DNA from: Kordiimonas sp. SCSIO 12603
Lineage (GTDB): Bacteria; Pseudomonadota; Alphaproteobacteria; Sphingomonadales; Kordiimonadaceae
Assembly: GCF_024398035.1 (NCBI RefSeq)
Contig: NZ_CP073748.1
Span: forward strand, 2,765,520 to 2,829,519
DNA length: 64,000 bases
Direction of reading: 5' to 3'
Part shown: piece by piece, positions 1 to 64,000 of the stretch
Layout of the letters: every line of letters begins with the position of its first letter
Numbering within the stretch: position 1 is the first letter of the stretch
Translations under genes and position numbers: made by a program
Notes under the pieces: generated by a model
The model's database searches: none
Told to the model about the DNA's origin: nothing
The model's input: the letters and a program-made list of their open reading frames with translations, nothing else

Positions 1-10
1 AACCTTATAC

Positions 11-40
11 AAAAACAGGGAACAGAGTAATTCTGCTCCC
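11..40 (-). terminator. Rho-independent terminator of the leftmost leftward gene
   Basis: On the minus strand a hairpin with 9-bp arms (one mismatch, 4-5 nt loop, positions 18-40) is followed by TGTTTTTGT at 11-17. It lies about 43 bp past the stop codon of the gene at 83-505 and would end the leftward run that starts at the cold-shock gene. Confidence 0.6.
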
Positions 41-82
41 CATCCGTTTTCACCCATACTGTAACAAATGAGTCGTAATTCT

Positions 83-505
83 CTAATGCTTTCGTACATA
101 ACGCGCAAAGTTGGAAGGCGCCCCGCCACCCGGCAAGTTTACCTTCTGCACTACTTCCATCTCTGTTCCACCATTCACTAAAGTCCGGTAAGCCATCATG
201 CGTTCCTGATCACGGTAAAAAGCTGAAGAATCCAGTGTATTCTCTGAAGTCGCTGTTACTGAAATAGCATCAGCCAGATCACCACCCGCGAATTTATATT
301 GGTGCCCATCTGGTTTACAGCGGAAGCTATGTGCGTGTTGCTCGCCTTCGGTATCGACCCAGGCCATTTTAAACTCAAGCTCTTCCCCATTCTGGTGGAT
401 AGCGTAATAACCAGTTACTGGTGGCTCACCCTGCTCGTATTCGCAGCTGTCCGGGTCCAAAATCCACTCGCCAAGAAACCCTTGGTAAAGGGGCTTATCG
501 CTCAT
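83..505 (-). CDS. Conserved hypothetical protein, 140 aa
   Basis: I do not recognise a family with confidence. The protein is 140 residues, acidic, with no signal peptide or membrane segment. The spacing of aromatic, Gly and charged residues (for example GEWILDPDSCEY near the N-terminus and YYAIHQNGEELEFKMAW at about residues 33-49) suggests a small all-beta barrel of lipocalin type, which is inference only. The ATG start at 505 follows a GGAAG ribosome site. It lies 21 bp downstream of the thioesterase gene on the same strand and is probably its co-transcribed neighbour, but nothing in the sequence ties the functions together. Confidence 0.75.
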   Translation of the reverse strand: MSDKPLYQGFLGEWILDPDSCEYEQGEPPVTGYYAIHQNGEELEFKMAWVDTEGEQHAHSFRCKPDGHQYKFAGGDLADAISVTATSENTLDSSAFYRDQERMMAYRTLVNGGTEMEVVQKVNLPGGGAPSNFARYVRKH

Positions 506-526
506 GATACTTCCTTTTATAGAAAT

Positions 527-970
527 TCAAGATTTTCGCTGAAACGCCTTAAAGAGCGCACTAGCATCTGCCACCAGCTTATCCCCTACCCAGATGGAAC
601 CTGCAACAGAAAAGAGACCATCACCAGCAGAATGCGCAGTTGCGGTTCCTTCCACCCAGTCACCAAGCTTTGCCGGACCTAAAAAATCAGTCGTTAAACG
701 CACAGTAACAAACGGTGGATCAGTTACCTCCATAACCGCAGTAGCGAGCATGATATCGGCAAATGTCATCAGCATACCGCCATGACACATTCCACCAGCA
801 TTTATGTGGCGCTCAGCAACACGAAATCCGCGCGACCAAACATCACCAGCACGTTTTTCAAACAGGGGCCCATTTTCCCAGGCAAAATTGGAATTGGATA
901 CAATTGGCCCATAACCCTCAGGCGGGTTAGCCGCAGCAATCATTTCATCTGTTGCAATGCGGCTTTTCAT
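527..970 (-). CDS. PaaI-type hot-dog thioesterase
   Basis: A 147-residue protein with the acyl-CoA thioesterase (4HBT/PaaI) pattern. The stretch HINAGGMCHGGMLMTFADI at about residues 55-73 is the typical loop and central helix HxNxxGxxHGG with the catalytic acidic residue shortly after. The rest has the beta-sheet pattern of a single hot-dog domain (VTVRLTTDFLGPAKLGDWVEG). Such enzymes hydrolyse CoA thioesters in the cytoplasm; the substrate cannot be read from the sequence. The start codon overlaps the stop of the DUF192 gene (TAATG), so translation of the two is probably coupled. Confidence 0.88.
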   Translation of the reverse strand: MKSRIATDEMIAAANPPEGYGPIVSNSNFAWENGPLFEKRAGDVWSRGFRVAERHINAGGMCHGGMLMTFADIMLATAVMEVTDPPFVTVRLTTDFLGPAKLGDWVEGTATAHSAGDGLFSVAGSIWVGDKLVADASALFKAFQRKS

Positions 971-1470
971 TAGTTCTTGAATGTTTTTGCGTTACCAAGG
1001 AAAGCATGACGAACAATATCGCCTGGCTTGATATTCAATTCTTCTGCGCGGCCCCCAGGAATTTCAAGCACAGCCTTGGCTTTACCTTCAGAGCTGTAGC
1101 GCGGCCCTTCATCAAGAGGCTTGGCGTTAGCCCGAATATTCAAAATCTCACCGGTTTTCTTCATGAAGATAATATCAAGCGGGATCAGCGTATTCCGCAT
1201 CCAGAAACTTCTGTAATCTTCATTTGGAAAAATAAAGAGCATCCCGGCATCTGGTGCCAGATGTTCCCTATTCATCAGACCTTGTTGCCGCTGTGCGTTT
1301 GAAAGCGCCAATTCAACATGAAATTCATGTACGGAACCATCAGCACGTTCAATGATAAGTGGCGTGGTAAGCTTTTCTTGAGCATTGGCGGGCGCAACAC
1401 TACCGACCAAAAACAAAAGCACACAGGCCATAAGCCTGCGTGCTATCTGTGTTAGTTTCAATTTATGCAT
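970..1470 (-). CDS. DUF192 family exported protein
   Basis: A 166-residue protein with an N-terminal signal peptide (basic start, hydrophobic stretch [15 protein letters not shown], cleavage likely near residue 31) and a DUF192 domain. Family hallmarks are visible: [24 protein letters not shown] is split by the expected QGLM and MLF motifs, followed by [14 protein letters not shown] and the late VLEIPGG. The function of DUF192 is unknown. I prefer ATG 1470; a GTG sits one codon upstream at 1473. The gene overlaps the end of the cold-shock gene by 8 bp. The pairing of a double cold-shock gene with DUF192 is, as I recall, common in alphaproteobacteria. Confidence 0.88.
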
Positions 1471-2014
1471 CACCCGGAAGTGCTATCTGGGCAACCAGCG
1501 GCCCACGTTCTCCTGTACCAATACGAACCCTTACAGGCTGTGTTGGCTCAAGATCAGTTAAACCAGCTCTACGAAGCGTTTCTATGTGAACAAAGATATC
1601 TTGAGTACCCTCACCACGAGATACAAAACCATATCCTTTGGTTCTATTGAACCATTTCACTTCCACGTCTTCGAAATCCTCAGATACATCAACATCCATA
1701 CCTGGGTGTGAAAAAGAAGACCTTCCCAAATCTTCTGGCGAAACTGCGGTAGATAAATCAAGAGAATGCACCAACACCGCCTGTCGGCCTCTATCTCTTG
1801 CTACAGCATTACAAACTACTGTTGTACCCTCAGGTACCGATCTCCGTCCCACTTCCCGTAGAACTGAAAAATGCAGCAGAACATCACCGTCATCATCATC
1901 TGCTACAATAAATCCGTACCCTTTTACAGCATCGAACCATTTAACTTTACCAGTAACCTTCTGGCCAAGTTCTTCGGGCCGTTCCTCTGGACACACGTCA
2001 TTACGGCCGTCCAT
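1463..2014 (-). CDS. Cold-shock protein with two CSD domains
   Basis: A 183-residue protein with two cold-shock domains, at about residues 18-85 and 115-180. Each begins with the RNP1-like motif ([15 protein letters not shown] and [13 protein letters not shown]) and an RNP2-like strand (DVLLHFSVL and DIFVHIETL). These bind single-stranded nucleic acid, usually RNA, in the cytoplasm. The tandem arrangement is typical of alphaproteobacterial CspD-type proteins rather than the single-domain 70-residue E. coli CspA. The ATG at 2014 has a strong AAGGGGGG ribosome site. A perfect TTAA-N7-TTAA CtrA-type box lies 56-70 bp upstream. Confidence 0.92.
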
Positions 2015-2069
2015 ACCATTCCCCCCTTTAAGGAATATCAGTCGTTACTTGCCACCTGCCGTTACATAC

Positions 2070-2084
2070 TTAACAACAGGTTAA
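2070..2084. promoter_or_regulatory. Candidate CtrA-binding box
   Basis: TTAA at 2070-2073, seven bases, then TTAA at 2081-2084. This matches the full CtrA consensus TTAA-N7-TTAA known from Caulobacter and relatives. It lies in the promoter region of the double cold-shock gene. About one such match is expected by chance in a window this size, so the position matters more than the match. Confidence 0.4.
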
Positions 2085-2103
2085 CAGAAGTATGCTACTG
2101 CCA

Positions 2104-2138
2104 AAAGAAAACGCCCGCAACAAATTTCGTCACGGGCG
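2104..2138 (-). terminator. Rho-independent terminator after nhaB
   Basis: On the minus strand CGCCCG (2138-2133) pairs with CGGGCG (2117-2112), followed by TTTTCTTTT. It sits 36 bp past the nhaB stop codon. Confidence 0.7.
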
Positions 2139-2173
2139 CGTGTAATCAACCTATTGATTGAATTTGGATTTTA

Positions 2174-3757
2174 TCAGTGACCACCTTTAGAAGTTGTGTC
2201 TACCGTAGCGGAATGATGCTCAATCAGATGCGCATCATAGAGGTCTTGGGTTATTGGCTGAAGGAAATTCGCAACAGCAATGTAACCTACGATTGACATA
2301 ACAATGGTGTAAGGCAGTGCCATGATAACCATCTTCATATAGCTCAGACGAATAAGTGGCGCGAGGGCTGAAGTTAGCAGGAACAGGAACGCAGCCTGAC
2401 CATTAGGTGTTGCAACAGATGGAATGTTCGTGCCTGTGTTAATAGCCACAGCCATCAAATCAAACGTATCACGGTCAATAACACCATCTGCAAGAGCCTT
2501 TGTTGTTTCAGTTACGTAAACCGTTGCAACAAACACGTTATCCGAAATAGCAGACAAGACACCGTTAGCAATAAAGAGCGCGGTAATCTGTTCAGAAGCT
2601 GTTGGTAGGCTCAATACGAACTCTGTAACCGGTGCAAACAGCTGGTTATCACTGATCACACCAACGATAGAGAAGAATACAACAAGCAGTGCTGTAAACG
2701 GCAGAGCTTCCTCAAACGCGTGACCAATCTGGTGCTCTTCTGTAATACCGGTAAGGGCAGATGCAAGCACGATAACAGAAAGACCAACAAGGCCCGGGCT
2801 GATGTGGATAATAAGTGCTACTACAAGCCACAATGCCACAATACCTTGAACCATAAGAGCAGCTTTATCGCGCTTTGTGCGTCGCTCGCCCTCGTAGTTA
2901 TCGTAATCAACAATAATATTCAGCACTTTTTCAGGAATCTTTGCGCCGTAACCGAACTTACCTGTCAACTCAAGAACCACACATGTTGCAAGGCCTGCAA
3001 AGAATACAGGAAGTGTTACAGGCACCATACGGAAGAAGAACTCATCAAATGCCCAACCAGCGCGCGCACCGATTAGAATGTTCTGCGGTTCACCCACCAA
3101 TGTCATCACACCACCGAGTGCTGTACCAACAGCCGCATGCATCATAAGGCTGCGAAGGAAAGCACGGAACTGTTCAAGCTCATTCTCGTTCAACTTATCA
3201 AGCTGACCATCATCTGAGTGGTTATGGTCATGACCGAAGTCCTTACCAGATGCCACTTTATGGTAGATAGAATAGAAACCAACAGAAATGGAGATCACTA
3301 CCGCTGTTACTGTAAGCGCATCAAGGAATGCTGAGAGGATAGCGGCCATAAAAGAGAAAATCATCGAAAGGATGACTTTGTTACGTACATTCACAAGGAT
3401 TTTTGTGAATACAAACAGAAGCATATTCTTAAGGAAATAGATACCTGCCACCATAAATACCAGCAGCATGATTACTTCTAGATTGCTTTCAATTTCATGT
3501 ACAACTGTACCCGGGGAGGTCATGCCAAGTGCCACAGCTTCAATCGCAAGAAGACCACCCGGCTGAAGTGGGTAACACTTAAGTGCCATTGCAAGTGTGA
3601 AAATGAACTCAAGAACAAGAGCCCAACCAGCAACATATGCACCAGCTGTATAATATAGAATTGGGTTTAGTATCAAAAAGCCAAGAATGGCCATTTTGTA
3701 CCATTCAGCGGAATTTCCAAGGAAATTCCTTCCTGCAGGGTTCGCGAAAAGCGACAT
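2174..3757 (-). CDS. nhaB: Na+/H+ antiporter NhaB
   Basis: A 527-residue polytopic inner-membrane protein that looks like NhaB over its whole length (E. coli NhaB is slightly shorter). It exchanges external protons for internal sodium and so supports salt and pH homeostasis. About 11-12 hydrophobic segments are visible, with polar or charged patches inside membrane spans, for example [10 protein letters not shown] near residue 147, the [12 protein letters not shown] loop near 220 and [11 protein letters not shown] near 410, features of the ion transporter superfamily. A His/Asp-rich cytoplasmic loop ([10 protein letters not shown]) is present near residue 175. It is monocistronic: the upstream gene is divergent and a terminator follows. 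A marine or brackish habitat would fit. Confidence 0.93.
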
Positions 3758-3952
3758 ATTTTTTCCCTCTTAACTATTCTGCCCAGAAATGAACAATCTG
3801 CTGATTGATGCTTGTAAATGTCGGGGGGCGGCAAATCAAGGTAAACTGGTATTATAGTTTTTTGATGCCCTAAGCATTTCAGCAATAATGAAACACCACA
3901 TATTGTATGTTGCTTTTACAAACAATATATTAACCACAGCCTACCCTAATGA

Positions 3953-4909
3953 GTGAAAGAGCCTATGTTCCATACACTTAAGATAGCCAACGAATGGCTT
4001 AAAACCAGTGATTTCATATGTTTAGCTGTTGTAACAAAGACCTGGGGCTCAGCACCAAGGCGGAAGGGGTCATTAATGATTATCCATCCGGAAGGTCATT
4101 TTGAAGGGTCTGTTTCCGGGGGTTGTGTTGAAGGCTCAGTGATTTCAGAAGCCCTGACACTTGACGGGGCTAACCATAAAAAACTTACGTATGCTGTTTC
4201 AAATAATGAGGCTTGGGAGGTAGGACTCGCATGTGGTGGCGAAATTGAAATCCAACTTTTTAAGATATCCTCGGAAAATTTACCTATTGTAGAAGCTTCC
4301 CTTCGAGCCATAGAGACACGCGCAATTATTGAGCTCACTCTTGATAAAAAAGGTAATGCACACCAAGCATTGCCTCCTTCAACCTCTGAAGGTCAGATAC
4401 TTATTGATGCCGATAGCAACACAAAATTATTGATAGCCCCTCGCAACAGAATGCTTATCGTTGGCGCAGTTCATATAGCCCAGCATTTAGCCCCAATTGC
4501 TATTGCCTGCGATTATGAAGTGATAATCATTGATCCGCGAGCATCCTTTACTGAGAACCGAAACTTCAGCGGCGCTACTGTCGTCAACGACTGGCCTGAT
4601 GAATATGTGAAAGCTAGCCCAATTGATCAAGCAACAGCAATTGTCACCTTAACCCATGATCCAAAGATTGATGATGCTATTCTCCGCCCCGCTCTTATCA
4701 GCAAAGCTTTTTACATTGGTGCGCTTGGTAGTAAGAAAACCCATGCATCACGATTGGAACGTATGAAAGGCTTTGGGTTTTCCCCTCATGCACTTGCGCG
4801 GATTAATGGCCCTATTGGGCTTAATATCGGAGCAACAAACCCTGCTGAAATTGCTGTCTCCATCATGGCTGAAGTAACTGACACCTTAAGGACAAACAGT
4901 GCAGTTTAA
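3953..4909 (+). CDS. XdhC/CoxI family molybdenum-cofactor maturation protein
   Basis: A 318-residue protein with the XdhC_CoxI domain near the N-terminus (AVVTKTWGSAPRRKGSLMII, then GSVSGGCVEGSVI) and the C-terminal XdhC Rossmann domain (AIVTLTHDPKIDDAIL and YIGALGSKKTHASRLERM). XdhC proteins bind the molybdenum cofactor and help sulfurate it before insertion into xanthine dehydrogenase-family enzymes. The reading frame opens with GTG 3953; ATG 3965 (MFHTLKIANEW) is an equally plausible start. It overlaps the next gene by 11 bp, making a two-gene operon. No xanthine dehydrogenase or CO dehydrogenase subunit is in the window, so the client enzyme is elsewhere. Confidence 0.88.
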   Translation: MKEPMFHTLKIANEWLKTSDFICLAVVTKTWGSAPRRKGSLMIIHPEGHFEGSVSGGCVEGSVISEALTLDGANHKKLTYAVSNNEAWEVGLACGGEIEIQLFKISSENLPIVEASLRAIETRAIIELTLDKKGNAHQALPPSTSEGQILIDADSNTKLLIAPRNRMLIVGAVHIAQHLAPIAIACDYEVIIIDPRASFTENRNFSGATVVNDWPDEYVKASPIDQATAIVTLTHDPKIDDAILRPALISKAFYIGALGSKKTHASRLERMKGFGFSPHALARINGPIGLNIGATNPAEIAVSIMAEVTDTLRTNSAV

Positions 4910-6482
4910 AGACATTGCTACACAAAAAGCCCTTGGTTGGCATTTAGCTCATAGCCTGAAAGTTGGTGAAAAGCGCATACCCAAAGGCCACCTATTAGAT
5001 CAAAACACATTAGATCTCATCATATCAGCGGGTATTAGTAGCTTATGGGCTTATCAGTTTGAGGCTGGCGATATTAAAGAAGATGAAGCTGCCAGAACCG
5101 TCGCGGCTGCCATTTCCGGCAAGCATACTTACACGGAAAAGCCAACTAAAGGTCGTGCCAATATTTTTGCTGAATCGGATGGACTCTTGCAGGTTGGTCA
5201 TGCCGTTGAAGTCTTGAATACAGCGAATAAAGATTTTGGCGTAGCGACGCTACCTACACTTAGCAGGGTTAAAAAAGGCCAATTAATCGCTACAGTAAAA
5301 ACTATCCCCTATGCGGTGAGTGAAGCCGACCTAAAAATAGAGGACGCAGTTAAGGGCACACTTTTGGTCACCCCATTTGACAACTACAAAACAACACTTA
5401 TTTGCTCCGACAATCGATTTACAAAGAAAAATCAAGCTGTTATTCGAAATCGCATACAGGAAACAAAGGGCACACTTTCGGGCACAGTGTCTGTGGACCA
5501 CTCCATAAAATCAATTTCAGAAGCTATTCAAAAAGCAGCGGATAAAAATGATCTTATTTTGCTACTCGGTATTTCTGCCATTGCCGACATACGAGACGTT
5601 CTTCCCGCTGCAGTGGTTGATGCGGGCGGTGAAATTATACAGATTGGTATGCCCGTAGATCCCGGCAATCTGCTTATGCTCGCAAAAATCGGCGACACGC
5701 CGATTATTGGAATTCCAGGTTGCGCCAAATCCCCGGCACTTAATGGTTTCGACTTTGTTTTAGAACGTTTCGCGGCAGGCCTTCCGCTTGATACCAGCAT
5801 GTTAAGCACTCAAGGCATTGGTGGGCTTTTAAAGGAAATCCATTCACGCCCGGAACCACGTACAGGCAAAAGCGAAACAACGGAGATTGCCGCCATTACA
5901 TTAGCAGCGGGCAAATCCAGCAGGGCGGCATCCATCCACAAGTTACTAGCACAGATGAATAGTAAGCCAGTACTAGAACACACTCTCAAGCAAACTGCTG
6001 CGCTCAATAACATTAAAAGATACGCTGTTACTGGCTTTCGTTCACAGGAAACAACGCCTGTTATTGAAGGTCAAAATATAGAAGCCCTCTTTAATGCTGA
6101 GTTTGAAAGTGGCATGGCTTCCAGCATCCGCAAAGGCATCTCAGCTTTATCAGCCGACACATCGCTAACCTTTATTGTCCTCGGAGACATGCCCTTCGTC
6201 ACCCCAGCCACCTACAACAAGCTTCTTCAAGCTGCAGAGCGAACACCTGAAGCAGAAATTTTCATCCCTACATTTAATGGCAAGCGCGGCAACCCTGTGC
6301 TCTGGCGCTCCTCAATGTTTGAAGAACTTAGCAAAATCAGTGGTGATAAAGGCGGGAGAGCTGTTTTCCAGCGGTATGAAAGCCTTGTATGCGAAGTAGA
6401 CGTTTCTGATCCTGGTATCCTGATTGATCTTGATACACCTGAAGCCTTGGCTCAGTTTGGCATTACGGCAGTAGCTGAATAA
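4899..6482 (+). CDS. MoeA-like/MobA-like fusion, putative molybdenum cofactor cytidylyltransferase
   Basis: A 527-residue two-part protein. Residues 1 to about 330 resemble a molybdopterin-binding domain: an AIADIRDVLPAAV helix, VDPGNLLMLAKIG, and IPGCAKSPALNGFDFVLER, the last being a typical MPT-binding loop. Residues about 345-525 are a MobA-like nucleotidyltransferase with LAAGKSSRAASIHKLL as the nucleotide-binding signature and VLGDMPFVTP as the metal-binding aspartate motif. The likely reaction is transfer of CMP to the cofactor for xanthine-oxidase-type enzymes (MocA-like). The GTG start at 4899 has an AAGGA ribosome site and overlaps xdhC. Its 3' end overlaps the convergent recX by 20 bp. 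Confidence 0.82.
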   Translation: MQFKDIATQKALGWHLAHSLKVGEKRIPKGHLLDQNTLDLIISAGISSLWAYQFEAGDIKEDEAARTVAAAISGKHTYTEKPTKGRANIFAESDGLLQVGHAVEVLNTANKDFGVATLPTLSRVKKGQLIATVKTIPYAVSEADLKIEDAVKGTLLVTPFDNYKTTLICSDNRFTKKNQAVIRNRIQETKGTLSGTVSVDHSIKSISEAIQKAADKNDLILLLGISAIADIRDVLPAAVVDAGGEIIQIGMPVDPGNLLMLAKIGDTPIIGIPGCAKSPALNGFDFVLERFAAGLPLDTSMLSTQGIGGLLKEIHSRPEPRTGKSETTEIAAITLAAGKSSRAASIHKLLAQMNSKPVLEHTLKQTAALNNIKRYAVTGFRSQETTPVIEGQNIEALFNAEFESGMASSIRKGISALSADTSLTFIVLGDMPFVTPATYNKLLQAAERTPEAEIFIPTFNGKRGNPVLWRSSMFEELSKISGDKGGRAVFQRYESLVCEVDVSDPGILIDLDTPEALAQFGITAVAE

Positions 6483-7011
6483 TTTCTTCTTCCGTGGCAT
6501 CAAGAATACGCTGAACCATTTGATAAGGAAATCCCGCCCGCATCATAGCAGCCCTTTCCTTTTCAACCTTTTCTTCAGAGTATCGATCAGCACGCCTGAA
6601 CGGCCCAAATCGCCTGCGCTTCGCGTAAGCCGCAGCAGCTGAAAGATCAATATCTACCTCCGGTTCATCCTGAATTGCTGCAAATAACTCTTGGATAATA
6701 TCCTGAGGAACACCTTTATACCGAAGATCCTGCGAAATCACACGAAGTGGCTTCCCTTTTCTAAGCAAGCTTTCATATCTGCTTTTTGCATAAAGGGCAT
6801 CGTCAACATAACCGTATTTCACACACTTCTGCGCAACATCAGCTATCCACCTCCTATGCTCAGAAGAAACCTCCTGCCCCTCTTCGAGGCGTCTGCGAAC
6901 TTTCCGCTCTAGTACAGAACGTAGATTTGCCTCTGTACTTGAGAAGCGCCCCAAATAATGAAGCGCCGCTCGTTCCAGATAACCTTCAGATATCTTCTTG
7001 GGTTTCGCCAC
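6463..7011 (-). CDS. recX: RecX family regulatory protein
   Basis: A 182-residue basic, helical protein with the RecX pattern: YLERAALHYLGRFSSTEANL near the start, VAQKCVKYGYVDDALYAKSR in the middle, and YKGVPQDIIQELF. RecX proteins bind and restrain RecA filaments. It starts with GTG immediately after the stop codon of the aminotransferase gene (TAGGTG), so the two are co-transcribed and translationally coupled. I see no LexA box ahead of the pair, and recA is not adjacent. Confidence 0.85.
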   Translation of the reverse strand: MAKPKKISEGYLERAALHYLGRFSSTEANLRSVLERKVRRRLEEGQEVSSEHRRWIADVAQKCVKYGYVDDALYAKSRYESLLRKGKPLRVISQDLRYKGVPQDIIQELFAAIQDEPEVDIDLSAAAAYAKRRRFGPFRRADRYSEEKVEKERAAMMRAGFPYQMVQRILDATEEEIIQLLP

Positions 7012-8208
7012 CTAAAGCGCCTCAATCATATTCAGGAAACGGTCTAGTTCTTCTTTACTATTATAATAATGCGGAGAAACCCGGATTGTGGTGTTAATCC
7101 CCCTAGCTCCAAGATCAAGCCTTGTATGCTCAATGGTTGATACTTGCACACCAACACCTTCTTCGTGGAATTTTGCTTTTACAGCCGCGGCATCATGCCC
7201 TTCCTTATTGAAGGTGATAATGGCCGCTGTCGCATCTTCCTGACATGTAGGAATAACCCCCTTTATATTGTAGAGGTTTTGACGCAAATAGGCCGCCCTA
7301 TGCTGAATTTCCTCCGTGGCTTTTTCCAGCCCCAGTTCTAACAAGTAATCAATAGCTGCTCCAAAAGCGATCTGGTTCCCAATATTCCGCTCCCACGCCT
7401 CAAAGAGCGCTGTATCGCTACGAAACTCTATTTCCTGATCACCAATCCAAGCAGCAGATTTATTTGTGGCAATAACAGGTTCGATTCTATTGCGGGCTTT
7501 CTCATTCATATAAAGGAAACCCATTCCCCTAGGCCCACGAAGGAACTTGCGTGCAGTGCCCGTCGCCATATCACAGCCAACACTTTCAACCTTCACCGGC
7601 AACTGCCCAACAGATTGGCAAGTATCAACAAGATACAGAATATCTTTCGCTTTAGCGATTTTTCCAATCTCTTCAACAGGAAGTATCTGGCCGCTTGAGG
7701 ACGGCACATGTGTAACGCTGATTAACTTGGTTTTATCATCAATCAGACCTTCCAATTGGTTAAGGTCTAACTGCCCATCAGATTTTGGGTAAGCAACTCG
7801 AACCTCAATACCACGCTGCTTGGCTCGGTGGAGGTAAGCCACATAGTTACTGCAGTATTCATTATAGGCGGTGATAATGTTATCACCTTCCTTCATCGGC
7901 ACACTGTAAAAAGCCTTTGTCCATGCATCAACTGCACTACCCGTAATAGCGAAATCCTGAACAGAACCACCGATCAACTGAGACAGCGAATTATATACAC
8001 CATCAATCACCGCTGACTGTTGCTCTTGCGCAACATATCCACCCATTCTGACTTCTTGGTCAAGATGCGACTGGATCGCATTAATCACAGGTTCAGGCAT
8101 CAAAGCAGCCCCGCAATTGTCTAAATGCAGCCGTTTTGCAGCCCCCGGTGTTATTTCCCGCATTTTTTCTAGCTCTAACGAACTAAAGTTGGACAAAAAA
8201 TCCGTCAT
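7012..8208 (-). CDS. Class V PLP-dependent aminotransferase
   Basis: A 398-residue fold-type I PLP enzyme of the NifS/isopenicillin N epimerase-like group. The cofactor aspartate lies in LVDTCQSVGQ (D195, Q198), and the Schiff-base lysine is probably K221 in GTARKFLRGPRGMGFLY. No cysteine is placed where cysteine desulfurases carry their catalytic Cys loop, so a desulfurase role is unlikely. The substrate is unknown. It heads the leftward pair with recX and has its own promoter region in the 271-bp gap shared with the divergent sphingolipid operon. Confidence 0.85.
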   Translation of the reverse strand: MTDFLSNFSSLELEKMREITPGAAKRLHLDNCGAALMPEPVINAIQSHLDQEVRMGGYVAQEQQSAVIDGVYNSLSQLIGGSVQDFAITGSAVDAWTKAFYSVPMKEGDNIITAYNEYCSNYVAYLHRAKQRGIEVRVAYPKSDGQLDLNQLEGLIDDKTKLISVTHVPSSSGQILPVEEIGKIAKAKDILYLVDTCQSVGQLPVKVESVGCDMATGTARKFLRGPRGMGFLYMNEKARNRIEPVIATNKSAAWIGDQEIEFRSDTALFEAWERNIGNQIAFGAAIDYLLELGLEKATEEIQHRAAYLRQNLYNIKGVIPTCQEDATAAIITFNKEGHDAAAVKAKFHEEGVGVQVSTIEHTRLDLGARGINTTIRVSPHYYNSKEELDRFLNMIEAL

Positions 8209-8479
8209 TTTTTAGCCTTATTTTTTAAATAATGCATTCGAATTGACGCTTGTTAAGGCAGAATTTGCTTGCGTACTTGGGCCACAAAATGTAATTCCAC
8301 CTTAATTAATAAGCGTAACATAGCTTGTGAATGAACAAGTTAAATAGGGTTGAAGCAAGCAAAATTTAGCCTTACTCTTCGCTTAGAGGATAAGTAATTG
8401 ATATAGCCCGTTGCCCATTGCGGGCTATGGGTTGTTGTTTTAGTAAGCTCCGGCTAAAGTACTTGGCTGGGATAATAAT
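8209..8479. other. 271-bp divergent intergenic region with hairpin
   Basis: This gap separates the aminotransferase gene (leftward) from the sphingolipid operon (rightward) and must hold both promoters. It contains a short inverted repeat, CTTGT (8324-8328) with ACAAG (8335-8339), which could be an operator. It also contains a stem of AGCCCG (8405-8410) and CGGGCT (8421-8426) followed by a T-rich tract (GTTGTTGTTTT). The stem could be a weak terminator, a leader attenuator or the end of a small RNA. I see no protein gene or tRNA. Confidence 0.4.
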
Positions 8480-10231
8480 ATGGTTGAAGCCGACGCAATG
8501 ACTGTAGTGACACCTACTCTTGATCCAAGCCTACCAAGGCGCTATTCGGATTTTGATACTCTTGTTGAAGCAATGGAGTATGCTGCCCAAGGTAAAAGAG
8601 GCGCAAATTTCTTCAATGCCAGAGGGGACTTGATCCAATCTGTAACTTGGACTGAACTACGTAACCGTGCCGAAACCATAGGTCGTAAACTGACCAAACT
8701 TGGTTTTGAAAAAGGTGACCGTATCGCACTGATTGCTGAAACGAGTGCAAACTTTGTCGCCTTCTTTATGGGTTGCCAATACGCCAGCGTTCTTCCTGTC
8801 CCTCTACCTCTACCAACTTCGTTCGGGGGTAAAGTGGGCTATGTGTCGCAGCTACGCATGCAAATGGAAAGCTGTGAAGCAAATGGCATTATGGCACCAG
8901 AATTCATGGGTGAGATGATCGCTGAGGCGACAGAAGGCATGAACATGGTCTTCTCTGGCGCTATGGATGATTATCTCGCGGTTGAAGGCGATGGTGAACT
9001 TCGCCTCCCGGTTAAAGAAGATTTAGCCTACCTTCAATATTCATCTGGCAGCACACGTTTCCCACACGGCGTATCCGTTACACACCAATCTCTTCTCGCT
9101 AATACTCATGGTATGGGCTTTCACGGTGTTAAATTAATTGATGAAGATCGCTGTGTATCATGGCTCCCGTTTTATCATGACATGGGACTTGTAGGCACGC
9201 TGCTAACGACAATTACTTGTCAGGTATCTGTGGACTTTATCCCAACAGAAGAATTTGCACGCCGCCCTCTGAGCTGGCTTCGCGTTATCAGCCAAAACAA
9301 AGGCACGCTTACATACAGCCCTACTTTCGGTTTCGATATCTGTGCACGCCGCGCTGCAATGCGCTCAAGTGCGATGGAAGGTCTTGACCTTTCAAGTGTG
9401 CGTGTTGCGGGTATCGGCGCAGAGATGATCCGCCCAGATGTTCTTAAACGTTTCCATGACACATTTGGCGAAATCGGCTTCTCTGAAAAAGCCTTCCTGC
9501 CAAGTTACGGCCTGGCGGAATGTACGCTCGGTGTAAGTTTTGGTAAAGTTGGCGTTGGTATCGAAGTTGATCTCGTTGAAGAAGCTTCACTAACCGGAGA
9601 TCGCCACCTACTTGTAAACGGCAGCGAAGATAATCCGCGCATGCGCAAAGTTGTTAACTGCGGTACGCCTCTACCGGAATATGATATTGAAATCCGCAAT
9701 GAAGACGACAACGTTCTTCCAGAAAACCATGTAGGACGTGTATTCCTCCGCGGTATTTCTGTAATGCGCGAGTATTTCAATGATCCTGAAACAACCCGTG
9801 CCGTGCTTAGCCCAGAAGGCTGGCTCGACACAGGCGATATGGGTTATATGAAAGACGGTGACATTTATATCGTTGGCCGCGCCAAAGATATGATCATTGT
9901 AAACGGTAAAAACCACTGGCCACAGGATATCGAGTGGGCTGCGGAGCAAATTGACGGTATTAAAACTGGTGATGTTGCAGCAATTTCCGTCCCTGGTGAA
10001 AATGCCGAAGAAGTACCGATGGTTTTAGTGCAATGCCGTATTTCCGATGTTGCTGAGCGCACAAAACTAATCGAAGATATTCGTAAGCAAATTCAGGCGT
10101 CAACTGGTGTTACAAGCTTGATTGAACTGGTATCACCACGAGCTCTACCGCGCACCTCGTCTGGTAAATTGAGCCGAACCAAAGCCCGAAACGCTTATCT
10201 TTCAGGAAACTTGCAAGCACTAGCTAGCTAA
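8480..10231 (+). CDS. Fatty acyl-AMP ligase, sphingolipid acyl-ACP synthetase
   Basis: A 583-residue member of the adenylate-forming (ANL) superfamily, FAAL type. The ATP-binding loop is YSSGSTRFPHGV near residue 187, followed by the SWLPFYHDMGL motif typical of FAALs; LDTGDMGY and the late TSSGKLSR signature are also present. It should activate a fatty acid as acyl-AMP and load it onto the acyl carrier protein encoded two genes downstream. In Caulobacter a synthetase of this type (AcpS, CCNA_01223) sits next to the ceramide reductase, ACP and spt genes and supplies serine palmitoyltransferase; the same order occurs here. It is the first gene of the four-gene operon 8480-12709, with 5 bp to the next gene. 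Confidence 0.88.
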   Translation: MVEADAMTVVTPTLDPSLPRRYSDFDTLVEAMEYAAQGKRGANFFNARGDLIQSVTWTELRNRAETIGRKLTKLGFEKGDRIALIAETSANFVAFFMGCQYASVLPVPLPLPTSFGGKVGYVSQLRMQMESCEANGIMAPEFMGEMIAEATEGMNMVFSGAMDDYLAVEGDGELRLPVKEDLAYLQYSSGSTRFPHGVSVTHQSLLANTHGMGFHGVKLIDEDRCVSWLPFYHDMGLVGTLLTTITCQVSVDFIPTEEFARRPLSWLRVISQNKGTLTYSPTFGFDICARRAAMRSSAMEGLDLSSVRVAGIGAEMIRPDVLKRFHDTFGEIGFSEKAFLPSYGLAECTLGVSFGKVGVGIEVDLVEEASLTGDRHLLVNGSEDNPRMRKVVNCGTPLPEYDIEIRNEDDNVLPENHVGRVFLRGISVMREYFNDPETTRAVLSPEGWLDTGDMGYMKDGDIYIVGRAKDMIIVNGKNHWPQDIEWAAEQIDGIKTGDVAAISVPGENAEEVPMVLVQCRISDVAERTKLIEDIRKQIQASTGVTSLIELVSPRALPRTSSGKLSRTKARNAYLSGNLQALAS

Positions 10232-10236
10232 CCAAT

Positions 10237-11193
10237 ATGACAGATCAGATCACAAATACTGCCGCTGGTAAGACAATTGCTCTAACCGGCGGCACTGGTT
10301 TTTTAGGCGGCCATGTTATTGATTGCCTTTTAAACGCCGGACATAACATCCGTGCCCTAACCCGCCGCTCACAGCCGGAGCGGGAAGGTATTATTTGGGT
10401 TGAAGGGTCTATGTCGGATACTGAAAGCCTAGAGAAACTTTGTGAAGGTGCAGATACACTCATTCATGTTGCAGGTCTTACCAAAGCGCTCAATCGGGAT
10501 ATCTTTTTCGATGTGAATGTAAAAGGCAGCAAGCTTGTTTTTGAAGCCGCAGCCAAAACAGGCGTTGACCATGTTATACATATTTCAAGCCTTGCTGCCC
10601 GTGAACCAAGGCTTTCCCATTATGGCGCCAGCAAAGCTGGAACAGAAATGCTGCTGACAGCACGTAAGTGGCCCTTCAGCTGGACGATAGTACGCCCACC
10701 AGCCATTTATGGCCCAGGTGACAAAGAAATCTTGAAACTTCTTAAAGCAACTAAACTCGGTGTGCTCCCTGCCCCAGGTAGCAGTAAAAATCGTGTTTCA
10801 ATGATTCATGCACGTGATCTTGCTGAAGCAATCACCGCGATGTGCGATAAAAGCCATAGTGCTTCTATTGTTGAAATTGACGATGGTAAAACAGGCGGGT
10901 ATCAGATTTCAGAAATTGCTGAAGCTGTGCCAAGCAATTCCGACAAGAAAACAAAAATTATCCCGCTTCCATTTTGGGTTTTAGGGTCGATTGGAGCCGT
11001 GAACGGCATTTTTGCTAGCCTTGTTAAGAAGCCAGCAATGCTTACACTCTCTACAGCCCGATACCTTTGCCATCCTGACTGGGTGGTAAGAGAAGGCAGA
11101 CGTCCTAAACTTGCAAATTGGTCGCCAAAATTTAGCCTTAAAGCCGGATTAGAGGATACAATCGACTGGTATCGAAAAAACGGGCTTTTATGA
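10237..11193 (+). CDS. cerR: NAD-dependent epimerase/dehydratase, ceramide reductase-like (CerR)
   Basis: A 318-residue extended short-chain dehydrogenase. The Rossmann dinucleotide loop is TGGTGFLGG at residues 17-25, with catalytic Tyr129 and Lys133 in HYGASKAG. A hydrophobic stretch (FWVLGSIGAVNGIFASLV) near residue 245 may give membrane contact. In Caulobacter the protein at this position, CerR, reduces 3-oxo-ceramide after acylation, replacing the eukaryotic order of steps. The assignment rests on family plus synteny with the acyl-ACP synthetase, ACP and spt genes. A generic sugar-nucleotide or steroid-type epimerase is the alternative if the synteny is misleading. I see no cleavable signal peptide. 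Confidence 0.8.
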   Translation: MTDQITNTAAGKTIALTGGTGFLGGHVIDCLLNAGHNIRALTRRSQPEREGIIWVEGSMSDTESLEKLCEGADTLIHVAGLTKALNRDIFFDVNVKGSKLVFEAAAKTGVDHVIHISSLAAREPRLSHYGASKAGTEMLLTARKWPFSWTIVRPPAIYGPGDKEILKLLKATKLGVLPAPGSSKNRVSMIHARDLAEAITAMCDKSHSASIVEIDDGKTGGYQISEIAEAVPSNSDKKTKIIPLPFWVLGSIGAVNGIFASLVKKPAMLTLSTARYLCHPDWVVREGRRPKLANWSPKFSLKAGLEDTIDWYRKNGLL

Positions 11194-11254
11194 TTGGCAA
11201 CTCCCCTCTATAAACAGGGGTAATTTAAAAATTCCACTAAAATAGGCGGTTAAC

Positions 11255-11503
11255 ATGGCAAAAGCCGAAACTCTTGAAACTATCTATGCCCTTATTACAC
11301 CAATTAATAAAAAGGGCGTAAAGCTTGCACCTGAAGTAACATTCGCTGGTGATCTTGAGCTAGACAGCCTTACCGTGATGGATCTGGTTGCTGATATTGA
11401 AGATGAATTCGATATTATTCTTCCCCTCAACCTGTTACCTGATCTTGAAACAATTGAACACGTAGCAGACGCAGTTGAAAAGATTGTAAGCGAAGGCAAT
11501 TAA
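11255..11503 (+). CDS. Acyl carrier protein dedicated to sphingolipid synthesis
   Basis: An 82-residue acidic, helical acyl carrier protein. Ser38 in DLELDSLTVMDL is the phosphopantetheine site. It is preceded by a 61-bp gap and followed by only 3 bp before spt. Position between the reductase and serine palmitoyltransferase genes indicates that it carries the fatty acyl thioester used by that enzyme, as shown for the Caulobacter counterpart (CCNA_01221). It is not the housekeeping AcpP, whose gene normally lies with fab genes. No phosphopantetheinyl transferase is encoded nearby. Confidence 0.9.
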   Translation: MAKAETLETIYALITPINKKGVKLAPEVTFAGDLELDSLTVMDLVADIEDEFDIILPLNLLPDLETIEHVADAVEKIVSEGN

Positions 11504-11506
11504 TCT

Positions 11507-12709
11507 ATGGATTTGCTTGATAAGTTTGACGCAACGGTTGCGCTCCGTGAAAGCCTGCCTTTTGAAAAGGCTGACCCTTTCAAAGTAGTAATGGATGAAA
11601 TCATTTCAGAAACTGAGGCGATTATTGCTGGCAGACACACTATTCTTGCTGGCACCAATAACTATATGGGCATGACCTTTAACGAAAGCTCTCTTGCGGC
11701 TGCAAAGCAGGCAATTGATGATTTCGGTACAGGAACAACAGGCTCACGCGTTCTAAACGGTACATACGGTAGCCACAAAGCCCTTGAGCAAACCATTGCT
11801 GACTTCTATGGCATGGACCACTGCATGGTGTTTTCAACTGGATATCAGGCGAACCTAGGCATGATCTCAGCTCTTGGCGGCAAAGATGATTTCATTATCA
11901 TTGATGCTGATAGCCATGCATCCATCTATGATGGTTGTAAGATGAGCGATGCAACTATTGTACGCTTCAAGCATAATGATGTTGAAAACATGGAACGCCG
12001 CCTAAAGAGGCTCCCTAAAGACGCTGGCAAACTTATAGTAATAGAAGGCATTTATTCCATGCTTGGAGATGCCGCACCCGTTAAGGAACTGCTTGAAGTT
12101 GCTAAGAAATATGGCTGTATGACACTGGTTGATGAAGCACATTCCATGGGCTTCTCTGGTGAAAATGGCCGAGGTGTAGCAGAGGAACTTGGTGTAGAGC
12201 ATTTGGTTGATTTCTACGTTGGCACCTTCTCTAAATCGGTTGGTACTGTTGGTGGCTTTGCCGTTTCTAACCACCCTAAATTTGATGTGCTACGCTTTGT
12301 GAGCCGTCCATATATTTTCACAGCAAGTCTGCCACCTAGTGTGGTTGCTTCTGCAACAGCTTCTATCGAGGCTATCAAACGCAGTGGAAACCGCCGCGCG
12401 CACCTGTGGGAAAACGCACGCCAGCTACACACCGGCCTGAAAACTGCTGGTTTCAAAATGTGTACAGAAAAAGCTGAAAGCCCAATTATTGCTGTACACC
12501 TTCCAGATCCAATGATGGGCACCAAATTCTGGGAACAACTGCTTCTTGAAGGTGTTTATGTGAACATGGCTGCACCGCCTGCAACACCAGCAGGTATGTT
12601 CCTAATGCGTGTAAGCGTATGTGCACAACACACAAGTGAGCAGATTGATGAAATTATCAAACGCTTTAAAACAACAGCTGAAAAGGTTGGCCTTGAACTA
12701 GCAGTATAG
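11507..12709 (+). CDS. spt: Serine palmitoyltransferase
   Basis: A 400-residue alpha-oxoamine synthase (class II PLP aminotransferase fold), soluble, with no membrane segment. Key residues are H137 in DADSHAS, which stacks on the cofactor, the DEAHS motif at 209-213, and Schiff-base K243 in GTFSKSVGTVGG. Family members condense an acyl thioester with an amino acid. KBL and ALAS are the nearest alternatives, but the flanking acyl-ACP synthetase, ACP, reductase and lipid kinase strongly favour serine palmitoyltransferase making 3-oxo-sphinganine. It is the last gene of the operon and is followed by a strong terminator. Confidence 0.9.
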   Translation: MDLLDKFDATVALRESLPFEKADPFKVVMDEIISETEAIIAGRHTILAGTNNYMGMTFNESSLAAAKQAIDDFGTGTTGSRVLNGTYGSHKALEQTIADFYGMDHCMVFSTGYQANLGMISALGGKDDFIIIDADSHASIYDGCKMSDATIVRFKHNDVENMERRLKRLPKDAGKLIVIEGIYSMLGDAAPVKELLEVAKKYGCMTLVDEAHSMGFSGENGRGVAEELGVEHLVDFYVGTFSKSVGTVGGFAVSNHPKFDVLRFVSRPYIFTASLPPSVVASATASIEAIKRSGNRRAHLWENARQLHTGLKTAGFKMCTEKAESPIIAVHLPDPMMGTKFWEQLLLEGVYVNMAAPPATPAGMFLMRVSVCAQHTSEQIDEIIKRFKTTAEKVGLELAV

Positions 12710-12724
12710 AACTTAGTTCAATGA

Positions 12725-12762
12725 ATAAAAAAAGGCGGTCCAATTTGGTACCGCTTTTTTTT
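12725..12762. terminator. Bidirectional terminator between spt and the head-group genes
   Basis: GCGGT and ACCGC arms around a short loop (12735-12753) are flanked by an A-run on the left and a T-run on the right. It can stop transcription from both sides: spt from the left and the leftward nucleotidyltransferase-like gene from the right. Confidence 0.8.
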
Positions 12763-12764
12763 AA

Positions 12765-13697
12765 CTATTTAAATGCGCCCTTTTTCCTGAGGCTCCAAAA
12801 GAGAGAGACCCCCGCAATAATGGGCCATTTTCTCATCCAGTCTTTTATCTCTATTTCAACACCTGAATGACGACGGATTTTCCAGGCGAGATAATCAATA
12901 CCGCCATCAAAAGTCATAGAAGCCTTTACAAGCCTCAAAAAGCTCACCCATTTACCGTTCCAGCGACGCATCATCCATTTAAAAGCTGGTTTAAATCGCC
13001 GCTCAGGCTGCTTCTGCAAAGGTGTAACCTCAGTGCTTATACCTAATGCTTCAAGAGCTACAGGAGTCAGGCGATCATAACGTTCCTGATCCAAAAGATA
13101 GATCTCCAGGCCTTTGCCACCTCGCTCTGATCGTAGTTCCGCCGCATAGGTAGCCTCAAAGGCTTCTACCCATAACTCACGGGATTCAATAACATGGGGC
13201 TTTAGATCAAGAATGTTACCCAGCATGGTTTTAACTGCTGTCGCGATATATTCATTAATTTCTGCAAATGCGAGGTCATCGCGAGCATTGAGCAAAAGGC
13301 AAGGCTGACAAAAACGCGCCCACACAGAAACATTCAAACATGATGTAGACACCCTGTATTTCAAATCCTCCATGGACAGCACCGCGTATTTAGAGCGCAC
13401 TGTCATACCGTCTATCTCTGTTTCGTGATAAAAGACATTAGGTGGGATCATCTTATTGGCAGCGGCTAACCAACGTTTTTCATAGGCGTTACTGTAACTA
13501 TCTACAATCACATAAAAATCGAGAATTTTATCCTCTATTTCTCCCGTACGCAGACATGATCCATAGAAGACCACACCGGTCACACAATCGCCGTAGCGCG
13601 TGGATATCTCTTTAGCCGCGATCTCTACCTCTCTAGGCACGGACCGGTCCCATTCGGCCCTGATAAAGCCAACTAGCTCATTATCACTCGAGTTCAT
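12765..13697 (-). CDS. Nucleotidyltransferase-like protein of the sphingolipid locus
   Basis: A 310-residue protein. Near the N-terminus it has the GS motif of polymerase-beta-type nucleotidyltransferases (VVFYGSCLRTG, G46-S47) followed by D60 in LDFYVIVD. The usual Asp-x-Asp pair is not clean, so catalysis is uncertain. The C-terminal half is basic and Trp-rich and ends in a hydrophobic stretch (WPIIAGVSLFWSL) that may associate with the membrane. Start ATG 13697 is chosen because AGGG lies 6 bp ahead; an upstream Met would overlap the kinase gene. It follows the lipid kinase gene by 10 bp, so the two form an operon. The likely role is adding or modifying a ceramide head group (inference from context; the Caulobacter ceramide-phosphoglycerate region is the model). 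Confidence 0.7.
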   Translation of the reverse strand: MNSSDNELVGFIRAEWDRSVPREVEIAAKEISTRYGDCVTGVVFYGSCLRTGEIEDKILDFYVIVDSYSNAYEKRWLAAANKMIPPNVFYHETEIDGMTVRSKYAVLSMEDLKYRVSTSCLNVSVWARFCQPCLLLNARDDLAFAEINEYIATAVKTMLGNILDLKPHVIESRELWVEAFEATYAAELRSERGGKGLEIYLLDQERYDRLTPVALEALGISTEVTPLQKQPERRFKPAFKWMMRRWNGKWVSFLRLVKASMTFDGGIDYLAWKIRRHSGVEIEIKDWMRKWPIIAGVSLFWSLRKKGAFK

Positions 13698-13707
13698 GAA
13701 TACCCTG

Positions 13708-14706
13708 CTATTTAATAGAAATAAAAGTAAGGGCTTTATCACCGCGCAATGTTACAGGAACACCAGCGGTCGGCTGATAAATTTCTCCATCCAGCGTAAC
13801 AGGGTCAGTCCCCTCAAAACGAATTTCATTACTGTTACGTGTATGTGTCCCTGAAATACTTTTATTCTTAAAACCACCCGTGATCAGCGCTCTGAATGCC
13901 CGGAACAGGTTCCCTGCTCCCGGTTCGATCGCTGAAAATCTCAGTCCGCCATCCCCAACGGAACCATAAGGCTTCAACCCAAGAATTAAATTATCAAGCG
14001 TTGTCGCCAGTACAGCAGCATACTGTCCTGCCATACGTGCACTTCCTGGTACGATTATCTCCATCGGATCAGAAACAAGAAGATCTTTCTGTTTACCAAT
14101 TCCGAATGCAGATCCAAGAAGCTTCATAAATGCCATAACATGTGCAAGGGAATTTGGCACTCCCATAGAATAGGCATTTTCTCGCGTCCAGAAAATCCCT
14201 TTTACAACACCAGCTGTACCAAAGAATGTACCAACCTTTGGTAATTCACCATCACCCATATCAAGCTCGATAAGATGTCTGCTTGTGATCGCATCCGCAA
14301 TTTTGCCTTCGCTGGCAATCCTTAGGAGCTTGCGAAGCACCTTCGAAGGCTTTCCTTTAAAACCCAAATCTGCCGCTGTCATATTAGTTTTCCCACCTGG
14401 CAAAAATGCGATAGGCGGAACGACAGAAAAATGATTCTTATAAAGAATAGCAGAAAGCACAGCACCAATTGTTCCATCGCCGCCGTTGACAATGATCATT
14501 GCAGGATTGGCTTTAGCGAATAGCGACAACGCCTCATCGATAGTATCAATACCATTCAGTTCAAAATGAACAATGTTAGCACTTTCATTGATAACCTTGC
14601 GAATTTCGCCCATTCCGTTGGCATTTGTTGTGCTGAGAGGGTTGGAAATAATCGCTACAAGCGGAACAGTGGCACCACTTTGAATATTGGTTTTATCTAA
14701 CTGCAT
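13708..14706 (-). CDS. Diacylglycerol/ceramide kinase-like lipid kinase
   Basis: A 332-residue DAGK_cat family protein. The nucleotide-binding signature GGDGT is at residues 75-79 (IIVNGGDGTIGAVL), followed by FLPGGKTNMTA, and the C-terminal part has the matching beta-sandwich pattern with VTLDGEIYQP. These kinases phosphorylate diacylglycerol, sphingosine or ceramide. In Caulobacter a distinct ceramide kinase of this family (CpgB, CCNA_01218) lies beside spt and makes ceramide phosphate for anionic sphingolipids; the same location here supports that role. Start ATG 14706 has GGAG about 9 bp upstream. No signal peptide is seen, so it acts at the cytoplasmic membrane face. Confidence 0.82.
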   Translation of the reverse strand: MQLDKTNIQSGATVPLVAIISNPLSTTNANGMGEIRKVINESANIVHFELNGIDTIDEALSLFAKANPAMIIVNGGDGTIGAVLSAILYKNHFSVVPPIAFLPGGKTNMTAADLGFKGKPSKVLRKLLRIASEGKIADAITSRHLIELDMGDGELPKVGTFFGTAGVVKGIFWTRENAYSMGVPNSLAHVMAFMKLLGSAFGIGKQKDLLVSDPMEIIVPGSARMAGQYAAVLATTLDNLILGLKPYGSVGDGGLRFSAIEPGAGNLFRAFRALITGGFKNKSISGTHTRNSNEIRFEGTDPVTLDGEIYQPTAGVPVTLRGDKALTFISIK

Positions 14707-14737
14707 TCTATCCCGCTCCAACAGGAATTAAGCACAC

Positions 14738-14762
14738 AAAAAAGCCAAGGTGGCATTCACCT
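14738..14762 (-). terminator. Terminator after the DUF2141 gene
   Basis: On the minus strand AGGTG and CACCT arms (14762-14748) precede TGGCTTTTTTG. It lies 61 bp past the DUF2141 stop codon and ahead of the lipid kinase gene, suggesting separate or attenuated transcription of the two. Confidence 0.5.
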
Positions 14763-14822
14763 CAGCGTTACAATTTTATTTCAACGCGCCATATATAAGC
14801 AATCAGTTTAAATTTTTCAATA

Positions 14823-15344
14823 TTAACGACGCCTAGCCTTACGGCGCTTCTCTTTCTTTTCGTCGTCACCGCCTAAGATATACTTCAATTTGACGGTAGT
14901 TTCCGTAACCCCAGCAGGCATATCCATGATTACTTCTTCAGCGTCCGGTGCACCTAGTCCCAGTTTCGGATTATTTGAAAATCCAAAACCTTCGGAAAGA
15001 AAATCGGCTTTGCCGTTAGCATTTTTATCATGCATCACCACAAGTGCATATTTTCCTGCACTAGGTAATTGAACACACATAGCCTGTTCACCAGCATCAA
15101 TTACAGGTACATCCAAGCGCACCAGTTTCTTCCCCTTAGCGAGAAAATCATCCGGGTTAGAGCTGTATATCTGCGCACGCAGATTGCCTTCCTGCGTGCG
15201 AATATTTTCTACATTTACCAGAAGCGCTGCCCCACTATCGCCTGCTGCACATGAAGAAGCTACATCTTGCGCATAAACACCTCCAGATAGGAAATGCCCA
15301 CCTAGCACCAGGGAAGAAATCAAAGCTGAACATACAAATTTCAT
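14823..15344 (-). CDS. Exported DUF2141 protein
   Basis: A 173-residue protein with a signal peptide (hydrophobic core LISSLVLGGHFLSGG, cleavage likely after YAQ near residue 26). A DUF2141 domain follows, recognisable by YALVVMHDKNANGKADF, then GFGFSNNPKLGLGAP. The DKNANGKAD segment resembles a Ca-binding loop. The C-terminus is very basic (EKKEKRRKARRR), odd for a periplasmic protein and possibly lipid- or LPS-binding. The biochemical function of DUF2141 is unknown. It lies between the lipid kinase and the LptF-type permease genes, so a periplasmic role in sphingolipid handling is a fair guess but only that. Confidence 0.82.
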   Translation of the reverse strand: MKFVCSALISSLVLGGHFLSGGVYAQDVASSCAAGDSGAALLVNVENIRTQEGNLRAQIYSSNPDDFLAKGKKLVRLDVPVIDAGEQAMCVQLPSAGKYALVVMHDKNANGKADFLSEGFGFSNNPKLGLGAPDAEEVIMDMPAGVTETTVKLKYILGGDDEKKEKRRKARRR

Positions 15345-15519
15345 TACAGTTACTCCGCGCTTCTGTTAATGCCTATCATTTCCTGCTGGAAGGTGGCAGA
15401 ATTATGTCTCATATGCGCCGAAATAAAGTGTAAGACAACAAGCTTTTGCCATGTTCATAGTGTGGAAGTATATGAATTGTCACTTGAAACTAAGCTAGAA
15501 CCAGTGTAGCGCCACATAT

Positions 15520-16710
15520 ATGATTAATAGAATTGACCGATATGTATTAAAGCAAGTTGCCATGCCTCTCATCTCTACGCTGGGTATCGCGGCACTCTTG
15601 CTTATCCTTGAGAAAATGCTGAGCCTGTTTGACTTTGTGGTGAATCAGGGCGGCCCCGCCAATATTGTATTCCGAATGCTCGCAAACCTTACCCCACACT
15701 ATATGGGGCTTGCGCTACCTGTTGGTCTTCTTCTCGGTGTTACAATTGCATTCCGCAAGATTTCACTTTCAAGTGAATATGACGCGATCATCTCTTCTGG
15801 CACTGGTTTACCGCGTTTAATGCGCCCTTTGATGATGCTTGCCCTTTTGCTGGCGGTCATTAACACTATTCTCGTCGGCTGGGTTCAGCCGCATAGCCGA
15901 TATACATATCGAGAACTGATTTTTGATCTCCGCAGTGGTGCCCTTGGTGCCAGTATCCGCGTGGGTGAATTCATTGAAGTTGGGGATGATATTACCCTAC
16001 TCGTTGAAGAAAGCCACCAACAAGGTGCTGAACTTCGCGGTATCTTTATGGAACGTAAAGACGATAGAGGGAGCATAGCCGTAACAGCTGAAAGTGGCGG
16101 CTTTTTCGCGACAGAAGATAGCAATACAATTCTTTTACGTCTGTATAACGGTCGCTTAGTGGATCTGAACGAAAGCCAGAACAAACCAAGGGTGTTGAGC
16201 TTCGAACGGCAAGATTTAAAGATCAAACTCCCTTCCCGTGAAGCCTTCCGTGAACGCGGCGGTGAAGAACTTGAAATGACCATACCTGAATTGTTTGTGG
16301 AACGAGATAATCAGGAATGGTCGCTTGATGAACGCCGCGCTTTCAATGGTAATTTTCATTGGCGCCTTATGCACAGCATTACGTTTTTCATTATCCCATT
16401 TCTTGCGGTACCGATGGGGATTACCAATAAACGAACGGGCCGTGGTACCGGTATCGTGATTGGACTATCCCTTCTCATTGTTTACAACGAGTTTATGGAA
16501 GGTATGGAAACTGCTGTGAAAGGCGGAGCATCACCCTACGCTACTATATGGTTGTTGTTTGGTTTATTTACGTTTCTCAGTTTCTTCTTCTTCCGTATCT
16601 CAGCCTTCAAGGCAGGCGGTGAGCCTCTAGCTTATATTGATACATTCTGGGCATTTATCAGTAGGCCTATCAAACGGCTCGGTAAAAAGATCATGGGAGT
16701 TAGCGAATAA
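15520..16710 (+). CDS. LptF/LptG-type permease, first of a pair
   Basis: A 396-residue YjgP/YjgQ family inner-membrane protein. Three transmembrane segments lie at about residues 15-125, a periplasmic beta-jellyroll domain at about 130-290, and three more segments at about 295-375. In the LPS exporter, LptF and LptG pair with the LptB ATPase and extract lipid A from the inner membrane. Here the pair sits inside a sphingolipid locus and away from lptD, pdxA or ksgA, near which alphaproteobacterial LPS-export genes often lie. It may be a paralogue that exports ceramide-based lipids; it could also be the cell's only LptF. No ATPase is encoded locally. The stop and next start overlap (TAATG). Confidence 0.85.
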   Translation: MINRIDRYVLKQVAMPLISTLGIAALLLILEKMLSLFDFVVNQGGPANIVFRMLANLTPHYMGLALPVGLLLGVTIAFRKISLSSEYDAIISSGTGLPRLMRPLMMLALLLAVINTILVGWVQPHSRYTYRELIFDLRSGALGASIRVGEFIEVGDDITLLVEESHQQGAELRGIFMERKDDRGSIAVTAESGGFFATEDSNTILLRLYNGRLVDLNESQNKPRVLSFERQDLKIKLPSREAFRERGGEELEMTIPELFVERDNQEWSLDERRAFNGNFHWRLMHSITFFIIPFLAVPMGITNKRTGRGTGIVIGLSLLIVYNEFMEGMETAVKGGASPYATIWLLFGLFTFLSFFFFRISAFKAGGEPLAYIDTFWAFISRPIKRLGKKIMGVSE

Positions 16711-17864
16711 TGGTATGGCGCACAATCAGGCGTACTATGGTGCCGTCTCGCACTCTCGCCCGTTACATGATTAAAATGCATCTAAGCCGCTTCTTCGGTG
16801 TACTTGTTGGTCTTACTGCTGTTCTACAGTTCCTTGATCTTTTGGCAGTGTCAGATGATATAATGGCAGCTGATGGTGCCACATGGGTTTCTATTGTAAG
16901 CTATCTAAGTATGCGAACACCTCAACTTCTTAGTCAGTTTGCACCATTCGCAGCCCTAATCAGCACACTGCTTACGCTGGCAACCCTTAATCAGCACAGT
17001 GAAGTGGTTATCATGAAAGCAAGTGGGCTTTCAGCACACCGTATTCTATTACCTATGGGGCTTGCTTCTTTCATAATAGCAATCGGTCATTTCACCTTCA
17101 ATGAAACGGTGGTCGTAGACGGTTCTGCGCGACTTGAATATTGGAAAGACAACGACTTTGCTGTTGATTTGCCCCCAAACAGTAACCTCACGGGTCGTGT
17201 CTGGGTTAAAGAAGATGAAAACATTATCCTTGTAGAGGCGGTAAACGCCGTAAAAGATGGAGCAGTAATGGATAAGGTTTCGGTTTTCGAACGCGACCAG
17301 AATAAAAAGATCACTGCAATGATACAGGCAGACTTTGCTCTTTACCAAAAAGGGAAATGGTCACTCCATGAAGTACGCCGCTTTGATGCTATAAGCCATG
17401 AACTTACCGTAGATACGGTAAAAGACTGGCCCATCAAAACCCGGCCCGAACGTTTTATGGCGCTTACGGCAAATCCAGATCATGTATCTTTTATCGAACT
17501 TTGGTCTTCCATGGCGAAACTAAAGAAAGAAGGTATCCCGATTGACCGTATGATGGCAAGTTTCATGCAAAAGTTTGCAGCCCCTGCCTCTACCCTCTTA
17601 ATGCCGCTTCTAGCTGCTGTAGCTGCCTTTGGTGTAACTCGCGCCGGCAGCCTTGCAATACGCCTTACCGTTGGTATGGCCCTTGGGTTTAGTTTCTTCG
17701 TGGCTGACAACTTTATGCTTGCGATGGGTGAATTTGGTGTAGCTCCACCGTTCCTTGCGGCTTGGGCACCATTTTTCCTATTCTTATTGGTGGGGTACGC
17801 TGTCCTATTCCATACGGAAGAAGGAACAAAACGCCGTAGAAGCCCCTCAACCCCCGCGGAATAA
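16710..17864 (+). CDS. LptF/LptG-type permease, second of a pair
   Basis: A 384-residue partner with the same plan: three N-terminal transmembrane segments (about residues 27-125), a periplasmic jellyroll domain (about 130-275) and three C-terminal segments (about 285-370). The N-terminal LARYMIKMHLSRFF segment and the GVTRAGSLAIRL cytoplasmic stretch are family-like. It should form the heterodimer with the preceding protein. Translation is coupled to it by the overlapping TAATG. An internal Met at residue 10 is an alternative start. The flippase gene starts 6 bp downstream, so lipid flipping and extraction genes are in one operon with the ceramide synthase-like gene. Confidence 0.85.
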   Translation: MVWRTIRRTMVPSRTLARYMIKMHLSRFFGVLVGLTAVLQFLDLLAVSDDIMAADGATWVSIVSYLSMRTPQLLSQFAPFAALISTLLTLATLNQHSEVVIMKASGLSAHRILLPMGLASFIIAIGHFTFNETVVVDGSARLEYWKDNDFAVDLPPNSNLTGRVWVKEDENIILVEAVNAVKDGAVMDKVSVFERDQNKKITAMIQADFALYQKGKWSLHEVRRFDAISHELTVDTVKDWPIKTRPERFMALTANPDHVSFIELWSSMAKLKKEGIPIDRMMASFMQKFAAPASTLLMPLLAAVAAFGVTRAGSLAIRLTVGMALGFSFFVADNFMLAMGEFGVAPPFLAAWAPFFLFLLVGYAVLFHTEEGTKRRRSPSTPAE

Positions 17865-17870
17865 TACCCT

Positions 17871-19394
17871 GTGTCAACTGATCCTGAACATAAAAAGCGC
17901 GTAGCGGGAGGCGCTGGTTTCGCCTTTCTAGGCCGGATGGGTGCCCTTATTGAAGGGGCTTCTGTTATTGCCTTTACCTGGCTTTATGGCCCCGTAACCT
18001 TTGGCTTGTTTGCAGTTCTTTGGAGCTATGTAAAGGTCATGACAGCTATTTCAGAAGCTGCGATGACAACAACACTTCAACGATTTGTACCTAAAGCAGA
18101 CAAAGATGAAGCGAACATGGTAGCGGGGCATGCCCTGAAGCTAGGTTTGCTGGTTTCTTCCCTGTTTGCAATCGCAGGCACAATTGCGGCGCCGTCTCTC
18201 ACAAACTTCATCAATGCTGGTGAAGCAGATGCCGAAAGACTGACAACGGTTATCCGTATCTATGTTTGGGTTCTACCTTTTTGGACCACGGTAGAAATTG
18301 GTACAGCAGCCATTCGTGCACGCCGTACTTTTGGCCCTGAAATTAAAGTTCGTATTTTCTATGAACAAGGCCTCCGTCTGGTTTCCGCTGTTATTTTCGC
18401 CATGACAGGCCTTCTAACCTACGGTCTGTTCCTCGCGCATTTAGTAAGTGTTTTCCTAGCGGCTGTTCTAGCTTTACGCCTCGTTGCGAAAAACTATGAC
18501 ATGGGGGCTGTTCTTAGAGCACCCATGTTCGGCCCCTTAGCCAAAGAAATGCGGTCCTACGGTTTTAGCCTGATGCCGGCCAATCTAATCAAAAGACTGT
18601 TTGCCGAATTCCCGGTTATGTACCTCAATTTCTTATTGCCCGGTGCAGCAGGAGCGGCGGCAGGCGGTTATTATCAGGTAGCCCGGAAGGTCGCCAGCGC
18701 TGTACAGGCGATCAGGCTTACCTTCGAATATGTTATGGCGCCACTGGCCGCGGAAAAAGAAGGCACTGGGGACAGGCAAGCCCTTGAAGATATGTTTGCC
18801 TATGCCACCAGACTTTCAGTTTCGATCGCCCTTCCATTTGGTGCTGCCCTTATTCTGGCTCGCAATGATATTTTAGCAACCATGCAGCCAGAATTTGCAG
18901 CAGCGACAGCGGCTATAGCAATCCTTGTAGCTGGCCGTATATTTGAAGCTGCAACAGGCCCTTCATCTGCGATCATTGAAATGCTTGGTCATAAGCTTTT
19001 GCCAACAGTGAATTCAATTGCAGGGCTTCTTGGCATGCTTGGGATTGGTCTCTGGCTTATCCCCGAATATAAAGTAACGGGTGCAGCAATCGCCGCGGCT
19101 TCCGGCCTTAACATCACAGCAATTCTATCGTTAATCCAGTCTAGGGTGCTGTTTGGCTTATTCCCATATACAAGCGCTGCTATCCGCCCTATTCTCACAT
19201 CAGCTCTGCTAGCTGGTGGTATTATGGCACTTGTGCCCTCAAGCTTCAGCTGGGCGCCTCCCATCGGTATTACGATGTCTGCAGCTGTTCTTATTACGGC
19301 GATATTACTGGTTATCCGGTACGGTCTGAATGATGCCGACGCAGAAGCTCTCGGCAAATTCGCTGTAAAAATTCGCCCCAAACCAAAAAGCTAA
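17871..19394 (+). CDS. MATE/Wzx-like lipid flippase
   Basis: A 507-residue polytopic membrane protein of the oligosaccharidyl-lipid/polysaccharide flippase family (MOP superfamily). About 14 hydrophobic segments are visible. The N-terminal GAGFAFLGRMGALIEGASVIAF and the long C-terminal half are typical. Such proteins flip lipid-linked sugars across the inner membrane. No glycosyltransferase genes are adjacent. With the kinase, permease pair and ceramide synthase-like genes around it, the cargo may be a ceramide intermediate (inference). The start is GTG at 17871. It is 6 bp from the upstream permease gene and about 65 bp from the next gene. Confidence 0.85.
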   Translation: MSTDPEHKKRVAGGAGFAFLGRMGALIEGASVIAFTWLYGPVTFGLFAVLWSYVKVMTAISEAAMTTTLQRFVPKADKDEANMVAGHALKLGLLVSSLFAIAGTIAAPSLTNFINAGEADAERLTTVIRIYVWVLPFWTTVEIGTAAIRARRTFGPEIKVRIFYEQGLRLVSAVIFAMTGLLTYGLFLAHLVSVFLAAVLALRLVAKNYDMGAVLRAPMFGPLAKEMRSYGFSLMPANLIKRLFAEFPVMYLNFLLPGAAGAAAGGYYQVARKVASAVQAIRLTFEYVMAPLAAEKEGTGDRQALEDMFAYATRLSVSIALPFGAALILARNDILATMQPEFAAATAAIAILVAGRIFEAATGPSSAIIEMLGHKLLPTVNSIAGLLGMLGIGLWLIPEYKVTGAAIAAASGLNITAILSLIQSRVLFGLFPYTSAAIRPILTSALLAGGIMALVPSSFSWAPPIGITMSAAVLITAILLVIRYGLNDADAEALGKFAVKIRPKPKS

Positions 19395-19459
19395 CTTGCT
19401 TTTTAGCGAACTCGCATTATCCCTTTCATCATAGGTTTATTCAATTGAAGGATCAGATC

Positions 19460-20593
19460 GTGACAGGTGTTACAGTAAGACAGATTAGTGAAAAAGCTGA
19501 CCTGAAGAAATTCATCAACCTGACCCGCGAAATCTATAAAGATGATCCAAACTGGATTCAGCCGCTTACCATTGAACGTATGGATGTATTGCGTGCAGAT
19601 AAAAACCCATATTATGAGCATGCTCAAGTTGCCCTGTTCCTTGCGGAACGTGATGGTAAACCAGTAGCCCGTATTTCAGCTCAAATAGATGAACTTGCCC
19701 AAAAGCAGTGGGGTCCAAACTTAGGCCATTTTGGTTTCTTTGAAGCGACAGATGAAGAAGCAGCAAACGCTGTACTTCAAGCAGCCGAAGCTTGGCTTAA
19801 GGATAAAGGCATGGAACGCATGCAAGGTCCCTGGTCATTCTCTGCTAACGAAGAAGTAGGTACGCTGGTTGAAGGCTTTGATACACCGCCCTGCATTATG
19901 ATGCCGCACGGTCGCCCACAATATAACGGCTGGCTTACAGATCACAGTTTTGAAAAAGCTAAAGATATGTTTGCCTACTCTATCGATCTTCGTAATCCGA
20001 TGCCGGACCGCGCTATGCGCATCGTGAAGATGGCAGAAAAAAACAAACGCGTTACCATGCGCCCGATCGACATGAAAGATTTTGAAAATGAACTCGCCAT
20101 TATCATGGACATTTTCAATGAAGCATGGTCTGAGAACTGGGGATACGTGAAATTCACCGATGCTGAAGCAAAACATGCAGCCGCGAACCTGAAACCGGTG
20201 GTAAAAGCATACCGCACCTATATTTGCGAATATGATGGCGAACCTGTTGCTTTCATGCTTACGATCCCAGACGTGAACCATAAACTGCGTGATCTGAATG
20301 GTAACCTGTTACCAACAGGTATTTTCAAACTGCTATACCGCATGTTTAACGGCAAGGAAGACCGCTGCCGTGTGCCGCTTATGGGTGTTCGAAAAAAGTT
20401 CCAGAAAGGCCCGCTTGGGGCTGCAATGTCTATGTGGATGATTGATGTAAGCCGTCAGCACGTAGAAAAACGTGGTGCTTACTTTGGCGAACTTGGTTGG
20501 ATTCTCGAAGACAACGACGGCATGAACAGCATTCTTCTAGAAATCGGCTGTAAGGTTTACAAAACCTACCGAGTTTATGAGAAGCAGATTTAG
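19460..20593 (+). CDS. Ceramide synthase-like N-acyltransferase (bCerS family)
   Basis: A 377-residue soluble protein with a GNAT-like core. Family-like stretches are IYKDDPNWIQP near residue 25, FLAERDGKPVARISA near 55, MERMQGPWSFSANEEVG near 120, and FNEAWSENWGYVKFT near 220. It resembles the protein at one end of the Caulobacter sphingolipid locus (CCNA_01212, bacterial ceramide synthase), which N-acylates 3-oxo-sphinganine and is unrelated to eukaryotic ceramide synthases. I choose GTG 19460 because AAGGA lies 7 bp upstream; TTG 19445 would add five residues. It closes the rightward operon and its stop overlaps the convergent carboxyltransferase stop by 4 bp. Confidence 0.82.
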   Translation: MTGVTVRQISEKADLKKFINLTREIYKDDPNWIQPLTIERMDVLRADKNPYYEHAQVALFLAERDGKPVARISAQIDELAQKQWGPNLGHFGFFEATDEEAANAVLQAAEAWLKDKGMERMQGPWSFSANEEVGTLVEGFDTPPCIMMPHGRPQYNGWLTDHSFEKAKDMFAYSIDLRNPMPDRAMRIVKMAEKNKRVTMRPIDMKDFENELAIIMDIFNEAWSENWGYVKFTDAEAKHAAANLKPVVKAYRTYICEYDGEPVAFMLTIPDVNHKLRDLNGNLLPTGIFKLLYRMFNGKEDRCRVPLMGVRKKFQKGPLGAAMSMWMIDVSRQHVEKRGAYFGELGWILEDNDGMNSILLEIGCKVYKTYRVYEKQI

Positions 20594-22122
20594 TTCCGCT
20601 TCTCACCAAACATACGTTCCTGTGCGAGATTAGCGAATTCACATAACAGTGGTCTTGTCTCGCGCGGATCGATTACATCCTCAACCATAAAGGCTTCCGC
20701 GGTTCTGAACGGGCTGCGTACCTTATCGAGACGTTCTTTGATCGTTGCCAAATGCGCTGTCGGATCTTTTGCTTTTTCAAGCTCGGATTTATAAGCCACT
20801 TCGATACCACCTTCGAGCGGCAAGCTGCCCCAATCCCCTGATGGCCAAGCAAACCTATACTGGAAATCGGTATGGTTGTTCATAGCCGCGCCTGCAACGC
20901 CGTATGCTTTTCTGATAATCACCGTCGCCCAAGGCACCTTCGAGTTATAAATACCGTTTAGTGCATCAACGCCGTGGCGGATAGTTGCCGCCTTTTCGGC
21001 GTCAAGACCGATCATAAAGCCGGGATTATCCACCAGATGCACAACAGGTAGGCCGAAAGTGTTGGCTAGTTTTACAAAGCGCTCAATCTTGCGCGCAGCA
21101 TCCGCGGACCAACTTCCGCCCATAAAGGATGGATTAGAAGCAAGTACAGCAACAGGCCAACCGTCCAGCCGCGCAAGCGCTGTGATGGCCGATTGCCCCC
21201 ACATTTTGCCAATTTCAAACACACTTTCACGGTCAAAAACACTTTCGAGGATTTTACGCATGCTGTATGCAGCGCGCCTGTCTTCTGGTACTGCATCAAG
21301 GAGAGCTTCATCACGGCGTTCTACACCATCTGATGTATCACCGCGCGGCGCAGGCCTGCCTGCTGCTTGCGGCAAGTAGGAAAGAAATTTTCGAGCTGCT
21401 TCAAACGCTTCTTTCTCGCTTTCAACCACATCATCCACCGCACCGTTCCGCGCATGAATATCAGCACCGCCAAGCGCCTCTTTATCGTGCTTTTCACCGA
21501 TAGCCGCCACAACCGCGGGACCAGCGGTAAACATATGGCTCATGCCGCGCACCATTACACTATAGTGGCTCGCTACAACGCGTGCAGCCCCAAGGCCTGC
21601 AACAGAACCCAGCGCCAAGGATACCACAGGCACTGTATCCAGGTTTTTCACCACATGTTCCCAGCCCGGCAGATACGGCACATATGTGAGCCCCATATCT
21701 TCAAGCATTTTCACAGAGCCACCACCACCGGTGCCGTCAATCAATCTGATAAGGGGAAGCTTCCATTCGTGCGCCATCTGTTCAGCAAGCATAGCCTTAC
21801 GCCAGATTGCAGCATCAGCCGCACCGCCACGCACTGTAAAGTCATCGGCTGCAAGGACCGTATGCCTGCCTTCTACTTTTGCTTTACCAAACAGGAAATT
21901 AGCGGGCGTGAAATCTTCCAAATCACCATCCGCGCCATAATGGCCCTTGCCCGCAAGCTTACCAATTTCACGGAAACTGCCGGGGTCAGCCATAAGACGC
22001 AGGCGTTCACGTACATCAAGCTTGCCGCGTGCGTGCTGACGAGCGACCTTTTCTTCTCCGCCCATTTTTTCAGCTAATTCTTCGCGCTTACGCTTTTCAG
22101 CCAGCTCTTTTTCCCACGCCAT
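20590..22122 (-). CDS. Acyl-CoA carboxylase carboxyltransferase (beta) subunit
   Basis: A 510-residue protein of the propionyl/methylcrotonyl-CoA carboxylase beta type. It has the N-terminal HARGKLDVRERLRLMAD motif, an acyl-CoA-binding crotonase-like half with GSVAGLGAARVVASHYSVMV, and a carboxybiotin-binding C-terminal half with VDNPGFMIGLDAE and AYGVAGAAMNNH. It transfers carboxyl from biotin to an acyl-CoA. The biotin carboxylase/BCCP alpha subunit is not adjacent, which is unusual since the two are normally neighbours. The substrate cannot be read. It is leftward and convergent with the ceramide synthase-like gene. Confidence 0.9.
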   Translation of the reverse strand: MAWEKELAEKRKREELAEKMGGEEKVARQHARGKLDVRERLRLMADPGSFREIGKLAGKGHYGADGDLEDFTPANFLFGKAKVEGRHTVLAADDFTVRGGAADAAIWRKAMLAEQMAHEWKLPLIRLIDGTGGGGSVKMLEDMGLTYVPYLPGWEHVVKNLDTVPVVSLALGSVAGLGAARVVASHYSVMVRGMSHMFTAGPAVVAAIGEKHDKEALGGADIHARNGAVDDVVESEKEAFEAARKFLSYLPQAAGRPAPRGDTSDGVERRDEALLDAVPEDRRAAYSMRKILESVFDRESVFEIGKMWGQSAITALARLDGWPVAVLASNPSFMGGSWSADAARKIERFVKLANTFGLPVVHLVDNPGFMIGLDAEKAATIRHGVDALNGIYNSKVPWATVIIRKAYGVAGAAMNNHTDFQYRFAWPSGDWGSLPLEGGIEVAYKSELEKAKDPTAHLATIKERLDKVRSPFRTAEAFMVEDVIDPRETRPLLCEFANLAQERMFGEKRN

Positions 22123-22198
22123 AATAGTCCCTTAACACTTCTGGATTCTTATCTTAAGGTATGAAATAGATCAGGAAAAGATTAGTCAATAACGAGGG

Positions 22199-24283
22199 TT
22201 AACCAGATCCCATCAAACGCACACCTTCATCGCGCTCAAAAAGATACAGAAGGTGCCTCAGTGCATCGCTGCGTTTGCCTTTAAGCTCGGGGTCTTTATT
22301 GATAATCAAGCGCGCGTCGTCGCGGGCTAGTTCAATCAAATCGGCATGCTCGGTGAAATCCACCATTTTAAATTCTGGCAGGCCACTCTGTTTGGTACCA
22401 AGAATTTCGCCGCCGCCACGCAACTTCAAATCCTCTTCCGCGATCAAGAAACCATCTTCAGTTTCGCGCATAATCCGCAAGCGGCTGCTTGCTACTTCAC
22501 CAATCTGGTTCGTGCGCAAAAGGATACAGCTTGATTTACCGCTACCACGCCCAACTCGGCCCCGAAGCTGGTGAAGCTGTGCAAGACCAAAACGCTCCGC
22601 GTGCTCAATCACCATAATTGTGGCTTCAGGCACATTCACGCCCACTTCAATTACCGTAGTGGAAACAAGCACCCTTAGCTCGCCCCGCTGGAAACGGCCC
22701 ATAACCTCATCTTTTTCTGCGCCTTTCATTTTACCGTGCACAAGGCCAACACGCTCCCCAAACATCTGTTTAAGGCTTTCAAAGCGATCTTCCGCGGCAG
22801 CGAGATCAAGCTGTTCGCTTTCTTCCACAAGCGGGCACACCCAGTATGCGCGCGCACCACTTGCCACCGCGCGCTGAATACCTGCGGCCACGTCACCAAT
22901 ACGGTCGAGAGAGACCACACGCGTATCCACGGGCAAACGGCCTGGCGGTTTTTCTCGTATAAGCGAGGTATCCATATCACCATATGCTGTAAGCGTAAGT
23001 GTGCGCGGTATCGGGGTTGCCGTCATACCCAGCACATCAACTCCGCGTTCTGCTTTTGCAGCCAAAGCAAGGCGCTGCTGCACGCCAAACCTGTGCTGTT
23101 CATCAATAATCGCGAGCCCCAAATCCTTAAACACGACATCATCCTGAATGATAGCATGGGTGCCGATAAGGATATCAATCTCACCGTTCGCAAGCGCTTC
23201 GAGAAGTGCTTTTCTCGGTTTGCCTTTCACCCGGCCCGTAAGCAGAGCAATTTTTAGTCCCACTTTATCAGCGAACTCACTGATCGTTTCTAAGTGCTGG
23301 TTCGCGAGGATTTCTGTTGGCGCTAATATGGCAGACTGCACACCCGCTTCTGTGGCCGCGGCCATCGCAAGTAGCGCCACAACGGTTTTACCGCTGCCTA
23401 CATCCCCCTGCACGAGCCGGAGCATGGCACGTTCACTTTCCAGATCATGGATAATCTCAGACAGGGCTTTTTGCTGATCCCCCGTTAGTTCATAGGGCAG
23501 CACCTCAAACAGTTTCTTACGGATACTACCGTCGCCCTTCAGCACACGGCCTCGTTTCTTGCGGGTACGTTCCCGCACAATGGCAAGCGCGAGCTGAGTA
23601 GCAAGCAGTTCATCGGCTGCCAATCGGCGCTTAAAATCACTGGATGGTTCCAGATCATCTGCGTGCTCGGGTTTATGCATACGCTCGAGCGCTGTCATAA
23701 AATCAGGCCAGTCTTCACGCTTCATAAGGCTTTCATCATGCCATTCAGGAAGTTCAGGCACACTTGCCACCGCACCCGCGATCGCTTTCCTTAACACTTT
23801 CCCTGAAACACCAGCCGTAAGCGGATAGATGGTTTCAAGAAGTGGCATATCCTCTGGGCTGCTCGGGTCCACCATATAATCAGGATGAGTGATTTGCGCT
23901 TTGCCGTTATAATGCTCCAGCTTGCCGCTGATGATCCGTTTCTCACCTTCAGGCAACTGCTTCTTCAACCAATCAGCACGAGGGTTAAAGAACACGAGTG
24001 TTAGCTCTGCCGTATCATCACTACACACTACGCGGTATGGTACCCTGCGGTTTGGCCCGGGCCGGTGTTCATGAACCGTTACCTCAAGCGTAACAAGGGA
24101 ACCCGGTGCAGCTTCTGCCACTTTGGGCCGGTACTGCCTATCAACAAGGCCCGAAGGCATATGAAACAGAAGGTCAACAGTGCGCCCGCCTGCTAACCGT
24201 TCAAACGCCAGCTTGCTGCGCGGCCCAATCCCCGGCAAACGTTCAATATCCGCAAAATACTCATTTAACAGTGCAGGACGCAT
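22199..24283 (-). CDS. recG: ATP-dependent DNA helicase RecG
   Basis: A 694-residue superfamily 2 helicase. The N-terminal wedge/OB domain covers about residues 1-240. Walker A is GDVGSGKTVVALLAM near residue 300, the DEQHRFG box near 400, then the TATPIPRTL motif and the C-terminal helicase half with GRVGRGSGKSSC. RecG remodels stalled forks and Holliday junctions. Length and motif order match the family. It has its own promoter region opposite sdhE; the divergent genes are about 97 bp apart. That recG, sdhE and mfd lie together is, as I recall, a common alphaproteobacterial arrangement. Confidence 0.95.
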   Translation of the reverse strand: MRPALLNEYFADIERLPGIGPRSKLAFERLAGGRTVDLLFHMPSGLVDRQYRPKVAEAAPGSLVTLEVTVHEHRPGPNRRVPYRVVCSDDTAELTLVFFNPRADWLKKQLPEGEKRIISGKLEHYNGKAQITHPDYMVDPSSPEDMPLLETIYPLTAGVSGKVLRKAIAGAVASVPELPEWHDESLMKREDWPDFMTALERMHKPEHADDLEPSSDFKRRLAADELLATQLALAIVRERTRKKRGRVLKGDGSIRKKLFEVLPYELTGDQQKALSEIIHDLESERAMLRLVQGDVGSGKTVVALLAMAAATEAGVQSAILAPTEILANQHLETISEFADKVGLKIALLTGRVKGKPRKALLEALANGEIDILIGTHAIIQDDVVFKDLGLAIIDEQHRFGVQQRLALAAKAERGVDVLGMTATPIPRTLTLTAYGDMDTSLIREKPPGRLPVDTRVVSLDRIGDVAAGIQRAVASGARAYWVCPLVEESEQLDLAAAEDRFESLKQMFGERVGLVHGKMKGAEKDEVMGRFQRGELRVLVSTTVIEVGVNVPEATIMVIEHAERFGLAQLHQLRGRVGRGSGKSSCILLRTNQIGEVASSRLRIMRETEDGFLIAEEDLKLRGGGEILGTKQSGLPEFKMVDFTEHADLIELARDDARLIINKDPELKGKRSDALRHLLYLFERDEGVRLMGSG

Positions 24284-24380
24284 AAACCCTCATCAACTTC
24301 GAAGAATCCCCTTTAATGATGTGTGACCATAGCTTATGGTGTGCGCCCCGCCAATGGGTAGCTTTAAGGGCCAAGTAAAA

Positions 24381-24683
24381 ATGACTGATCTGACATATAA
24401 CCCACACAAGGAAATCAACCTTGAAGACCGCAAGCGCCGCCTTTTATTCCGGGCATGGCACCGCGGCATCAAAGAGCTTGATCTGATTTTTGGGAATTTC
24501 GTGGAAGCTAATATTAAGGGTTTCACGCTCGAAGACATCATTTGGTTCGAAAGCTTATTTGAGGAAAATGATCAGGAAATCCTTGGCTGGGTTACAAATG
24601 GTGAAAATGTGCCTGAAAAATTCGATGATGAAATGATGGCTCGCATCCAGAAGCTTGATTTTATGACATTGAAAGCCAAATAA
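24381..24683 (+). CDS. sdhE: Succinate dehydrogenase assembly factor SdhE (Sdh5 family)
   Basis: A 100-residue protein with the family motif RKRRLLFRAWHRGIKELDLI, which contains the RGxxE-type FAD-transfer patch. It promotes covalent flavinylation of the succinate dehydrogenase flavoprotein in the cytoplasm. I use ATG 24381 (MTDLTYNPHKEINLEDR); the frame is open 15 codons further up, but that stretch overlaps the recG promoter region and lacks family character. It is followed by mfd 34 bp downstream on the same strand. Confidence 0.9.
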   Translation: MTDLTYNPHKEINLEDRKRRLLFRAWHRGIKELDLIFGNFVEANIKGFTLEDIIWFESLFEENDQEILGWVTNGENVPEKFDDEMMARIQKLDFMTLKAK

Positions 24684-24717
24684 GCACTTCCCTTTTCTTT
24701 AAGAATAATAACAAACC

Positions 24718-27700
24718 ATGCTTTTCGATAAATTTGTCAGCGAAGATTTACCTTTAACAGCTTCTAGCGTGCCAAGCGGCTATGACGCCATGCTGCTTGC
24801 CACCGCCTGCGAGCGTGCTTTTGCAGATAGCAAACGCCCTCTCCTGCATATTGCGCGGGATGACAGCAGGCTTGCGAACCTCAAGGGCGCTGTAAAGTTC
24901 TTTGCCCCTTCTCTTGATGTTATCGATTTTCCAGCATGGGACTGTTTGCCTTATGACCGGGTAAGCCCGCAGCCTGATATTGTTTCCAAGCGTATGGCAG
25001 CTCTTTCGCGCCTTTCAGTGAAACGGCTAAAAGCGCCAAGGCTTGTTCTAACTACTGTGAATGCCATCCTTCAGCGTGTTGCTCCGATGAAGGCGGTGAA
25101 GGAAGCTACCTTCCATGCAGAACCGGGCGATACGGTTGATATGGCCGCGCTCACAGATTTTCTGGCATCAAACGGCTATAATCGTTCAAGCCAGGTGATG
25201 GAACCGGGCGAATTTGCTGTGCGCGGCGGTTTGATTGATATTTATCCGCCGGCATACAAAGAACCAATCAGGCTGGATTTCTTCGGAGACGAACTGGATA
25301 CCATTCGCCGTTTTGATCCGCTTGATCAGCGCACCACGGGCAAATCAAAAATCTTGCACCTGAAGCCTGCCAGCGAATTTTCCCTATCTGAAGAAGGCAT
25401 CACGCGCTTCCGCCGGAATTATGTAAATACGTTCGGCCCCGCCAAAGGTGAAGATCTGCTTTATGAAGCAATCAGTGAAGGCCGTAAGCACCAAGGCGCA
25501 GAACATTGGTTACCGTTCTTTCATGACGGTATGGAAACCTTGTTTGATTATATTGATAATCCGGTTCTATCTCTTGACCACCAAGCGGATGAAGCCGCTG
25601 GTGAACGCTTTACCGCCCTAGAAGATTATTTCGGCGCACGGAAAGAGGCGTGGGAAATCCAGCAAAGCAATAAGGATACATCCACACCGCCCTATAAGCC
25701 TGTTCCGGTTGTCAGCCTTTATCTGAGCGAGGATGAATGGAAAAGCGCACTGGAAGAACAGAACGTTCGCCGTCTTTCCCCCTTCACTGAGCCAGAAAAT
25801 ATTGATGTTGTAGATTATAGCGCAAAAGCAGGCCGCAATTTTGGCCCCGAACGCAACAACAAAGAAATCAACGTTTATGATGCCGTACGCGACCATGTTG
25901 TAGACCTTAGAAAAGCTGACAAGCGTGTTGTGTTCGCCTGTTATTCGGCTGGTTCCGCAGACCGTATGAAAACAGTGCTTGAAGACCACGATCTATCCCC
26001 CGTTGGCATCGCCGACACATGGGAAGATATTCGCACAGCCAATAAGGTAGGTATCGCTGTTACCGTACTACCGCTCGAAACGGGCTTTGAAACCGGCGAT
26101 CTTGCCATTATTTCAGAGCAGGATGTACTGGGTGATCGCCTTGTTCGTAAATCTCGCAAGAACAAGCGTGCTGATAACTTCCTCAAAGAAGCTTCTGCCC
26201 TTAATCCCGGTGATTTGGTGGTTCACACAAGCCACGGTATTGGTAAGTTTGAGGGGCTGGAGACAGTTCAGGTTTCAGGCGCAGCGCATGATTGCCTTCT
26301 TCTAAGCTATCATGGCGGCGATAAACTTTACGTACCTGTAGAAAACATTGAAATTCTCTCTCGCTTCGGTAGTGAAGAATCTGGCGGGCAACTGGATAAG
26401 CTTGGCGGTGTAGCGTGGCAGGCCCGCAAAGCCAAAATGAAGGAACGCATCCGCTTGGCAGCCGAGCAGCTTATTAAGCTTGCTGCGCAGCGGGAAATGC
26501 GTGAAGGCCAGCGTATTCCAACACCAGAGGGAATTTACGAAGAATTCTGTTCCCGCTTCCCATATACAGAAACCGATGATCAGCTTCGTGCCATTGGTGA
26601 TGTAGCCGCTGATCTAGCCTCCGGCAGACCAATGGACCGCCTTGTGTGTGGTGATGTGGGCTTCGGTAAAACAGAAGTTGCTCTCAGGGCTGCCTTCCTT
26701 GCCGTGATGGCAGGACACCAGGTGGCCGTGGTTGCACCAACCACCTTACTCGCACGCCAGCATTTTCTTAATTTCACAGAACGCTTTAAAGGCCTTCCTA
26801 TCCGAATCGGTCAGCTCTCGCGCCTCGTTAGTTCAAAAAATGTCAAAGCGACCAAAGATGAAATGCGGAACGGTACGATTGATATTGTAATCGGTACACA
26901 TGCCCTTCTCGCGAAAGGTGTTGAATTCCGGGACCTTGGACTTCTGATTGTTGATGAAGAACAGCATTTCGGGGTGGGCCACAAAGAAAAGCTCAAAGAG
27001 CTGAAAACCAACGTACATGTGCTAACACTTACCGCAACTCCAATACCTCGTACGCTACAAATGGCAATGTCTGGCATTCGCGATCTATCGATCATTGCCA
27101 CACCACCTGTTGACCGATTGGCTGTTCGTACGTTCGTAACACCGTTTGATCAGGTCGTAATCCGAGAAGCACTTCTGAGGGAACATTACCGTGGTGGACA
27201 AAGTTTCTATGTGTGCCCGCGTATCAGCGACCTTGAAGAGATCGCACAGTTCCTTAGAGACTACGTGCCAGAGATTAAGTTCATCGTTGCCCATGGGCAA
27301 ATGACACCTTCCACAATGGAGGACGTGATGACTGCCTTCTATGAAGGGCGTTACGATGTGCTTCTCAGTACTACAATCATTGAATCTGGCATTGATATTC
27401 CCACCGCCAACACAATGGTGGTGCACCGTGCTGACATGTTTGGTCTTGCACAACTTTACCAGCTGCGTGGTCGTGTGGGTCGCTCTAAAACCCGCGCTTA
27501 CGCATACCTAACCACCAAAGCAGGCAGAAAGCTTACTGACAGCGCGGATAAGCGCCTTCAGGTACTTTCTACACTTGATACACTTGGCGCTGGTTTCACC
27601 ATCGCGAGTCACGACATGGATATTCGCGGTGCTGGTAATTTGCTCGGGGACCAGCAATCAGGCCACGTAAAAGAAGTGGGCGTAGAGCTTTACCAGAAAA

Positions 27701-28212
27701 TGCTTGAAGAAGCTGTTGCAGAAGCACGTGCTGGTGGCGGCGAAGAATTTGAAGACACCGAGTGGTCACCAACCATTAATCTCGGCGCAACAGTGATGAT
27801 CCCGGAAAGCTATGTGCCCGACCTTACACAGCGAATGGCCCTTTACCGCCGTTTGGCTGACCTTGATAGCCGCGAGGATATAGACGCTTACTGTGCTGAA
27901 CTGATTGACCGCTTCGGCCCGCTGCCAAATGAAGTGAAACAACTCGCGCATATTATGATTATCAAAGGCCATTCAAAACGTGCTGGCATTGAAAAACTTG
28001 AGGCTGGGCCAAAAGGTGTGGTGATCAGTTTCAGGGATGATAAATTCGCCAACCCTGCGGGGCTTATCCAATTCATTTCCGGCACTGGTAACACTGCGAA
28101 AGTAAGACCTGACCATAAACTGGTGTATTACAGCAAAATGGATAAGATTGGGCTGCGACTGAAAACTGTATCAGCACTTACCAAGAAGCTATCACAGATA
28201 GCTGTGGCATAA
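24718..28212 (+). CDS. mfd: Transcription-repair coupling factor Mfd
   Basis: A 1164-residue protein of normal family length. An N-terminal UvrB-homology region covers about residues 1-330 (FPAWDCLPYDRVSPQPDIV). The CarD-like RNA polymerase interaction domain is at about 490-590 (PGDLVVHTSHGIGKFEGLE). The RecG-like translocase follows, with GDVGFGKTEVALRAAF near 645, DEEQHFG near 745 and TATPIPRTLQMAMSGI, and the TRCF C-terminal domain is at about 1010-1110. Mfd pushes stalled RNA polymerase off lesions and recruits UvrA. It is followed by a clear terminator. Confidence 0.97.
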   Translation: MLFDKFVSEDLPLTASSVPSGYDAMLLATACERAFADSKRPLLHIARDDSRLANLKGAVKFFAPSLDVIDFPAWDCLPYDRVSPQPDIVSKRMAALSRLSVKRLKAPRLVLTTVNAILQRVAPMKAVKEATFHAEPGDTVDMAALTDFLASNGYNRSSQVMEPGEFAVRGGLIDIYPPAYKEPIRLDFFGDELDTIRRFDPLDQRTTGKSKILHLKPASEFSLSEEGITRFRRNYVNTFGPAKGEDLLYEAISEGRKHQGAEHWLPFFHDGMETLFDYIDNPVLSLDHQADEAAGERFTALEDYFGARKEAWEIQQSNKDTSTPPYKPVPVVSLYLSEDEWKSALEEQNVRRLSPFTEPENIDVVDYSAKAGRNFGPERNNKEINVYDAVRDHVVDLRKADKRVVFACYSAGSADRMKTVLEDHDLSPVGIADTWEDIRTANKVGIAVTVLPLETGFETGDLAIISEQDVLGDRLVRKSRKNKRADNFLKEASALNPGDLVVHTSHGIGKFEGLETVQVSGAAHDCLLLSYHGGDKLYVPVENIEILSRFGSEESGGQLDKLGGVAWQARKAKMKERIRLAAEQLIKLAAQREMREGQRIPTPEGIYEEFCSRFPYTETDDQLRAIGDVAADLASGRPMDRLVCGDVGFGKTEVALRAAFLAVMAGHQVAVVAPTTLLARQHFLNFTERFKGLPIRIGQLSRLVSSKNVKATKDEMRNGTIDIVIGTHALLAKGVEFRDLGLLIVDEEQHFGVGHKEKLKELKTNVHVLTLTATPIPRTLQMAMSGIRDLSIIATPPVDRLAVRTFVTPFDQVVIREALLREHYRGGQSFYVCPRISDLEEIAQFLRDYVPEIKFIVAHGQMTPSTMEDVMTAFYEGRYDVLLSTTIIESGIDIPTANTMVVHRADMFGLAQLYQLRGRVGRSKTRAYAYLTTKAGRKLTDSADKRLQVLSTLDTLGAGFTIASHDMDIRGAGNLLGDQQSGHVKEVGVELYQKMLEEAVAEARAGGGEEFEDTEWSPTINLGATVMIPESYVPDLTQRMALYRRLADLDSREDIDAYCAELIDRFGPLPNEVKQLAHIMIIKGHSKRAGIEKLEAGPKGVVISFRDDKFANPAGLIQFISGTGNTAKVRPDHKLVYYSKMDKIGLRLKTVSALTKKLSQIAVA

Positions 28213-28227
28213 TATTTCACGGAATAA

Positions 28228-28248
28228 GGCGCCTATGTGGCGCTTTTT
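28228..28248 (+). terminator. Rho-independent terminator after mfd
   Basis: GCGCC (28229-28233) and GGCGC (28239-28243) arms with a 5-nt loop are followed by TTTTT, 16 bp past the mfd stop codon. Confidence 0.8.
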
Positions 28249-28409
28249 CTATTTCTGAACAGATGTTCAGCAAAATGCCCCAATTTGCCCTAATCTTTCT
28301 TTATATCGTCAATTTCCGTCCCAATCTCTGCCCTAGTCCCCCCTGATATTTAAATTCATCGAGGCCGAACGATTATGTGGCCAACAAAGATGTACCTGAG
28401 GAGGACATA

Positions 28410-28958
28410 ATGAAATTTACAAAAACAATTTTGACAGCAGCAGTAGTTTCTTTTGGTTTAGCGGACGCGGCACAAGCTGACGACGACAAAAAATTTGACG
28501 GTCTATATGGCGGTATTGAAGCCGGACTTGATTTAACGAAACGCAGTGGTGACGTTAAGCGCGACCGTAGCCTCTATTATGGTGGCATCCTTGGTTTCAG
28601 AAGCCAGATGGATAACGGCCTTGTAGTTGGCCTTGAAGGTACACTTGGTGACACTGGCTATAATAACAATGCGGCGGGTATCACAACCAAGTATGAATGG
28701 AGCACATCTCTAACACTTGGTACAGCTTTCGGTGATGATGGTGCTAACCTTATTTACGGTAAAGCAGGCTATGCAAGAACTCGCTTCAATCCAACAGGTG
28801 AAAACAATGCCTTTAACGATGGCGGTTGGCGCTTTGGTGGTGGTTATGAACGTGCCATCAACGAAAACGTAAGCCTGCGCCTGAGCGGTGACTACACAAC
28901 ATATGGTAACGACACCAGTGGCTGGGCTGCTAAAACAGGCCTGATCTTCAAATTCTAA
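28410..28958 (+). CDS. Small outer-membrane beta-barrel protein
   Basis: A 182-residue protein with a Sec signal peptide (MKFTKTILTAAVVSFGLADAAQA) and an OmpA-like/OMP_b-brl type 8-strand barrel. The cues are alternating polar and hydrophobic strands, many Gly and Tyr (GLYGGIEAGLDL, LYYGGILGF, WRFGGGYERAI) and a terminal Phe (GLIFKF), the usual barrel-assembly signal. The function is unknown. ATG 28410 has a near-perfect AGGAGG ribosome site; the frame is open 11 codons upstream. An unusually elaborate RNA fold follows the stop codon. Confidence 0.88.
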   Translation: MKFTKTILTAAVVSFGLADAAQADDDKKFDGLYGGIEAGLDLTKRSGDVKRDRSLYYGGILGFRSQMDNGLVVGLEGTLGDTGYNNNAAGITTKYEWSTSLTLGTAFGDDGANLIYGKAGYARTRFNPTGENNAFNDGGWRFGGGYERAINENVSLRLSGDYTTYGNDTSGWAAKTGLIFKF

Positions 28959-28970
28959 AATAAGGGAGCA

Positions 28971-29049
28971 CCGCAACTCATCACATTCCCTGTTTGACGT
29001 TCCCTATGGTCAAACGCCCAGTGATGTCTCTGCTTAGTTGCGGGCTTTT
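28971..29049 (+). other. Highly structured RNA element, three nested stems
   Basis: Three pairs of arms are nested in order: 28971-28978 CCGCAACT with 29036-29043 AGTTGCGG, 28979-28984 CATCAC with 29021-29026 GTGATG, and 28992-28998 GTTTGAC with 29009-29015 GTCAAAC. GCTTTT follows. All 21 base pairs are Watson-Crick. It starts 13 bp after the outer-membrane protein gene. It may be a composite terminator, an mRNA 3'-end stabiliser or a small RNA. I do not recognise a known RNA family. Confidence 0.55.
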
Positions 29050-29080
29050 GAGACGGCTCTGCCCCGGAGCCGTCTCTTCA
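29050..29080 (+). terminator. Strong GC-rich terminator hairpin
   Basis: GAGACGGCTC (29050-29059) pairs with GAGCCGTCTC (29067-29076), followed by TTCATTT. It lies just after the nested structure and ahead of the convergent DsbA-like gene. The T-tract is better on the plus strand than on the minus strand. Confidence 0.65.
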
Positions 29081-29085
29081 TTTCA

Positions 29086-29733
29086 TTAGGCCCGTTTTTC
29101 TGCCTGCAATTTATCAATAACACCCGCAAGCACATTTGCTTCCTGTGCCCCTGAAACACCTGCTTTGTTGTCAAAGATAAACATAGGCACACCAGTAACA
29201 CCCATTTGCTGCGCAGCCTGAACTTCACCTTTTACTTCGGCGATATCTTTATCTGATGCCAAAAGATCAGTAACAAGCGTACCGTCCATCCCTTTTTCAA
29301 CGGCTACCGATACCAAAAGCTCACGATCACCAATGAACTGACATTCTTCGAAATAGAGCTGCATGATACGGTCCGCCACTTCAGCCTGCACCCCTGACGA
29401 GTAAGCCCAGCGGATAAGTCTGTGAGCATCAAGCGTATTACCAATGGTGCATTTACTTTCAAAATCGAACGTAATACCCAGAGTTTCTCCAACTTTCAGC
29501 AGATGCTCACGCCCTGCTTTCAGTTGGGGACTATCACCAAATTTCTTCGCATAATATTCCGCACGGTCAACACCTTCAGGCGGTGTATCCGGGCCTAGTT
29601 GATAAGGACGATACCTGAGATCAGTTATTACCCCAGGACGCATTTCCATTGCTTTATCAAGCTGACGCTTTCCCAGATAACACCAAGGGCAGACAACATC
29701 TATCACCACATCAAGCTGCATCGTTCGCTCCAT
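29086..29733 (-). CDS. DsbA-family oxidoreductase, FrnE-like
   Basis: A 215-residue cytoplasmic thioredoxin-fold protein with the redox motif CPWC (C15-C18 in VVCPWCYLGKRQL) and the large helical insertion and late cis-Pro loop (MGVTGVPMFIFDNK) of the DsbA/2-hydroxychromene-2-carboxylate isomerase group. FrnE-like proteins lack a signal peptide and act in the cytoplasm, for example in oxidative stress. The start at 29733 is given; ATG 29721, four codons in and preceded by GGAG, is the better start by ribosome site and gives MQLDVVIDVVCPWC. It is monocistronic and convergent with the outer-membrane protein gene. Confidence 0.88.
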   Translation of the reverse strand: MERTMQLDVVIDVVCPWCYLGKRQLDKAMEMRPGVITDLRYRPYQLGPDTPPEGVDRAEYYAKKFGDSPQLKAGREHLLKVGETLGITFDFESKCTIGNTLDAHRLIRWAYSSGVQAEVADRIMQLYFEECQFIGDRELLVSVAVEKGMDGTLVTDLLASDKDIAEVKGEVQAAQQMGVTGVPMFIFDNKAGVSGAQEANVLAGVIDKLQAEKRA

Positions 29734-29849
29734 CTTTCATGCGTATTTTTACGTCAAATAGCGCATTACATAAAATTGTACATAAATCTTTACGTGATTT
29801 TCAGATGCGACCATATAATGGAAACTCGGAAAAGTGAGATAACAACTTC

Positions 29850-30179
29850 ATGATCAAAGCACTGAATACAGCACAGAATGGGTTACTGCAGGCAGAACGC
29901 CGCGCGACAGAGATCGCGCGCGATATTCTGAGCAGCACCAGTGCAGTCTCCTCTTCTTTTTCGGATGCCGTCGAAAGCTCACCGACTGAGAACACAAGCA
30001 CGGAAGCACCCACTACTGCACAAGCAGTTAATAACGCCAACCTTTCCGGCGCTTCTGTTGGTTCTCTTATCCAGCAGTTTGCTGATCTACGAGCCGAAGA
30101 ACAATCTTTCGCGGCCAACGCCAAAGCCTTTCAGGCTATTGATGAAACTCTCGGCTCTTTGTTGGATGATGAAGGGTAA
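29850..30179 (+). CDS. Mini flagellar-rod-like protein, 109 aa
   Basis: A 109-residue protein. Its two ends match the two ends of flagellar rod/hook proteins: an N-terminal helix like flg_bb_rod (IKALNTAQNGLLQAERRATE) and a C-terminal helix like flg_bbr_C (FADLRAEEQSFAANAKAFQ, then IDETLGSLLD). The globular middle found in FlgC/FlgF/FlgG is replaced by about 45 Ser/Thr/Glu-rich residues. There is no signal peptide. It lies alone between frnE-like and moaA genes; flgK and flgL are about 8 kb away. The rod-axial family link is my pattern reading, and the function is unknown. Confidence 0.7.
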   Translation: MIKALNTAQNGLLQAERRATEIARDILSSTSAVSSSFSDAVESSPTENTSTEAPTTAQAVNNANLSGASVGSLIQQFADLRAEEQSFAANAKAFQAIDETLGSLLDDEG

Positions 30180-30238
30180 TTCTTTTAATCACGCAGCTAT
30201 GACTTGACGAAACGGATGCTCATCGCCACTTTAGCGCC

Positions 30239-31267
30239 ATGTCAGGACTTCAAAGTAATTCAAACAGCACAAACAGGCTTACCGATCAATTTGGCCGGGT
30301 TATCACCTATTTACGCCTATCGGTAACAGATAGGTGTGACCTGAGGTGCACATACTGTATGGCAGAGGATATGGTCTTCTTGCCAAAACAGGATGTGCTG
30401 ACACTGGAAGAAATGCTCAAGGTCTCTGAAGCTTTTATCGAACGTGGTGTGAAGCGTATTCGACTTACAGGCGGTGAGCCCCTCGTACGTAAAAACATTA
30501 TGTGGCTGATTAAAGCACTTGGCGACAAGGTTAAAGCTGGCGAGTTGGACGAGATAACTCTCACCACCAATGGCACTCAATTACCTTTAATGGCTGATGC
30601 TCTCTATGACGCAGGGGTACGCAGAGTGAATATTTCACTTGATACGCTTGATAGAGAAACTTTCAAAAAAACCGCTCGGCGCGATCAGCTTGAGCAAGTT
30701 TTGAAAGGTATTGATGCAGCAATAAAAGCTGGCCTTCGTGTGAAAATCAACACAGTTGCCATGCGCGGTAAAAACGAAGATGAGCTTCCAGCTCTTCTCA
30801 AATGGGCCACTGAAAAGGGTGTTGATCTCACACTGATTGAAACCATGCCCCTCGGTGATGTTGCCGATGCTCGGGAAGATACATATCTCCCGCTCTCCAA
30901 GGTGAAGGATGACCTGGAGAAAACGTTCACTCTTGCACCTTCCAGCTATCATACTGGTGGTCCTGCGCGATATTTTAAGGTAGATGATACAAACACCAAG
31001 CTTGGGTTGATTACACCACTTACCAACAATTTCTGCGATGGCTGCAACCGCATGCGAGTGACCTGCACAGGGCGCATATACATGTGCCTTGGACAGGATG
31101 ATCATGTTGACCTGCGTGCAGCGCTTAGAGGTGGAAACGCTGACGATGCTCTGGCTGAATGCCTGAACAAGGCAACCGGCAACAAACCACGTGCCCATGA
31201 TTTTGCTATGTCAGATGGCAAAATGGTTGGTAAAGTTGGCCGGCACATGAGCCAGACCGGTGGCTAG
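30239..31267 (+). CDS. moaA: GTP 3',8-cyclase MoaA
   Basis: A 342-residue radical SAM enzyme that starts molybdenum cofactor synthesis by rearranging GTP. The N-terminal Fe-S motif is C33-x3-C37-x2-C40 in DRCDLRCTYC. The RLTGGEPLVR motif follows, and the C-terminal cluster motif is CDGCNRMRVTC plus a later Cys. The protein ends in Gly-Gly, as MoaA does. It is an isolated gene, not beside other moa genes. It complements the XdhC/cytidylyltransferase pair at 4-6.5 kb: both point to molybdoenzymes elsewhere in the genome. Confidence 0.95.
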   Translation: MSGLQSNSNSTNRLTDQFGRVITYLRLSVTDRCDLRCTYCMAEDMVFLPKQDVLTLEEMLKVSEAFIERGVKRIRLTGGEPLVRKNIMWLIKALGDKVKAGELDEITLTTNGTQLPLMADALYDAGVRRVNISLDTLDRETFKKTARRDQLEQVLKGIDAAIKAGLRVKINTVAMRGKNEDELPALLKWATEKGVDLTLIETMPLGDVADAREDTYLPLSKVKDDLEKTFTLAPSSYHTGGPARYFKVDDTNTKLGLITPLTNNFCDGCNRMRVTCTGRIYMCLGQDDHVDLRAALRGGNADDALAECLNKATGNKPRAHDFAMSDGKMVGKVGRHMSQTGG

Positions 31268-31273
31268 AGCTCT

Positions 31274-31954
31274 CTATTTAATAGGGAAATTAAAATAGGT
31301 TTCGGGGTACGGCTCAGCTTTCAGTGTAAAGTGCCACCATTCTTCCGCATAGGGTTTAAACCCATATTTTATCATTAGGTTTGCCAGTTTTTGTCTATTT
31401 TGCCGAGCTGTTTCAGACACCTCATCAGAAGACGGGTGTGATTTCGGGTCAAATAAGTCCCAGGAACTCCCCATATCCAGATCAACCCACACATCATGAG
31501 TTACCTGTACAATAGTTACATCCACTGACCCGCCTCTACTATGCCCAGAACGTGCAGCTATATAACCAAGCTCAAACAATTTTGACTTAGGCACAGCTGG
31601 GTAAAATTTATGCTTGTTAAGCGTATCGTTTTCATCCTGCGCCCACCTTACAAAATGGTCCACAGCACGCTGTGGCCTGTATCCATCATATATTTTAAGC
31701 GACATGCCTTGCGGTACCAACTCAGCCTGCACAGCTTTTAATGCTAGAGCAACTTCTTGAGATACAATAACTTTATGCGCATCATAACCATCTATCGGTT
31801 GCCCCACAAAATTATCAAAACCTGCATAACGCGCTTCCACCTGAATAGTTGGAACTGCATTACTTATGTCTACAAAACCATTGGGCATCTGCTCTTGGGC
31901 AGATAGCTTTAAGCTACAGAGAAAAAACGATATCAATAGAAATGTTTTAGCCAT
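31274..31954 (-). CDS. M15 family D-alanyl-D-alanine dipeptidase (VanX/DdpX type)
   Basis: A 226-residue exported protein with an N-terminal signal peptide (TFLLISFFLCSLKLSAQ). It has the zinc dipeptidase signature SGHSRGGSVDVTIV, giving the His and Asp ligands near residue 143, and the third ligand in EEWWHFTL near 210. The family cleaves D-Ala-D-Ala for peptidoglycan recycling or, in VanX, glycopeptide resistance; there are no vanH or vanA partners here, so recycling or nutrient use is more likely. ATG 31954 is used; GTG 31960 is two codons upstream. It is convergent with moaA. Confidence 0.88.
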   Translation of the reverse strand: MAKTFLLISFFLCSLKLSAQEQMPNGFVDISNAVPTIQVEARYAGFDNFVGQPIDGYDAHKVIVSQEVALALKAVQAELVPQGMSLKIYDGYRPQRAVDHFVRWAQDENDTLNKHKFYPAVPKSKLFELGYIAARSGHSRGGSVDVTIVQVTHDVWVDLDMGSSWDLFDPKSHPSSDEVSETARQNRQKLANLMIKYGFKPYAEEWWHFTLKAEPYPETYFNFPIK

Positions 31955-32123
31955 GGTCACACAAAATTTGATTTAGATTAAATCCCCATAGAGGTATGAG
32001 GATACGTACCTGAAGGCTAAGCACAACAGCTTTCTTCGCTGTTTCCTGCTCTGCATGGAAATACTTCTCGCACATAAGAGATTTTGACCTATAGTAATGA
32101 CCAATTCGTAAGGGGTTGGATGT

Positions 32124-32882
32124 ATGAAAATCGCGATTATTGCGAGCGAGTTTGGTGAAGCAACAAATGCGGCGAAAGCACTGCGTAGCAGGTTTCGCGC
32201 GGTAAGCACCCGTGAGGCTGACGTTATTATCGCCCTCGGTGGTGATGGTTTTATGCTGCAAACCCTTCATGCATTTATGGGCCGCGATATACCAATTTTC
32301 GGGATGAATAAAGGAACAGTTGGCTTTCTGATGAATGAATATTCTGAAGAAGACCTTATCGACCGTATCTCAAAGGCAGATCAGTTCACCTTGCATCCCC
32401 TTAAAATGCGGGCAACCACCTGTGATGGTGAAGTTATTGAACATCTTGCAATCAATGAAATTTCCCTTCTTAGGGAAACACGGCAAGCAGCGAATATACG
32501 TGTTGCCATTGACGGTAAGGTACGTCTTCCCGAGCTAGTTGGCGATGGGGTTCTTGTCGCCACCCCTGCGGGCAGTACGGCTTACAACCTTTCTGCTCAT
32601 GGTCCCATTATTCCGCTGGGCTCTGATCTTTTGGCACTTACTCCAATTTCTGCCTTCAGGCCACGCCGCTGGCGTGGGGCCTTGCTTCCACACCACGTTT
32701 CTGTTGAACTTACAATCAATCAACCACAGAAACGCCCTGTATCTGCTGTGGCAGATATGCATGAAGTGCGGGATGTACGCCACGTAATCATTGAAGAAGA
32801 CAGGCAAACCAAGCTGAACCTTCTCTTTGATGCGGAACACACTCTCGCAGAACGCATCTTTACTGAGCAATTTGCCAATTAA
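32124..32882 (+). CDS. nadK: NAD kinase
   Basis: A 252-residue cytoplasmic enzyme that phosphorylates NAD to NADP. GGDG is at residues 39-42 ([14 protein letters not shown]). The conserved NE motif is in [10 protein letters not shown], and the substrate loop is [17 protein letters not shown]. Short length without an N-terminal extension is normal for alphaproteobacterial NadK. It is monocistronic, with about 160 bp before it and 95 bp after. Confidence 0.95.
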
Positions 32883-32977
32883 CATAAAATAATTATCGCA
32901 AAACAATAATAAAAGTCTTATATGTAGATGTATGGCAATGAGCCTGCATAACATAAACATATATACGACTAGCGAAA

Positions 32978-33760
32978 ATGAACCTTAAACATACATTAAA
33001 ATCACATCCGGTGATCAGCTCTGTAACTGGCATCACCGTATCCATCCTCTCTCTGCTTTTTATTCCGAAACTGTTCGGCAACATGGGAATTGATCAGGAT
33101 ATCACCAAGGCTATCCTTCGGTATTTTATAGCCATCACCATCATTATCACACTATTCAAGCTAAATTGGCTTCGAGATGCATGGTTCACCAAACCAACCG
33201 ACCGCCAGTTCAGGTACTGGCTTCTGGCTATCATCCCAACGGCGCTTGTTTGTTTACTAAACCTAGCCTCCGTTGAATTTAGCGTTCTGGAATTCAGCAC
33301 CACGAGTATTGCAGGGTGGGTATTTGGGAATTTCTCAACTGGCCTTTTTGAAGAAACACTTTTACGTAGTTTCTGTTTCTTCCTGCTTTTTAATGCCTGG
33401 GCGGATACCCGTTCAGGGCTCTTTAAAGCAGCACTGGTGCAAGCTGGGATATTCGGGATCCTGCACTTTCTCAATCTAACAGAAGCACCTCTCGTGGATA
33501 CCGTAGCTCAGGTTATCTATGCTACCATCTTCGGTATATGTTTTGCAGGAATTGCAGCCTACACCCGCAATATCTGGATACCTATCATTGCTCACACTCT
33601 CATAAACGCCAGCGGCAGCATTAATAGCTTCTTCCTGCCTGGTTATGAACAAAGCGCAGGTGATATTGGCGGCTATGCAGTAGCAGTAATAATTATATTT
33701 ATCGCATGTGGTCTGCCGGGCATCTACTGCCTTAAAAAGGCTGACCTTAAAACAGCATAA
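32978..33760 (+). CDS. CPBP (Abi/Rce1-type) intramembrane protease
   Basis: A 260-residue membrane protein with about seven hydrophobic segments and the CPBP signature. Motif 1 is EExxxR (E125, E126, R130 in GLFEETLLRSF), motif 2 the HxxN-type FGILHFLNL, and motif 3 the late HTLINASGS with an Asn-containing helix. These are glutamate-dependent intramembrane peptidases related to CAAX proteases. The substrate is unknown. It is monocistronic, with two hairpin terminators downstream. Confidence 0.85.
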   Translation: MNLKHTLKSHPVISSVTGITVSILSLLFIPKLFGNMGIDQDITKAILRYFIAITIIITLFKLNWLRDAWFTKPTDRQFRYWLLAIIPTALVCLLNLASVEFSVLEFSTTSIAGWVFGNFSTGLFEETLLRSFCFFLLFNAWADTRSGLFKAALVQAGIFGILHFLNLTEAPLVDTVAQVIYATIFGICFAGIAAYTRNIWIPIIAHTLINASGSINSFFLPGYEQSAGDIGGYAVAVIIIFIACGLPGIYCLKKADLKTA

Positions 33761-33766
33761 AAATAA

Positions 33767-33836
33767 CAGGCCTCCGTGATATCTCACAGAGGCCTGCTCC
33801 CGTCCCTTTATAGGGAATGCCCTTTTGGGCTTTTTT
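33767..33836 (+). terminator. Tandem hairpins with terminator
   Basis: CAGGCCTC (33767-33774) pairs with GAGGCCTG (33789-33796). A second hairpin, GCCC-TTTT-GGGC (33819-33830), is followed by TTTTTT. This ends the CPBP transcript and meets the leftward histidine kinase gene 6 bp later. Confidence 0.75.
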
Positions 33837-33841
33837 AATTC

Positions 33842-35545
33842 TTAGATAAAGTCCAGATCATCGACAGATACACCATCAGCAAGTGGTACAGTTACTGTGA
33901 AACGGCTCCCCTCGCCCTCCACACTAACAACTGTCAGGTCACCACCCATTTTACGTGCCAGCTCTCGAGAGATATGAAGGCCAAGGCCGGTCCCTTCTTG
34001 AGAGCGTGAATAAATATGGTCTTTCACCTGATGGAACTTTTCAAATACATGCGCCAGGTTGCTTGCTGAAATACCAATACCAGTATCCCACACCGTAATA
34101 TCAACCTGCTTCTTAATGCTATCCTCAGACAAGCTAATACCAATTGAGCCACCTTCTTTCGTGAACTTCACAGCATTGGAAAGCAGGTTCACCATAATCT
34201 GGGTCAAGCGGCGATCATCTGCCCGTACAACAGCCTCTGTAACAACCTCAAGAGCATCAATATTCAGCCCCTTCTGGCGCGCTGCTTCCATGTTCATATG
34301 AACAGCTTTTTCAATAAGTACATCAAGCGAAAGATCATCGATCTTCAGCGATAAACCACCGCTTTCAATAACAGCAACATCAAGAATATCGTTAATAAGC
34401 CCCAAAAGGTGCTGTCCAGATTTCCTGATATCTTTGGCATAACCAATATAAGCTTCATCAAGCTTTCCAAAGGTTTGCTGTTCAAACGCTTCAGCAAAAC
34501 CGATAATCGCATTAAGTGGCGTTCTAAGCTCATGGCTCATAGCAGCAAGGAATTCATTCTTCGCGCGTAGTGCACTTGTTGCCTGTTCGCTTGCGATATC
34601 AAGGGCCATATTTTTACGTGTTAATTCCGCCAGCAGGCTTTCCAGGTTTTCACGAATGCCTCGCGCTTCTTCAACCTGTTCATAGCGGCTGGTAACATCC
34701 ATCCCAACACCGCGGTAACCACTGAAATCACCGGTTGTCCGGTCAAATACAGGAACAGCTGAAAGATGGAACTTCAGTTCCGATCCATTTGGTTCATTGA
34801 TAATGAACAACTGCTCTCGAAACGGCTTGCGTGACTGAATAGCCTTAGGCCCGTCAATGCGGCCATCAAGGTTTTCGCCCAGACGGCCGAACTGTTCAAA
34901 CTTTGAACCCACAAACAAGCTCGCTGGTTGCCCCACAATCGCTGTGAAACGATCAGAGAGTGAGCGAATGCGCATATTATCATCACATTCAAAAAACCAG
35001 TCAGAACTAGCTCGGGCAAAATCCTGAAAGCGCGCCTGTGTTTTATTCGCCTCTTCTATGCCTCGCACTTGAACGGTTACATCTTCGTAAGTGCCTGCAA
35101 CTGCAATAATTTCTTTACGTTCATTACGAATAGGAGAATGCCGACCAAGGAACACACGCTCACGGCCATTAATATGCACAACTTCTTCAGAACGCACTGT
35201 TGTATCACTCGCCAGCACATCTTCAATAACAGGCTTTAAGGAAGGAACCGCATATTTACCAACATGCTCTACCTGCCCCGGTGCTAAGCTTACATCCCGA
35301 AGCGCTTCATCAAGCTTTTTATAAAAATCATTAACCTGAAGAACCGTACCGTCGAGCGCGGTTACATAAAATGGCAAGCTTTCATCAACCAGAATATGGC
35401 TCAACAGGTCCATCACCTGCTCGTTCGCCGCTAAGGTATGTTCCTGCCCGCGTTTTATAGATGCACCAAAAGCACCATCTGCAGCATCAACCCTATGGTT
35501 TGCTAGGTCTACGATCTTCTGATCATGAAAAGGTTTTTCCGCCAT
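33842..35545 (-). CDS. PAS-domain sensor histidine kinase
   Basis: A 567-residue cytoplasmic hybrid-less histidine kinase. There are two PAS regions: about residues 45-170 (PFYVTALDGTVLQVND) and about 175-300 (DWFFECDDNMRIRSLSD, with PAC-like GYRGVGMDVTSRYEQ). A coiled-coil linker follows, then the H-box AMSHELRTPLNAIIGF (phospho-His near 337). The ATPase has N-box LLSNAVKFTKEGG, DTGIGIS and GTGLGLHISRELA. No membrane segments are seen, so it senses an internal signal. No response regulator is adjacent. It lies 36 bp downstream of the DUF2336 gene and shares its promoter region, which is packed with GANTC sites. Confidence 0.92.
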   Translation of the reverse strand: MAEKPFHDQKIVDLANHRVDAADGAFGASIKRGQEHTLAANEQVMDLLSHILVDESLPFYVTALDGTVLQVNDFYKKLDEALRDVSLAPGQVEHVGKYAVPSLKPVIEDVLASDTTVRSEEVVHINGRERVFLGRHSPIRNERKEIIAVAGTYEDVTVQVRGIEEANKTQARFQDFARASSDWFFECDDNMRIRSLSDRFTAIVGQPASLFVGSKFEQFGRLGENLDGRIDGPKAIQSRKPFREQLFIINEPNGSELKFHLSAVPVFDRTTGDFSGYRGVGMDVTSRYEQVEEARGIRENLESLLAELTRKNMALDIASEQATSALRAKNEFLAAMSHELRTPLNAIIGFAEAFEQQTFGKLDEAYIGYAKDIRKSGQHLLGLINDILDVAVIESGGLSLKIDDLSLDVLIEKAVHMNMEAARQKGLNIDALEVVTEAVVRADDRRLTQIMVNLLSNAVKFTKEGGSIGISLSEDSIKKQVDITVWDTGIGISASNLAHVFEKFHQVKDHIYSRSQEGTGLGLHISRELARKMGGDLTVVSVEGEGSRFTVTVPLADGVSVDDLDFI

Positions 35546-35581
35546 TTTGTTCCCTGCTCAGCGAGCCCCATACTCGCTTCG

Positions 35582-36700
35582 CTACCCCACTTTTTCTAAT
35601 TCTTCGATAGCTTCCTGATAGGCACTATCACGCTGCCAAACCTGCAAAGCACCTTTGGCATTTGCTTCAGTAATTTTATCAAAGAGTGCCAATATATCTT
35701 TTAGAACCCCAGGGGATTTCACAGCCCCCCCCTCTCGGGCCTGAACGACAAGCAAGTATATGGATGTGAATTGGTTACGGTCCACGCCAACAGCCTTGGC
35801 AAGAATCGCAAAACTTTCACCACCTTTGTCGGAAAAAATACGCCATGATGTACGGAAATTAACACCACTTAGCTCAGCCATACCTGCCACAAAAATTGCT
35901 ACACGTTGTTGCCTAAGCGCATTGATAAGAAACTGAACTGTAAGCTCTCCGTTTTCCATCATTTTGCGAACCAGACGCTGCGCGCGTACATAAGCGCCTT
36001 GATCATCACCTTGATCAATAATGGCGCTATTCGCGGCTCGCTTCACTGCTTGTTCGAAAATCACTGGGTCTACTGCATAATCATTCAAGATTTGTTTCCG
36101 CAGAGCTGCAGATACCCACCAGTACATGCGGTAAGCCAAATCATCCGGAAGATCAGTACGCCCAAGAAGTGGCTCTTGAAAACGATCTACTCGGCGGCTT
36201 TCGGCAACCAAATACTCCATAGCGCGTTTTGACAATGTGCTGTCATGATTATTCAGAAGCATTTCAACAACATCCTCGCTCCCGTATTCTACAAGCGCAT
36301 TACTTACGGTTTCAGATACATCTTCACGCATGGCAATTGCCATCCGGTGTTCATCTGTACGCATGCGAATAATTTCAATGAGATCAGGATCTTTCAACAA
36401 CACACTCTTTTCAAGAAGAGGTCTTGCAATCTCGATTTCATCACTGGCAAGGATGGTAACAATATCTGGTAATTCAATACCGGTAACGGTAAGCGCATTT
36501 ACCAGCTCTTTGCGGATATCCTTCTCAACCTGAGTAACAAGTTTACCAAGGATATCCGACATAAGAGCGCGCTCGTGTTCACTTAAGCGCCCATGATCGG
36601 TAAGGAAGAGGTCTGTAATATTCTCCACAAGCCTATTACGTGCATCGGAAGATTTCTCCCGAGCAAGCATCAATAGATCTTGCAGTTCTTTACTGACCAC
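35582..36700 (-). CDS. DUF2336 family protein
   Basis: A 372-residue, almost wholly helical, acidic protein of the alphaproteobacterial DUF2336 family. It starts with the recognisable MVSKELQDLLMLAREKSSDARNRL-type region (residues 1-24) and continues with HEAT-like helical repeats (DIVTILASDEIEIARPLL, then DPDLIEIIRMRTDEHRMAI). It has no signal peptide or membrane span. The family function is undefined; members are often near motility or signalling genes. The start is GTG 36700, with GGGAG about 10 bp upstream. It is first in a two-gene operon with the histidine kinase, so a partner or scaffold role for the kinase is possible (inference). Confidence 0.85.
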   Translation of the reverse strand: MVSKELQDLLMLAREKSSDARNRLVENITDLFLTDHGRLSEHERALMSDILGKLVTQVEKDIRKELVNALTVTGIELPDIVTILASDEIEIARPLLEKSVLLKDPDLIEIIRMRTDEHRMAIAMREDVSETVSNALVEYGSEDVVEMLLNNHDSTLSKRAMEYLVAESRRVDRFQEPLLGRTDLPDDLAYRMYWWVSAALRKQILNDYAVDPVIFEQAVKRAANSAIIDQGDDQGAYVRAQRLVRKMMENGELTVQFLINALRQQRVAIFVAGMAELSGVNFRTSWRIFSDKGGESFAILAKAVGVDRNQFTSIYLLVVQAREGGAVKSPGVLKDILALFDKITEANAKGALQVWQRDSAYQEAIEELEKVG

Positions 36701-36741
36701 CCGTCATCTCCCTTAGGGCTGTCCGGCCTTATTTTTTATGC

Positions 36742-36886
36742 GACTCGGTACATTTGCCTGACCAATCTTGAGCCTAAGAATACGGAATCTTAACAAAGAA
36801 TCAACACTTTATTCGATTCGACTCTAAGAAAGTTCACGAGTCGCACATCAAACACAAGATATCGATTCGCGGAGATTCCGAGAGTC
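36742..36886. promoter_or_regulatory. Cluster of nine GANTC (CcrM) sites ahead of the DUF2336/kinase operon
   Basis: GANTC sites start at 36742, 36785, 36798, 36815, 36820, 36838, 36864, 36874 and 36882. Four are CGANTCG palindromes. Also, TGCGACTCG (36739-36747) is the exact inverse of CGAGTCGCA (36837-36845). GANTC is the site of the cell-cycle methylase CcrM, whose methylation state is read by GcrA at promoters. The cluster fills most of the 259-bp gap 36701-36959 that precedes the leftward DUF2336 gene. Confidence 0.6.
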
Positions 36887-36959
36887 AACATATTGATTTA
36901 GCCGCCTTAACCGAAAGGCTACAAAAGAGAGATATGAAAGAGAAAATCGAGGAAAAATG

Positions 36960-37475
36960 TTATTCCACGGGAACCATCGTGGTCCATTCGCCGTCAAGAT
37001 AACACAAAGGGTCTTTAACAGAGGTATCGTTCAAAACCACATTCTGAATAAGCCCTATAACAATGCCGTGGCTGCCAACATCCATGATATTATCTACAAC
37101 GCAGTCAAAGCTCACAAGCGCATCTTTAAGCAGAGGCGCCCCTCCACACCCTACAGACCATTCTCCTTCCGAAAAACGATCCGTTTCCGGGCTGCCATCA
37201 AGCCCGGCAAATTTCATTGCAAGCTCTTTATGCTTTGCCCCAAGCACATTAACGCTGAGGCAGCGCCCCTTGGATATAGCCTCATAAGTCGCGCCAGCTT
37301 GGTTAATACAAGCCAACAAACGTGGAGGTTCAGCGGAAAGCGAGGTCACAGCCGTTGCGGTAAGCCCAGCAAATACATCATTATGTGCGGTTGTTACGAT
37401 ATTTACAGCTCCGCCAAGGCGGCGCATACCCTGCCGAAAATCTTCCGGGGAAATTGTCATCAGCTCACACTCCAT
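36960..37475 (-). CDS. Flavin reductase-like protein (FMN-binding split barrel)
   Basis: A 171-residue protein of the flavin_reduct family. It has RRLGGAVNIVTTAHNDVFAGLTATAVTSLSAEPP split across the usual strand-turn motifs (residues about 17-50), LLACINQAGATYEAI, and SHGIVIGLIQNVV near 135. Such proteins supply reduced FMN to partner monooxygenases or act as standalone reductases. No monooxygenase is adjacent. ATG 37475 is given; ATG 37460 (MTISPEDFRQGM), with GGAG ahead, may be the true start. A 9-bp inverted repeat overlaps the first start codon. It lies 47 bp downstream of flgL on the same strand. Confidence 0.88.
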   Translation of the reverse strand: MECELMTISPEDFRQGMRRLGGAVNIVTTAHNDVFAGLTATAVTSLSAEPPRLLACINQAGATYEAISKGRCLSVNVLGAKHKELAMKFAGLDGSPETDRFSEGEWSVGCGGAPLLKDALVSFDCVVDNIMDVGSHGIVIGLIQNVVLNDTSVKDPLCYLDGEWTTMVPVE

Positions 37476-37510
37476 TCAGCAACCAACGCCAATGTAGCCA
37501 CGCTGAATGG
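37472..37510 (-). promoter_or_regulatory. Hairpin over the flavin reductase start region
   Basis: CCATTCAGC (37472-37480) and GCTGAATGG (37502-37510) are perfect 9-bp inverted arms with a 21-nt loop. In the leftward mRNA the second arm contains the AUG at 37475 and abuts the GGAG used by the alternative start at 37460. It could control translation; it has no U-tract, so it is not a typical terminator for flgL. Confidence 0.45.
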
Positions 37511-37522
37511 AATTTCAACTAA

Positions 37523-38455
37523 TTAGAGGAAGTTCAGAAGCGATAACTGAGAAAGTGATCCAATTGACTGATAAGAAGCCTGTAGCGCCACCTGATCATT
37601 ATTAAGACGCGTTACAGCTTCTGCAATATCAACATCTTCGATATCGGCAATAAATGTTTCAAGGAAGATAGCTGTATCCCTGTGCTGCTCATCAAGCACT
37701 TTGATGCGCTCCTGCCCTAGCCCATTATCCACCTGATGCTGACGTACGCCATCAATCGCAGCTTCAATAGATGCAATCTGCCCAGAAAGGAACGTACGCT
37801 GTGCGTCTGTTAACTCACCTTCAAAAGGGGTCGTCTGATCTGCCCTGTAAAGAGCTTCGATCTGTTCGAAAATATCCGTACCAATTTCGCTGGCTAACAC
37901 ACCAAATTCAAGCTCTACACCATCTGCAATACGCGCCTGAAATGCAATAGGAGCATTATCAAAGGCATCAGCAGTTGTGCCGCCGCCATCCTTAAGCGCT
38001 ACAAAATCTTGAATACTCGTAACATTAACAGGCTGTGTCCCTGTTTCAGCACCAGAAAACAAGAAGGTGCCGTCAATGTTGGTATTTAGCCCATTTGCCA
38101 CAAAAGAGAATGTCGTCTCTAACTGCTCAGTAAAACCAGCAGCCTGATTGTTAGCAATCGTTAATCTGATTTGATCAAGCAGGCCTTCTACACTTTCAAT
38201 AGCGGCACCAAGCTGCACGTCGTTGGCATCCAACTTCCCGCCAACTGTGTCAATGGTTTGCTGGTAAGTTTCCACTCTCGAGAGCGTAGAACGGGCGCCA
38301 AGCACTGTACCCGTTTCACCGGCTAATCCTCTATATTCATTCGTTTCTTTGCCAGTGGTAATTTGCCGTTGAGCCGTAAAAACATCTCGCTGGTTCTGCT
38401 GTAGCCCCTGAATAAGTAGCTGCTGTTGACCAAAACTGGATACGCGTCCAACCAT
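37523..38455 (-). CDS. flgL: Flagellar hook-associated protein 3 FlgL
   Basis: A 310-residue protein of the flagellin/FlgL superfamily. The N-terminal helical D0/D1 region has QQLLIQGLQQNQRDVFTAQ and TGKETNEYRGLAGE. The middle has the FSGAETGTQPV turn typical of FlgL, and the C-terminal helix holds EDVDIAEAVTRLNNDQVALQ. It forms the junction between FlgK and the filament. It is co-transcribed 11 bp downstream of flgK. Confidence 0.93.
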   Translation of the reverse strand: MVGRVSSFGQQQLLIQGLQQNQRDVFTAQRQITTGKETNEYRGLAGETGTVLGARSTLSRVETYQQTIDTVGGKLDANDVQLGAAIESVEGLLDQIRLTIANNQAAGFTEQLETTFSFVANGLNTNIDGTFLFSGAETGTQPVNVTSIQDFVALKDGGGTTADAFDNAPIAFQARIADGVELEFGVLASEIGTDIFEQIEALYRADQTTPFEGELTDAQRTFLSGQIASIEAAIDGVRQHQVDNGLGQERIKVLDEQHRDTAIFLETFIADIEDVDIAEAVTRLNNDQVALQASYQSIGSLSQLSLLNFL

Positions 38456-38466
38456 TGTTTAACTCC

Positions 38467-40578
38467 TTATACCACCTGCAGGAGCGAGTCATACAGCTCC
38501 TGAACACTGGAAAGAATTCTCGCTGCTGCCTGATATGCATTCTGATACACAATCAAATTCGACAGCTCTTCATCGATGTTCACACCGGAAATATTGGAAT
38601 TCCGGGTACTGATCTCATTTTGCAGAGCCAGATTATCTTCTTCAAAATTGCTGGCGCGCGCGGCTTGAAGGCCAGCGTTACCTAGAAAACGTGCGACATA
38701 TTGAGATAAAGTTACAGAAGCTTCAGTCAGCTCACCAGCACTCTCAAATGATACCAGCTTGTTTTCAATATTCTGGAATGCAAGGGCACCCCGTTGATCA
38801 CCACTTGTGAGAACTACATCCCCAACTGAACCTGATACATCAAACACACCAAGCGATAGAAGCATTGGATTACTTTGAATTTCATCTTTTACCTGAAGGC
38901 CAATGGCGGCATCTGCGCGGCTGTCTTCATCGATACCAAAAGCATGTGAAAAACTGAGGCCGGAGTTGCCTATCTGAGTTGTATCACTTGTAATTTCAAA
39001 CTCGATATTCTGGTTTGGGTTCACAGGCGTTGTAACTAATGCGCCATTACTATCAAGAGAGAATGTATAGAAATTGCCTAATCCTGATGTCGGATCGCTA
39101 AGCGCTGTTATGAAATCATTATAGGATGTACCGGTAACAGGCACCGAAATAGTTGTTAGTTCACGCGAGTTACCATCAGTTACACGAAAATCAATCGTTC
39201 CGCCAGCTACAAGGTTATGATCCTCTGCACCTGTCAGACCTGTTTCATAAACACCTGGCTGGTCTGCAATGATTAGATCATTCAAACCAAAGAAATGGCT
39301 AAAACCACGACCAGCCCTGTCCGACGGCGTTGTAGCATCATCTGCAATCACAACACCATTGGATCCAGCTCCGTTAAAACTTAGAACACCATCATTCAAT
39401 GCGAGCGTTGCAGCACCTCCGAGACCAGTGTTCACCTGAGTAATCAAGGCATTAAAATCAGCCGGCGGTGCGCTATCAAAATCAACTGTTGTTGATGCAA
39501 CAAGCTGGTTATTGGCATCAACAGCGGCAAAGGTAACAATCCCCGTAAATCCAGTTGGATGGCCACCGTCAACAATGGTAGCCTTCCCTGTAAATGAATT
39601 AGGCGCAGGAACAGCAGAGAACCTGTTCTGTATTGCGTTAAATTCATCAGCAACCCTACCCGAAAGCTCGCCAAGTGTATCAGCTAAATCTGGTAGCTGT
39701 TTATCACGAAGATCAAGTACCCCTTTTACCGCACCACTCTTGATATGTGGTGTATAATCCACCACAGATGCGATAGGATCTAGCGTTTCAGGGTCCACCC
39801 GCTGCACATTGATAGTAGGGAAAGTTGTACCCGAACTAACAATACCTGGAGGGTTATAAGAAAGCTGATTAAGCCCTGTGTCTACCAGAGGGTAACCATC
39901 ACCAGATGCTACAACGACAGCACCATTGGGCTGCCTATCAACTCTGATATCAATCATCTCCGAAAGACTTTTAAGCGCTTGGGATAGCTGACCTTCCAAG
40001 CCTGAACTATCACCACCAAGTGCCTGCTGAGATGCAATAAGCGGGTTAATTGCGTGGATTTCACGAAGCAGTTCATTGATGTTATCAACATCTTCCGAGA
40101 GCTGTTGACTGGCATCACTTCTTAGATTTTGGATTTCTTCCGCAATGGCTGTCGACTGATCAAGAAAACTCTGTAATTCAGAAATCGTCTGCTGACGACG
40201 TAATACATCGGCGGGATTAAGCGCTAAATCAGCAACCGATGAAAATACATCTTCAATACGTGCCGACAGCGATGATTCAGATGCTGGATCCCCGAGAATA
40301 CCTTGCAGACGGTCATGGTACTGGCTCTGAACGGAAAACTCAGATGTATTTGAAGTGGCAGTTCTCAGTGCTGTTTCCAGAAATTCATCTACCACTCGAG
40401 TAACATTTACGTCCACGCCCGAGCTTTGACCGCTATTTACACGAGATTCAAGCTGCACCTGCCCACGGTTAAAACCGGGAGTATTTACGTTCGTAATATT
40501 ATTAGATGTCGCCTTCAATGCTGCCTGGTTCGCGAACAAACCAGTTAACGAGGTAGAGATGATACCGTTTAAGCTCAT
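38467..40578 (-). CDS. flgK: Flagellar hook-associated protein 1 FlgK
   Basis: A 703-residue rod/hook-axial protein. The N-terminal flg_bb_rod helix is ALKATSNNITNVNTPGFNRG. FlgK-type helical segments follow at about 90-200, and the C-terminal flg_bbr_C helix is LSNLIVYQNAYQAAARILSS. It is secreted by the flagellar type III route and caps the hook before FlgL and the filament. The length exceeds the roughly 550-residue E. coli protein because of a long variable middle (about residues 330-560). The ATG has a strong AAGGAG ribosome site. Other hook and basal-body genes are not in the window. Confidence 0.93.
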   Translation of the reverse strand: MSLNGIISTSLTGLFANQAALKATSNNITNVNTPGFNRGQVQLESRVNSGQSSGVDVNVTRVVDEFLETALRTATSNTSEFSVQSQYHDRLQGILGDPASESSLSARIEDVFSSVADLALNPADVLRRQQTISELQSFLDQSTAIAEEIQNLRSDASQQLSEDVDNINELLREIHAINPLIASQQALGGDSSGLEGQLSQALKSLSEMIDIRVDRQPNGAVVVASGDGYPLVDTGLNQLSYNPPGIVSSGTTFPTINVQRVDPETLDPIASVVDYTPHIKSGAVKGVLDLRDKQLPDLADTLGELSGRVADEFNAIQNRFSAVPAPNSFTGKATIVDGGHPTGFTGIVTFAAVDANNQLVASTTVDFDSAPPADFNALITQVNTGLGGAATLALNDGVLSFNGAGSNGVVIADDATTPSDRAGRGFSHFFGLNDLIIADQPGVYETGLTGAEDHNLVAGGTIDFRVTDGNSRELTTISVPVTGTSYNDFITALSDPTSGLGNFYTFSLDSNGALVTTPVNPNQNIEFEITSDTTQIGNSGLSFSHAFGIDEDSRADAAIGLQVKDEIQSNPMLLSLGVFDVSGSVGDVVLTSGDQRGALAFQNIENKLVSFESAGELTEASVTLSQYVARFLGNAGLQAARASNFEEDNLALQNEISTRNSNISGVNIDEELSNLIVYQNAYQAAARILSSVQELYDSLLQVV

Positions 40579-40816
40579 GAAATCTCTCCTTCACATTCAG
40601 CAAAGGCGGCAGATTGTACCCAAATAAACATAAATTGCCTTATCGAGGCCTGAAGACACGCCAAAGACACACCTTTTAGCCTAACCATGAAACCAGCAAT
40701 TTTATTAATATAATTCATACACTTAGGTACACTTTTATCTTTGCTACCGTGTGGCAATCATTAATTCGTCACCACGTCTCACAAGAATAAAAGCAATATG
40801 TATGCCAAAGACTATA

Positions 40817-42460
40817 TTAGGTATATCGGGAAGGAATAGCTTTCAGCGCTTCATCCACTGGCAGAGGCTTGCCGTAAAGCCAACCTTGAGCATAAGTAAT
40901 ACCGATCTCACTCAAAAAATCGCGCTGTTCTTCATTTTCAACACACTCCCCAACCGTTTCGATGCCAAGTCCGTTACAAAGCTCAGCCATTGACCGAAGG
41001 AAAGAGCGATTTTCTTGGTTTTCGATACCTTTACGAATGTAAATACCGTCTATTTTCACAACATCAACCTTCAGCACCCTTAGGTACTGAATACCAGCCG
41101 CACCCGCACCAAAATCATCAAGTGCAACTTTGTGGCCGAAGTCTCTTATACGCGACAGTGTGCTATTAGTTGTTTCAAGATCATCTATTTGACTGGATTC
41201 AGTTAGTTCAAACATCAGGAGATCTCTGATATCGCTACAATCCTCCAGAATTCGAAAGAAATGCCTTAAAAAGGAAGGAGACTGTATAGATCGACCAGAA
41301 AGGTTTACAGCCACGCCAATATTATACCCCATTCGTTTCATGCGCTTAAGGAGTGAAACACACTTCATTACCATGGCCAGGTCAAACTCCTGGATCACGC
41401 CAACTCCCTCAGCAAAGCGCATAAAGTCATATGGTGTGCCGCTGTAATATTCATTGTCGAATCTTGTCAGGGCCTCAAAGTGATGCAGGCTACCATCTGC
41501 AATATTAACGATTGGCTGAAGGGCAATTTCAAAACGTTCCTGAAGGACAATCTTTTTAAAAGCTTTCAGTTGCCCACGCACCGTTTCCAAACGCTTTTCA
41601 TAACCTCCAGTTAAGGCCTCCATAGTCCTGACACCGCCCGAGGTGGCTGCCTTTTTCATAGCATATACTGCCGCCTTCACTGCATCCTGCTCAGATATCC
41701 CATCTTCACCGCCAACAGTAACATAATTCACTTCAGAACCAGTTTTCTGATACGCACCACGTACTGCAGCCTTCATTCCAACTTCAGTATTAGTTTCTTT
41801 AGTCTGTGACGGCCTTTCTTTACTTACTTCTTCCGCCATTTCTTTTCGCTTAACAGCGGCTATTTCCTCTGAAGCAGCACTATGCAGGAGAGAATAAAGC
41901 GCCATTAAATTACTTTCGGGGCTATCCTGAACATCTTCAACACCAGCAAGCTGCAACAATGCCTCTGTTGCAGAAACACTCGAAGCCTCACCGTAGGCGG
42001 TTAGTTTTTTTGCAAGCTTGGAAAAATCGTCTTTGCTGAAATTACGCGCCGCGTTACTGGATGGCCTTCTGCTTTCACCAAAGCTTATTTTACCTTGATA
42101 CGGGGTAAGAGAGAGATGCAAACGACCGGCAACGCTATTGCAGCGCGCAACAATAACCTCAAACGCCTGTGTTTTATCGTCGGGGTTCCTGAGACGCAGC
42201 GGTAAAGGGCCAATATGTTTCACTTGCGTAATTTTGTGGCGAAGCAAACGCCAAATAGGTAAGTCCTTCTCATGAAGATGCTCTTCAAAATGAGAAGACA
42301 TCAATTCATTTTCGTCGGCATTCAAAAGCATTCCCGCCTTTCCAACAACCAACGTAATATTATCATCTGCATCAAGCTCTATAACCATAGGCGCCAAGGC
42401 TTCATAAAGCCCTGCCATACGATCATAATGTGTCTCTACCAGTTCGCCCATATACCCCAC
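40817..42460 (-). CDS. EAL-domain protein, probable c-di-GMP phosphodiesterase
   Basis: A 547-residue cytoplasmic protein. Residues about 10-115 look PAS-like (LYEALAPMVIELDADDN). A long low-complexity helical linker follows, with an EAL domain at about 295-540. Catalytic motifs are intact: FEALTRF, VNLSGRS, FELTESS, LDDFGAG and VKIDG. It should hydrolyse cyclic di-GMP and so influence motility, which fits its place next to flgK/flgL. There is no GGDEF domain. GTG 42460 opens the frame and ATG 42451 is the alternative. It is divergent from the LexA-like peptidase gene. Confidence 0.9.
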   Translation of the reverse strand: MGYMGELVETHYDRMAGLYEALAPMVIELDADDNITLVVGKAGMLLNADENELMSSHFEEHLHEKDLPIWRLLRHKITQVKHIGPLPLRLRNPDDKTQAFEVIVARCNSVAGRLHLSLTPYQGKISFGESRRPSSNAARNFSKDDFSKLAKKLTAYGEASSVSATEALLQLAGVEDVQDSPESNLMALYSLLHSAASEEIAAVKRKEMAEEVSKERPSQTKETNTEVGMKAAVRGAYQKTGSEVNYVTVGGEDGISEQDAVKAAVYAMKKAATSGGVRTMEALTGGYEKRLETVRGQLKAFKKIVLQERFEIALQPIVNIADGSLHHFEALTRFDNEYYSGTPYDFMRFAEGVGVIQEFDLAMVMKCVSLLKRMKRMGYNIGVAVNLSGRSIQSPSFLRHFFRILEDCSDIRDLLMFELTESSQIDDLETTNSTLSRIRDFGHKVALDDFGAGAAGIQYLRVLKVDVVKIDGIYIRKGIENQENRSFLRSMAELCNGLGIETVGECVENEEQRDFLSEIGITYAQGWLYGKPLPVDEALKAIPSRYT

Positions 42461-42578
42461 CGACGGTAAACATCATACGCCCCCATAAAACCTTACCAAT
42501 CAAAGGTTAACAAGAATTCTGTTTTCCCAATCTATATTTTTTTACGGCTTTTTCGAATTTTGCGGTTTTCTTTTTCAA

Positions 42579-42609
42579 CTATTATGCGATAATAGAACAA
42601 AAGGAGAAC
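42579..42609 (+). promoter_or_regulatory. Palindrome plus LexA-type box over the S24 peptidase start
   Basis: CTATTAT-GCG-ATAATAG (42579-42595) is a perfect 7-bp inverted repeat. Directly after it, GAAC (42595-42598), seven bases, GAAC (42606-42609) matches the alphaproteobacterial LexA box (GTTC-N7-GTTC read on the other strand). The second GAAC overlaps the AAGGAG ribosome site and ends 2 bp before the ATG at 42612. LexA binding here would block transcription; the palindrome may be a second operator. Confidence 0.55.
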
Positions 42610-42611
42610 AT

Positions 42612-43112
42612 ATGATGAAACAGTATCTGAAACAGCCCCCTAAAACATCCTATCCTGTTATTCATATTGATCCTGAAAAAAGCCTTAAACGCAGTTATCA
42701 AATTGATAATAGACAAGCCCTATTTGGCAAAATGAAGGACCTGCCTATCCGCGGCAGAGCACAAGGTGGTGACGACGGAAATATGATCATTGAAGAACAA
42801 CCAATCGACTGGACATTCAGACCTGCTGATCTCCAGGGTGTACACGGCGCGTTTGCTGTATTTGTTACAGGTAATTCCATGCAGCCTAAATACGCAAATC
42901 AGGACATCGCTTACATCCACCCACATAAACAACCAAGAGCTGGCCGCCATGTGTTGGTAGAAACCTCAAGCCACGCCGGTTTCATTAAACAATTTAAACG
43001 CTGGGACAGTGACGAGCTAGTTTTGCAGCAATATAACCCCCACAAGGAAATCCGCATTCCAAGGGCAGATGTACGCCGGGTTATGCTTGTGATTGGTAGC
43101 ATTGACGCTTAA
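42612..43112 (+). CDS. S24 (LexA/UmuD-like) peptidase without a DNA-binding domain
   Basis: A 166-residue protein with the LexA-type serine peptidase fold. Catalytic Ser89 is in FVTGNSMQPKY and Lys126 in AGFIKQFKRW. The region LPIRGRAQGGDDGNM (residues 44-58) is where related proteins carry the self-cleavage loop; it reads Gln-Gly-Gly rather than Ala-Gly or Cys-Gly, so self-cleavage is uncertain. There is no helix-turn-helix ahead of it; residues 1-40 are too short. It could be UmuD-like or an anti-repressor. The upstream LexA-type box suggests SOS control. Confidence 0.85.
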   Translation: MMKQYLKQPPKTSYPVIHIDPEKSLKRSYQIDNRQALFGKMKDLPIRGRAQGGDDGNMIIEEQPIDWTFRPADLQGVHGAFAVFVTGNSMQPKYANQDIAYIHPHKQPRAGRHVLVETSSHAGFIKQFKRWDSDELVLQQYNPHKEIRIPRADVRRVMLVIGSIDA

Positions 43113-43161
43113 ACCTTAAGAAGCCACTCACAAAAACATTCATATCTAAGCAGTTAATCTT

Positions 43162-44238
43162 ATGCCCGCTTCGCTCAAAGAACAATGCGACCACAATCTC
43201 AGCTTTCCTCTACATACTCAGGAAAGTGGTCCGGCCAGGCTTGCCGCCATACAAACCTTTATGGAACAGAATGGCTTTGATAAAGAGCTTTTCACCTCCG
43301 GTGATGCAGCAAACTTATTACAGCAAAAGATAGCAGAACTATTCGGTAAAGAAGCAGCCTTATGGTTTCCTACTGGCACTATGGCTCAGGCCGTTGCCGG
43401 GCGGATTTATGCCGAGCACGCTGGCCATAATACTATCCAACTACACCCAACTTCACACCTTTTGCTTCATGAAGCAGATGGCTATGAGCGGGCACACAGT
43501 CTTCAAGCGGAAATATACAGCGACTGGACATCAACAGTTTCTCATGAGCAACTTAACCCAGCTGCTGCTGGTATATTCATTGAGCTACCGCAACGCCATA
43601 ACGGCAGTTTGCTTCCAACTTGGGAAGAACTTAATGCTGTTAAGAAAAAAGCGAGGGAATGTAACCTACCCTTGCATATGGACGGCGCTCGCATCTGGGC
43701 ATGCCGCGATTATTACCAGAATCGCAGTTATGCTGAAATTGCAGAAGGTTTTAGTTCTATCTATGTCTCGCTTTATAAAGACATTGGCGCAATCGGTGGG
43801 GCTGTTCTGATTGGTGATAAAGACTTCATCAAAGAGGCAGAGATTTGGCAGCACCGCCTTGGCGGTTTGATGATAGAGCCTTGGCCAATGATTTGTGATG
43901 CTCTTCGCCTTCTTGATACACGGCTTCAGCAAATGCCTGAGTTCATTCAGCATGCAAAAGCAATGGTTACTGCCCTTCAAGATATTCCGAACCTGAAGAT
44001 CAGCCCAAACGAACCGCATACCAATATGTTTCATATTGACCTTCCTTGCAGCGCTGAAAATGCAGAGGTAGCAAGAGATAAAGCCGCAACTGAAACAGGT
44101 GTTTGGCTCGGCAATCGCTTTTGGGAATACGAAGGCCCGAACAAATGTTCACTTGAGATTACCGTTGGAGAGAAAGCTCTAGCGCTGGAAATTGATGCTT
44201 TCAAAAAGGCTGTTACCACCATGGCCACAGCTCTTTAA
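43162..44238 (+). CDS. Threonine aldolase-like beta-eliminating lyase
   Basis: A 358-residue fold-type I PLP enzyme of the threonine aldolase/aromatic amino acid beta-eliminating lyase family. HMDGAR (172-177) holds the cofactor Asp, and K206 in SLYKDIGAIGGA forms the Schiff base. Family members split L-threonine or related beta-hydroxy amino acids to glycine and an aldehyde. The N-terminal 20 residues diverge from standard LtaE, so another substrate is possible. It is 49 bp downstream of the S24 gene on the same strand, but there is no functional link I can see. Confidence 0.85.
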   Translation: MPASLKEQCDHNLSFPLHTQESGPARLAAIQTFMEQNGFDKELFTSGDAANLLQQKIAELFGKEAALWFPTGTMAQAVAGRIYAEHAGHNTIQLHPTSHLLLHEADGYERAHSLQAEIYSDWTSTVSHEQLNPAAAGIFIELPQRHNGSLLPTWEELNAVKKKARECNLPLHMDGARIWACRDYYQNRSYAEIAEGFSSIYVSLYKDIGAIGGAVLIGDKDFIKEAEIWQHRLGGLMIEPWPMICDALRLLDTRLQQMPEFIQHAKAMVTALQDIPNLKISPNEPHTNMFHIDLPCSAENAEVARDKAATETGVWLGNRFWEYEGPNKCSLEITVGEKALALEIDAFKKAVTTMATAL

Positions 44239-44351
44239 ATTACTATCAGCCTACTGCATTGTATTTTTTTGAGATATTTTTTGGCTCACGTGTGATTTTT
44301 TTTCATACTGCGCGAATAATAGGTCAAATATCAAAAACAATGAGATGACCA

Positions 44352-44855
44352 GTGCAGCTAAGCGAACAAGATATCATCAAGGTTATTGAAGCGAACGAAG
44401 GCCTGCTTTTCAAGGTTGCTCATCAATATTGTCACGACAGCAACGATAGAGAAGATCTGGTGCAGGAAATGATCATCGCGGTATGGAAATCTGCCAACCG
44501 TTACGATCCAGAATATAAACTCAGCACCTGGATGACGCGAATTGCTATCAATGTGGCGGTTTCGCATTACCGTAAAAACCGAAAGCATAAAGAAGCTACT
44601 GAAACGATTGATGATCATTCATCAATCGCAGCTCCGGATAATTTTGAAAATAGCGAGCAAAATCATCTGCTGAAGCAAATATTACAACAAGAAACACCTC
44701 TTAATCGGGCGCTGGTTATTCTTTATCTCGAAGGCAACAATCAATCAGAAATAGCCGAGATACTGGGCATCAGCAGCAGCAACGTTGCCAGCAAACTACA
44801 CCGGTTGAAAACAAAATTTGCGAAACAGCACGCACAAGAAAAACAAACAGCATAA
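44352..44855 (+). CDS. ECF-type RNA polymerase sigma factor
   Basis: A 167-residue sigma-70 family protein with only regions 2 and 4. Region 2 has DREDLVQEMIIAVWKSANRYDPEYKLSTWMTRIAIN-type sequence (about residues 32-67), and the region 4 helix-turn-helix is NQSEIAEILGISSSNVASKL (about 134-153). The start is GTG at 44352. The gene is followed 10 bp later by a small membrane protein whose first residues resemble proteins paired with such sigma factors, so that protein may be its anti-sigma factor. The regulon is unknown. Confidence 0.88.
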   Translation: MQLSEQDIIKVIEANEGLLFKVAHQYCHDSNDREDLVQEMIIAVWKSANRYDPEYKLSTWMTRIAINVAVSHYRKNRKHKEATETIDDHSSIAAPDNFENSEQNHLLKQILQQETPLNRALVILYLEGNNQSEIAEILGISSSNVASKLHRLKTKFAKQHAQEKQTA

Positions 44856-44865
44856 GGATAGAAAA

Positions 44866-45531
44866 ATGGATCTGGATGATATGAAAAAAGCATGGGATGC
44901 ACAAAACACCCAGTTAGAAAAATCCATGCGTTTGAATGCAGAGCTTATTAGCAGCCTGAAGAAAGAAAAACTGGAGAAAAGCGCCTTTGGCCTGCAGATT
45001 GAACCATGGTTTGATATCATCTTCGGCGTGATTGTAGTGTTTTTGATGGGTAGTTTTATTGGTTCCGATGATTTTATCGGTAGCTATAAGTTTCCAGCTA
45101 TTCTGCTTCACATAGGCGGGATTGTAATGATCATAGCAGGCGCTTACCAGTTAACCCATATATCAAAGTTTGATTTCAGCGCGCCGGTAACCGAACTTCA
45201 GGAAAGAGTAGTAAAACTAAAACGGTTTCAGCTACGTTTTATTACTGGTGTATTCTGCTTATCCCCGATAATTGGTGTATCAATTTTACTGGTTGTAGCT
45301 AAAGGTATATTCGGCGCTGATATTATGCCCCATCTACCTTCTGATTGGCTGTGGGTAAATATTGGTTTGGCGACCACTGCATCTATTACGGCGATATACG
45401 CTTCACGGAAATACGGTAAGTTTCTTGCAGAAAATTCAGTAATGAAAAAAATTGCTGATGGCCTTGCAGGGAGCCGCTTCAAAAAAATGGAAGAACAATT
45501 ATCAGAACTGGAAAGCTTCAAGAGCTTATAA
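44866..45531 (+). CDS. Membrane protein paired with the ECF sigma factor
   Basis: A 221-residue protein. The cytoplasmic helical N-terminus (MDLDDMKKAWDAQNTQLEKS, residues 1-20) is followed by four hydrophobic segments at about residues 51-70, 77-95, 128-148 and 160-178, then a helical C-terminus. I do not recognise a named family. The start ATG 44866 has AAGGAT ahead; a longer reading frame would overlap the sigma gene. Tight linkage to the sigma gene suggests that it regulates it, but it lacks a visible zinc anti-sigma motif (HxxxCxxC). Confidence 0.75.
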   Translation: MDLDDMKKAWDAQNTQLEKSMRLNAELISSLKKEKLEKSAFGLQIEPWFDIIFGVIVVFLMGSFIGSDDFIGSYKFPAILLHIGGIVMIIAGAYQLTHISKFDFSAPVTELQERVVKLKRFQLRFITGVFCLSPIIGVSILLVVAKGIFGADIMPHLPSDWLWVNIGLATTASITAIYASRKYGKFLAENSVMKKIADGLAGSRFKKMEEQLSELESFKSL

Positions 45532-45534
45532 TAA

Positions 45535-45562
45535 AAGGGCCCGGTCATTGCCGGGCCTTTTT
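45535..45562. terminator. Bidirectional terminator
   Basis: AAAGGGCCCGG and CCGGGCCTTTT arms around TCATTG lie between the stop codons of two convergent genes, with A- and T-runs on the two sides. It serves both. Confidence 0.85.
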
Positions 45563-45567
45563 AGCTT

Positions 45568-46074
45568 TTAGTTACCGTCAAAGTCGACACCAAGAACTTC
45601 GGCATCACCTTCAAACGTAACGGTCTGTATATCCCCATTACCCTCGATATTCACAGTATTAATCTGTGAAGGCCAAACTTCCCTAAGCGTATCACTTTTC
45701 ACTAGAAGTCCAGCCAATTCTGATTGCGGCTTTGCTTCCTGATATACCCAAAAATATCGGCCATCCATTTCATAACCAACATCTTCAAGCGGTATTACTG
45801 TGCCGTCAGCGCCCGCTATAGTAAACGTCTTCGCCACATAATCAGCAAAGGTGGAGCGTGTCTCTTCCTTGCTAAGGATATCTGCATTCCTGTCAAACAG
45901 CTGTTTCACAGCATGCTCCGCATCGTGAATATAGAAACGGTGTTCTACTTCAATATTCTGGGTGCGGGGGTTAAAGAAAACCCGAGAAATCGCTGTTTTC
46001 TGCTGGTGAGCAAAAGTGGGGGCGCTCAGCACCCCCACAATAATCATCAAAACTGATGCTAGAAAAACGCGCAT
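45568..46074 (-). CDS. DUF6702-like exported protein
   Basis: A 168-residue protein with a signal peptide (VFLASVLMIIVGVLSAPTFAHQ) and a beta-rich mature part: AISRVFFNPRTQNIEVEHRFY, HDAEHAVKQLFD and MDGRYFWVYQEAKP. It looks like the DUF6702 family (low-to-moderate certainty), whose function is unknown. Its start codon overlaps the stop of the M1 peptidase gene (TAATG), so the two are translationally coupled, and I recall similar pairs in other bacteria. It probably acts with the peptidase in the periplasm or envelope. Confidence 0.75.
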   Translation of the reverse strand: MRVFLASVLMIIVGVLSAPTFAHQQKTAISRVFFNPRTQNIEVEHRFYIHDAEHAVKQLFDRNADILSKEETRSTFADYVAKTFTIAGADGTVIPLEDVGYEMDGRYFWVYQEAKPQSELAGLLVKSDTLREVWPSQINTVNIEGNGDIQTVTFEGDAEVLGVDFDGN

Positions 46075-48551
46075 TAGCTTGCGTCACCTTCTTTTTTCTC
46101 AGAAGTTTTTTCGTCTTTCTTCTCGTCCTTCTTAAGCTTTGTTGTAGCTTCCTGCATCAGGTCACGACCTGCAAGGCTTGAGCTACGGCTACGCTTATAT
46201 GTTTCAACACGTGAAGGAACGATACGACGTGGATAATGGTTATTTTCCACATCTGTATCAGCAGTTTCCCAATCAGGGTCAACAACCACTTGTACCAGCT
46301 CTTTATCTTTGTCTGTTACAATCAGCTTCTTAACCGCATCAGGTGTACGGCGCCAGATTTCAGCAGGGATATACTGCTTCTCTGTTGTACCGTCAGCATA
46401 TGTAAGACCGAGAATAATCGGCATTACAAGGCCACCCTTGTTAGAGAACTCAAGAACGTAATAGTTCTTGTCTTCTGATACAGCACGGTCAAACACTTTA
46501 CGCTCCCAAGGCTTCAGACCTTTAAGGAAGCTATTGTATTTGTTGCGCTGCTGGTTTGTTACTGTCCAGCGATCATTTTCGTCGTGAAAGTCTTTCACAT
46601 CAGGATTTAGCTCAACCCATGTTTTACCAACCTCTTTGTTACGGATGTTCGTAAGTGATGTTGGTTTCGCATGCTCTTCTTCACGGCGACGTGCATAATC
46701 GATATCTGGATCTTTAGTATCCATACGCATCTTGTAGATACGGTCTAGTGAGATATCTACATGGTCTGTAGAGAAGAACCAACCACGCCAGAACCAGTCC
46801 AGATCAACACCTGAAGCTTCTTCCATCGTACGGAAGAAATCAGACGGTGTCGGGCGCTTATGCTTCCAGCGCATAGAGTATTCTTTGAACGCATAATCAA
46901 ATAGTTCGCGACCAAGAATAGTTTCACGCAGAATGTTAAGCGCAGCAGCTGGCTTTGTATAAGCATTCGGGCCAAGACGAAGCACACTATCAGACTGTGT
47001 CATGATTGGCACTTGTGTGTTGGACTTCATGTAACCAGTAATATCGCGTGGCTCAACGCCCCAAGGAATAGTTGGATCCCATTCACGGCCAGCAACACCA
47101 TCAAGGAAGCTGTTCAAACCTTCATCCATCCATGTCCACTGACGCTCATCAGAGTTCACGATCATTGGGAAATAGTTATGGCCAACTTCGTGAATTACCA
47201 CACCGATAAGAAAACGCTTCTCGGCAAGAGAATATGTGCGCGAACCGTCGTCTTGAAGTGTTGTACGCGGACCATTGAAGGTGATCATTGGGTATTCCAT
47301 ACCACCAACAGGGCCGTTTACAGACTGAGCTACAGGATCTGGGTAATCGAAAGAGAAACGGCTATAAACTTCCATTGTGTGGATGATTGACTCTGTTGAG
47401 TATTTCTTCCACAGGTCACCGCCTTCTTTCGGATAGAAAGACATTGCCATAACGAACGGCATATCGTTACCGCCCTGCTGGTAGCCTTTGGCATCCCACA
47501 TAAACTTACGAGAAGAAGCCCACGCGAAATCACGTACGTTTTCAGCTTCAAACTTCCAAGTTTTTGTATCTGTTGTACCTTCTTTTTCGTTCTCAAGCGC
47601 TTCTTCGGCTGTCACAACAAATACTGGACGTTTCGCAGTTTTTGCTTCTTCAAGACGTGAGCGCTGCTCCGCAGTCAACACTTCTTTCGGGTTTTGAAGA
47701 ACACCTGTAGAGGAAACGATATGATCAGCCGGAACTGTCATTTCCACTTCATAGTCACCAAATTCAAGTGTGAATTCACCGCGACCAAGGAACTCTTTGT
47801 TTGTCCACGCTTCATAATCTGTATAAGCAACAAGACGTGGGAACCACTGAGCCAGAAGGAAGATATCATTACCGCCTTCACGCTCATCATCAGGGAAGTG
47901 CTCGTAACCAGAACGAGCTGACACAGCATCTTCTTCAACAATATTGAAAGCCCACTGCACAGTAAACTCTGTGCTTTTGCCCGGCTTAAGCGGTGTTGGC
48001 AGATCAACACGCATTAGCGTGCCAACGATTGTGTGCTTAAGTGCCTTACCGTTTGCTGTTACAGCCTGGATATCATAACCAACTTCATTGTCAGTCAGAT
48101 ACTGCTGACGGCGAAGTTCACCAAGGCTCAGGCGAGCTGGACGGCTAGCGTCACCAGCTGCCGCAGCAGGACCGCGGCGGCCAATACCACCAAAGTTGTT
48201 TGCCATATTGGCAATACTGTCTGGCTTGAAAATATTTTGATCAAGCTGCAGCCACAGATACTTCAGTGTGTCAGGCGAATTATTTGTATAGGTAATGTCT
48301 TCTGTCGCAGTAATACGGCGCTTTGCTTCATCAAGGTTTGCCTTGATGTCATAGTCAACCTTTTGCTGCCAATATGCATGGCCAGGTTCACCAGCGGCAT
48401 TACGGTACACGTTAGGGGTTGGTAGAATTTCTTCCAACTGGCGGAATTTATCCTCATACTTCCCCTTGGTTTGCTTCACCGCATCAGCATAAACAGCAGA
48501 ACTGCTTACGAGAGCGAGCGTAGCACCCACCATAAGAATGTTGCGTAACAT
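46074..48551 (-). CDS. M1 family zinc metallopeptidase, exported
   Basis: An 825-residue protein with a signal peptide (MLRNILMVGATLALVSSSAVYA). The gluzincin site HEVGH lies near residue 452, followed 18 residues later by the third zinc ligand Glu (in WTWMDEGLNSF). The aminopeptidase-type N-terminal beta domain is at about residues 60-290, and GGMEYPMITF is the GxMEN-like substrate loop with Tyr replacing Asn. The C-terminus is Lys/Glu-rich (last about 30 residues). It should trim peptides in the periplasm. It is monocistronic with DUF6702 downstream and is divergent from the metal-uptake genes. Confidence 0.9.
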   Translation of the reverse strand: MLRNILMVGATLALVSSSAVYADAVKQTKGKYEDKFRQLEEILPTPNVYRNAAGEPGHAYWQQKVDYDIKANLDEAKRRITATEDITYTNNSPDTLKYLWLQLDQNIFKPDSIANMANNFGGIGRRGPAAAAGDASRPARLSLGELRRQQYLTDNEVGYDIQAVTANGKALKHTIVGTLMRVDLPTPLKPGKSTEFTVQWAFNIVEEDAVSARSGYEHFPDDEREGGNDIFLLAQWFPRLVAYTDYEAWTNKEFLGRGEFTLEFGDYEVEMTVPADHIVSSTGVLQNPKEVLTAEQRSRLEEAKTAKRPVFVVTAEEALENEKEGTTDTKTWKFEAENVRDFAWASSRKFMWDAKGYQQGGNDMPFVMAMSFYPKEGGDLWKKYSTESIIHTMEVYSRFSFDYPDPVAQSVNGPVGGMEYPMITFNGPRTTLQDDGSRTYSLAEKRFLIGVVIHEVGHNYFPMIVNSDERQWTWMDEGLNSFLDGVAGREWDPTIPWGVEPRDITGYMKSNTQVPIMTQSDSVLRLGPNAYTKPAAALNILRETILGRELFDYAFKEYSMRWKHKRPTPSDFFRTMEEASGVDLDWFWRGWFFSTDHVDISLDRIYKMRMDTKDPDIDYARRREEEHAKPTSLTNIRNKEVGKTWVELNPDVKDFHDENDRWTVTNQQRNKYNSFLKGLKPWERKVFDRAVSEDKNYYVLEFSNKGGLVMPIILGLTYADGTTEKQYIPAEIWRRTPDAVKKLIVTDKDKELVQVVVDPDWETADTDVENNHYPRRIVPSRVETYKRSRSSSLAGRDLMQEATTKLKKDEKKDEKTSEKKEGDAS

Positions 48552-48811
48552 TCGGCTTTTCTCCCAAGTTTTGATTATCTGCGGCGCCCAAAAAAGCTAT
48601 GCCCACCGCATTTATCCCAGATGAACATATAGGGAAAAACGATATACTCAAGTATTCTTGTAGCATTATTCTTCGCCCTAAACCTTTCGTTTATCATCAT
48701 AAAACAATTGTACAATATAACGATCAGTTCATCCCTTTGCTCTTGATCAAGGCTATATTATACTGTAGGCGAAGATGAATTCGATCTGAACAATAGTGTA
48801 CAGAGACTGAA

Positions 48812-49144
48812 GTGGGCATTAGAGCAAAAACAAAAGCGCCTTTTATGGCTGGGCTGAAACAGACCCGGCTTGCTTCGTTGTTCGCTGTTTTCTTCCTGCT
48901 TGCTCAGATTTTCACAACAGCACACATTGCTGCTTACGGTGAAACTGAACACAGTCATGATGGGCACCCTTGTATTATCGCAGCGGCAGTTAAGCAGGCT
49001 GATGATTTAGACTGTGCCCCGACCTCCTTCTCTATAGAGGAGCAAGTACACTACACTTTCAGCGTTGCCACTGAAGTTGACAGCATTGCATTTACACAAG
49101 CTGAAAACCTTCAAGCGCGCGCACCGCCACTCTCACTTTCATAA
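48812..49144 (+). CDS. Small exported His/Cys-containing protein (DUF2946/CopL-like)
   Basis: A 110-residue protein with a signal peptide-like segment (LASLFAVFFLLAQIFTTAH) and a mature part beginning with a His-rich motif, HSHDGHPCIIAA. It ends in RAPPLSLS. Both the HxxxHxxC-type motif and the C-terminal RAPP recur in the next small gene. Similar small proteins (DUF2946, CopL family) end in RGPP and are linked to metal handling. The start is GTG 48812; ATG 48845 is an alternative. It is the first gene of the rightward set leading to a TonB receptor. Confidence 0.65.
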   Translation: MGIRAKTKAPFMAGLKQTRLASLFAVFFLLAQIFTTAHIAAYGETEHSHDGHPCIIAAAVKQADDLDCAPTSFSIEEQVHYTFSVATEVDSIAFTQAENLQARAPPLSLS

Positions 49145-49222
49145 AGAAACCCCTTTGTGAAACCACGCCCGAAATGTAGCCAACCTGCGCTATATTTGGG
49201 TTAAATACAGTGAGATTGAAGC

Positions 49223-49522
49223 GTGCCTACGCTTAAGAAAACATCATATTATATAAGGCTTATTGCGCTATTTGGCTTTGTACTGTCGCAATCAATTGCT
49301 GCCGTTCATGCGATTGATCATGAAATCAATCCACAACACGGTGAGTGTTTGATAGCGGCTTCATACAATGATGACCTTGGCCTAATAAGTAATGAACCAC
49401 AGCTTGCTCTGCCAGATGGCGGCGCACAGCCTAAAGAACCTATTTCCTTAATCAGCCTGATTATTGCTGAGCCTTTGCAGAGCGCTGCAATCAGGGCTCC
49501 TCCCGCCCTGTTGTTCTCTTAA
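49223..49522 (+). CDS. Second small exported His/Cys-containing protein
   Basis: A 99-residue protein with a hydrophobic N-terminal signal (IRLIALFGFVLSQSIAAVHA) and a mature start HEINPQHGECLIAASY. It ends in IRAPPALLFS. The motif order matches the preceding gene, so the two look like diverged paralogues: an exported chain, a His-x(n)-Cys metal-like motif followed by (I/L)(I/L)AA, and a terminal RAPP. The start is GTG at 49223. It ends only 41 bp before the TonB receptor start, suggesting co-transcription and a joint role in metal uptake or sensing. Confidence 0.65.
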   Translation: MPTLKKTSYYIRLIALFGFVLSQSIAAVHAIDHEINPQHGECLIAASYNDDLGLISNEPQLALPDGGAQPKEPISLISLIIAEPLQSAAIRAPPALLFS

Positions 49523-49563
49523 TACAAATGAACAACAACCCACAGGGATTACAGGAAATTAAA

Positions 49564-51705
49564 ATGTCTAAAGTTAATAAAATACTCCGGAACAGCGGGC
49601 GCATCGCTGCACTTCTTGCGTCAACTACACTGGTTTCAGGCGCCGCTCTTGCAACAAAGCGCGCTGCACCACCTCTTGAAGAACAGCTAGAGGAAATTGT
49701 TGTTTCAAGCGCCTATGAAGGCCGCAAGCTTGGCGAAACAATTCTTGGTACAACAATTTTGAAAAAGGATGAAATCCTCCGTCAGCTTGATGGTTCCATT
49801 GGTGAAACACTACGCCGTCAGCCAGGTATTTCTTCAACGTTCTTCGGCCCAGGCGCCAGCCGCCCGATCATTCGCGGCCTTGGCGGTGACCGTATCCGCG
49901 TTCTAGATTCAGGCCTCGGCTCTATTGATGCATCTTCAACCAGCCCTGATCATGCTGTAGCGGTTGAACCAGCTCTTGCTGAGCGCATCGAAATCCTTCG
50001 CGGTACTGCGATGCTTCAATTCGGTAGTTCAGCTGCTGGTGGTGTCATCAACGTATTTGACGGTCGTATTCCAGTTGCTGCACCTGAAGACGGCTTTGAA
50101 GGTGCATTCCGCTATGGTCACTCTACTGTAGACAATGGCGATGAATTCACTGGTGCTTTTAATCTGACACTCGGTGATTTCGGCGGCACAAAAGTTGTTC
50201 TGCACGCAGACGGCCTTTACCGTGACACAGATGATTATGACATCCCAGGCTTCGCTGAATCAGCACTTCTTCGTGCTATGGAAGAAGAAGAGGAAGAAGA
50301 AGGCCACGAGGAAGAGGAAGAAGCATTCGGCACAGTTGAAAACTCTGCTACTGAAACCAAAGGTGGTTCCGTTGGACTTTCCTTCCTGTTTGAAAACGGC
50401 TTCTTAGGCTTCAACGTACGTAAACTTGATAGCACATACGGTGTACCGGGTGGCCACGGACATGAAGAGGAAGAAGGCGAAGAACATGATGAGGAAGAAG
50501 GCGAGGAAGAAGAAGAACTCGTATCAATCGACCTTGATCAAACACGCTTCGATCTGATTGGTGAACTTGATACAAACCTTGGCATCTTCAAAAAAGCGAA
50601 GCTTCGCTTCGGTTATGCTGACTATGAGCACCAAGAGCTTGAAGGTGATGAAATCGGCACCCTATTCGCCAACGAAGGTTGGGAAGGTCGTCTTGATCTT
50701 GTAGAAAACTGGTCTGGTGACTGGCGCGGTACAACAGGCGTTCAAATTCGCCACCGCGAGTTCTCTGCTGTTGGTGAGGAAGCTTTTGTTCCACCAACAA
50801 CAAGCAACCAGTATGGTTTCTATACAGTAAAAGATTACCGCACTGGTGCATGGCACGTTGACTTGGGCGCCCGCTACGAACGCACGACTTATGAAGTTGA
50901 TGGCACGAATGTTGAGCGCAACTTCAATGGTTTCAGCGCATCTGCTGGCGTTGGTTATGATCTATCTGAAGATGCCTTCCTTGGTGTTTCTGTATACCGT
51001 ACAGAGCGTGCACCATCGACAGAAGAACTCTTCTCTAATGGCCCACACCTTGCGACAGATGCATTTGAACTAGGCGACCCGGACCTTGGCTTGGAGACTG
51101 CTTTTGGTATTGAAGCAACCTTCACTTATGCCACAGGTCCATTCAGCATGGTTATCAATGGCTTCATCACAAACTATGATGATTTCATTTATGAAGCAGC
51201 AACTGGCGAAGAAGAAGATGGCCTTACTGTCTTTGAATTCAGAGCTGAAGACGCAAAACTTTATGGCTTCGAAACAAAAGCTGAATTCCACCTTGGTACA
51301 GCATCAACTGACACATTCGGCGATGTTGATTTTCACCTTGATGGCCAAGCCGACCTAGTACGCGCGAAACTTGATGATAGCGTAGCATCTCGCAACCTGC
51401 CTCGCATCCCGCCCTTCCGTGGTTTGCTTGGTTTTGATGCACGTTCAGAAACATTCGATTTCCGCACGGAACTTGAATATGCCGCAGAACAAAACCGTAC
51501 CGCTGACTTTGAAATTCCTACAGACGATTATGTACTTTGGAATGCATATTTGACAGTACGTCCGTTCGAAAACAAAGGTCTTTCCTTCGAACTACGCGGT
51601 ACAAACCTTACAAATTCTGACGCGCGTCAGCACACAAGCTTCCTTAAGGATGTAGCACCACTACCAGGCCGCAACTTCAAGGTTTCTTTCCGCGCAGAAT
51701 TCTAA
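49564..51705 (+). CDS. TonB-dependent receptor with acidic/His-rich loops (ZnuD-like)
   Basis: A 713-residue outer-membrane receptor. A signal peptide (IAALLASTTLVSGAALA) precedes a TonB-box-like stretch (LEEIVVSSA), a plug domain (about residues 45-160, with SRPIIRGLGGDRIRVLD) and a 22-strand-type barrel ending in Phe (KVSFRAEF). Two extracellular-loop candidates are extremely acidic with His: residues about 238-257 and 300-322, built from Glu runs with GHEEE and GHGHEEEE. Such loops are seen in the zinc receptor ZnuD. Zinc is the most likely ligand; nickel or copper are alternatives. ATG 49564 has AGGA upstream; an ATG 12 codons earlier lacks one. Confidence 0.85.
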   Translation: MSKVNKILRNSGRIAALLASTTLVSGAALATKRAAPPLEEQLEEIVVSSAYEGRKLGETILGTTILKKDEILRQLDGSIGETLRRQPGISSTFFGPGASRPIIRGLGGDRIRVLDSGLGSIDASSTSPDHAVAVEPALAERIEILRGTAMLQFGSSAAGGVINVFDGRIPVAAPEDGFEGAFRYGHSTVDNGDEFTGAFNLTLGDFGGTKVVLHADGLYRDTDDYDIPGFAESALLRAMEEEEEEEGHEEEEEAFGTVENSATETKGGSVGLSFLFENGFLGFNVRKLDSTYGVPGGHGHEEEEGEEHDEEEGEEEEELVSIDLDQTRFDLIGELDTNLGIFKKAKLRFGYADYEHQELEGDEIGTLFANEGWEGRLDLVENWSGDWRGTTGVQIRHREFSAVGEEAFVPPTTSNQYGFYTVKDYRTGAWHVDLGARYERTTYEVDGTNVERNFNGFSASAGVGYDLSEDAFLGVSVYRTERAPSTEELFSNGPHLATDAFELGDPDLGLETAFGIEATFTYATGPFSMVINGFITNYDDFIYEAATGEEEDGLTVFEFRAEDAKLYGFETKAEFHLGTASTDTFGDVDFHLDGQADLVRAKLDDSVASRNLPRIPPFRGLLGFDARSETFDFRTELEYAAEQNRTADFEIPTDDYVLWNAYLTVRPFENKGLSFELRGTNLTNSDARQHTSFLKDVAPLPGRNFKVSFRAEF

Positions 51706-51722
51706 ACATCTCAAAACAACAA

Positions 51723-51750
51723 AAAAGCGGGCCCCGGCCCGCTTTCTTTT
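51723..51750. terminator. Bidirectional terminator after the TonB receptor
   Basis: AAAGCGGGC-CCC-GGCCCGCTTT (about 51724-51745) is flanked by A- and T-rich tracts, 20 bp past the receptor stop and 15 bp before the end of the convergent gene. Confidence 0.85.
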
Positions 51751-51765
51751 ACTTCCTCTATTTCC

Positions 51766-52239
51766 TCAATCGTAACCCGGTGGTTTATACCTGTAATAAT
51801 CTACCAGATACTTCTCCGGCGTTGCTTTACCCAGTTCCGTATTCCAATACTGCTTACAGTAATCCGCCATAGCTTCTGTATCATCTTCAACGGGAAGCGC
51901 CTCCGGCACGCGGGCATAGATCATCCGAGCCACCGCACAAGCATAATCATCACTTTCTTCCAGCGCTTCTTTCCTGTCCATATCGTCAGGCAAATAACTA
52001 TCTACAAGCTCCCGGCGTTCAGGTCGGTAGCTCAGGTAATTTTCATAAAGATCATCCAGAGTATTTGGTTCGATCTGAAAGTAAGATCGTGCAGGCCCAC
52101 CAACCTGTGCGCGGTACCGAAACCCGCCACTTTCATGGCAAGCTGTCATCAACAGAACTTTCTCTGCCGATTTAGAATACATGCCCATGTCTTCAAGCAC
52201 GGGACGGATGGTACTCGTCAAGAATTGCTCTGAATTCAT
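51766..52239 (-). CDS. Putative lysozyme/transglycosylase-like protein, phage-type
   Basis: A 157-residue protein without signal peptide. ACHESGGFRYRAQVGGPARS (residues 33-52) followed by YFQIEP has the Glu plus Gly-Gly and downstream FQIEP pattern of goose-lysozyme/transglycosylase-like and phage structural muramidase domains, with Glu35 as candidate catalytic residue. The rest is acidic and helical. I do not recognise an exact family. There is no holin or other phage gene nearby, and the protein lacks a secretion signal, so it may be a phage leftover. It lies just outside the tRNA-Leu mini-island. Confidence 0.6.
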   Translation of the reverse strand: MNSEQFLTSTIRPVLEDMGMYSKSAEKVLLMTACHESGGFRYRAQVGGPARSYFQIEPNTLDDLYENYLSYRPERRELVDSYLPDDMDRKEALEESDDYACAVARMIYARVPEALPVEDDTEAMADYCKQYWNTELGKATPEKYLVDYYRYKPPGYD

Positions 52240-52304
52240 TTCACACCCCCACAGTGCAATTTTAAAGCGGGTAGTATATCATGAAATACGTTTTGAAGGA
52301 AGAT

Positions 52305-52322
52305 TTGGTACCCGCAGCCGGA
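52305..52322. repeat. Distal attachment-site copy
   Basis: 18 bp identical to the tRNA-Leu 3' end, in direct orientation; the rest of the tRNA is absent here. This is the expected partner site left by integration into a tRNA gene. Confidence 0.75.
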
Positions 52323-52413
52323 AAAGTAAGTTGTTTAAATTCAATAAGTTACTGATATATGTAGCAAATTCGGTGCACAAAAATCACTCATTTCACAGAA
52401 AAGTTTAGTATCT

Positions 52414-53661
52414 TCACTCACTTGGAGGAGGGAAATTATTAAAGCCTTCCGGCCTGGATGCACCCAAGGCCTCAAAAACACCTTCATAAATTTGTAACAG
52501 AGCCTGATTCAAAGCAACATCTGATGCGTCTTCTACAAAAGTATCAATGACTACATGATCATCATATATAGGTCCGACGCGTGTATGATTCCCTGTAAAC
52601 ATCATCACATCTTCAGCATCACTAATGCCAGCCTGTATAAATATCTTTTCCCCATACCCCAAGCAACCACGAGCTGCCTCTATATAACTACATAAGCTCT
52701 CTCTAATTGCGTTTTCAAAGGATATACCCGGAAAATGACGATCAAACCTAGGGTCTCTATCACGAAAAAGGAAAGGATTAACTCCCCAAACTTCCCCATT
52801 TGTTAACACTTGAGTAGCAGCAAGTATATTTTCGCGTGCTTGGTCAGTAGATATCAGAAGTGTGCCAAACTTATTCCTAGCAAAACTCCAACCTCCAAGC
52901 CCCGATGCACCTAAAGGGCTTAATTTTAGCTTTTGAAAATCTTGAATTACCTCAATAGATGGACGCTGAATTTCCCGATCCGGCCAGATTCTCAAATACA
53001 TCATAGTACCACTAGGTACCAGAATCTTACTTGATGCATGGCGAGAACTTGGACTCATTAAAACATCATCACCCTTATGCCAATACGCCGCTGGCGAAAT
53101 TGGGGAGATTATTCGTTGGTGCTCCTTGTACTCTACCACTTCTCCCCTTCTAAGATATTCGGCAAATATCATTTGCAACTGACCAACTAACTTTTCCTTA
53201 CATTCTCTACGCTCACGTTTAGTGCAATCCGGCGCAAGCAAGTACTGAAGCGGCCATCTTCGATGCTGTAGATCAAAGGGCAAACCATCAGCTTCACCAA
53301 AAAAAGTATTCATAACTTTGACCAGTATTTCGTCACCTTGACATCCAATGGCATAGCCCAGCTCTACAGCTACATTACTATTGATTGACTTCTTACCTAG
53401 TGGAGTTTCACCAGTGAGCGTAACATCAGCTAAAAAAATAGAAGCCTCTCTAATCTTGGCAAAAATAGTATCTGCAATAGAAGGCGCACCCAACACGCCT
53501 TTCGTATCTTGATCTAACTCCGGCCTCTCCGCTTCGCTGAACTCCTGTTCCTTGATAAGTTGAGTAATTGCCTGCTCTGCAGCCTCGCGGATCAATTGTC
53601 GGTTTACGCGATCATCGGTATCTGATTGCCATGAGTAAAATATCTTCACTGTCACCCCCAT
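52414..53661 (-). CDS. TIR-like nucleotide-hydrolase/effector protein, probable defence gene
   Basis: A 415-residue protein. Residues 1 to about 160 resemble the TIR-like STIR-clan domain seen in CAP12/Pycsar-type effectors. It has the opening strand VKIFYSWQSDT, the strand SIFLADVTL, and SNVAVELGYAIG with Glu100 at the place of the catalytic NADase glutamate. Residues about 185-415 are an uncharacterised domain that I cannot assign, possibly the sensor. TIR proteins of this kind act in anti-phage defence by cleaving NAD+ when triggered. It is the only gene in the mini-island, with no cyclase, SIR2 or second component beside it. The function is inferred from the domain and the island setting. 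Confidence 0.75.
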   Translation of the reverse strand: MGVTVKIFYSWQSDTDDRVNRQLIREAAEQAITQLIKEQEFSEAERPELDQDTKGVLGAPSIADTIFAKIREASIFLADVTLTGETPLGKKSINSNVAVELGYAIGCQGDEILVKVMNTFFGEADGLPFDLQHRRWPLQYLLAPDCTKRERRECKEKLVGQLQMIFAEYLRRGEVVEYKEHQRIISPISPAAYWHKGDDVLMSPSSRHASSKILVPSGTMMYLRIWPDREIQRPSIEVIQDFQKLKLSPLGASGLGGWSFARNKFGTLLISTDQARENILAATQVLTNGEVWGVNPFLFRDRDPRFDRHFPGISFENAIRESLCSYIEAARGCLGYGEKIFIQAGISDAEDVMMFTGNHTRVGPIYDDHVVIDTFVEDASDVALNQALLQIYEGVFEALGASRPEGFNNFPPPSE

Positions 53662-53916
53662 TCACTAACCACTTATAATGCAAATTTACAACTAACACGC
53701 AAGGGGATTGCCCAGACAGCGCAGTGACAAAATTACATTCCATGGATGCTACTCATGGTGCAGTCTTGTAGCAAATTTGGAGCGCTAGTAAAGTTATCGT
53801 CATACTAGATTTTATAAAAATCTCTTTATTTTCATACACTTAATGTACAAAAAGCACTTCAAGCACTATACCGAAACGGCACAGAAAACTGTTTAAAATC
53901 AATGACTTAAAGGATA

Positions 53917-53934
53917 TTGGTACCCGCAGCCGGA
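53917..53934. repeat. tRNA-proximal attachment-site copy
   Basis: The same 18 bp as at 52305-52322. It covers the tRNA-Leu 3' acceptor strand, discriminator base and encoded CCA, so insertion leaves the tRNA intact. Confidence 0.75.
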
Positions 53935-54004
53935 CTCGAACCGGCACGACCATACGGTCTCAAGATTTTAAGTCTTGTATGTCTACCAATTCCATCATGC
54001 GGGC
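53918..54004 (-). tRNA. tRNA-Leu (UAA)
   Basis: An 87-nt gene on the minus strand. The acceptor arms GCCCGCA and TGCGGGT pair (first pair G-U). The T arm contains GGTTCGAGTCC. The anticodon loop is CTTAAAA, giving anticodon TAA, with stems CAAGA/TCTTG. The long variable arm marks a class II tRNA, and the CCA end is encoded. It reads leucine UUA/UUG codons. It serves as the integration target of the adjacent mini-island. Confidence 0.95.
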
Positions 54005-54182
54005 ACAGGATTGGTGGCGCGTTGCGCTCATAGGGGCGTTATAAAACAAACATTCTTCAGAAAACAATAACTTATTTTCAGTGAAGGGTATTTTCTTACT
54101 GCTGAGAGCAGACAGCCCGGCATTTCTCCTAGTTTTCTGTTGTCCTTCCGAACATTACCTCTTAGCTTACAGGCAAGGAAAT

Positions 54183-55082
54183 ATGGGGGAAAAGAACGTG
54201 TTAAAAATATTTACACTGGCTTGCCTGCTGGTTGGCTCAACTACCATCACACCTACCATTAATGCAGGCGAAGCGACAAAACACTCAGAGATCAATATCG
54301 GGCATACGGTCCATTTTAAATCAGACGTCATGGGTGACACCCGCGAACTCAACATTTGGGTACCTCCCGCTTACAAGGAGAACGAAACTTACGGCGTACT
54401 TTATCTTCTGGATGGCGGCCTTAAGCAAGATTTTCAGCACATTGCAGGCCTTGGGCATCTTGGCGCCCTAAGCTGGACCTATGAAAAGCTCATCATCGTT
54501 GGCATTGAAACCAAAGATCGCCGCGCCGAGCTTACTCCCTCCGCTGAGGTTAAACGTTACCGTGATGAATTCCCCACTTCTGGGCAGGCTGCTAAATTCC
54601 GCACTTTCATAGCGGATGAGGTAATGCCTTTTGTGGAAAAAAATTATCCAGTAAACGGCAAGAAAACCCTTATGGGTGAATCGCTTGCAGGGCTTTTTGT
54701 AACCGATACCTTCCTAAAAGCAGCTGAGATGTTTGATGATTATATCGCCATTAGCCCTAGCCTCTGGTGGGATGATCAGCGATTGGGACGAAACGCTCCT
54801 GCTCTGCTCGGAGAACATTCGAAGCAAGATCGCCGTTTGTTCATTGCCATGGCAAATGAAGGGCTCGCTATGCAGGCGGGGCTTGATAAGCTCGTTGCAG
54901 CGCTAAAGAACAATCCACCACATGGCCTTACATGGCGTTATGATGATTTAAGTGAAACGCAAACCCATGCAACTATCTATCACAGCGCCGCCCTTTCGGC
55001 TCTGCGCTGGCTATATGCACTACCGCCATATCCAGAAGGTAAAATACCTTGGTATTTAGAAGTGCCTGACGCCAAAGAATAG
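54183..55082 (+). CDS. Exported alpha/beta-hydrolase (esterase D/Fes-type)
   Basis: A 299-residue protein with a signal peptide (LKIFTLACLLVGSTTITPTINA). The alpha/beta hydrolase fold has nucleophile Ser in LMGESLAGLFV, the oxyanion region YGVLYLLDGGLKQDF, and a candidate catalytic His in ETQTHATIYH. It resembles siderophore-ester or carbohydrate esterases of the putative-esterase family (PF00756). ATG 54183 is listed; GTG 54198, preceded by GGGGGA at good spacing, is a better start and leaves the signal peptide intact. The frame is open further up to 54081. It is monocistronic. Confidence 0.82.
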   Translation: MGEKNVLKIFTLACLLVGSTTITPTINAGEATKHSEINIGHTVHFKSDVMGDTRELNIWVPPAYKENETYGVLYLLDGGLKQDFQHIAGLGHLGALSWTYEKLIIVGIETKDRRAELTPSAEVKRYRDEFPTSGQAAKFRTFIADEVMPFVEKNYPVNGKKTLMGESLAGLFVTDTFLKAAEMFDDYIAISPSLWWDDQRLGRNAPALLGEHSKQDRRLFIAMANEGLAMQAGLDKLVAALKNNPPHGLTWRYDDLSETQTHATIYHSAALSALRWLYALPPYPEGKIPWYLEVPDAKE

Positions 55083-55188
55083 AAATTCTTGCCTTCAAAT
55101 TCTAATAGTTACAGCAAAAACAGTTGCATCAGGCGCTTTTGCCTGTTCTTTTGCGCATTCTGATTTTGAGTTTTGATTGAGAAGAAGA

Positions 55189-56046
55189 ATGGCTGATAAA
55201 TTTATCCTTACATGGTCGTGCGCCGACCAACCCGGTATTGTTGCAGACGTGGCAAACATGCTGGCTGGTGCTGGCTGCAATATTACATCAAGTGATCAAT
55301 ATGCGGATGATGATAGCGGCCAATTCTTCATGCGTGTGGCTTTTTCCCCCATCAATGTTTCACTTAGCTGTGCAGAACTGAAAGAACGTTTCAAACCGCT
55401 TGCAGAAAAATTCCAGATGGAATGGGATATCCATGATGCTAGTGAGCCGCAAAAAGTGCTTATCATGGTATCAAAATTTGATCACTGCTTGATGGACCTG
55501 CTGTACCGCAAAGAACGCGGCGCGATTAATATGGATGTACGTGCAGTGGTTTCTAACCACCGGGATAGTTATAAGCTTGCTGCTTCCTATGATGTTCAGT
55601 TCCAGCACTGGCCTGTAACCAAAGACAACAAATTGAAACAGGAAGAAAAACTGATCAAACTAATTGAAGAAGAAGAAATTGATCTCATTATTCTTGCCCG
55701 TTACATGCAGGTTCTATCAAATAAAGCATGTGAAAAACTGGCAGGTAAGGTGATTAATATCCACCACAGCTTCCTGCCAAGCTTCAAAGGCGCTGTGCCG
55801 TACCAGCAGGCTTTCCATAAAGGTGTAAAACTGATTGGTGCCACAGCGCACTATGTAACACCTGATTTGGATGAAGGTCCAATCATCGAACAGAATGTAG
55901 CGCGGGTAAACCATGCTATGTCAGTAACTGACCTGGTGACAACAGGCCGCGATGTAGAGCGGGTTACCCTAGCTGAAGCTGTGAAACTGCACCTTGAACA
56001 CCGTGTGCTGTTAAACGGCAACAAAACAGTGGTATTTAAGCGGTAA
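55189..56046 (+). CDS. purU: Formyltetrahydrofolate deformylase PurU
   Basis: A 285-residue cytoplasmic enzyme. The N-terminal ACT domain (ILTWSCADQPGIVADVANML, about residues 5-85) precedes the formyl_transf_N domain. That domain carries SKFDHCLMDLLYR, then NIHHSFLPSFKGAVPYQQA and TAHYVTPDLDEGPII with the catalytic Asn, His and Asp set of the family. It releases formate from 10-formyl-tetrahydrofolate, feeding PurT and balancing one-carbon pools. ATG 55189 has an AGAAG ribosome site; 4 upstream codons are open. Confidence 0.95.
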   Translation: MADKFILTWSCADQPGIVADVANMLAGAGCNITSSDQYADDDSGQFFMRVAFSPINVSLSCAELKERFKPLAEKFQMEWDIHDASEPQKVLIMVSKFDHCLMDLLYRKERGAINMDVRAVVSNHRDSYKLAASYDVQFQHWPVTKDNKLKQEEKLIKLIEEEEIDLIILARYMQVLSNKACEKLAGKVINIHHSFLPSFKGAVPYQQAFHKGVKLIGATAHYVTPDLDEGPIIEQNVARVNHAMSVTDLVTTGRDVERVTLAEAVKLHLEHRVLLNGNKTVVFKR

Positions 56047-56058
56047 CAGCAGTCAGTA

Positions 56059-56490
56059 TTACGGATCTTTGCGAACAGCCGTAACCAGATGAAATGCTAA
56101 AACACCGCCCCATAAAAAAGCAACAGCGCCCGGAACTTCCTTGCCTACTTCGAAGTAACGGGTCAGCACTAATACCCAGGTTTCAACAACCATAAAAAGT
56201 ACTAGATTGAGAACGAACGCTTTCCATGAAAATGGAATAAAGCCCAAAAGCATCGAACCTTCTGTTTCGGTGCTTTTTTTTATTTCTATCTCTTCTTCCT
56301 GAAGTTCAGTAACAGAAACCTCAAGCCCCGCCGCTAGGGCTTTCAAAGTTTCCATACCCGGTTTCGCACCATTCTCAATACGCTGGATTGTTCTGCTGCT
56401 CACACCGCTTATTGCAGCTAGTTGTTCCTGAGACCAATTTTTAGCTAACCTTCGATGCTTTAGATCCATTTCAGCGCTCGTGTGTATCAT
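56059..56490 (-). CDS. XRE-type regulator with membrane-anchoring 2TM domain
   Basis: A 143-residue protein. The N-terminal helix-turn-helix (LAKNWSQEQLAAISGVSSRT, about residues 14-33, then IQRIENG) is followed by a linker and two hydrophobic segments at about 90-110 and 121-137, which make a 2TM domain. Membrane-tethered XRE regulators of this kind may sense envelope signals. Its start overlaps the stop of the CPBP protease gene (ATGA), so the pair is translationally coupled. The protease may cleave or interact with it (inference). Confidence 0.85.
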   Translation of the reverse strand: MIHTSAEMDLKHRRLAKNWSQEQLAAISGVSSRTIQRIENGAKPGMETLKALAAGLEVSVTELQEEEIEIKKSTETEGSMLLGFIPFSWKAFVLNLVLFMVVETWVLVLTRYFEVGKEVPGAVAFLWGGVLAFHLVTAVRKDP

Positions 56491-57542
56491 TTACCCGCTA
56501 CCTCCGGAACATAGCCCCGGTCCTTTCGCCACATCTTAAGCGCAATGACCCCAATAGCAACTGCGATAAGCAAACCAAGTGCAAACAGTTCACTGCCAGC
56601 AAACAAGCGCGCATGGGTGTTGAAGCCAGCATGCATTAGCACACAAAGGAAAATCGAACCCCGGCTGAAATTATAGAGAATGGTAAATGTTAACGCGATA
56701 GGCAGAATGGCAATATAACGAGCAAAAACAATAAGCCAGTAGTTTTCTTTTGTTCCAACGATATCAAGTGTAAGCGGGATATGCCAAGGCTCCCATAAAA
56801 GCGCAATAAGTAACGTAGCCACCAAGGGGCTATATTTCTTCTGCATCAGCGGCAATAACACACCCCGCCAGCCATATTCCTCATTCCCCCCCGTGAGCAT
56901 GGCAACAGTAAATAACTTCACTGCCAGCAGAGGCAACCACTCCGCCAGTGGCATGGTGAGATACAACGGCGTATCATAAGGTATTCCTGCCAAATCAGCT
57001 AACAGGTTAGCTGCAATCATCAAAGCAGGAAGGAAAAGTAAAACAGGAACTGATAACAGTAAGGTACGCCTGTCAGGCACCAGCCCAGTTAGGAAAGAGC
57101 GCACAGTTGGATAATTTGACCGGGCTTGCGAAATAACAAACCCAGAAAGCGCAACTACCCCTGCAAACATAATGTAAACATACCACGGGGTTTCGTCCGG
57201 CACACCGTGATCAGCTGACGGCACCAGCGCCATAACCCCCATAAAATCAAACCTGAAGGCGGCAATTGCAAGAGCCGCCAAGATTGCCCCAAGGCAGAAA
57301 AAAGACCCGCGCCCTGACTGCTGTGTTTTTGCCTGATTATTTCGCAAGTGTAGAAGTGTTATGCCAGCGAGAGCAGGACCAAACACACCTAACAGCACAA
57401 GTGCCAACTTCATACCCGGGACCAGCTCACCAAAATAGGCAAACCACCAAAAAGGCCATGACCAAGCATACGCAATTAATACGAAGAATAGGAACGGGTA
57501 ACTCTCCGCAGCCCGGCGGAAGAAACTTAAAAAGGATACCAT
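56487..57542 (-). CDS. CPBP intramembrane glutamic endopeptidase
   Basis: A 351-residue polytopic membrane protein with about nine hydrophobic segments. The motif is EExxWRG (E221, E222 in GGNEEYGWRGVLLPL), then ALLWEPWHIPL and the late HAGFNTHA, matching the three CPBP motifs. It is a member of the Rce1/CAAX protease superfamily acting in the inner membrane. It is followed by the overlapping XRE-2TM regulator gene. The substrate is unknown. Confidence 0.88.
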   Translation of the reverse strand: MVSFLSFFRRAAESYPFLFFVLIAYAWSWPFWWFAYFGELVPGMKLALVLLGVFGPALAGITLLHLRNNQAKTQQSGRGSFFCLGAILAALAIAAFRFDFMGVMALVPSADHGVPDETPWYVYIMFAGVVALSGFVISQARSNYPTVRSFLTGLVPDRRTLLLSVPVLLFLPALMIAANLLADLAGIPYDTPLYLTMPLAEWLPLLAVKLFTVAMLTGGNEEYGWRGVLLPLMQKKYSPLVATLLIALLWEPWHIPLTLDIVGTKENYWLIVFARYIAILPIALTFTILYNFSRGSIFLCVLMHAGFNTHARLFAGSELFALGLLIAVAIGVIALKMWRKDRGYVPEVAGK

Positions 57543-57680
57543 GGTGAACCTCGCTGTATTGATAGTGTTTTTTTTTAAACAGCTATCAATTCAGCTTGAG
57601 CCTCACCACGAAAAATGCCCGACATTCACCAGCCAAACACCTGACGACATGTCGGCGACACCCTTTTAGGGACAGGCTTA

Positions 57681-58430
57681 TCAGCTTAATTCAGATGGCT
57701 CATCTGTCTCAAAACGTTTTGCAAAACAAAGTGCCTGTACTTCATCCATAGCCTTTTTAAGCGCACCCTGATCCGCTGAACGTACAACAATTTGTGCGCC
57801 CGCCGTGTTGCTATAATAAAATGGGTAACTACCAATGCCCGTTTCAGGGTTATTTTCCTGAATAGCCCCCAGTTCTTCTGCAATCTTGCTTTCAGGCGCA
57901 TAAACAGTCATGGACTGAGACCAGACTTTCCTACCTGTCCGCAAGTGTGGCCTAATGCCTTCAAGCATCGACTGCATGATCTTTGGCACGCCTGCCATAA
58001 TGAATACATTCTCGATATTGATCCCCGGCGCGATAGACACCGGATTATCAATTAATTCTGCACCTTCAGGTACACGTGTCATTCGTTTGCGTGCTTCCGT
58101 AAAGTTTTCTTCACCGTAATAATCCAGAAGCATCTGATAGGCTTTTTCATGAACCACAACCGGCACACCAAAAGCCGCCGCGATACTGTCCACGGTGATA
58201 TCATCATGAGTTGGGCCAATGCCTCCTGTTGTGAACAGATAATCATACTTGGTACGCAGCGCGTTCACTGCTTCAACAATTTCCTGCTCAATATCAGGTA
58301 CCACCCGTACTTCAACTAGCTGAATACCTGTTTCATTAAGCCATTTTGCAAGATACGCCAGATTGGCATCCTGTGTGCGGCCAGAGAGAATTTCATCACC
58401 AATAATCAACAGTGCAGCATTAACAGACAT
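57681..58430 (-). CDS. CinA N-terminal-type molybdopterin-binding protein
   Basis: A 249-residue protein of the MoaB/Mog-like domain family at the N-terminus of CinA: ALLIIGDEILSGRTQDANLA near the start, LFTTGGIGPTHDDIT near 70, and MAGVPKIMQSM near 145. Standalone versions without the CinA amidase domain are common; related enzymes hydrolyse ADP-ribose or bind molybdopterin-like nucleotides. ATG 58430 is chosen for the GGAGAG ribosome site; the frame is open 17 codons further. It is downstream of the LysR gene on the same strand. Confidence 0.85.
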   Translation of the reverse strand: MSVNAALLIIGDEILSGRTQDANLAYLAKWLNETGIQLVEVRVVPDIEQEIVEAVNALRTKYDYLFTTGGIGPTHDDITVDSIAAAFGVPVVVHEKAYQMLLDYYGEENFTEARKRMTRVPEGAELIDNPVSIAPGINIENVFIMAGVPKIMQSMLEGIRPHLRTGRKVWSQSMTVYAPESKIAEELGAIQENNPETGIGSYPFYYSNTAGAQIVVRSADQGALKKAMDEVQALCFAKRFETDEPSELS

Positions 58431-58481
58431 AAATAACTCTCCGACATCACCGAAACCGGCACTAATCAATAAATTGACCAC

Positions 58482-59366
58482 TCACGAACAAGCGAGCAGT
58501 TTTTCCTTCAAAAAATCCAGCAGGATAGAAACCCTGCGCGGTGGGTGCTCTGTTGGCACAACAGCAAAATAGCCAAGCTCCCTCAACGCTATATGGTTCA
58601 ATAGCGGAACAAGGGAACCATCTGCAACTTCATTTTCCACATAAAAATGCGGCACCTGAATTATACCTAGCCCTCGTTTTGCAGCTTCCACCAACGCTCG
58701 CCCGTTATTGGATTTCCACCTGCCACGTACAACAACATTTTCCACCCCATCTTCGCTCTGAAATCTCCAATGAGGCAACGTACCTGCAAGGCAATTATGC
58801 TCTGGCAAATCCCCTGCTGCCATCGGCTTTCCATGCTTAGAGAGATAATACGGACTGGCGACCGTAAGTAGATCAAAATTATATACGCGTTCAGCAATTT
58901 CATTCCGTCTGATAATTTCTTCTTCAAAGCCTGAACGAAGGGCAATATCAAACTGCTCTTCCGCTAAATTGATCAGGCGGTTGGTGAACTCAACCTCCAC
59001 AGAAATATCGGGGAACTGAATAGCAAATTCCGAAAGGATTGGTGCAAGCATCTGCTCCCCAAAAGCGCCCGCAACTGTGAGACGGATTATACCTTGCGGC
59101 TTTGCAGCCTCATCAATCAGTAAAGCTTGTGCTTCTGCCATTTCGATAAGCAGATGTTTACACTTCGGGTAAAACTCGGCACCAAGGTTGGTTAGATGCA
59201 CGCTCCTTGTTGTACGTTTCAGCAACTCAACCCCGAGCCGGTTTTCCAGTTCTTTTATTTTCTTCGAAACATGAGACCTAGACACCCCTAAATGCTGTGC
59301 GGCCTGGCTGAATGAACCGCCGTCCACCACTTTCACAAACTCAACAACACCATCCCAAACTTGCAT
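58482..59366 (-). CDS. LysR-family transcriptional regulator
   Basis: A 294-residue protein with an N-terminal winged helix-turn-helix (SFSQAAQHLGVSRSHVSKKI, about residues 18-37) and a periplasmic-binding-like effector domain from about residue 90. Its divergent neighbour is the glutathione-dependent formaldehyde operon, so it is the probable regulator of that operon. ATG 59366 (MQVWDGVVEF) is preferred; the frame extends 15 codons upstream into the promoter. A candidate operator lies in the 124-bp gap. Confidence 0.9.
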   Translation of the reverse strand: MQVWDGVVEFVKVVDGGSFSQAAQHLGVSRSHVSKKIKELENRLGVELLKRTTRSVHLTNLGAEFYPKCKHLLIEMAEAQALLIDEAAKPQGIIRLTVAGAFGEQMLAPILSEFAIQFPDISVEVEFTNRLINLAEEQFDIALRSGFEEEIIRRNEIAERVYNFDLLTVASPYYLSKHGKPMAAGDLPEHNCLAGTLPHWRFQSEDGVENVVVRGRWKSNNGRALVEAAKRGLGIIQVPHFYVENEVADGSLVPLLNHIALRELGYFAVVPTEHPPRRVSILLDFLKEKLLACS

Positions 59367-59396
59367 TTTATTGTATCCATATAGAAACACAGAAGT

Positions 59397-59426
59397 GCTG
59401 TATAAACACATTGTTACCTATACAGC
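59397..59426. promoter_or_regulatory. Candidate LysR operator between divergent genes
   Basis: GCTGTAT (59397-59403) and ATACAGC (59420-59426) form a perfect 7-bp inverted repeat with a 16-bp centre, between the LysR gene and frmA. A LysR dimer or tetramer often binds such a repeat to control both genes. Confidence 0.5.
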
Positions 59427-59490
59427 AACAGTGTACATTGTAGCAAATTTCACAGTATTCCCTGTTTTTTAAAGTATAAAGGCATAGAAA

Positions 59491-60594
59491 ATGAAAACCC
59501 GTGCAGCTGTCGCATGGGGCGCTGGCAAGCCCCTTTCCGTTGAAACTGTTGACCTTGAAGGTCCAAAGGCTGGTGAAGTTCTTGTGGAGATTAAAGCGAC
59601 TGGTGTGTGCCACACTGATGCTTTTACCCTCTCTGGTGATGACCCTGAAGGCGCCTTCCCTGCTATCTTAGGCCACGAAGGTGCTGGCGTTGTTGTTGAG
59701 GTTGGTGAAGGTGTAAAAAGCCTGAAACCGGGTGATCACGTAATTCCGCTTTATACACCTGAGTGCCGTGAGTGTGATTACTGTCTGCACCCAAAAACAA
59801 ACCTCTGCCAAAGCATTCGTGAAACCCAAGGCCGCGGTGTTATGCCTGACGGCACCAGCCGTTTCTCAATCGATGGTACACCAATTCTGCACTATATGGG
59901 CTGTTCAACATTCTCTAACCACACAGTACTTCCGGAAATTGCTCTGGCGAAAATCCGTGAAGACGCGCCGTTTGATAAAGTTTGCTACATCGGTTGCGGT
60001 GTAACAACAGGCGTTGGCGCGGTGGCGTTTGATGCGAAGGTAGAACCTGGCTCTAATGTTGTTGTATTCGGACTAGGCGGTATCGGCCTCAACGTTATTC
60101 AAGGCGCACGCATGGTTGGCGCTGACAAGATCATCGGTATCGATATCAATAATGAACGCGCTGCAATGGGCAAACAGTTCGGCATGACAGATTTCGTCAA
60201 TCCGCAGGAATGCGATGTGATGGAAGCCATCATGGATCTCACGAACGGCGGTGCTGATTACAGCTTCGAATGTATCGGTAATGTAAATACCATGCGTCAA
60301 GCTCTTGAATGCTGCCATAAAGGTTGGGGTGAAAGCATTATCATCGGTGTTGCAGGTGCCGGGCAGGAAATCTCCACGCGCCCATTCCAACTTGTAACTG
60401 GCCGCGTTTGGCGCGGTTCCGCCTTTGGTGGTGCCAGAGGCCGTACAGACGTTCCGAAAATTGTTGATTGGTACATGGACGGCAAAATCAACATTGATGA
60501 TCTCATCACTCATAAAATGCCACTGGATGACATCAACAAAGCTTTTGACCTGATGCATGCTGGCGAGAGCATCCGCAGTGTGGTGGAATTTTAA
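59491..60594 (+). CDS. frmA: S-(hydroxymethyl)glutathione dehydrogenase (class III alcohol dehydrogenase)
   Basis: A 367-residue medium-chain zinc alcohol dehydrogenase, matching FrmA/AdhC almost throughout: [20 protein letters not shown] and [12 protein letters not shown] near the N-terminus, and the structural-zinc Cys cluster [16 protein letters not shown]. The Rossmann loop is [15 protein letters not shown]. It oxidises the formaldehyde-glutathione adduct with NAD+. The stop codon overlaps the start of the S-formylglutathione hydrolase gene (TAATG), which catalyses the next step. Confidence 0.97.
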
Positions 60595-61436
60595 TGTCGT
60601 TTCAAACAGTAAGTGAAACCCAAAGCTTCGGCGGCATCCAGGGCTATTATAGCCACGCAAGCGAAACACTGGGGTGCGAGATGCGCTTTAGCGTGTTCAC
60701 ACCACCGCAGGCGAAAAACGGTAAGGTACCAGTTCTCTGGTACCTGTCGGGCCTTACCTGCACGGAAGATAATGCTACAGTGAAAGCAGGCTTCCAGCGT
60801 GTGGCAAGCGAACTGGGCCTTATGATTATCTGCCCGGATACCAGCCCGCGCGGGGATGATGTACCAGATGATGAAGGATATGATTTCGGCAAAGGTGCGG
60901 GCTTTTATGTAGATGCTACAGAAGAGCCGTGGGCAAAGAATTTCCAGATGTATAGTTACATCACCAAAGAACTCCCTGCCCTAGTTTCAAATGAGTTTGC
61001 AGCCGATATGAACCGCCAAGGCATTACGGGCCATTCTATGGGTGGTCACGGTGCGCTCACGATCTGGCTGAAAAACCGCGATACCTACAAAAGCATTTCT
61101 GCCTTTGCCCCAATCGTGTCGACCTTGAATTGCCCGTGGGGTGAAAAAGCACTCACTGGATATATTAGCGAAAACCGTGAAAATTGGGCAGAGTATGATG
61201 CCTGTGCGCTCCTTGAAAAGCACGGAGCAAGTGATGCTGAGATTCTGATTGATCAAGGGCTTGCCGATAACTTCCTTGAGGGGCAATTAAAGCCTGAACT
61301 CCTTAAAGAAGCATGCGAGAAAACAGGACAAAAGCTAAACTTGCGTATGCAGGAAGGCTATGATCATAGCTATTTCTTTATTGCCAGCTTTATTGAAGAT
61401 CACCTGCGGCATCATGCTGCCGCATTACGAACTTGA
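60594..61436 (+). CDS. fghA: S-formylglutathione hydrolase
   Basis: A 280-residue alpha/beta-hydrolase of the FghA/FrmB/esterase D family. The nucleophile is Ser in TGHSMGGHGALTIW, the substrate-side motif is WYLSGLTCTEDN, and the catalytic His is in EGYDHSYFFI. It splits S-formylglutathione to formate and glutathione. It is translationally coupled to frmA, and a bidirectional terminator follows. With the LysR gene this is a complete formaldehyde detoxification unit. Confidence 0.96.
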   Translation: MSFQTVSETQSFGGIQGYYSHASETLGCEMRFSVFTPPQAKNGKVPVLWYLSGLTCTEDNATVKAGFQRVASELGLMIICPDTSPRGDDVPDDEGYDFGKGAGFYVDATEEPWAKNFQMYSYITKELPALVSNEFAADMNRQGITGHSMGGHGALTIWLKNRDTYKSISAFAPIVSTLNCPWGEKALTGYISENRENWAEYDACALLEKHGASDAEILIDQGLADNFLEGQLKPELLKEACEKTGQKLNLRMQEGYDHSYFFIASFIEDHLRHHAAALRT

Positions 61437-61440
61437 TTAA

Positions 61441-61467
61441 AAAAGGGCGGTCATAACCGCCCTTTTT
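61441..61467. terminator. Bidirectional terminator after fghA
   Basis: GGGCGGT-CATA-ACCGCCC (61445-61462) with A-rich left and T-rich right flanks lies between convergent stop codons. Confidence 0.85.
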
Positions 61468-61941
61468 TTACTGCTCAAGAAGCGCTGCGCCGTAAGGGTT
61501 ATCAATAATCATCAACCAATTCCCATCTTCTTGTCGTCTCAGCACCGCTACAGAGAGGCCTGACTGTTCAATTTTCTGACCATCCGGCGTTGTTCCATTC
61601 ATTTTCCAAGGTGCAAAATGCACAGCAATATCTCCAGAAATTACTACATCATGTCCTGCATATTCAAAATGCGGATTCACAGCAAACCAGCCTTTAAATG
61701 CTTCTTTAATTACCTCAGCATCGGACACTCCTTTGCCCGGTTCAAAGACGATCACAGCATCTTTTTCATAGCTGCTCATCACCCCATCCAGATCACCTTC
61801 ATGGAATGATGCTGTCATAGATTTCACGGCGTTTAGTACAGCCATCTGTTCAGTATTCATTTTCAAATCATCCTCTGCATTAACAGTTGTGGTTAAAAAA
61901 GCTTGCAAAAACACAAGCATGAAAAACGTTATTATTTTCAA
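61468..61941 (-). CDS. Exported SnoaL/DUF4440-like protein
   Basis: A 157-residue protein with a signal peptide (ITFFMLVFLQAFLTTTVNAE) and an NTF2-like fold. The pattern is AVKSMTASFHEGDLDGVMSS, YEKDAVIVFEPGKGVSDAE, and late GNWLMIIDNPYG. Members of this superfamily range from small hydrolases and isomerases to ketosteroid-like binders, and the specific role is unknown. The start is TTG at 61941, supported by AGGAG 8 bp upstream. It is convergent with fghA. Confidence 0.8.
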   Translation of the reverse strand: MKIITFFMLVFLQAFLTTTVNAEDDLKMNTEQMAVLNAVKSMTASFHEGDLDGVMSSYEKDAVIVFEPGKGVSDAEVIKEAFKGWFAVNPHFEYAGHDVVISGDIAVHFAPWKMNGTTPDGQKIEQSGLSVAVLRRQEDGNWLMIIDNPYGAALLEQ

Positions 61942-62033
61942 AGTATTGCTCCTTCTGATTTGATTTCGGCAATAATCAGCTGTCTCCAGAATTCATCTGA
62001 AACGGCTTAATAAGATTTGATTGAAGTTAGGTG

Positions 62034-62840
62034 TTAACCGTAGAGAGCGGCCTCTACCCTTTTCACCAATTTTTGCGGGCATTGGTAATGCGCCGTAGCC
62101 CGTTGCAATTTTAAAACTTTTAAATCATCAACAAGCTTTTCAACGTCTCGCTGGACAGTTTTGTATGCAGGCGCATCATCTACAGCGTATGCTAGGTGTT
62201 CCTCATTAACTCGCCCCAGTTCCTTCGCTTTTGACAGACGTTTAGGGCAACTGCATTTTGCTGTTGAATTTGCCAACCCACAAACCTTCCCTGTGAAACT
62301 CACCACCTGCTTTCGAGCTCTCGACAAGCGTTTACGATAATTTTCCCGACTGATACCAAGCGCTTCCGCAGCTTCGTTATGTTCCAGCTCAAAAACATCA
62401 CCAAGAATATAGGCCATTCGCTGCTCGGCAGGTAGGCAGAGAAGAAGCGCGCTCGTGCAAGCAATGCGCAATTCATTAAGGAGGACAAGATCATCGGCTG
62501 CAGGTGCGGGGTCTACCAGCAAACCATCTTCTAAATCAGCCTGAAACACATCAAAGTTTAACCCCCTGTTACGTTCCAAGCTTCGCTTAGCTGATAGAAG
62601 GTAGTTTACAGCAACCTTATAAACCCACGTGAAAAACTGGCTACGCCCCTCGAATGTAGAAAGCTTGGTAACGACAAGTATCAATATCTCCTGTGTCGCC
62701 TCACCTGCATCATCAGGATTAACGAGCATACGCATTGCCAAACGGTATACCTGATCCTGAACATGCCCTACCACATCAGAAAGAGCTTCCTGATTTCCGC
62801 TTTGAGCGAGCTTAACAATATCTAAAATATCAGGCTGCAT
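62034..62840 (-). CDS. ECF-type sigma factor with Cys-containing C-terminal extension
   Basis: A 268-residue protein. Sigma region 2 covers about residues 18-90 (DDAGEATQEILILVVTKLST), and region 4 about 125-180 (LEHNEAAEALGISRENYRKR). After residue 185 there is an 80-residue extension containing C187, C196, C198 (KVCGLANSTAKCSC) and C254. The CGLxN and CxC motif recalls a known ECF subgroup with a CRC motif, possibly metal- or redox-responsive. No anti-sigma gene is next to it. The ATG has a GGAGG ribosome site. Confidence 0.85.
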   Translation of the reverse strand: MQPDILDIVKLAQSGNQEALSDVVGHVQDQVYRLAMRMLVNPDDAGEATQEILILVVTKLSTFEGRSQFFTWVYKVAVNYLLSAKRSLERNRGLNFDVFQADLEDGLLVDPAPAADDLVLLNELRIACTSALLLCLPAEQRMAYILGDVFELEHNEAAEALGISRENYRKRLSRARKQVVSFTGKVCGLANSTAKCSCPKRLSKAKELGRVNEEHLAYAVDDAPAYKTVQRDVEKLVDDLKVLKLQRATAHYQCPQKLVKRVEAALYG

Positions 62841-62916
62841 ACGTCCTCCTGTTCCAACATTTATATAGTTAGACAGTTAGAGGAAAGAATGTGTGACAGC
62901 TTTTTTTGAAAATAAG

Positions 62917-63423
62917 CTAACTTTTTTCTGGGTCGTCGATTATCTCTGAAGCACACAACAGCATCAGAGTTTCGCCATCGGCCGCCATCATAGGCAAAAA
63001 TATGTTTTCAGTGAAGAAAACAACTTCATTTTCATCACAACATTTAAAAATGGAAAAAAGCGGCTCCCGAGCTAAAGCAGCTTTGCGAAAAGCTTCGCCG
63101 CGCCAACGTCCCTCAGGAGGAGTTTTAGAAAGCTGAATACCTGTGTAGTCTTTACCAAAGATTGCAACAAGCCCCGTACCAAACAAGCGCATGGTGAAGT
63201 CTGAAGCGCCTTCATGCACATCAAGTACATAGATGTACGGCAAATCAACCGTCATCTCTCGTGGATCAAAAGCGTGGCGATCAGGGATACTTGTTTGCCC
63301 TTCCGCACATTTTGTTTTCCACAGTTCATACAGTTTAACAGGAATTGGTGCTTCTGGCGCATCTAGGTATTTTACGATACCACCATCAATTCCAACAGGC
63401 TTGATATCAACTTTCGGTAACAT
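62917..63423 (-). CDS. PAS-domain protein (PAS_5 type)
   Basis: A 168-residue standalone PAS-like protein of the alphaproteobacterial PAS_5 group: LYELWKTKCAEGQTSIPDR near residue 33, MTVDLPYIYVLDVHE near 57, and FTMRLFGTGLVAIFGKDYTG near 76. It has no output domain and no signal peptide. The ligand and partner are unknown. ATG 63423 is chosen for the GGGAG ribosome site; the frame continues eight codons upstream. It lies about 130 bp downstream of the purB end on the same strand. Confidence 0.8.
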   Translation of the reverse strand: MLPKVDIKPVGIDGGIVKYLDAPEAPIPVKLYELWKTKCAEGQTSIPDRHAFDPREMTVDLPYIYVLDVHEGASDFTMRLFGTGLVAIFGKDYTGIQLSKTPPEGRWRGEAFRKAALAREPLFSIFKCCDENEVVFFTENIFLPMMAADGETLMLLCASEIIDDPEKS

Positions 63424-63492
63424 AGCACTCCCACATGCCCCCAACAATCGGCATACATGAACAGATCGCCCACCATTATTCGCGAAAGTTAT

Positions 63493-63523
63493 TAAAAAAG
63501 CGCTACCAAAGAGGCAGCGCTTT
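63493..63523 (-). terminator. Terminator after purB
   Basis: AAAGCGCT (63497-63504) and AGCGCTTT (63516-63523) arms. On the minus strand a T-run follows (TTTTTTAATA). It lies 27 bp past the purB stop codon. Confidence 0.8.
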
Positions 63524-63549
63524 AAGAAGTTTAAAGTCTCTCGTTTGAC

Positions 63550-64000
63550 CTATTCGCCAAACACACGTTTGAAAATCGTATCTACATGTTTGGTGTGGTA
63601 ATCCATATTGAAGAGCTCATCCAGCTCTTCCGCGGAAACCTTGCTTGTTACAGTTTCGTCCGCTTTAAGAAGATCAAGAAGCTGCAGTTCGCCGCGGCTA
63701 TCCCACACTTTCATCGCGTTTTCCTGCACAAGGCGGTATGCATCTTCGCGGCTAACACCAGCTTGCGTTAGTTCAAGCAGTACACGCTGGCTATTTGGCA
63801 GGCCGCCCATCTTGTTCATGTTATCCAGCATGTTATCTGGATATACCAGAAGCTGGTCCATCACGTTTGTGAGACGCGCAAGTGAGAAATCAAGGGCTAC
63901 TGTTGCATCTGGGCCAATATAACGCTCAACAGATGAGTGCGAGATATCCCGTTCATGCCACAGCGCCACATTTTCCATCGCCGGAATACACATAGCGCGG
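63550..64000 (-). CDS. purB: Adenylosuccinate lyase, C-terminal part (cut by window edge)
   Basis: The C-terminal 149 codons of PurB; the frame stays open to the window end, so the 5' part lies outside. The segment ENVALWHERDISHSSVER is a well-conserved PurB stretch, followed by the all-helical C-terminal domain. The enzyme acts twice in purine synthesis, splitting succinyl-AICAR and adenylosuccinate. It is followed by a terminator. Confidence 0.93.
   Translation of the reverse strand, partial: RAMCIPAMENVALWHERDISHSSVERYIGPDATVALDFSLARLTNVMDQLLVYPDNMLDNMNKMGGLPNSQRVLLELTQAGVSREDAYRLVQENAMKVWDSRGELQLLDLLKADETVTSKVSAEELDELFNMDYHTKHVDTIFKRVFGE

Follow-up and report, generated by a model that had tools for sequence, protein, structure and literature searches.

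How does a single gene come to stand between two copies of a tRNA-Leu 3′ end with no integrase detected beside it? This question was raised by a locus in the window, by which we mean the whole 64,000-nucleotide stretch of the Kordiimonas sp. SCSIO 12603 genome analyzed here (NZ_CP073748.1, forward-strand positions 2,765,520 to 2,829,519). The original prediction described a very compact defence cargo, seen either as an island in decay or as a satellite mobilized by another integrase. We examined the boundaries of the unit, the same tRNA locus in related genomes, the encoded protein, and the integrases that might have moved the unit.

Results

The mini-island, including both attachment copies, occupied positions 52305-53934 and was assigned no strand. 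It was bounded by exact 18-bp direct repeats (TTGGTACCCGCAGCCGGA) at 52305 and 53917, giving a unit of 1,612 bp from start to start; the bases adjoining the 18-mer differed on both sides. The tRNA-side copy (53917-53934, plus strand) comprised the 3′ end of the intact tRNA-Leu gene and one additional base, and the distal copy (52305-52322, plus strand), identical to it at 18/18 positions, was a fragment of that 3′ end. The integration target, tRNA-Leu with the anticodon UAA, was located on the minus strand at 53918-54004 and was recognized by ARAGORN and by the Rfam tRNA model (57.2 bits), confirming the predicted identity of the right-hand repeat. When up to one mismatch was allowed, the 18-mer occurred twice in the 3.85-Mb genome, at the two island ends. 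The GC content was 41.0% in the island and 46.3% in the window. The single long ORF of the unit was a 415-aa gene on the minus strand (52414-53661), and promoter-like sites showed no excess over shuffled sequences.

Several known kinds of element were considered for this unit. Four inverted pairs were detected in it, none of which connected the two ends; an insertion sequence or MITE was rejected because terminal inverted repeats at both ends were absent. Phage satellites (PICI, P4-like) have their own integrase, replication, or capsid-hijack genes, and this class was rejected because the unit consisted of one gene with no PHROG match. An autonomous tRNA genomic island of the Islander type was also rejected, since an integrase gene was not found within the unit. 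The 415-aa gene matched no mobility family in Pfam, PADLOC, PHROGs, or NCBIfam, a tblastn search of the unit with 17 recombinase or transposase queries returned chance-level matches only (best E 0.045), and the 10 Phage_integrase matches of the genome all fell outside the window. The claim that this 1.6-kb unit has no mobility gene thus withstood both the family scans and the tblastn search.

A precise empty site was found in a genome of the same genus (G016), which aligned with the window at 96.2% identity over 55704-53907 and at 96.8% over 52322-50806 and lacked the island in its entirety. The 157-aa chromosomal neighbour gene behind the island (51766-52239, minus strand) stood directly behind the tRNA in G016. 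This gene, which adjoined the site in both genomes, strongly matched phrog_3108 (E 1e-43), a family of unknown function. Vertical inheritance was disfavoured by the empty site. An empty site of this kind could also have arisen by excision in G016. At E 1e-8, the TIR gene was detected in none of the 18 other genomes of the genus, several of which are drafts with a completeness of 76-93%. Across the order, the same threshold yielded the gene in 4 of 176 genomes, including its own. Relatives carrying the gene at the same place, which the original prediction had named as the observation that would speak against it, were therefore not encountered.

The genus sample comprised 19 genomes including that of the window, 15 of which had a clear tRNA-Leu(UAA) match (at least 89% identity); G002 and G010, which had no tRNA match, and G001 and G012, which had weak ones only, were dropped from the site survey. 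The DNA behind the tRNA was inspected at all 15 sites, for up to 20 kb or less where contigs ended. A unit bounded by core copies was present at 3/15 sites, namely in the window (1.6 kb), in G003 (2.0 kb), and in G008 (27.85 kb). An S24-peptidase-like gene lay within approximately 100 bp of the tRNA at six sites (G006, G007, G013, G014, G015, and G018), and the remaining six (G004, G005, G009, G011, G016, and G017) had other DNA behind the tRNA with no accepted core copy. A core-like repeat in G004, with two mismatches, fell within an amidase-like gene and was not counted. In G009 (L066:287-397), a remnant of a G008-type integrase was observed. The comparison of relatives suggested in the original prediction thus yielded an empty site, other cargo in two genomes, and another gene directly behind the tRNA in 6/15; together with the G016 alignment, it indicates that the site is variable and that the window unit, which its nearest relative lacks, was inserted precisely.

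The G003 unit was a second mini-island with no detected integrase. It carried different cargo, and its core was identical at 16/16 positions (L067:78-93 and 2076-2091). Its ORFs encoded 257, 173, and 89 aa; the first gave sub-cut-off or weak matches only (Pfam DUF3810 and CdvA, PADLOC ZorB at E 0.0038, and two NCBIfam families), and the other two gave no family matches. The gene that comes after this unit directly adjoins the tRNA in G014 and G006. The island in G008 encoded a 324-aa integrase at its far end, where the core matched at 15/16 positions, and contained GGCGTAATTTTGGCGTAAT near both ends; the gene behind the far core was 65% identical over 723 residues to the TonB protein of the window. 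In G021, which belongs to the same family and another genus, the gene for a 325-aa integrase, 47% identical to that of G008, began 177 bp beyond this tRNA. A search of 385 genomes of the class at 1e-40 recovered relatives of the G008 integrase from 15 of them, at 20 loci. A tRNA, of several kinds, was present in the fetched stretch at 12 of these loci, and paired repeats were seen by eye before the gene in many, which is the ordinary plan for such islands.

A more complex arrangement was found in G028, which belongs to the same genus as G021. Here, eight core copies delimited seven tandem islands with a total length of 168.9 kb (L087-L095, G028:C1:1715000-1887000), measuring 16.1, 20.5, 20.5, 18.1, 13.9, 45.6, and 34.3 kb in order. 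None of the four Phage_integrase matches of this genome was inside the array, and tblastn at 1e-4 with the 17 recombinase or transposase queries found nothing there, although a recombinase of another type may have been missed. In blastn comparisons at 1e-10, three of the 21 island pairs shared anything, in each case one stretch of 56-71 bp. Two of these stretches were at island ends, and the third was shared by the end of island 3 and an internal part of island 6, implying that the latter may be composite.

Three of the G028 islands were recovered from G021. Island 3 was covered in the G021 array over 20,231 of 20,438 bp (92.8%) and island 7 over 34,148 of 34,279 bp (88.9%); they are neighbours in that array (L096-L100, L078) and are separated by islands 4 to 6 in G028. 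Island 2 was found outside the G021 array, at approximately 1.57 Mb (20,240 of 20,451 bp, 97.8%), and islands 1, 4, 5, and 6 had no match longer than approximately 115 bp in the compared G021 stretches (approximately 119 and 60 kb). The different placement of islands 2, 3, and 7 in the two genomes suggests that islands arrive, leave, or move whole without an integrase of their own. Deletion or recombination between repeats, or rearrangement, could be a partial cause of the difference in order.

The imperfect repeat just inside the two ends (TGTTTAAATTCAATAAGTTA at 52332 and TGTTTAAAATCAATGACTTA at 53890, identical at 17/20 positions) had been interpreted as a pair of integrase arm sites. The repeat itself was real: when the two end regions were shuffled 400 times under a first-order Markov model, at least 17/20 identity was reached once and at least 16/20 four times. 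The arm role was not upheld. The repeat is instead a motif beside the core that is common to other islands at tRNA-Leu(UAA). Its left copy forms the distal core-flanking motif (52332-52351, plus strand), which reads AACTTATTGA on the minus strand and has a like before the core in the G028 and G021 islands. The right copy overlaps the tRNA-side core-flanking motif (53890-53911, minus strand), in which TTTAAGTCATTGATTTTA (53894-53911) stands 6 bp beyond the tRNA-side core. In G028, TTTAAGTYATTGATTTTA was found 5 bp beyond the core with at most one mismatch at six of the seven island-opening cores and with two mismatches at the seventh, and the eighth core, at the array end, was without this motif. 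On the tRNA side of the G003 unit, the TTTAAGTYATTGATTTTA motif was missing. Across 396 genomes, TTTAAGTYATTGATTTTA occurred with at most one mismatch in 32, compared with two for the reversed control; many of the 32 appeared AT-rich, and these matches may be due to chance. At 12 other motif loci searched for repeats of at least 15 bp, 11 had none and L126 had four short ones, 278 bp apart.

A second repeat pair, absent from the original prediction, was identical at 15/17 positions (TGTAGCAAATTCGGTGC at 52360 and TGTAGCAAATTTGGAGC at 53767). It provides a putative distal arm site (52360-52376, plus strand; reverse complement GCACCGAATTTGCTACA) 56 bp from the core and a putative tRNA-side arm site (53767-53783, plus strand). 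Read in the direction of the tRNA, the arm-like TGCACCGAATTTGC stands 56 bp before the distal core, and TGCGCCAAA was located at the same 56 bp in all seven G028 distal ends and in the G021 end that was measured. A TGTGCACC-type site was seen by eye at a like distance at the distal end of the G003 unit. The tRNA-side arm-like site was at +135 from the core in the window versus +123 in the G021 integrase element. Measured in the same way, the ATG of the TIR gene was at +256 and that of the G021 integrase gene at +177, with the same direction; the TIR gene occupies the place and direction of the integrase gene in the G021 island. In its own genome, the arm sequence was present in only two copies at up to two mismatches. 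Related islands carry a similar site at this 56-bp distance, and an identical 17-mer precedes an integrase gene in a viral contig (described below); the pair at 52360 and 53767 therefore appears to be a better candidate for the arm sites than the 17/20 repeat.

The N-terminal part of the 415-aa protein is likely a TIR domain. In alignments of five (A1) and nine (A2) sequences, an N-terminal block contained invariant residues including Asp79, Asn96, and Glu100. Glu100, which we take to be the catalytic Glu of the TIR domain, is held in a conserved N-V-x-x-E-x-G motif and was invariant in 9/9 sequences. Translation from an alternative GTG start at 53649 would begin with MKIFYSW..., a beginning also seen in some homologues. 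A model of residues 1-180, built on five sequences (pLDDT 78.8), was used in the fold search, and the full-length model (pLDDT 53.8) was left out. The best Foldseek match was TIR-STING (7un8; E 7.5e-6, TM 0.58 by query, 15% identity), and the 11 best matches were all TIR proteins (TIR-STING, SARM1, SPARTA, and TIR-1); lumazine synthase appeared from rank 12, followed by flavoproteins and deoxyribosyltransferases, with E values near 1e-3. The predicted alpha/beta fold and the conserved Glu are consistent with a TIR fold, in agreement with the earlier description of one TIR-like gene between exact 18-bp repeats. The protein resembles TIR-STING (Cap12) and related effectors in this fold and in the motif with Glu100; unlike TIR-STING, it has no recognized STING domain, and its C-terminal part of approximately 230 residues matched no Pfam domain.

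A sequence search of the PDB gave a best E value of 0.052, to an unrelated protein. No homologue was found at E 0.01 among 50,697 phage records, and plasmid homologues occurred in 68 records, all at less than 60% identity. Five of the plasmid records were opened, one of which was without annotation; in two, both Sphingomonas plasmids (L170:3998-6450 and L171:4001-6465), a tyrosine recombinase gene was directly behind the homologue. In a Clostridia contig (L045:2677-5684), a homologue was located between a weakly recognized tyrosine-recombinase-like gene and a tRNA-Leu(UAA).

The original prediction also called for a genome search for an integrase whose attachment site matches; this search came up empty. 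The genome had 10 Phage_integrase matches and, at up to one mismatch, two core copies only, both belonging to the unit. No match to the G008 integrase at 1e-40 or to the L181 integrase described below at 1e-30 was found in the genome, and one resident integrase matched that of G021 weakly (6e-4). With the arm sequence in two copies only and no G008-type integrase, no resident helper integrase was identified. At approximately 158-172 kb and 912-936 kb of the same genome (L080-L083), two like sets of integrase genes were observed near tRNA-Met, perhaps one island present twice.

A helper integrase combining these arms with the tRNA-Leu(UAA) core was not found in the genomes searched. A 14-mer of the arm was present in 5 of 326 genomes of the order, including its own, with four matches elsewhere. 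The 3-kb loci around these four places contained no detected integrase; this was a weak test, since its phmmer part also missed the L181 integrase, and 160 bp on each side were inspected by reading. At one of them (L179), a single 23-residue match was noted (E 0.003).

An arm search of IMG/VR matched three contigs, one of which was useful. In this contig, an identical 17-mer (L181:8213-8229) preceded a tyrosine integrase gene, at a distance of 10 or 43 bp depending on which of its two possible starts is used. The encoded protein contained the arm-DNA-binding domain PF13356 (42.6 bits; cut-off 27) and scored 23.0 with PF00589 (Phage_integrase), below the Pfam cut-off; the core of L181 was, by eye, a tRNA-Lys-like end and not Leu. 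By our estimate, a scan of this size may yield several chance matches, and the 17-mer was therefore weighted solely by its position before an integrase gene. The L181 integrase may represent the kind of enzyme that reads such arms and is not the helper itself. Its relatives were found in 24 of 166 genomes (27 loci), and no like arm was seen by eye in the last 200 bases or so before each of the 27 loci.

Discussion

The unit was inserted precisely at the 3′ end of tRNA-Leu(UAA), contains no detected integrase, and shares its end layout with other islands at this tRNA. The insertion reading of the original prediction was supported by the precise empty site in G016, the one TIR-domain gene, and the lack of a detected integrase. 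We consider it fairly probable that the unit is a minimal CIME-like defence cassette, that is, a non-autonomous att-flanked island in which a complete-looking attP surrounds one cargo gene and the integrase acts in trans. A tyrosine integrase from another element, or one that was once next door, would have joined the circular unit to tRNA-Leu(UAA), and the unit could be excised again whenever such an enzyme is available. A role in defence is predicted for the cargo, which may be a TIR effector that cleaves NAD and kills or arrests the infected cell, with the C-terminal part perhaps serving as the trigger or sensor.

Transfer by an integrase in trans is favoured by the G016 empty site, the restriction of the core to two copies, and the 56-bp arm spacing common to the islands. 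It is further favoured by the use of the same tRNA by the integrase-less G003 unit and the integrase-bearing G008 island, by the differences between the G028 and G021 arrays with no integrase detected in that of G028, by the placement of the TIR gene where G021 carries its integrase gene, and by the 17-mer preceding the L181 integrase gene. This reading is weakened by the lack of a matching helper, by the Lys-like core and sub-cut-off Phage_integrase score of L181, and by the absence of the tRNA-side motif from the G003 unit; the integrase remnant in G009 implies that decay occurs here too. The related islands make a satellite moved in trans plausible without proving it for the window unit.

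Decay is the principal rival: a larger, integrase-bearing island at this tRNA would have lost its integrase and almost every other gene by internal deletion, so that one gene was left between the two att sites, and would now be fixed. The integrase-bearing island of G008 at the same tRNA, the remnant in G009 (37 residues matched, approximately 180 bp behind the tRNA), and the lack of a matching integrase in the genome of the window are in line with such a history. However, the ORF of the unit is in place, as are the core, the flanking motif, and the arm-like site at each end, the family scans and tblastn found no integrase remnant in it, and the unrelated G003 unit is about equal in size. We regard decay as possible but less probable. 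It is highly improbable that the DNA was never mobile, with the repeat stemming from a local tRNA duplication and the gene being native; the repeat is only 18 bp long and the GC content of the island only moderately below that of the window, but the precise absence in G016 already contradicts this explanation, the gene was not detected in any of the 18 other genus genomes searched, and the unit shares an integrase-type end layout with other islands.

A different objection concerns the cargo, whose TIR-like domain might belong to a nucleoside deoxyribosyltransferase-like metabolic enzyme, making the cassette unrelated to defence. In Pfam, Nuc_deoxyrib_tr matched the window protein weakly (E 0.045, 14.3 bits; cut-off 28.8), and two deoxyribosyltransferase structures were among the 50 folds listed. 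The best fold matches are nevertheless TIR domains, and the sole PADLOC match was a TIR effector (E 0.0025). CAP12-PCTIR_TIR (PF10137), which was not listed for the window protein at E 0.1, was the best Pfam match of all three homologues scanned (17.7-21.9 bits, below the cut-off of 24.7). A metabolic enzyme therefore seems unlikely.

Cis-mobilizable elements (CIMEs) keep their att sites and are devoid of integrase and transfer genes, and the definition includes descent from an ICE or IME by gene loss and mobilization by accretion with an integrase-bearing element (PMC5704250). In comparison with this description, the window unit appears to keep attL and attR, as judged from the 18/18 repeat and the empty site; the family scans and tblastn found neither integrase nor transfer genes beside its one gene, and its target is used by integrase-bearing islands. 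Unlike the CIMEs described, it is a single gene in 1.6 kb. No intermediate pointing to descent from an ICE or IME was found, and the genome contained no further core copy; with two of the CIME features in place, we use "CIME-like" rather than CIME. Among the Dehalococcoides ssrA genomic islands, 15 had no integration module (PMC3146451). As in the G028 array, those islands are tandem, are bounded by 3′-end repeats of one RNA gene, and in many cases have no recombinase; however, they depend on a serine recombinase at ssrA, whereas the window unit has a tyrosine-integrase-type arm and core layout at tRNA-Leu(UAA) and stands alone with one gene. Islander-type islands also have a tRNA 3′ fragment marking the far end, and the Islander procedure filters for an integrase gene (PMC4383910), so that units such as that of the window are missed by design. 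The integrase-only defence islands of E. coli likewise carry defence cargo at fixed hotspots with unclear mobility, but they typically still have an integrase or recombinase (PMC10121019). Our literature searches for lone-TIR or integrase-less tRNA islands found nothing. The window unit stands out by its size, by carrying one defence-type gene only, by an attP that looks complete, and by cargo that takes the place of the integrase.

For the family as a whole, we tentatively suggest that tRNA-Leu(UAA) may be an integron-like site, at which integrase-less units of 1.6 to 46 kb with standard attP-like ends are acquired, lost, and rearranged by tyrosine integrases acting in trans; the window unit would be the minimal example, its cargo standing where the integrase gene would be. 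The G028 and G021 arrays make such island exchange testable, and the end layout common to the islands (core, flanking motifs, and an arm 56 bp away) offers a direct route to further units of this kind and to the matching of helper integrases. Since island finders such as Islander require an internal integrase, islands moved in trans go uncounted. Should a lone TIR gene indeed be transferred within an att cassette of 1.6 kb, next to no additional DNA would be needed for the spread of defence genes.
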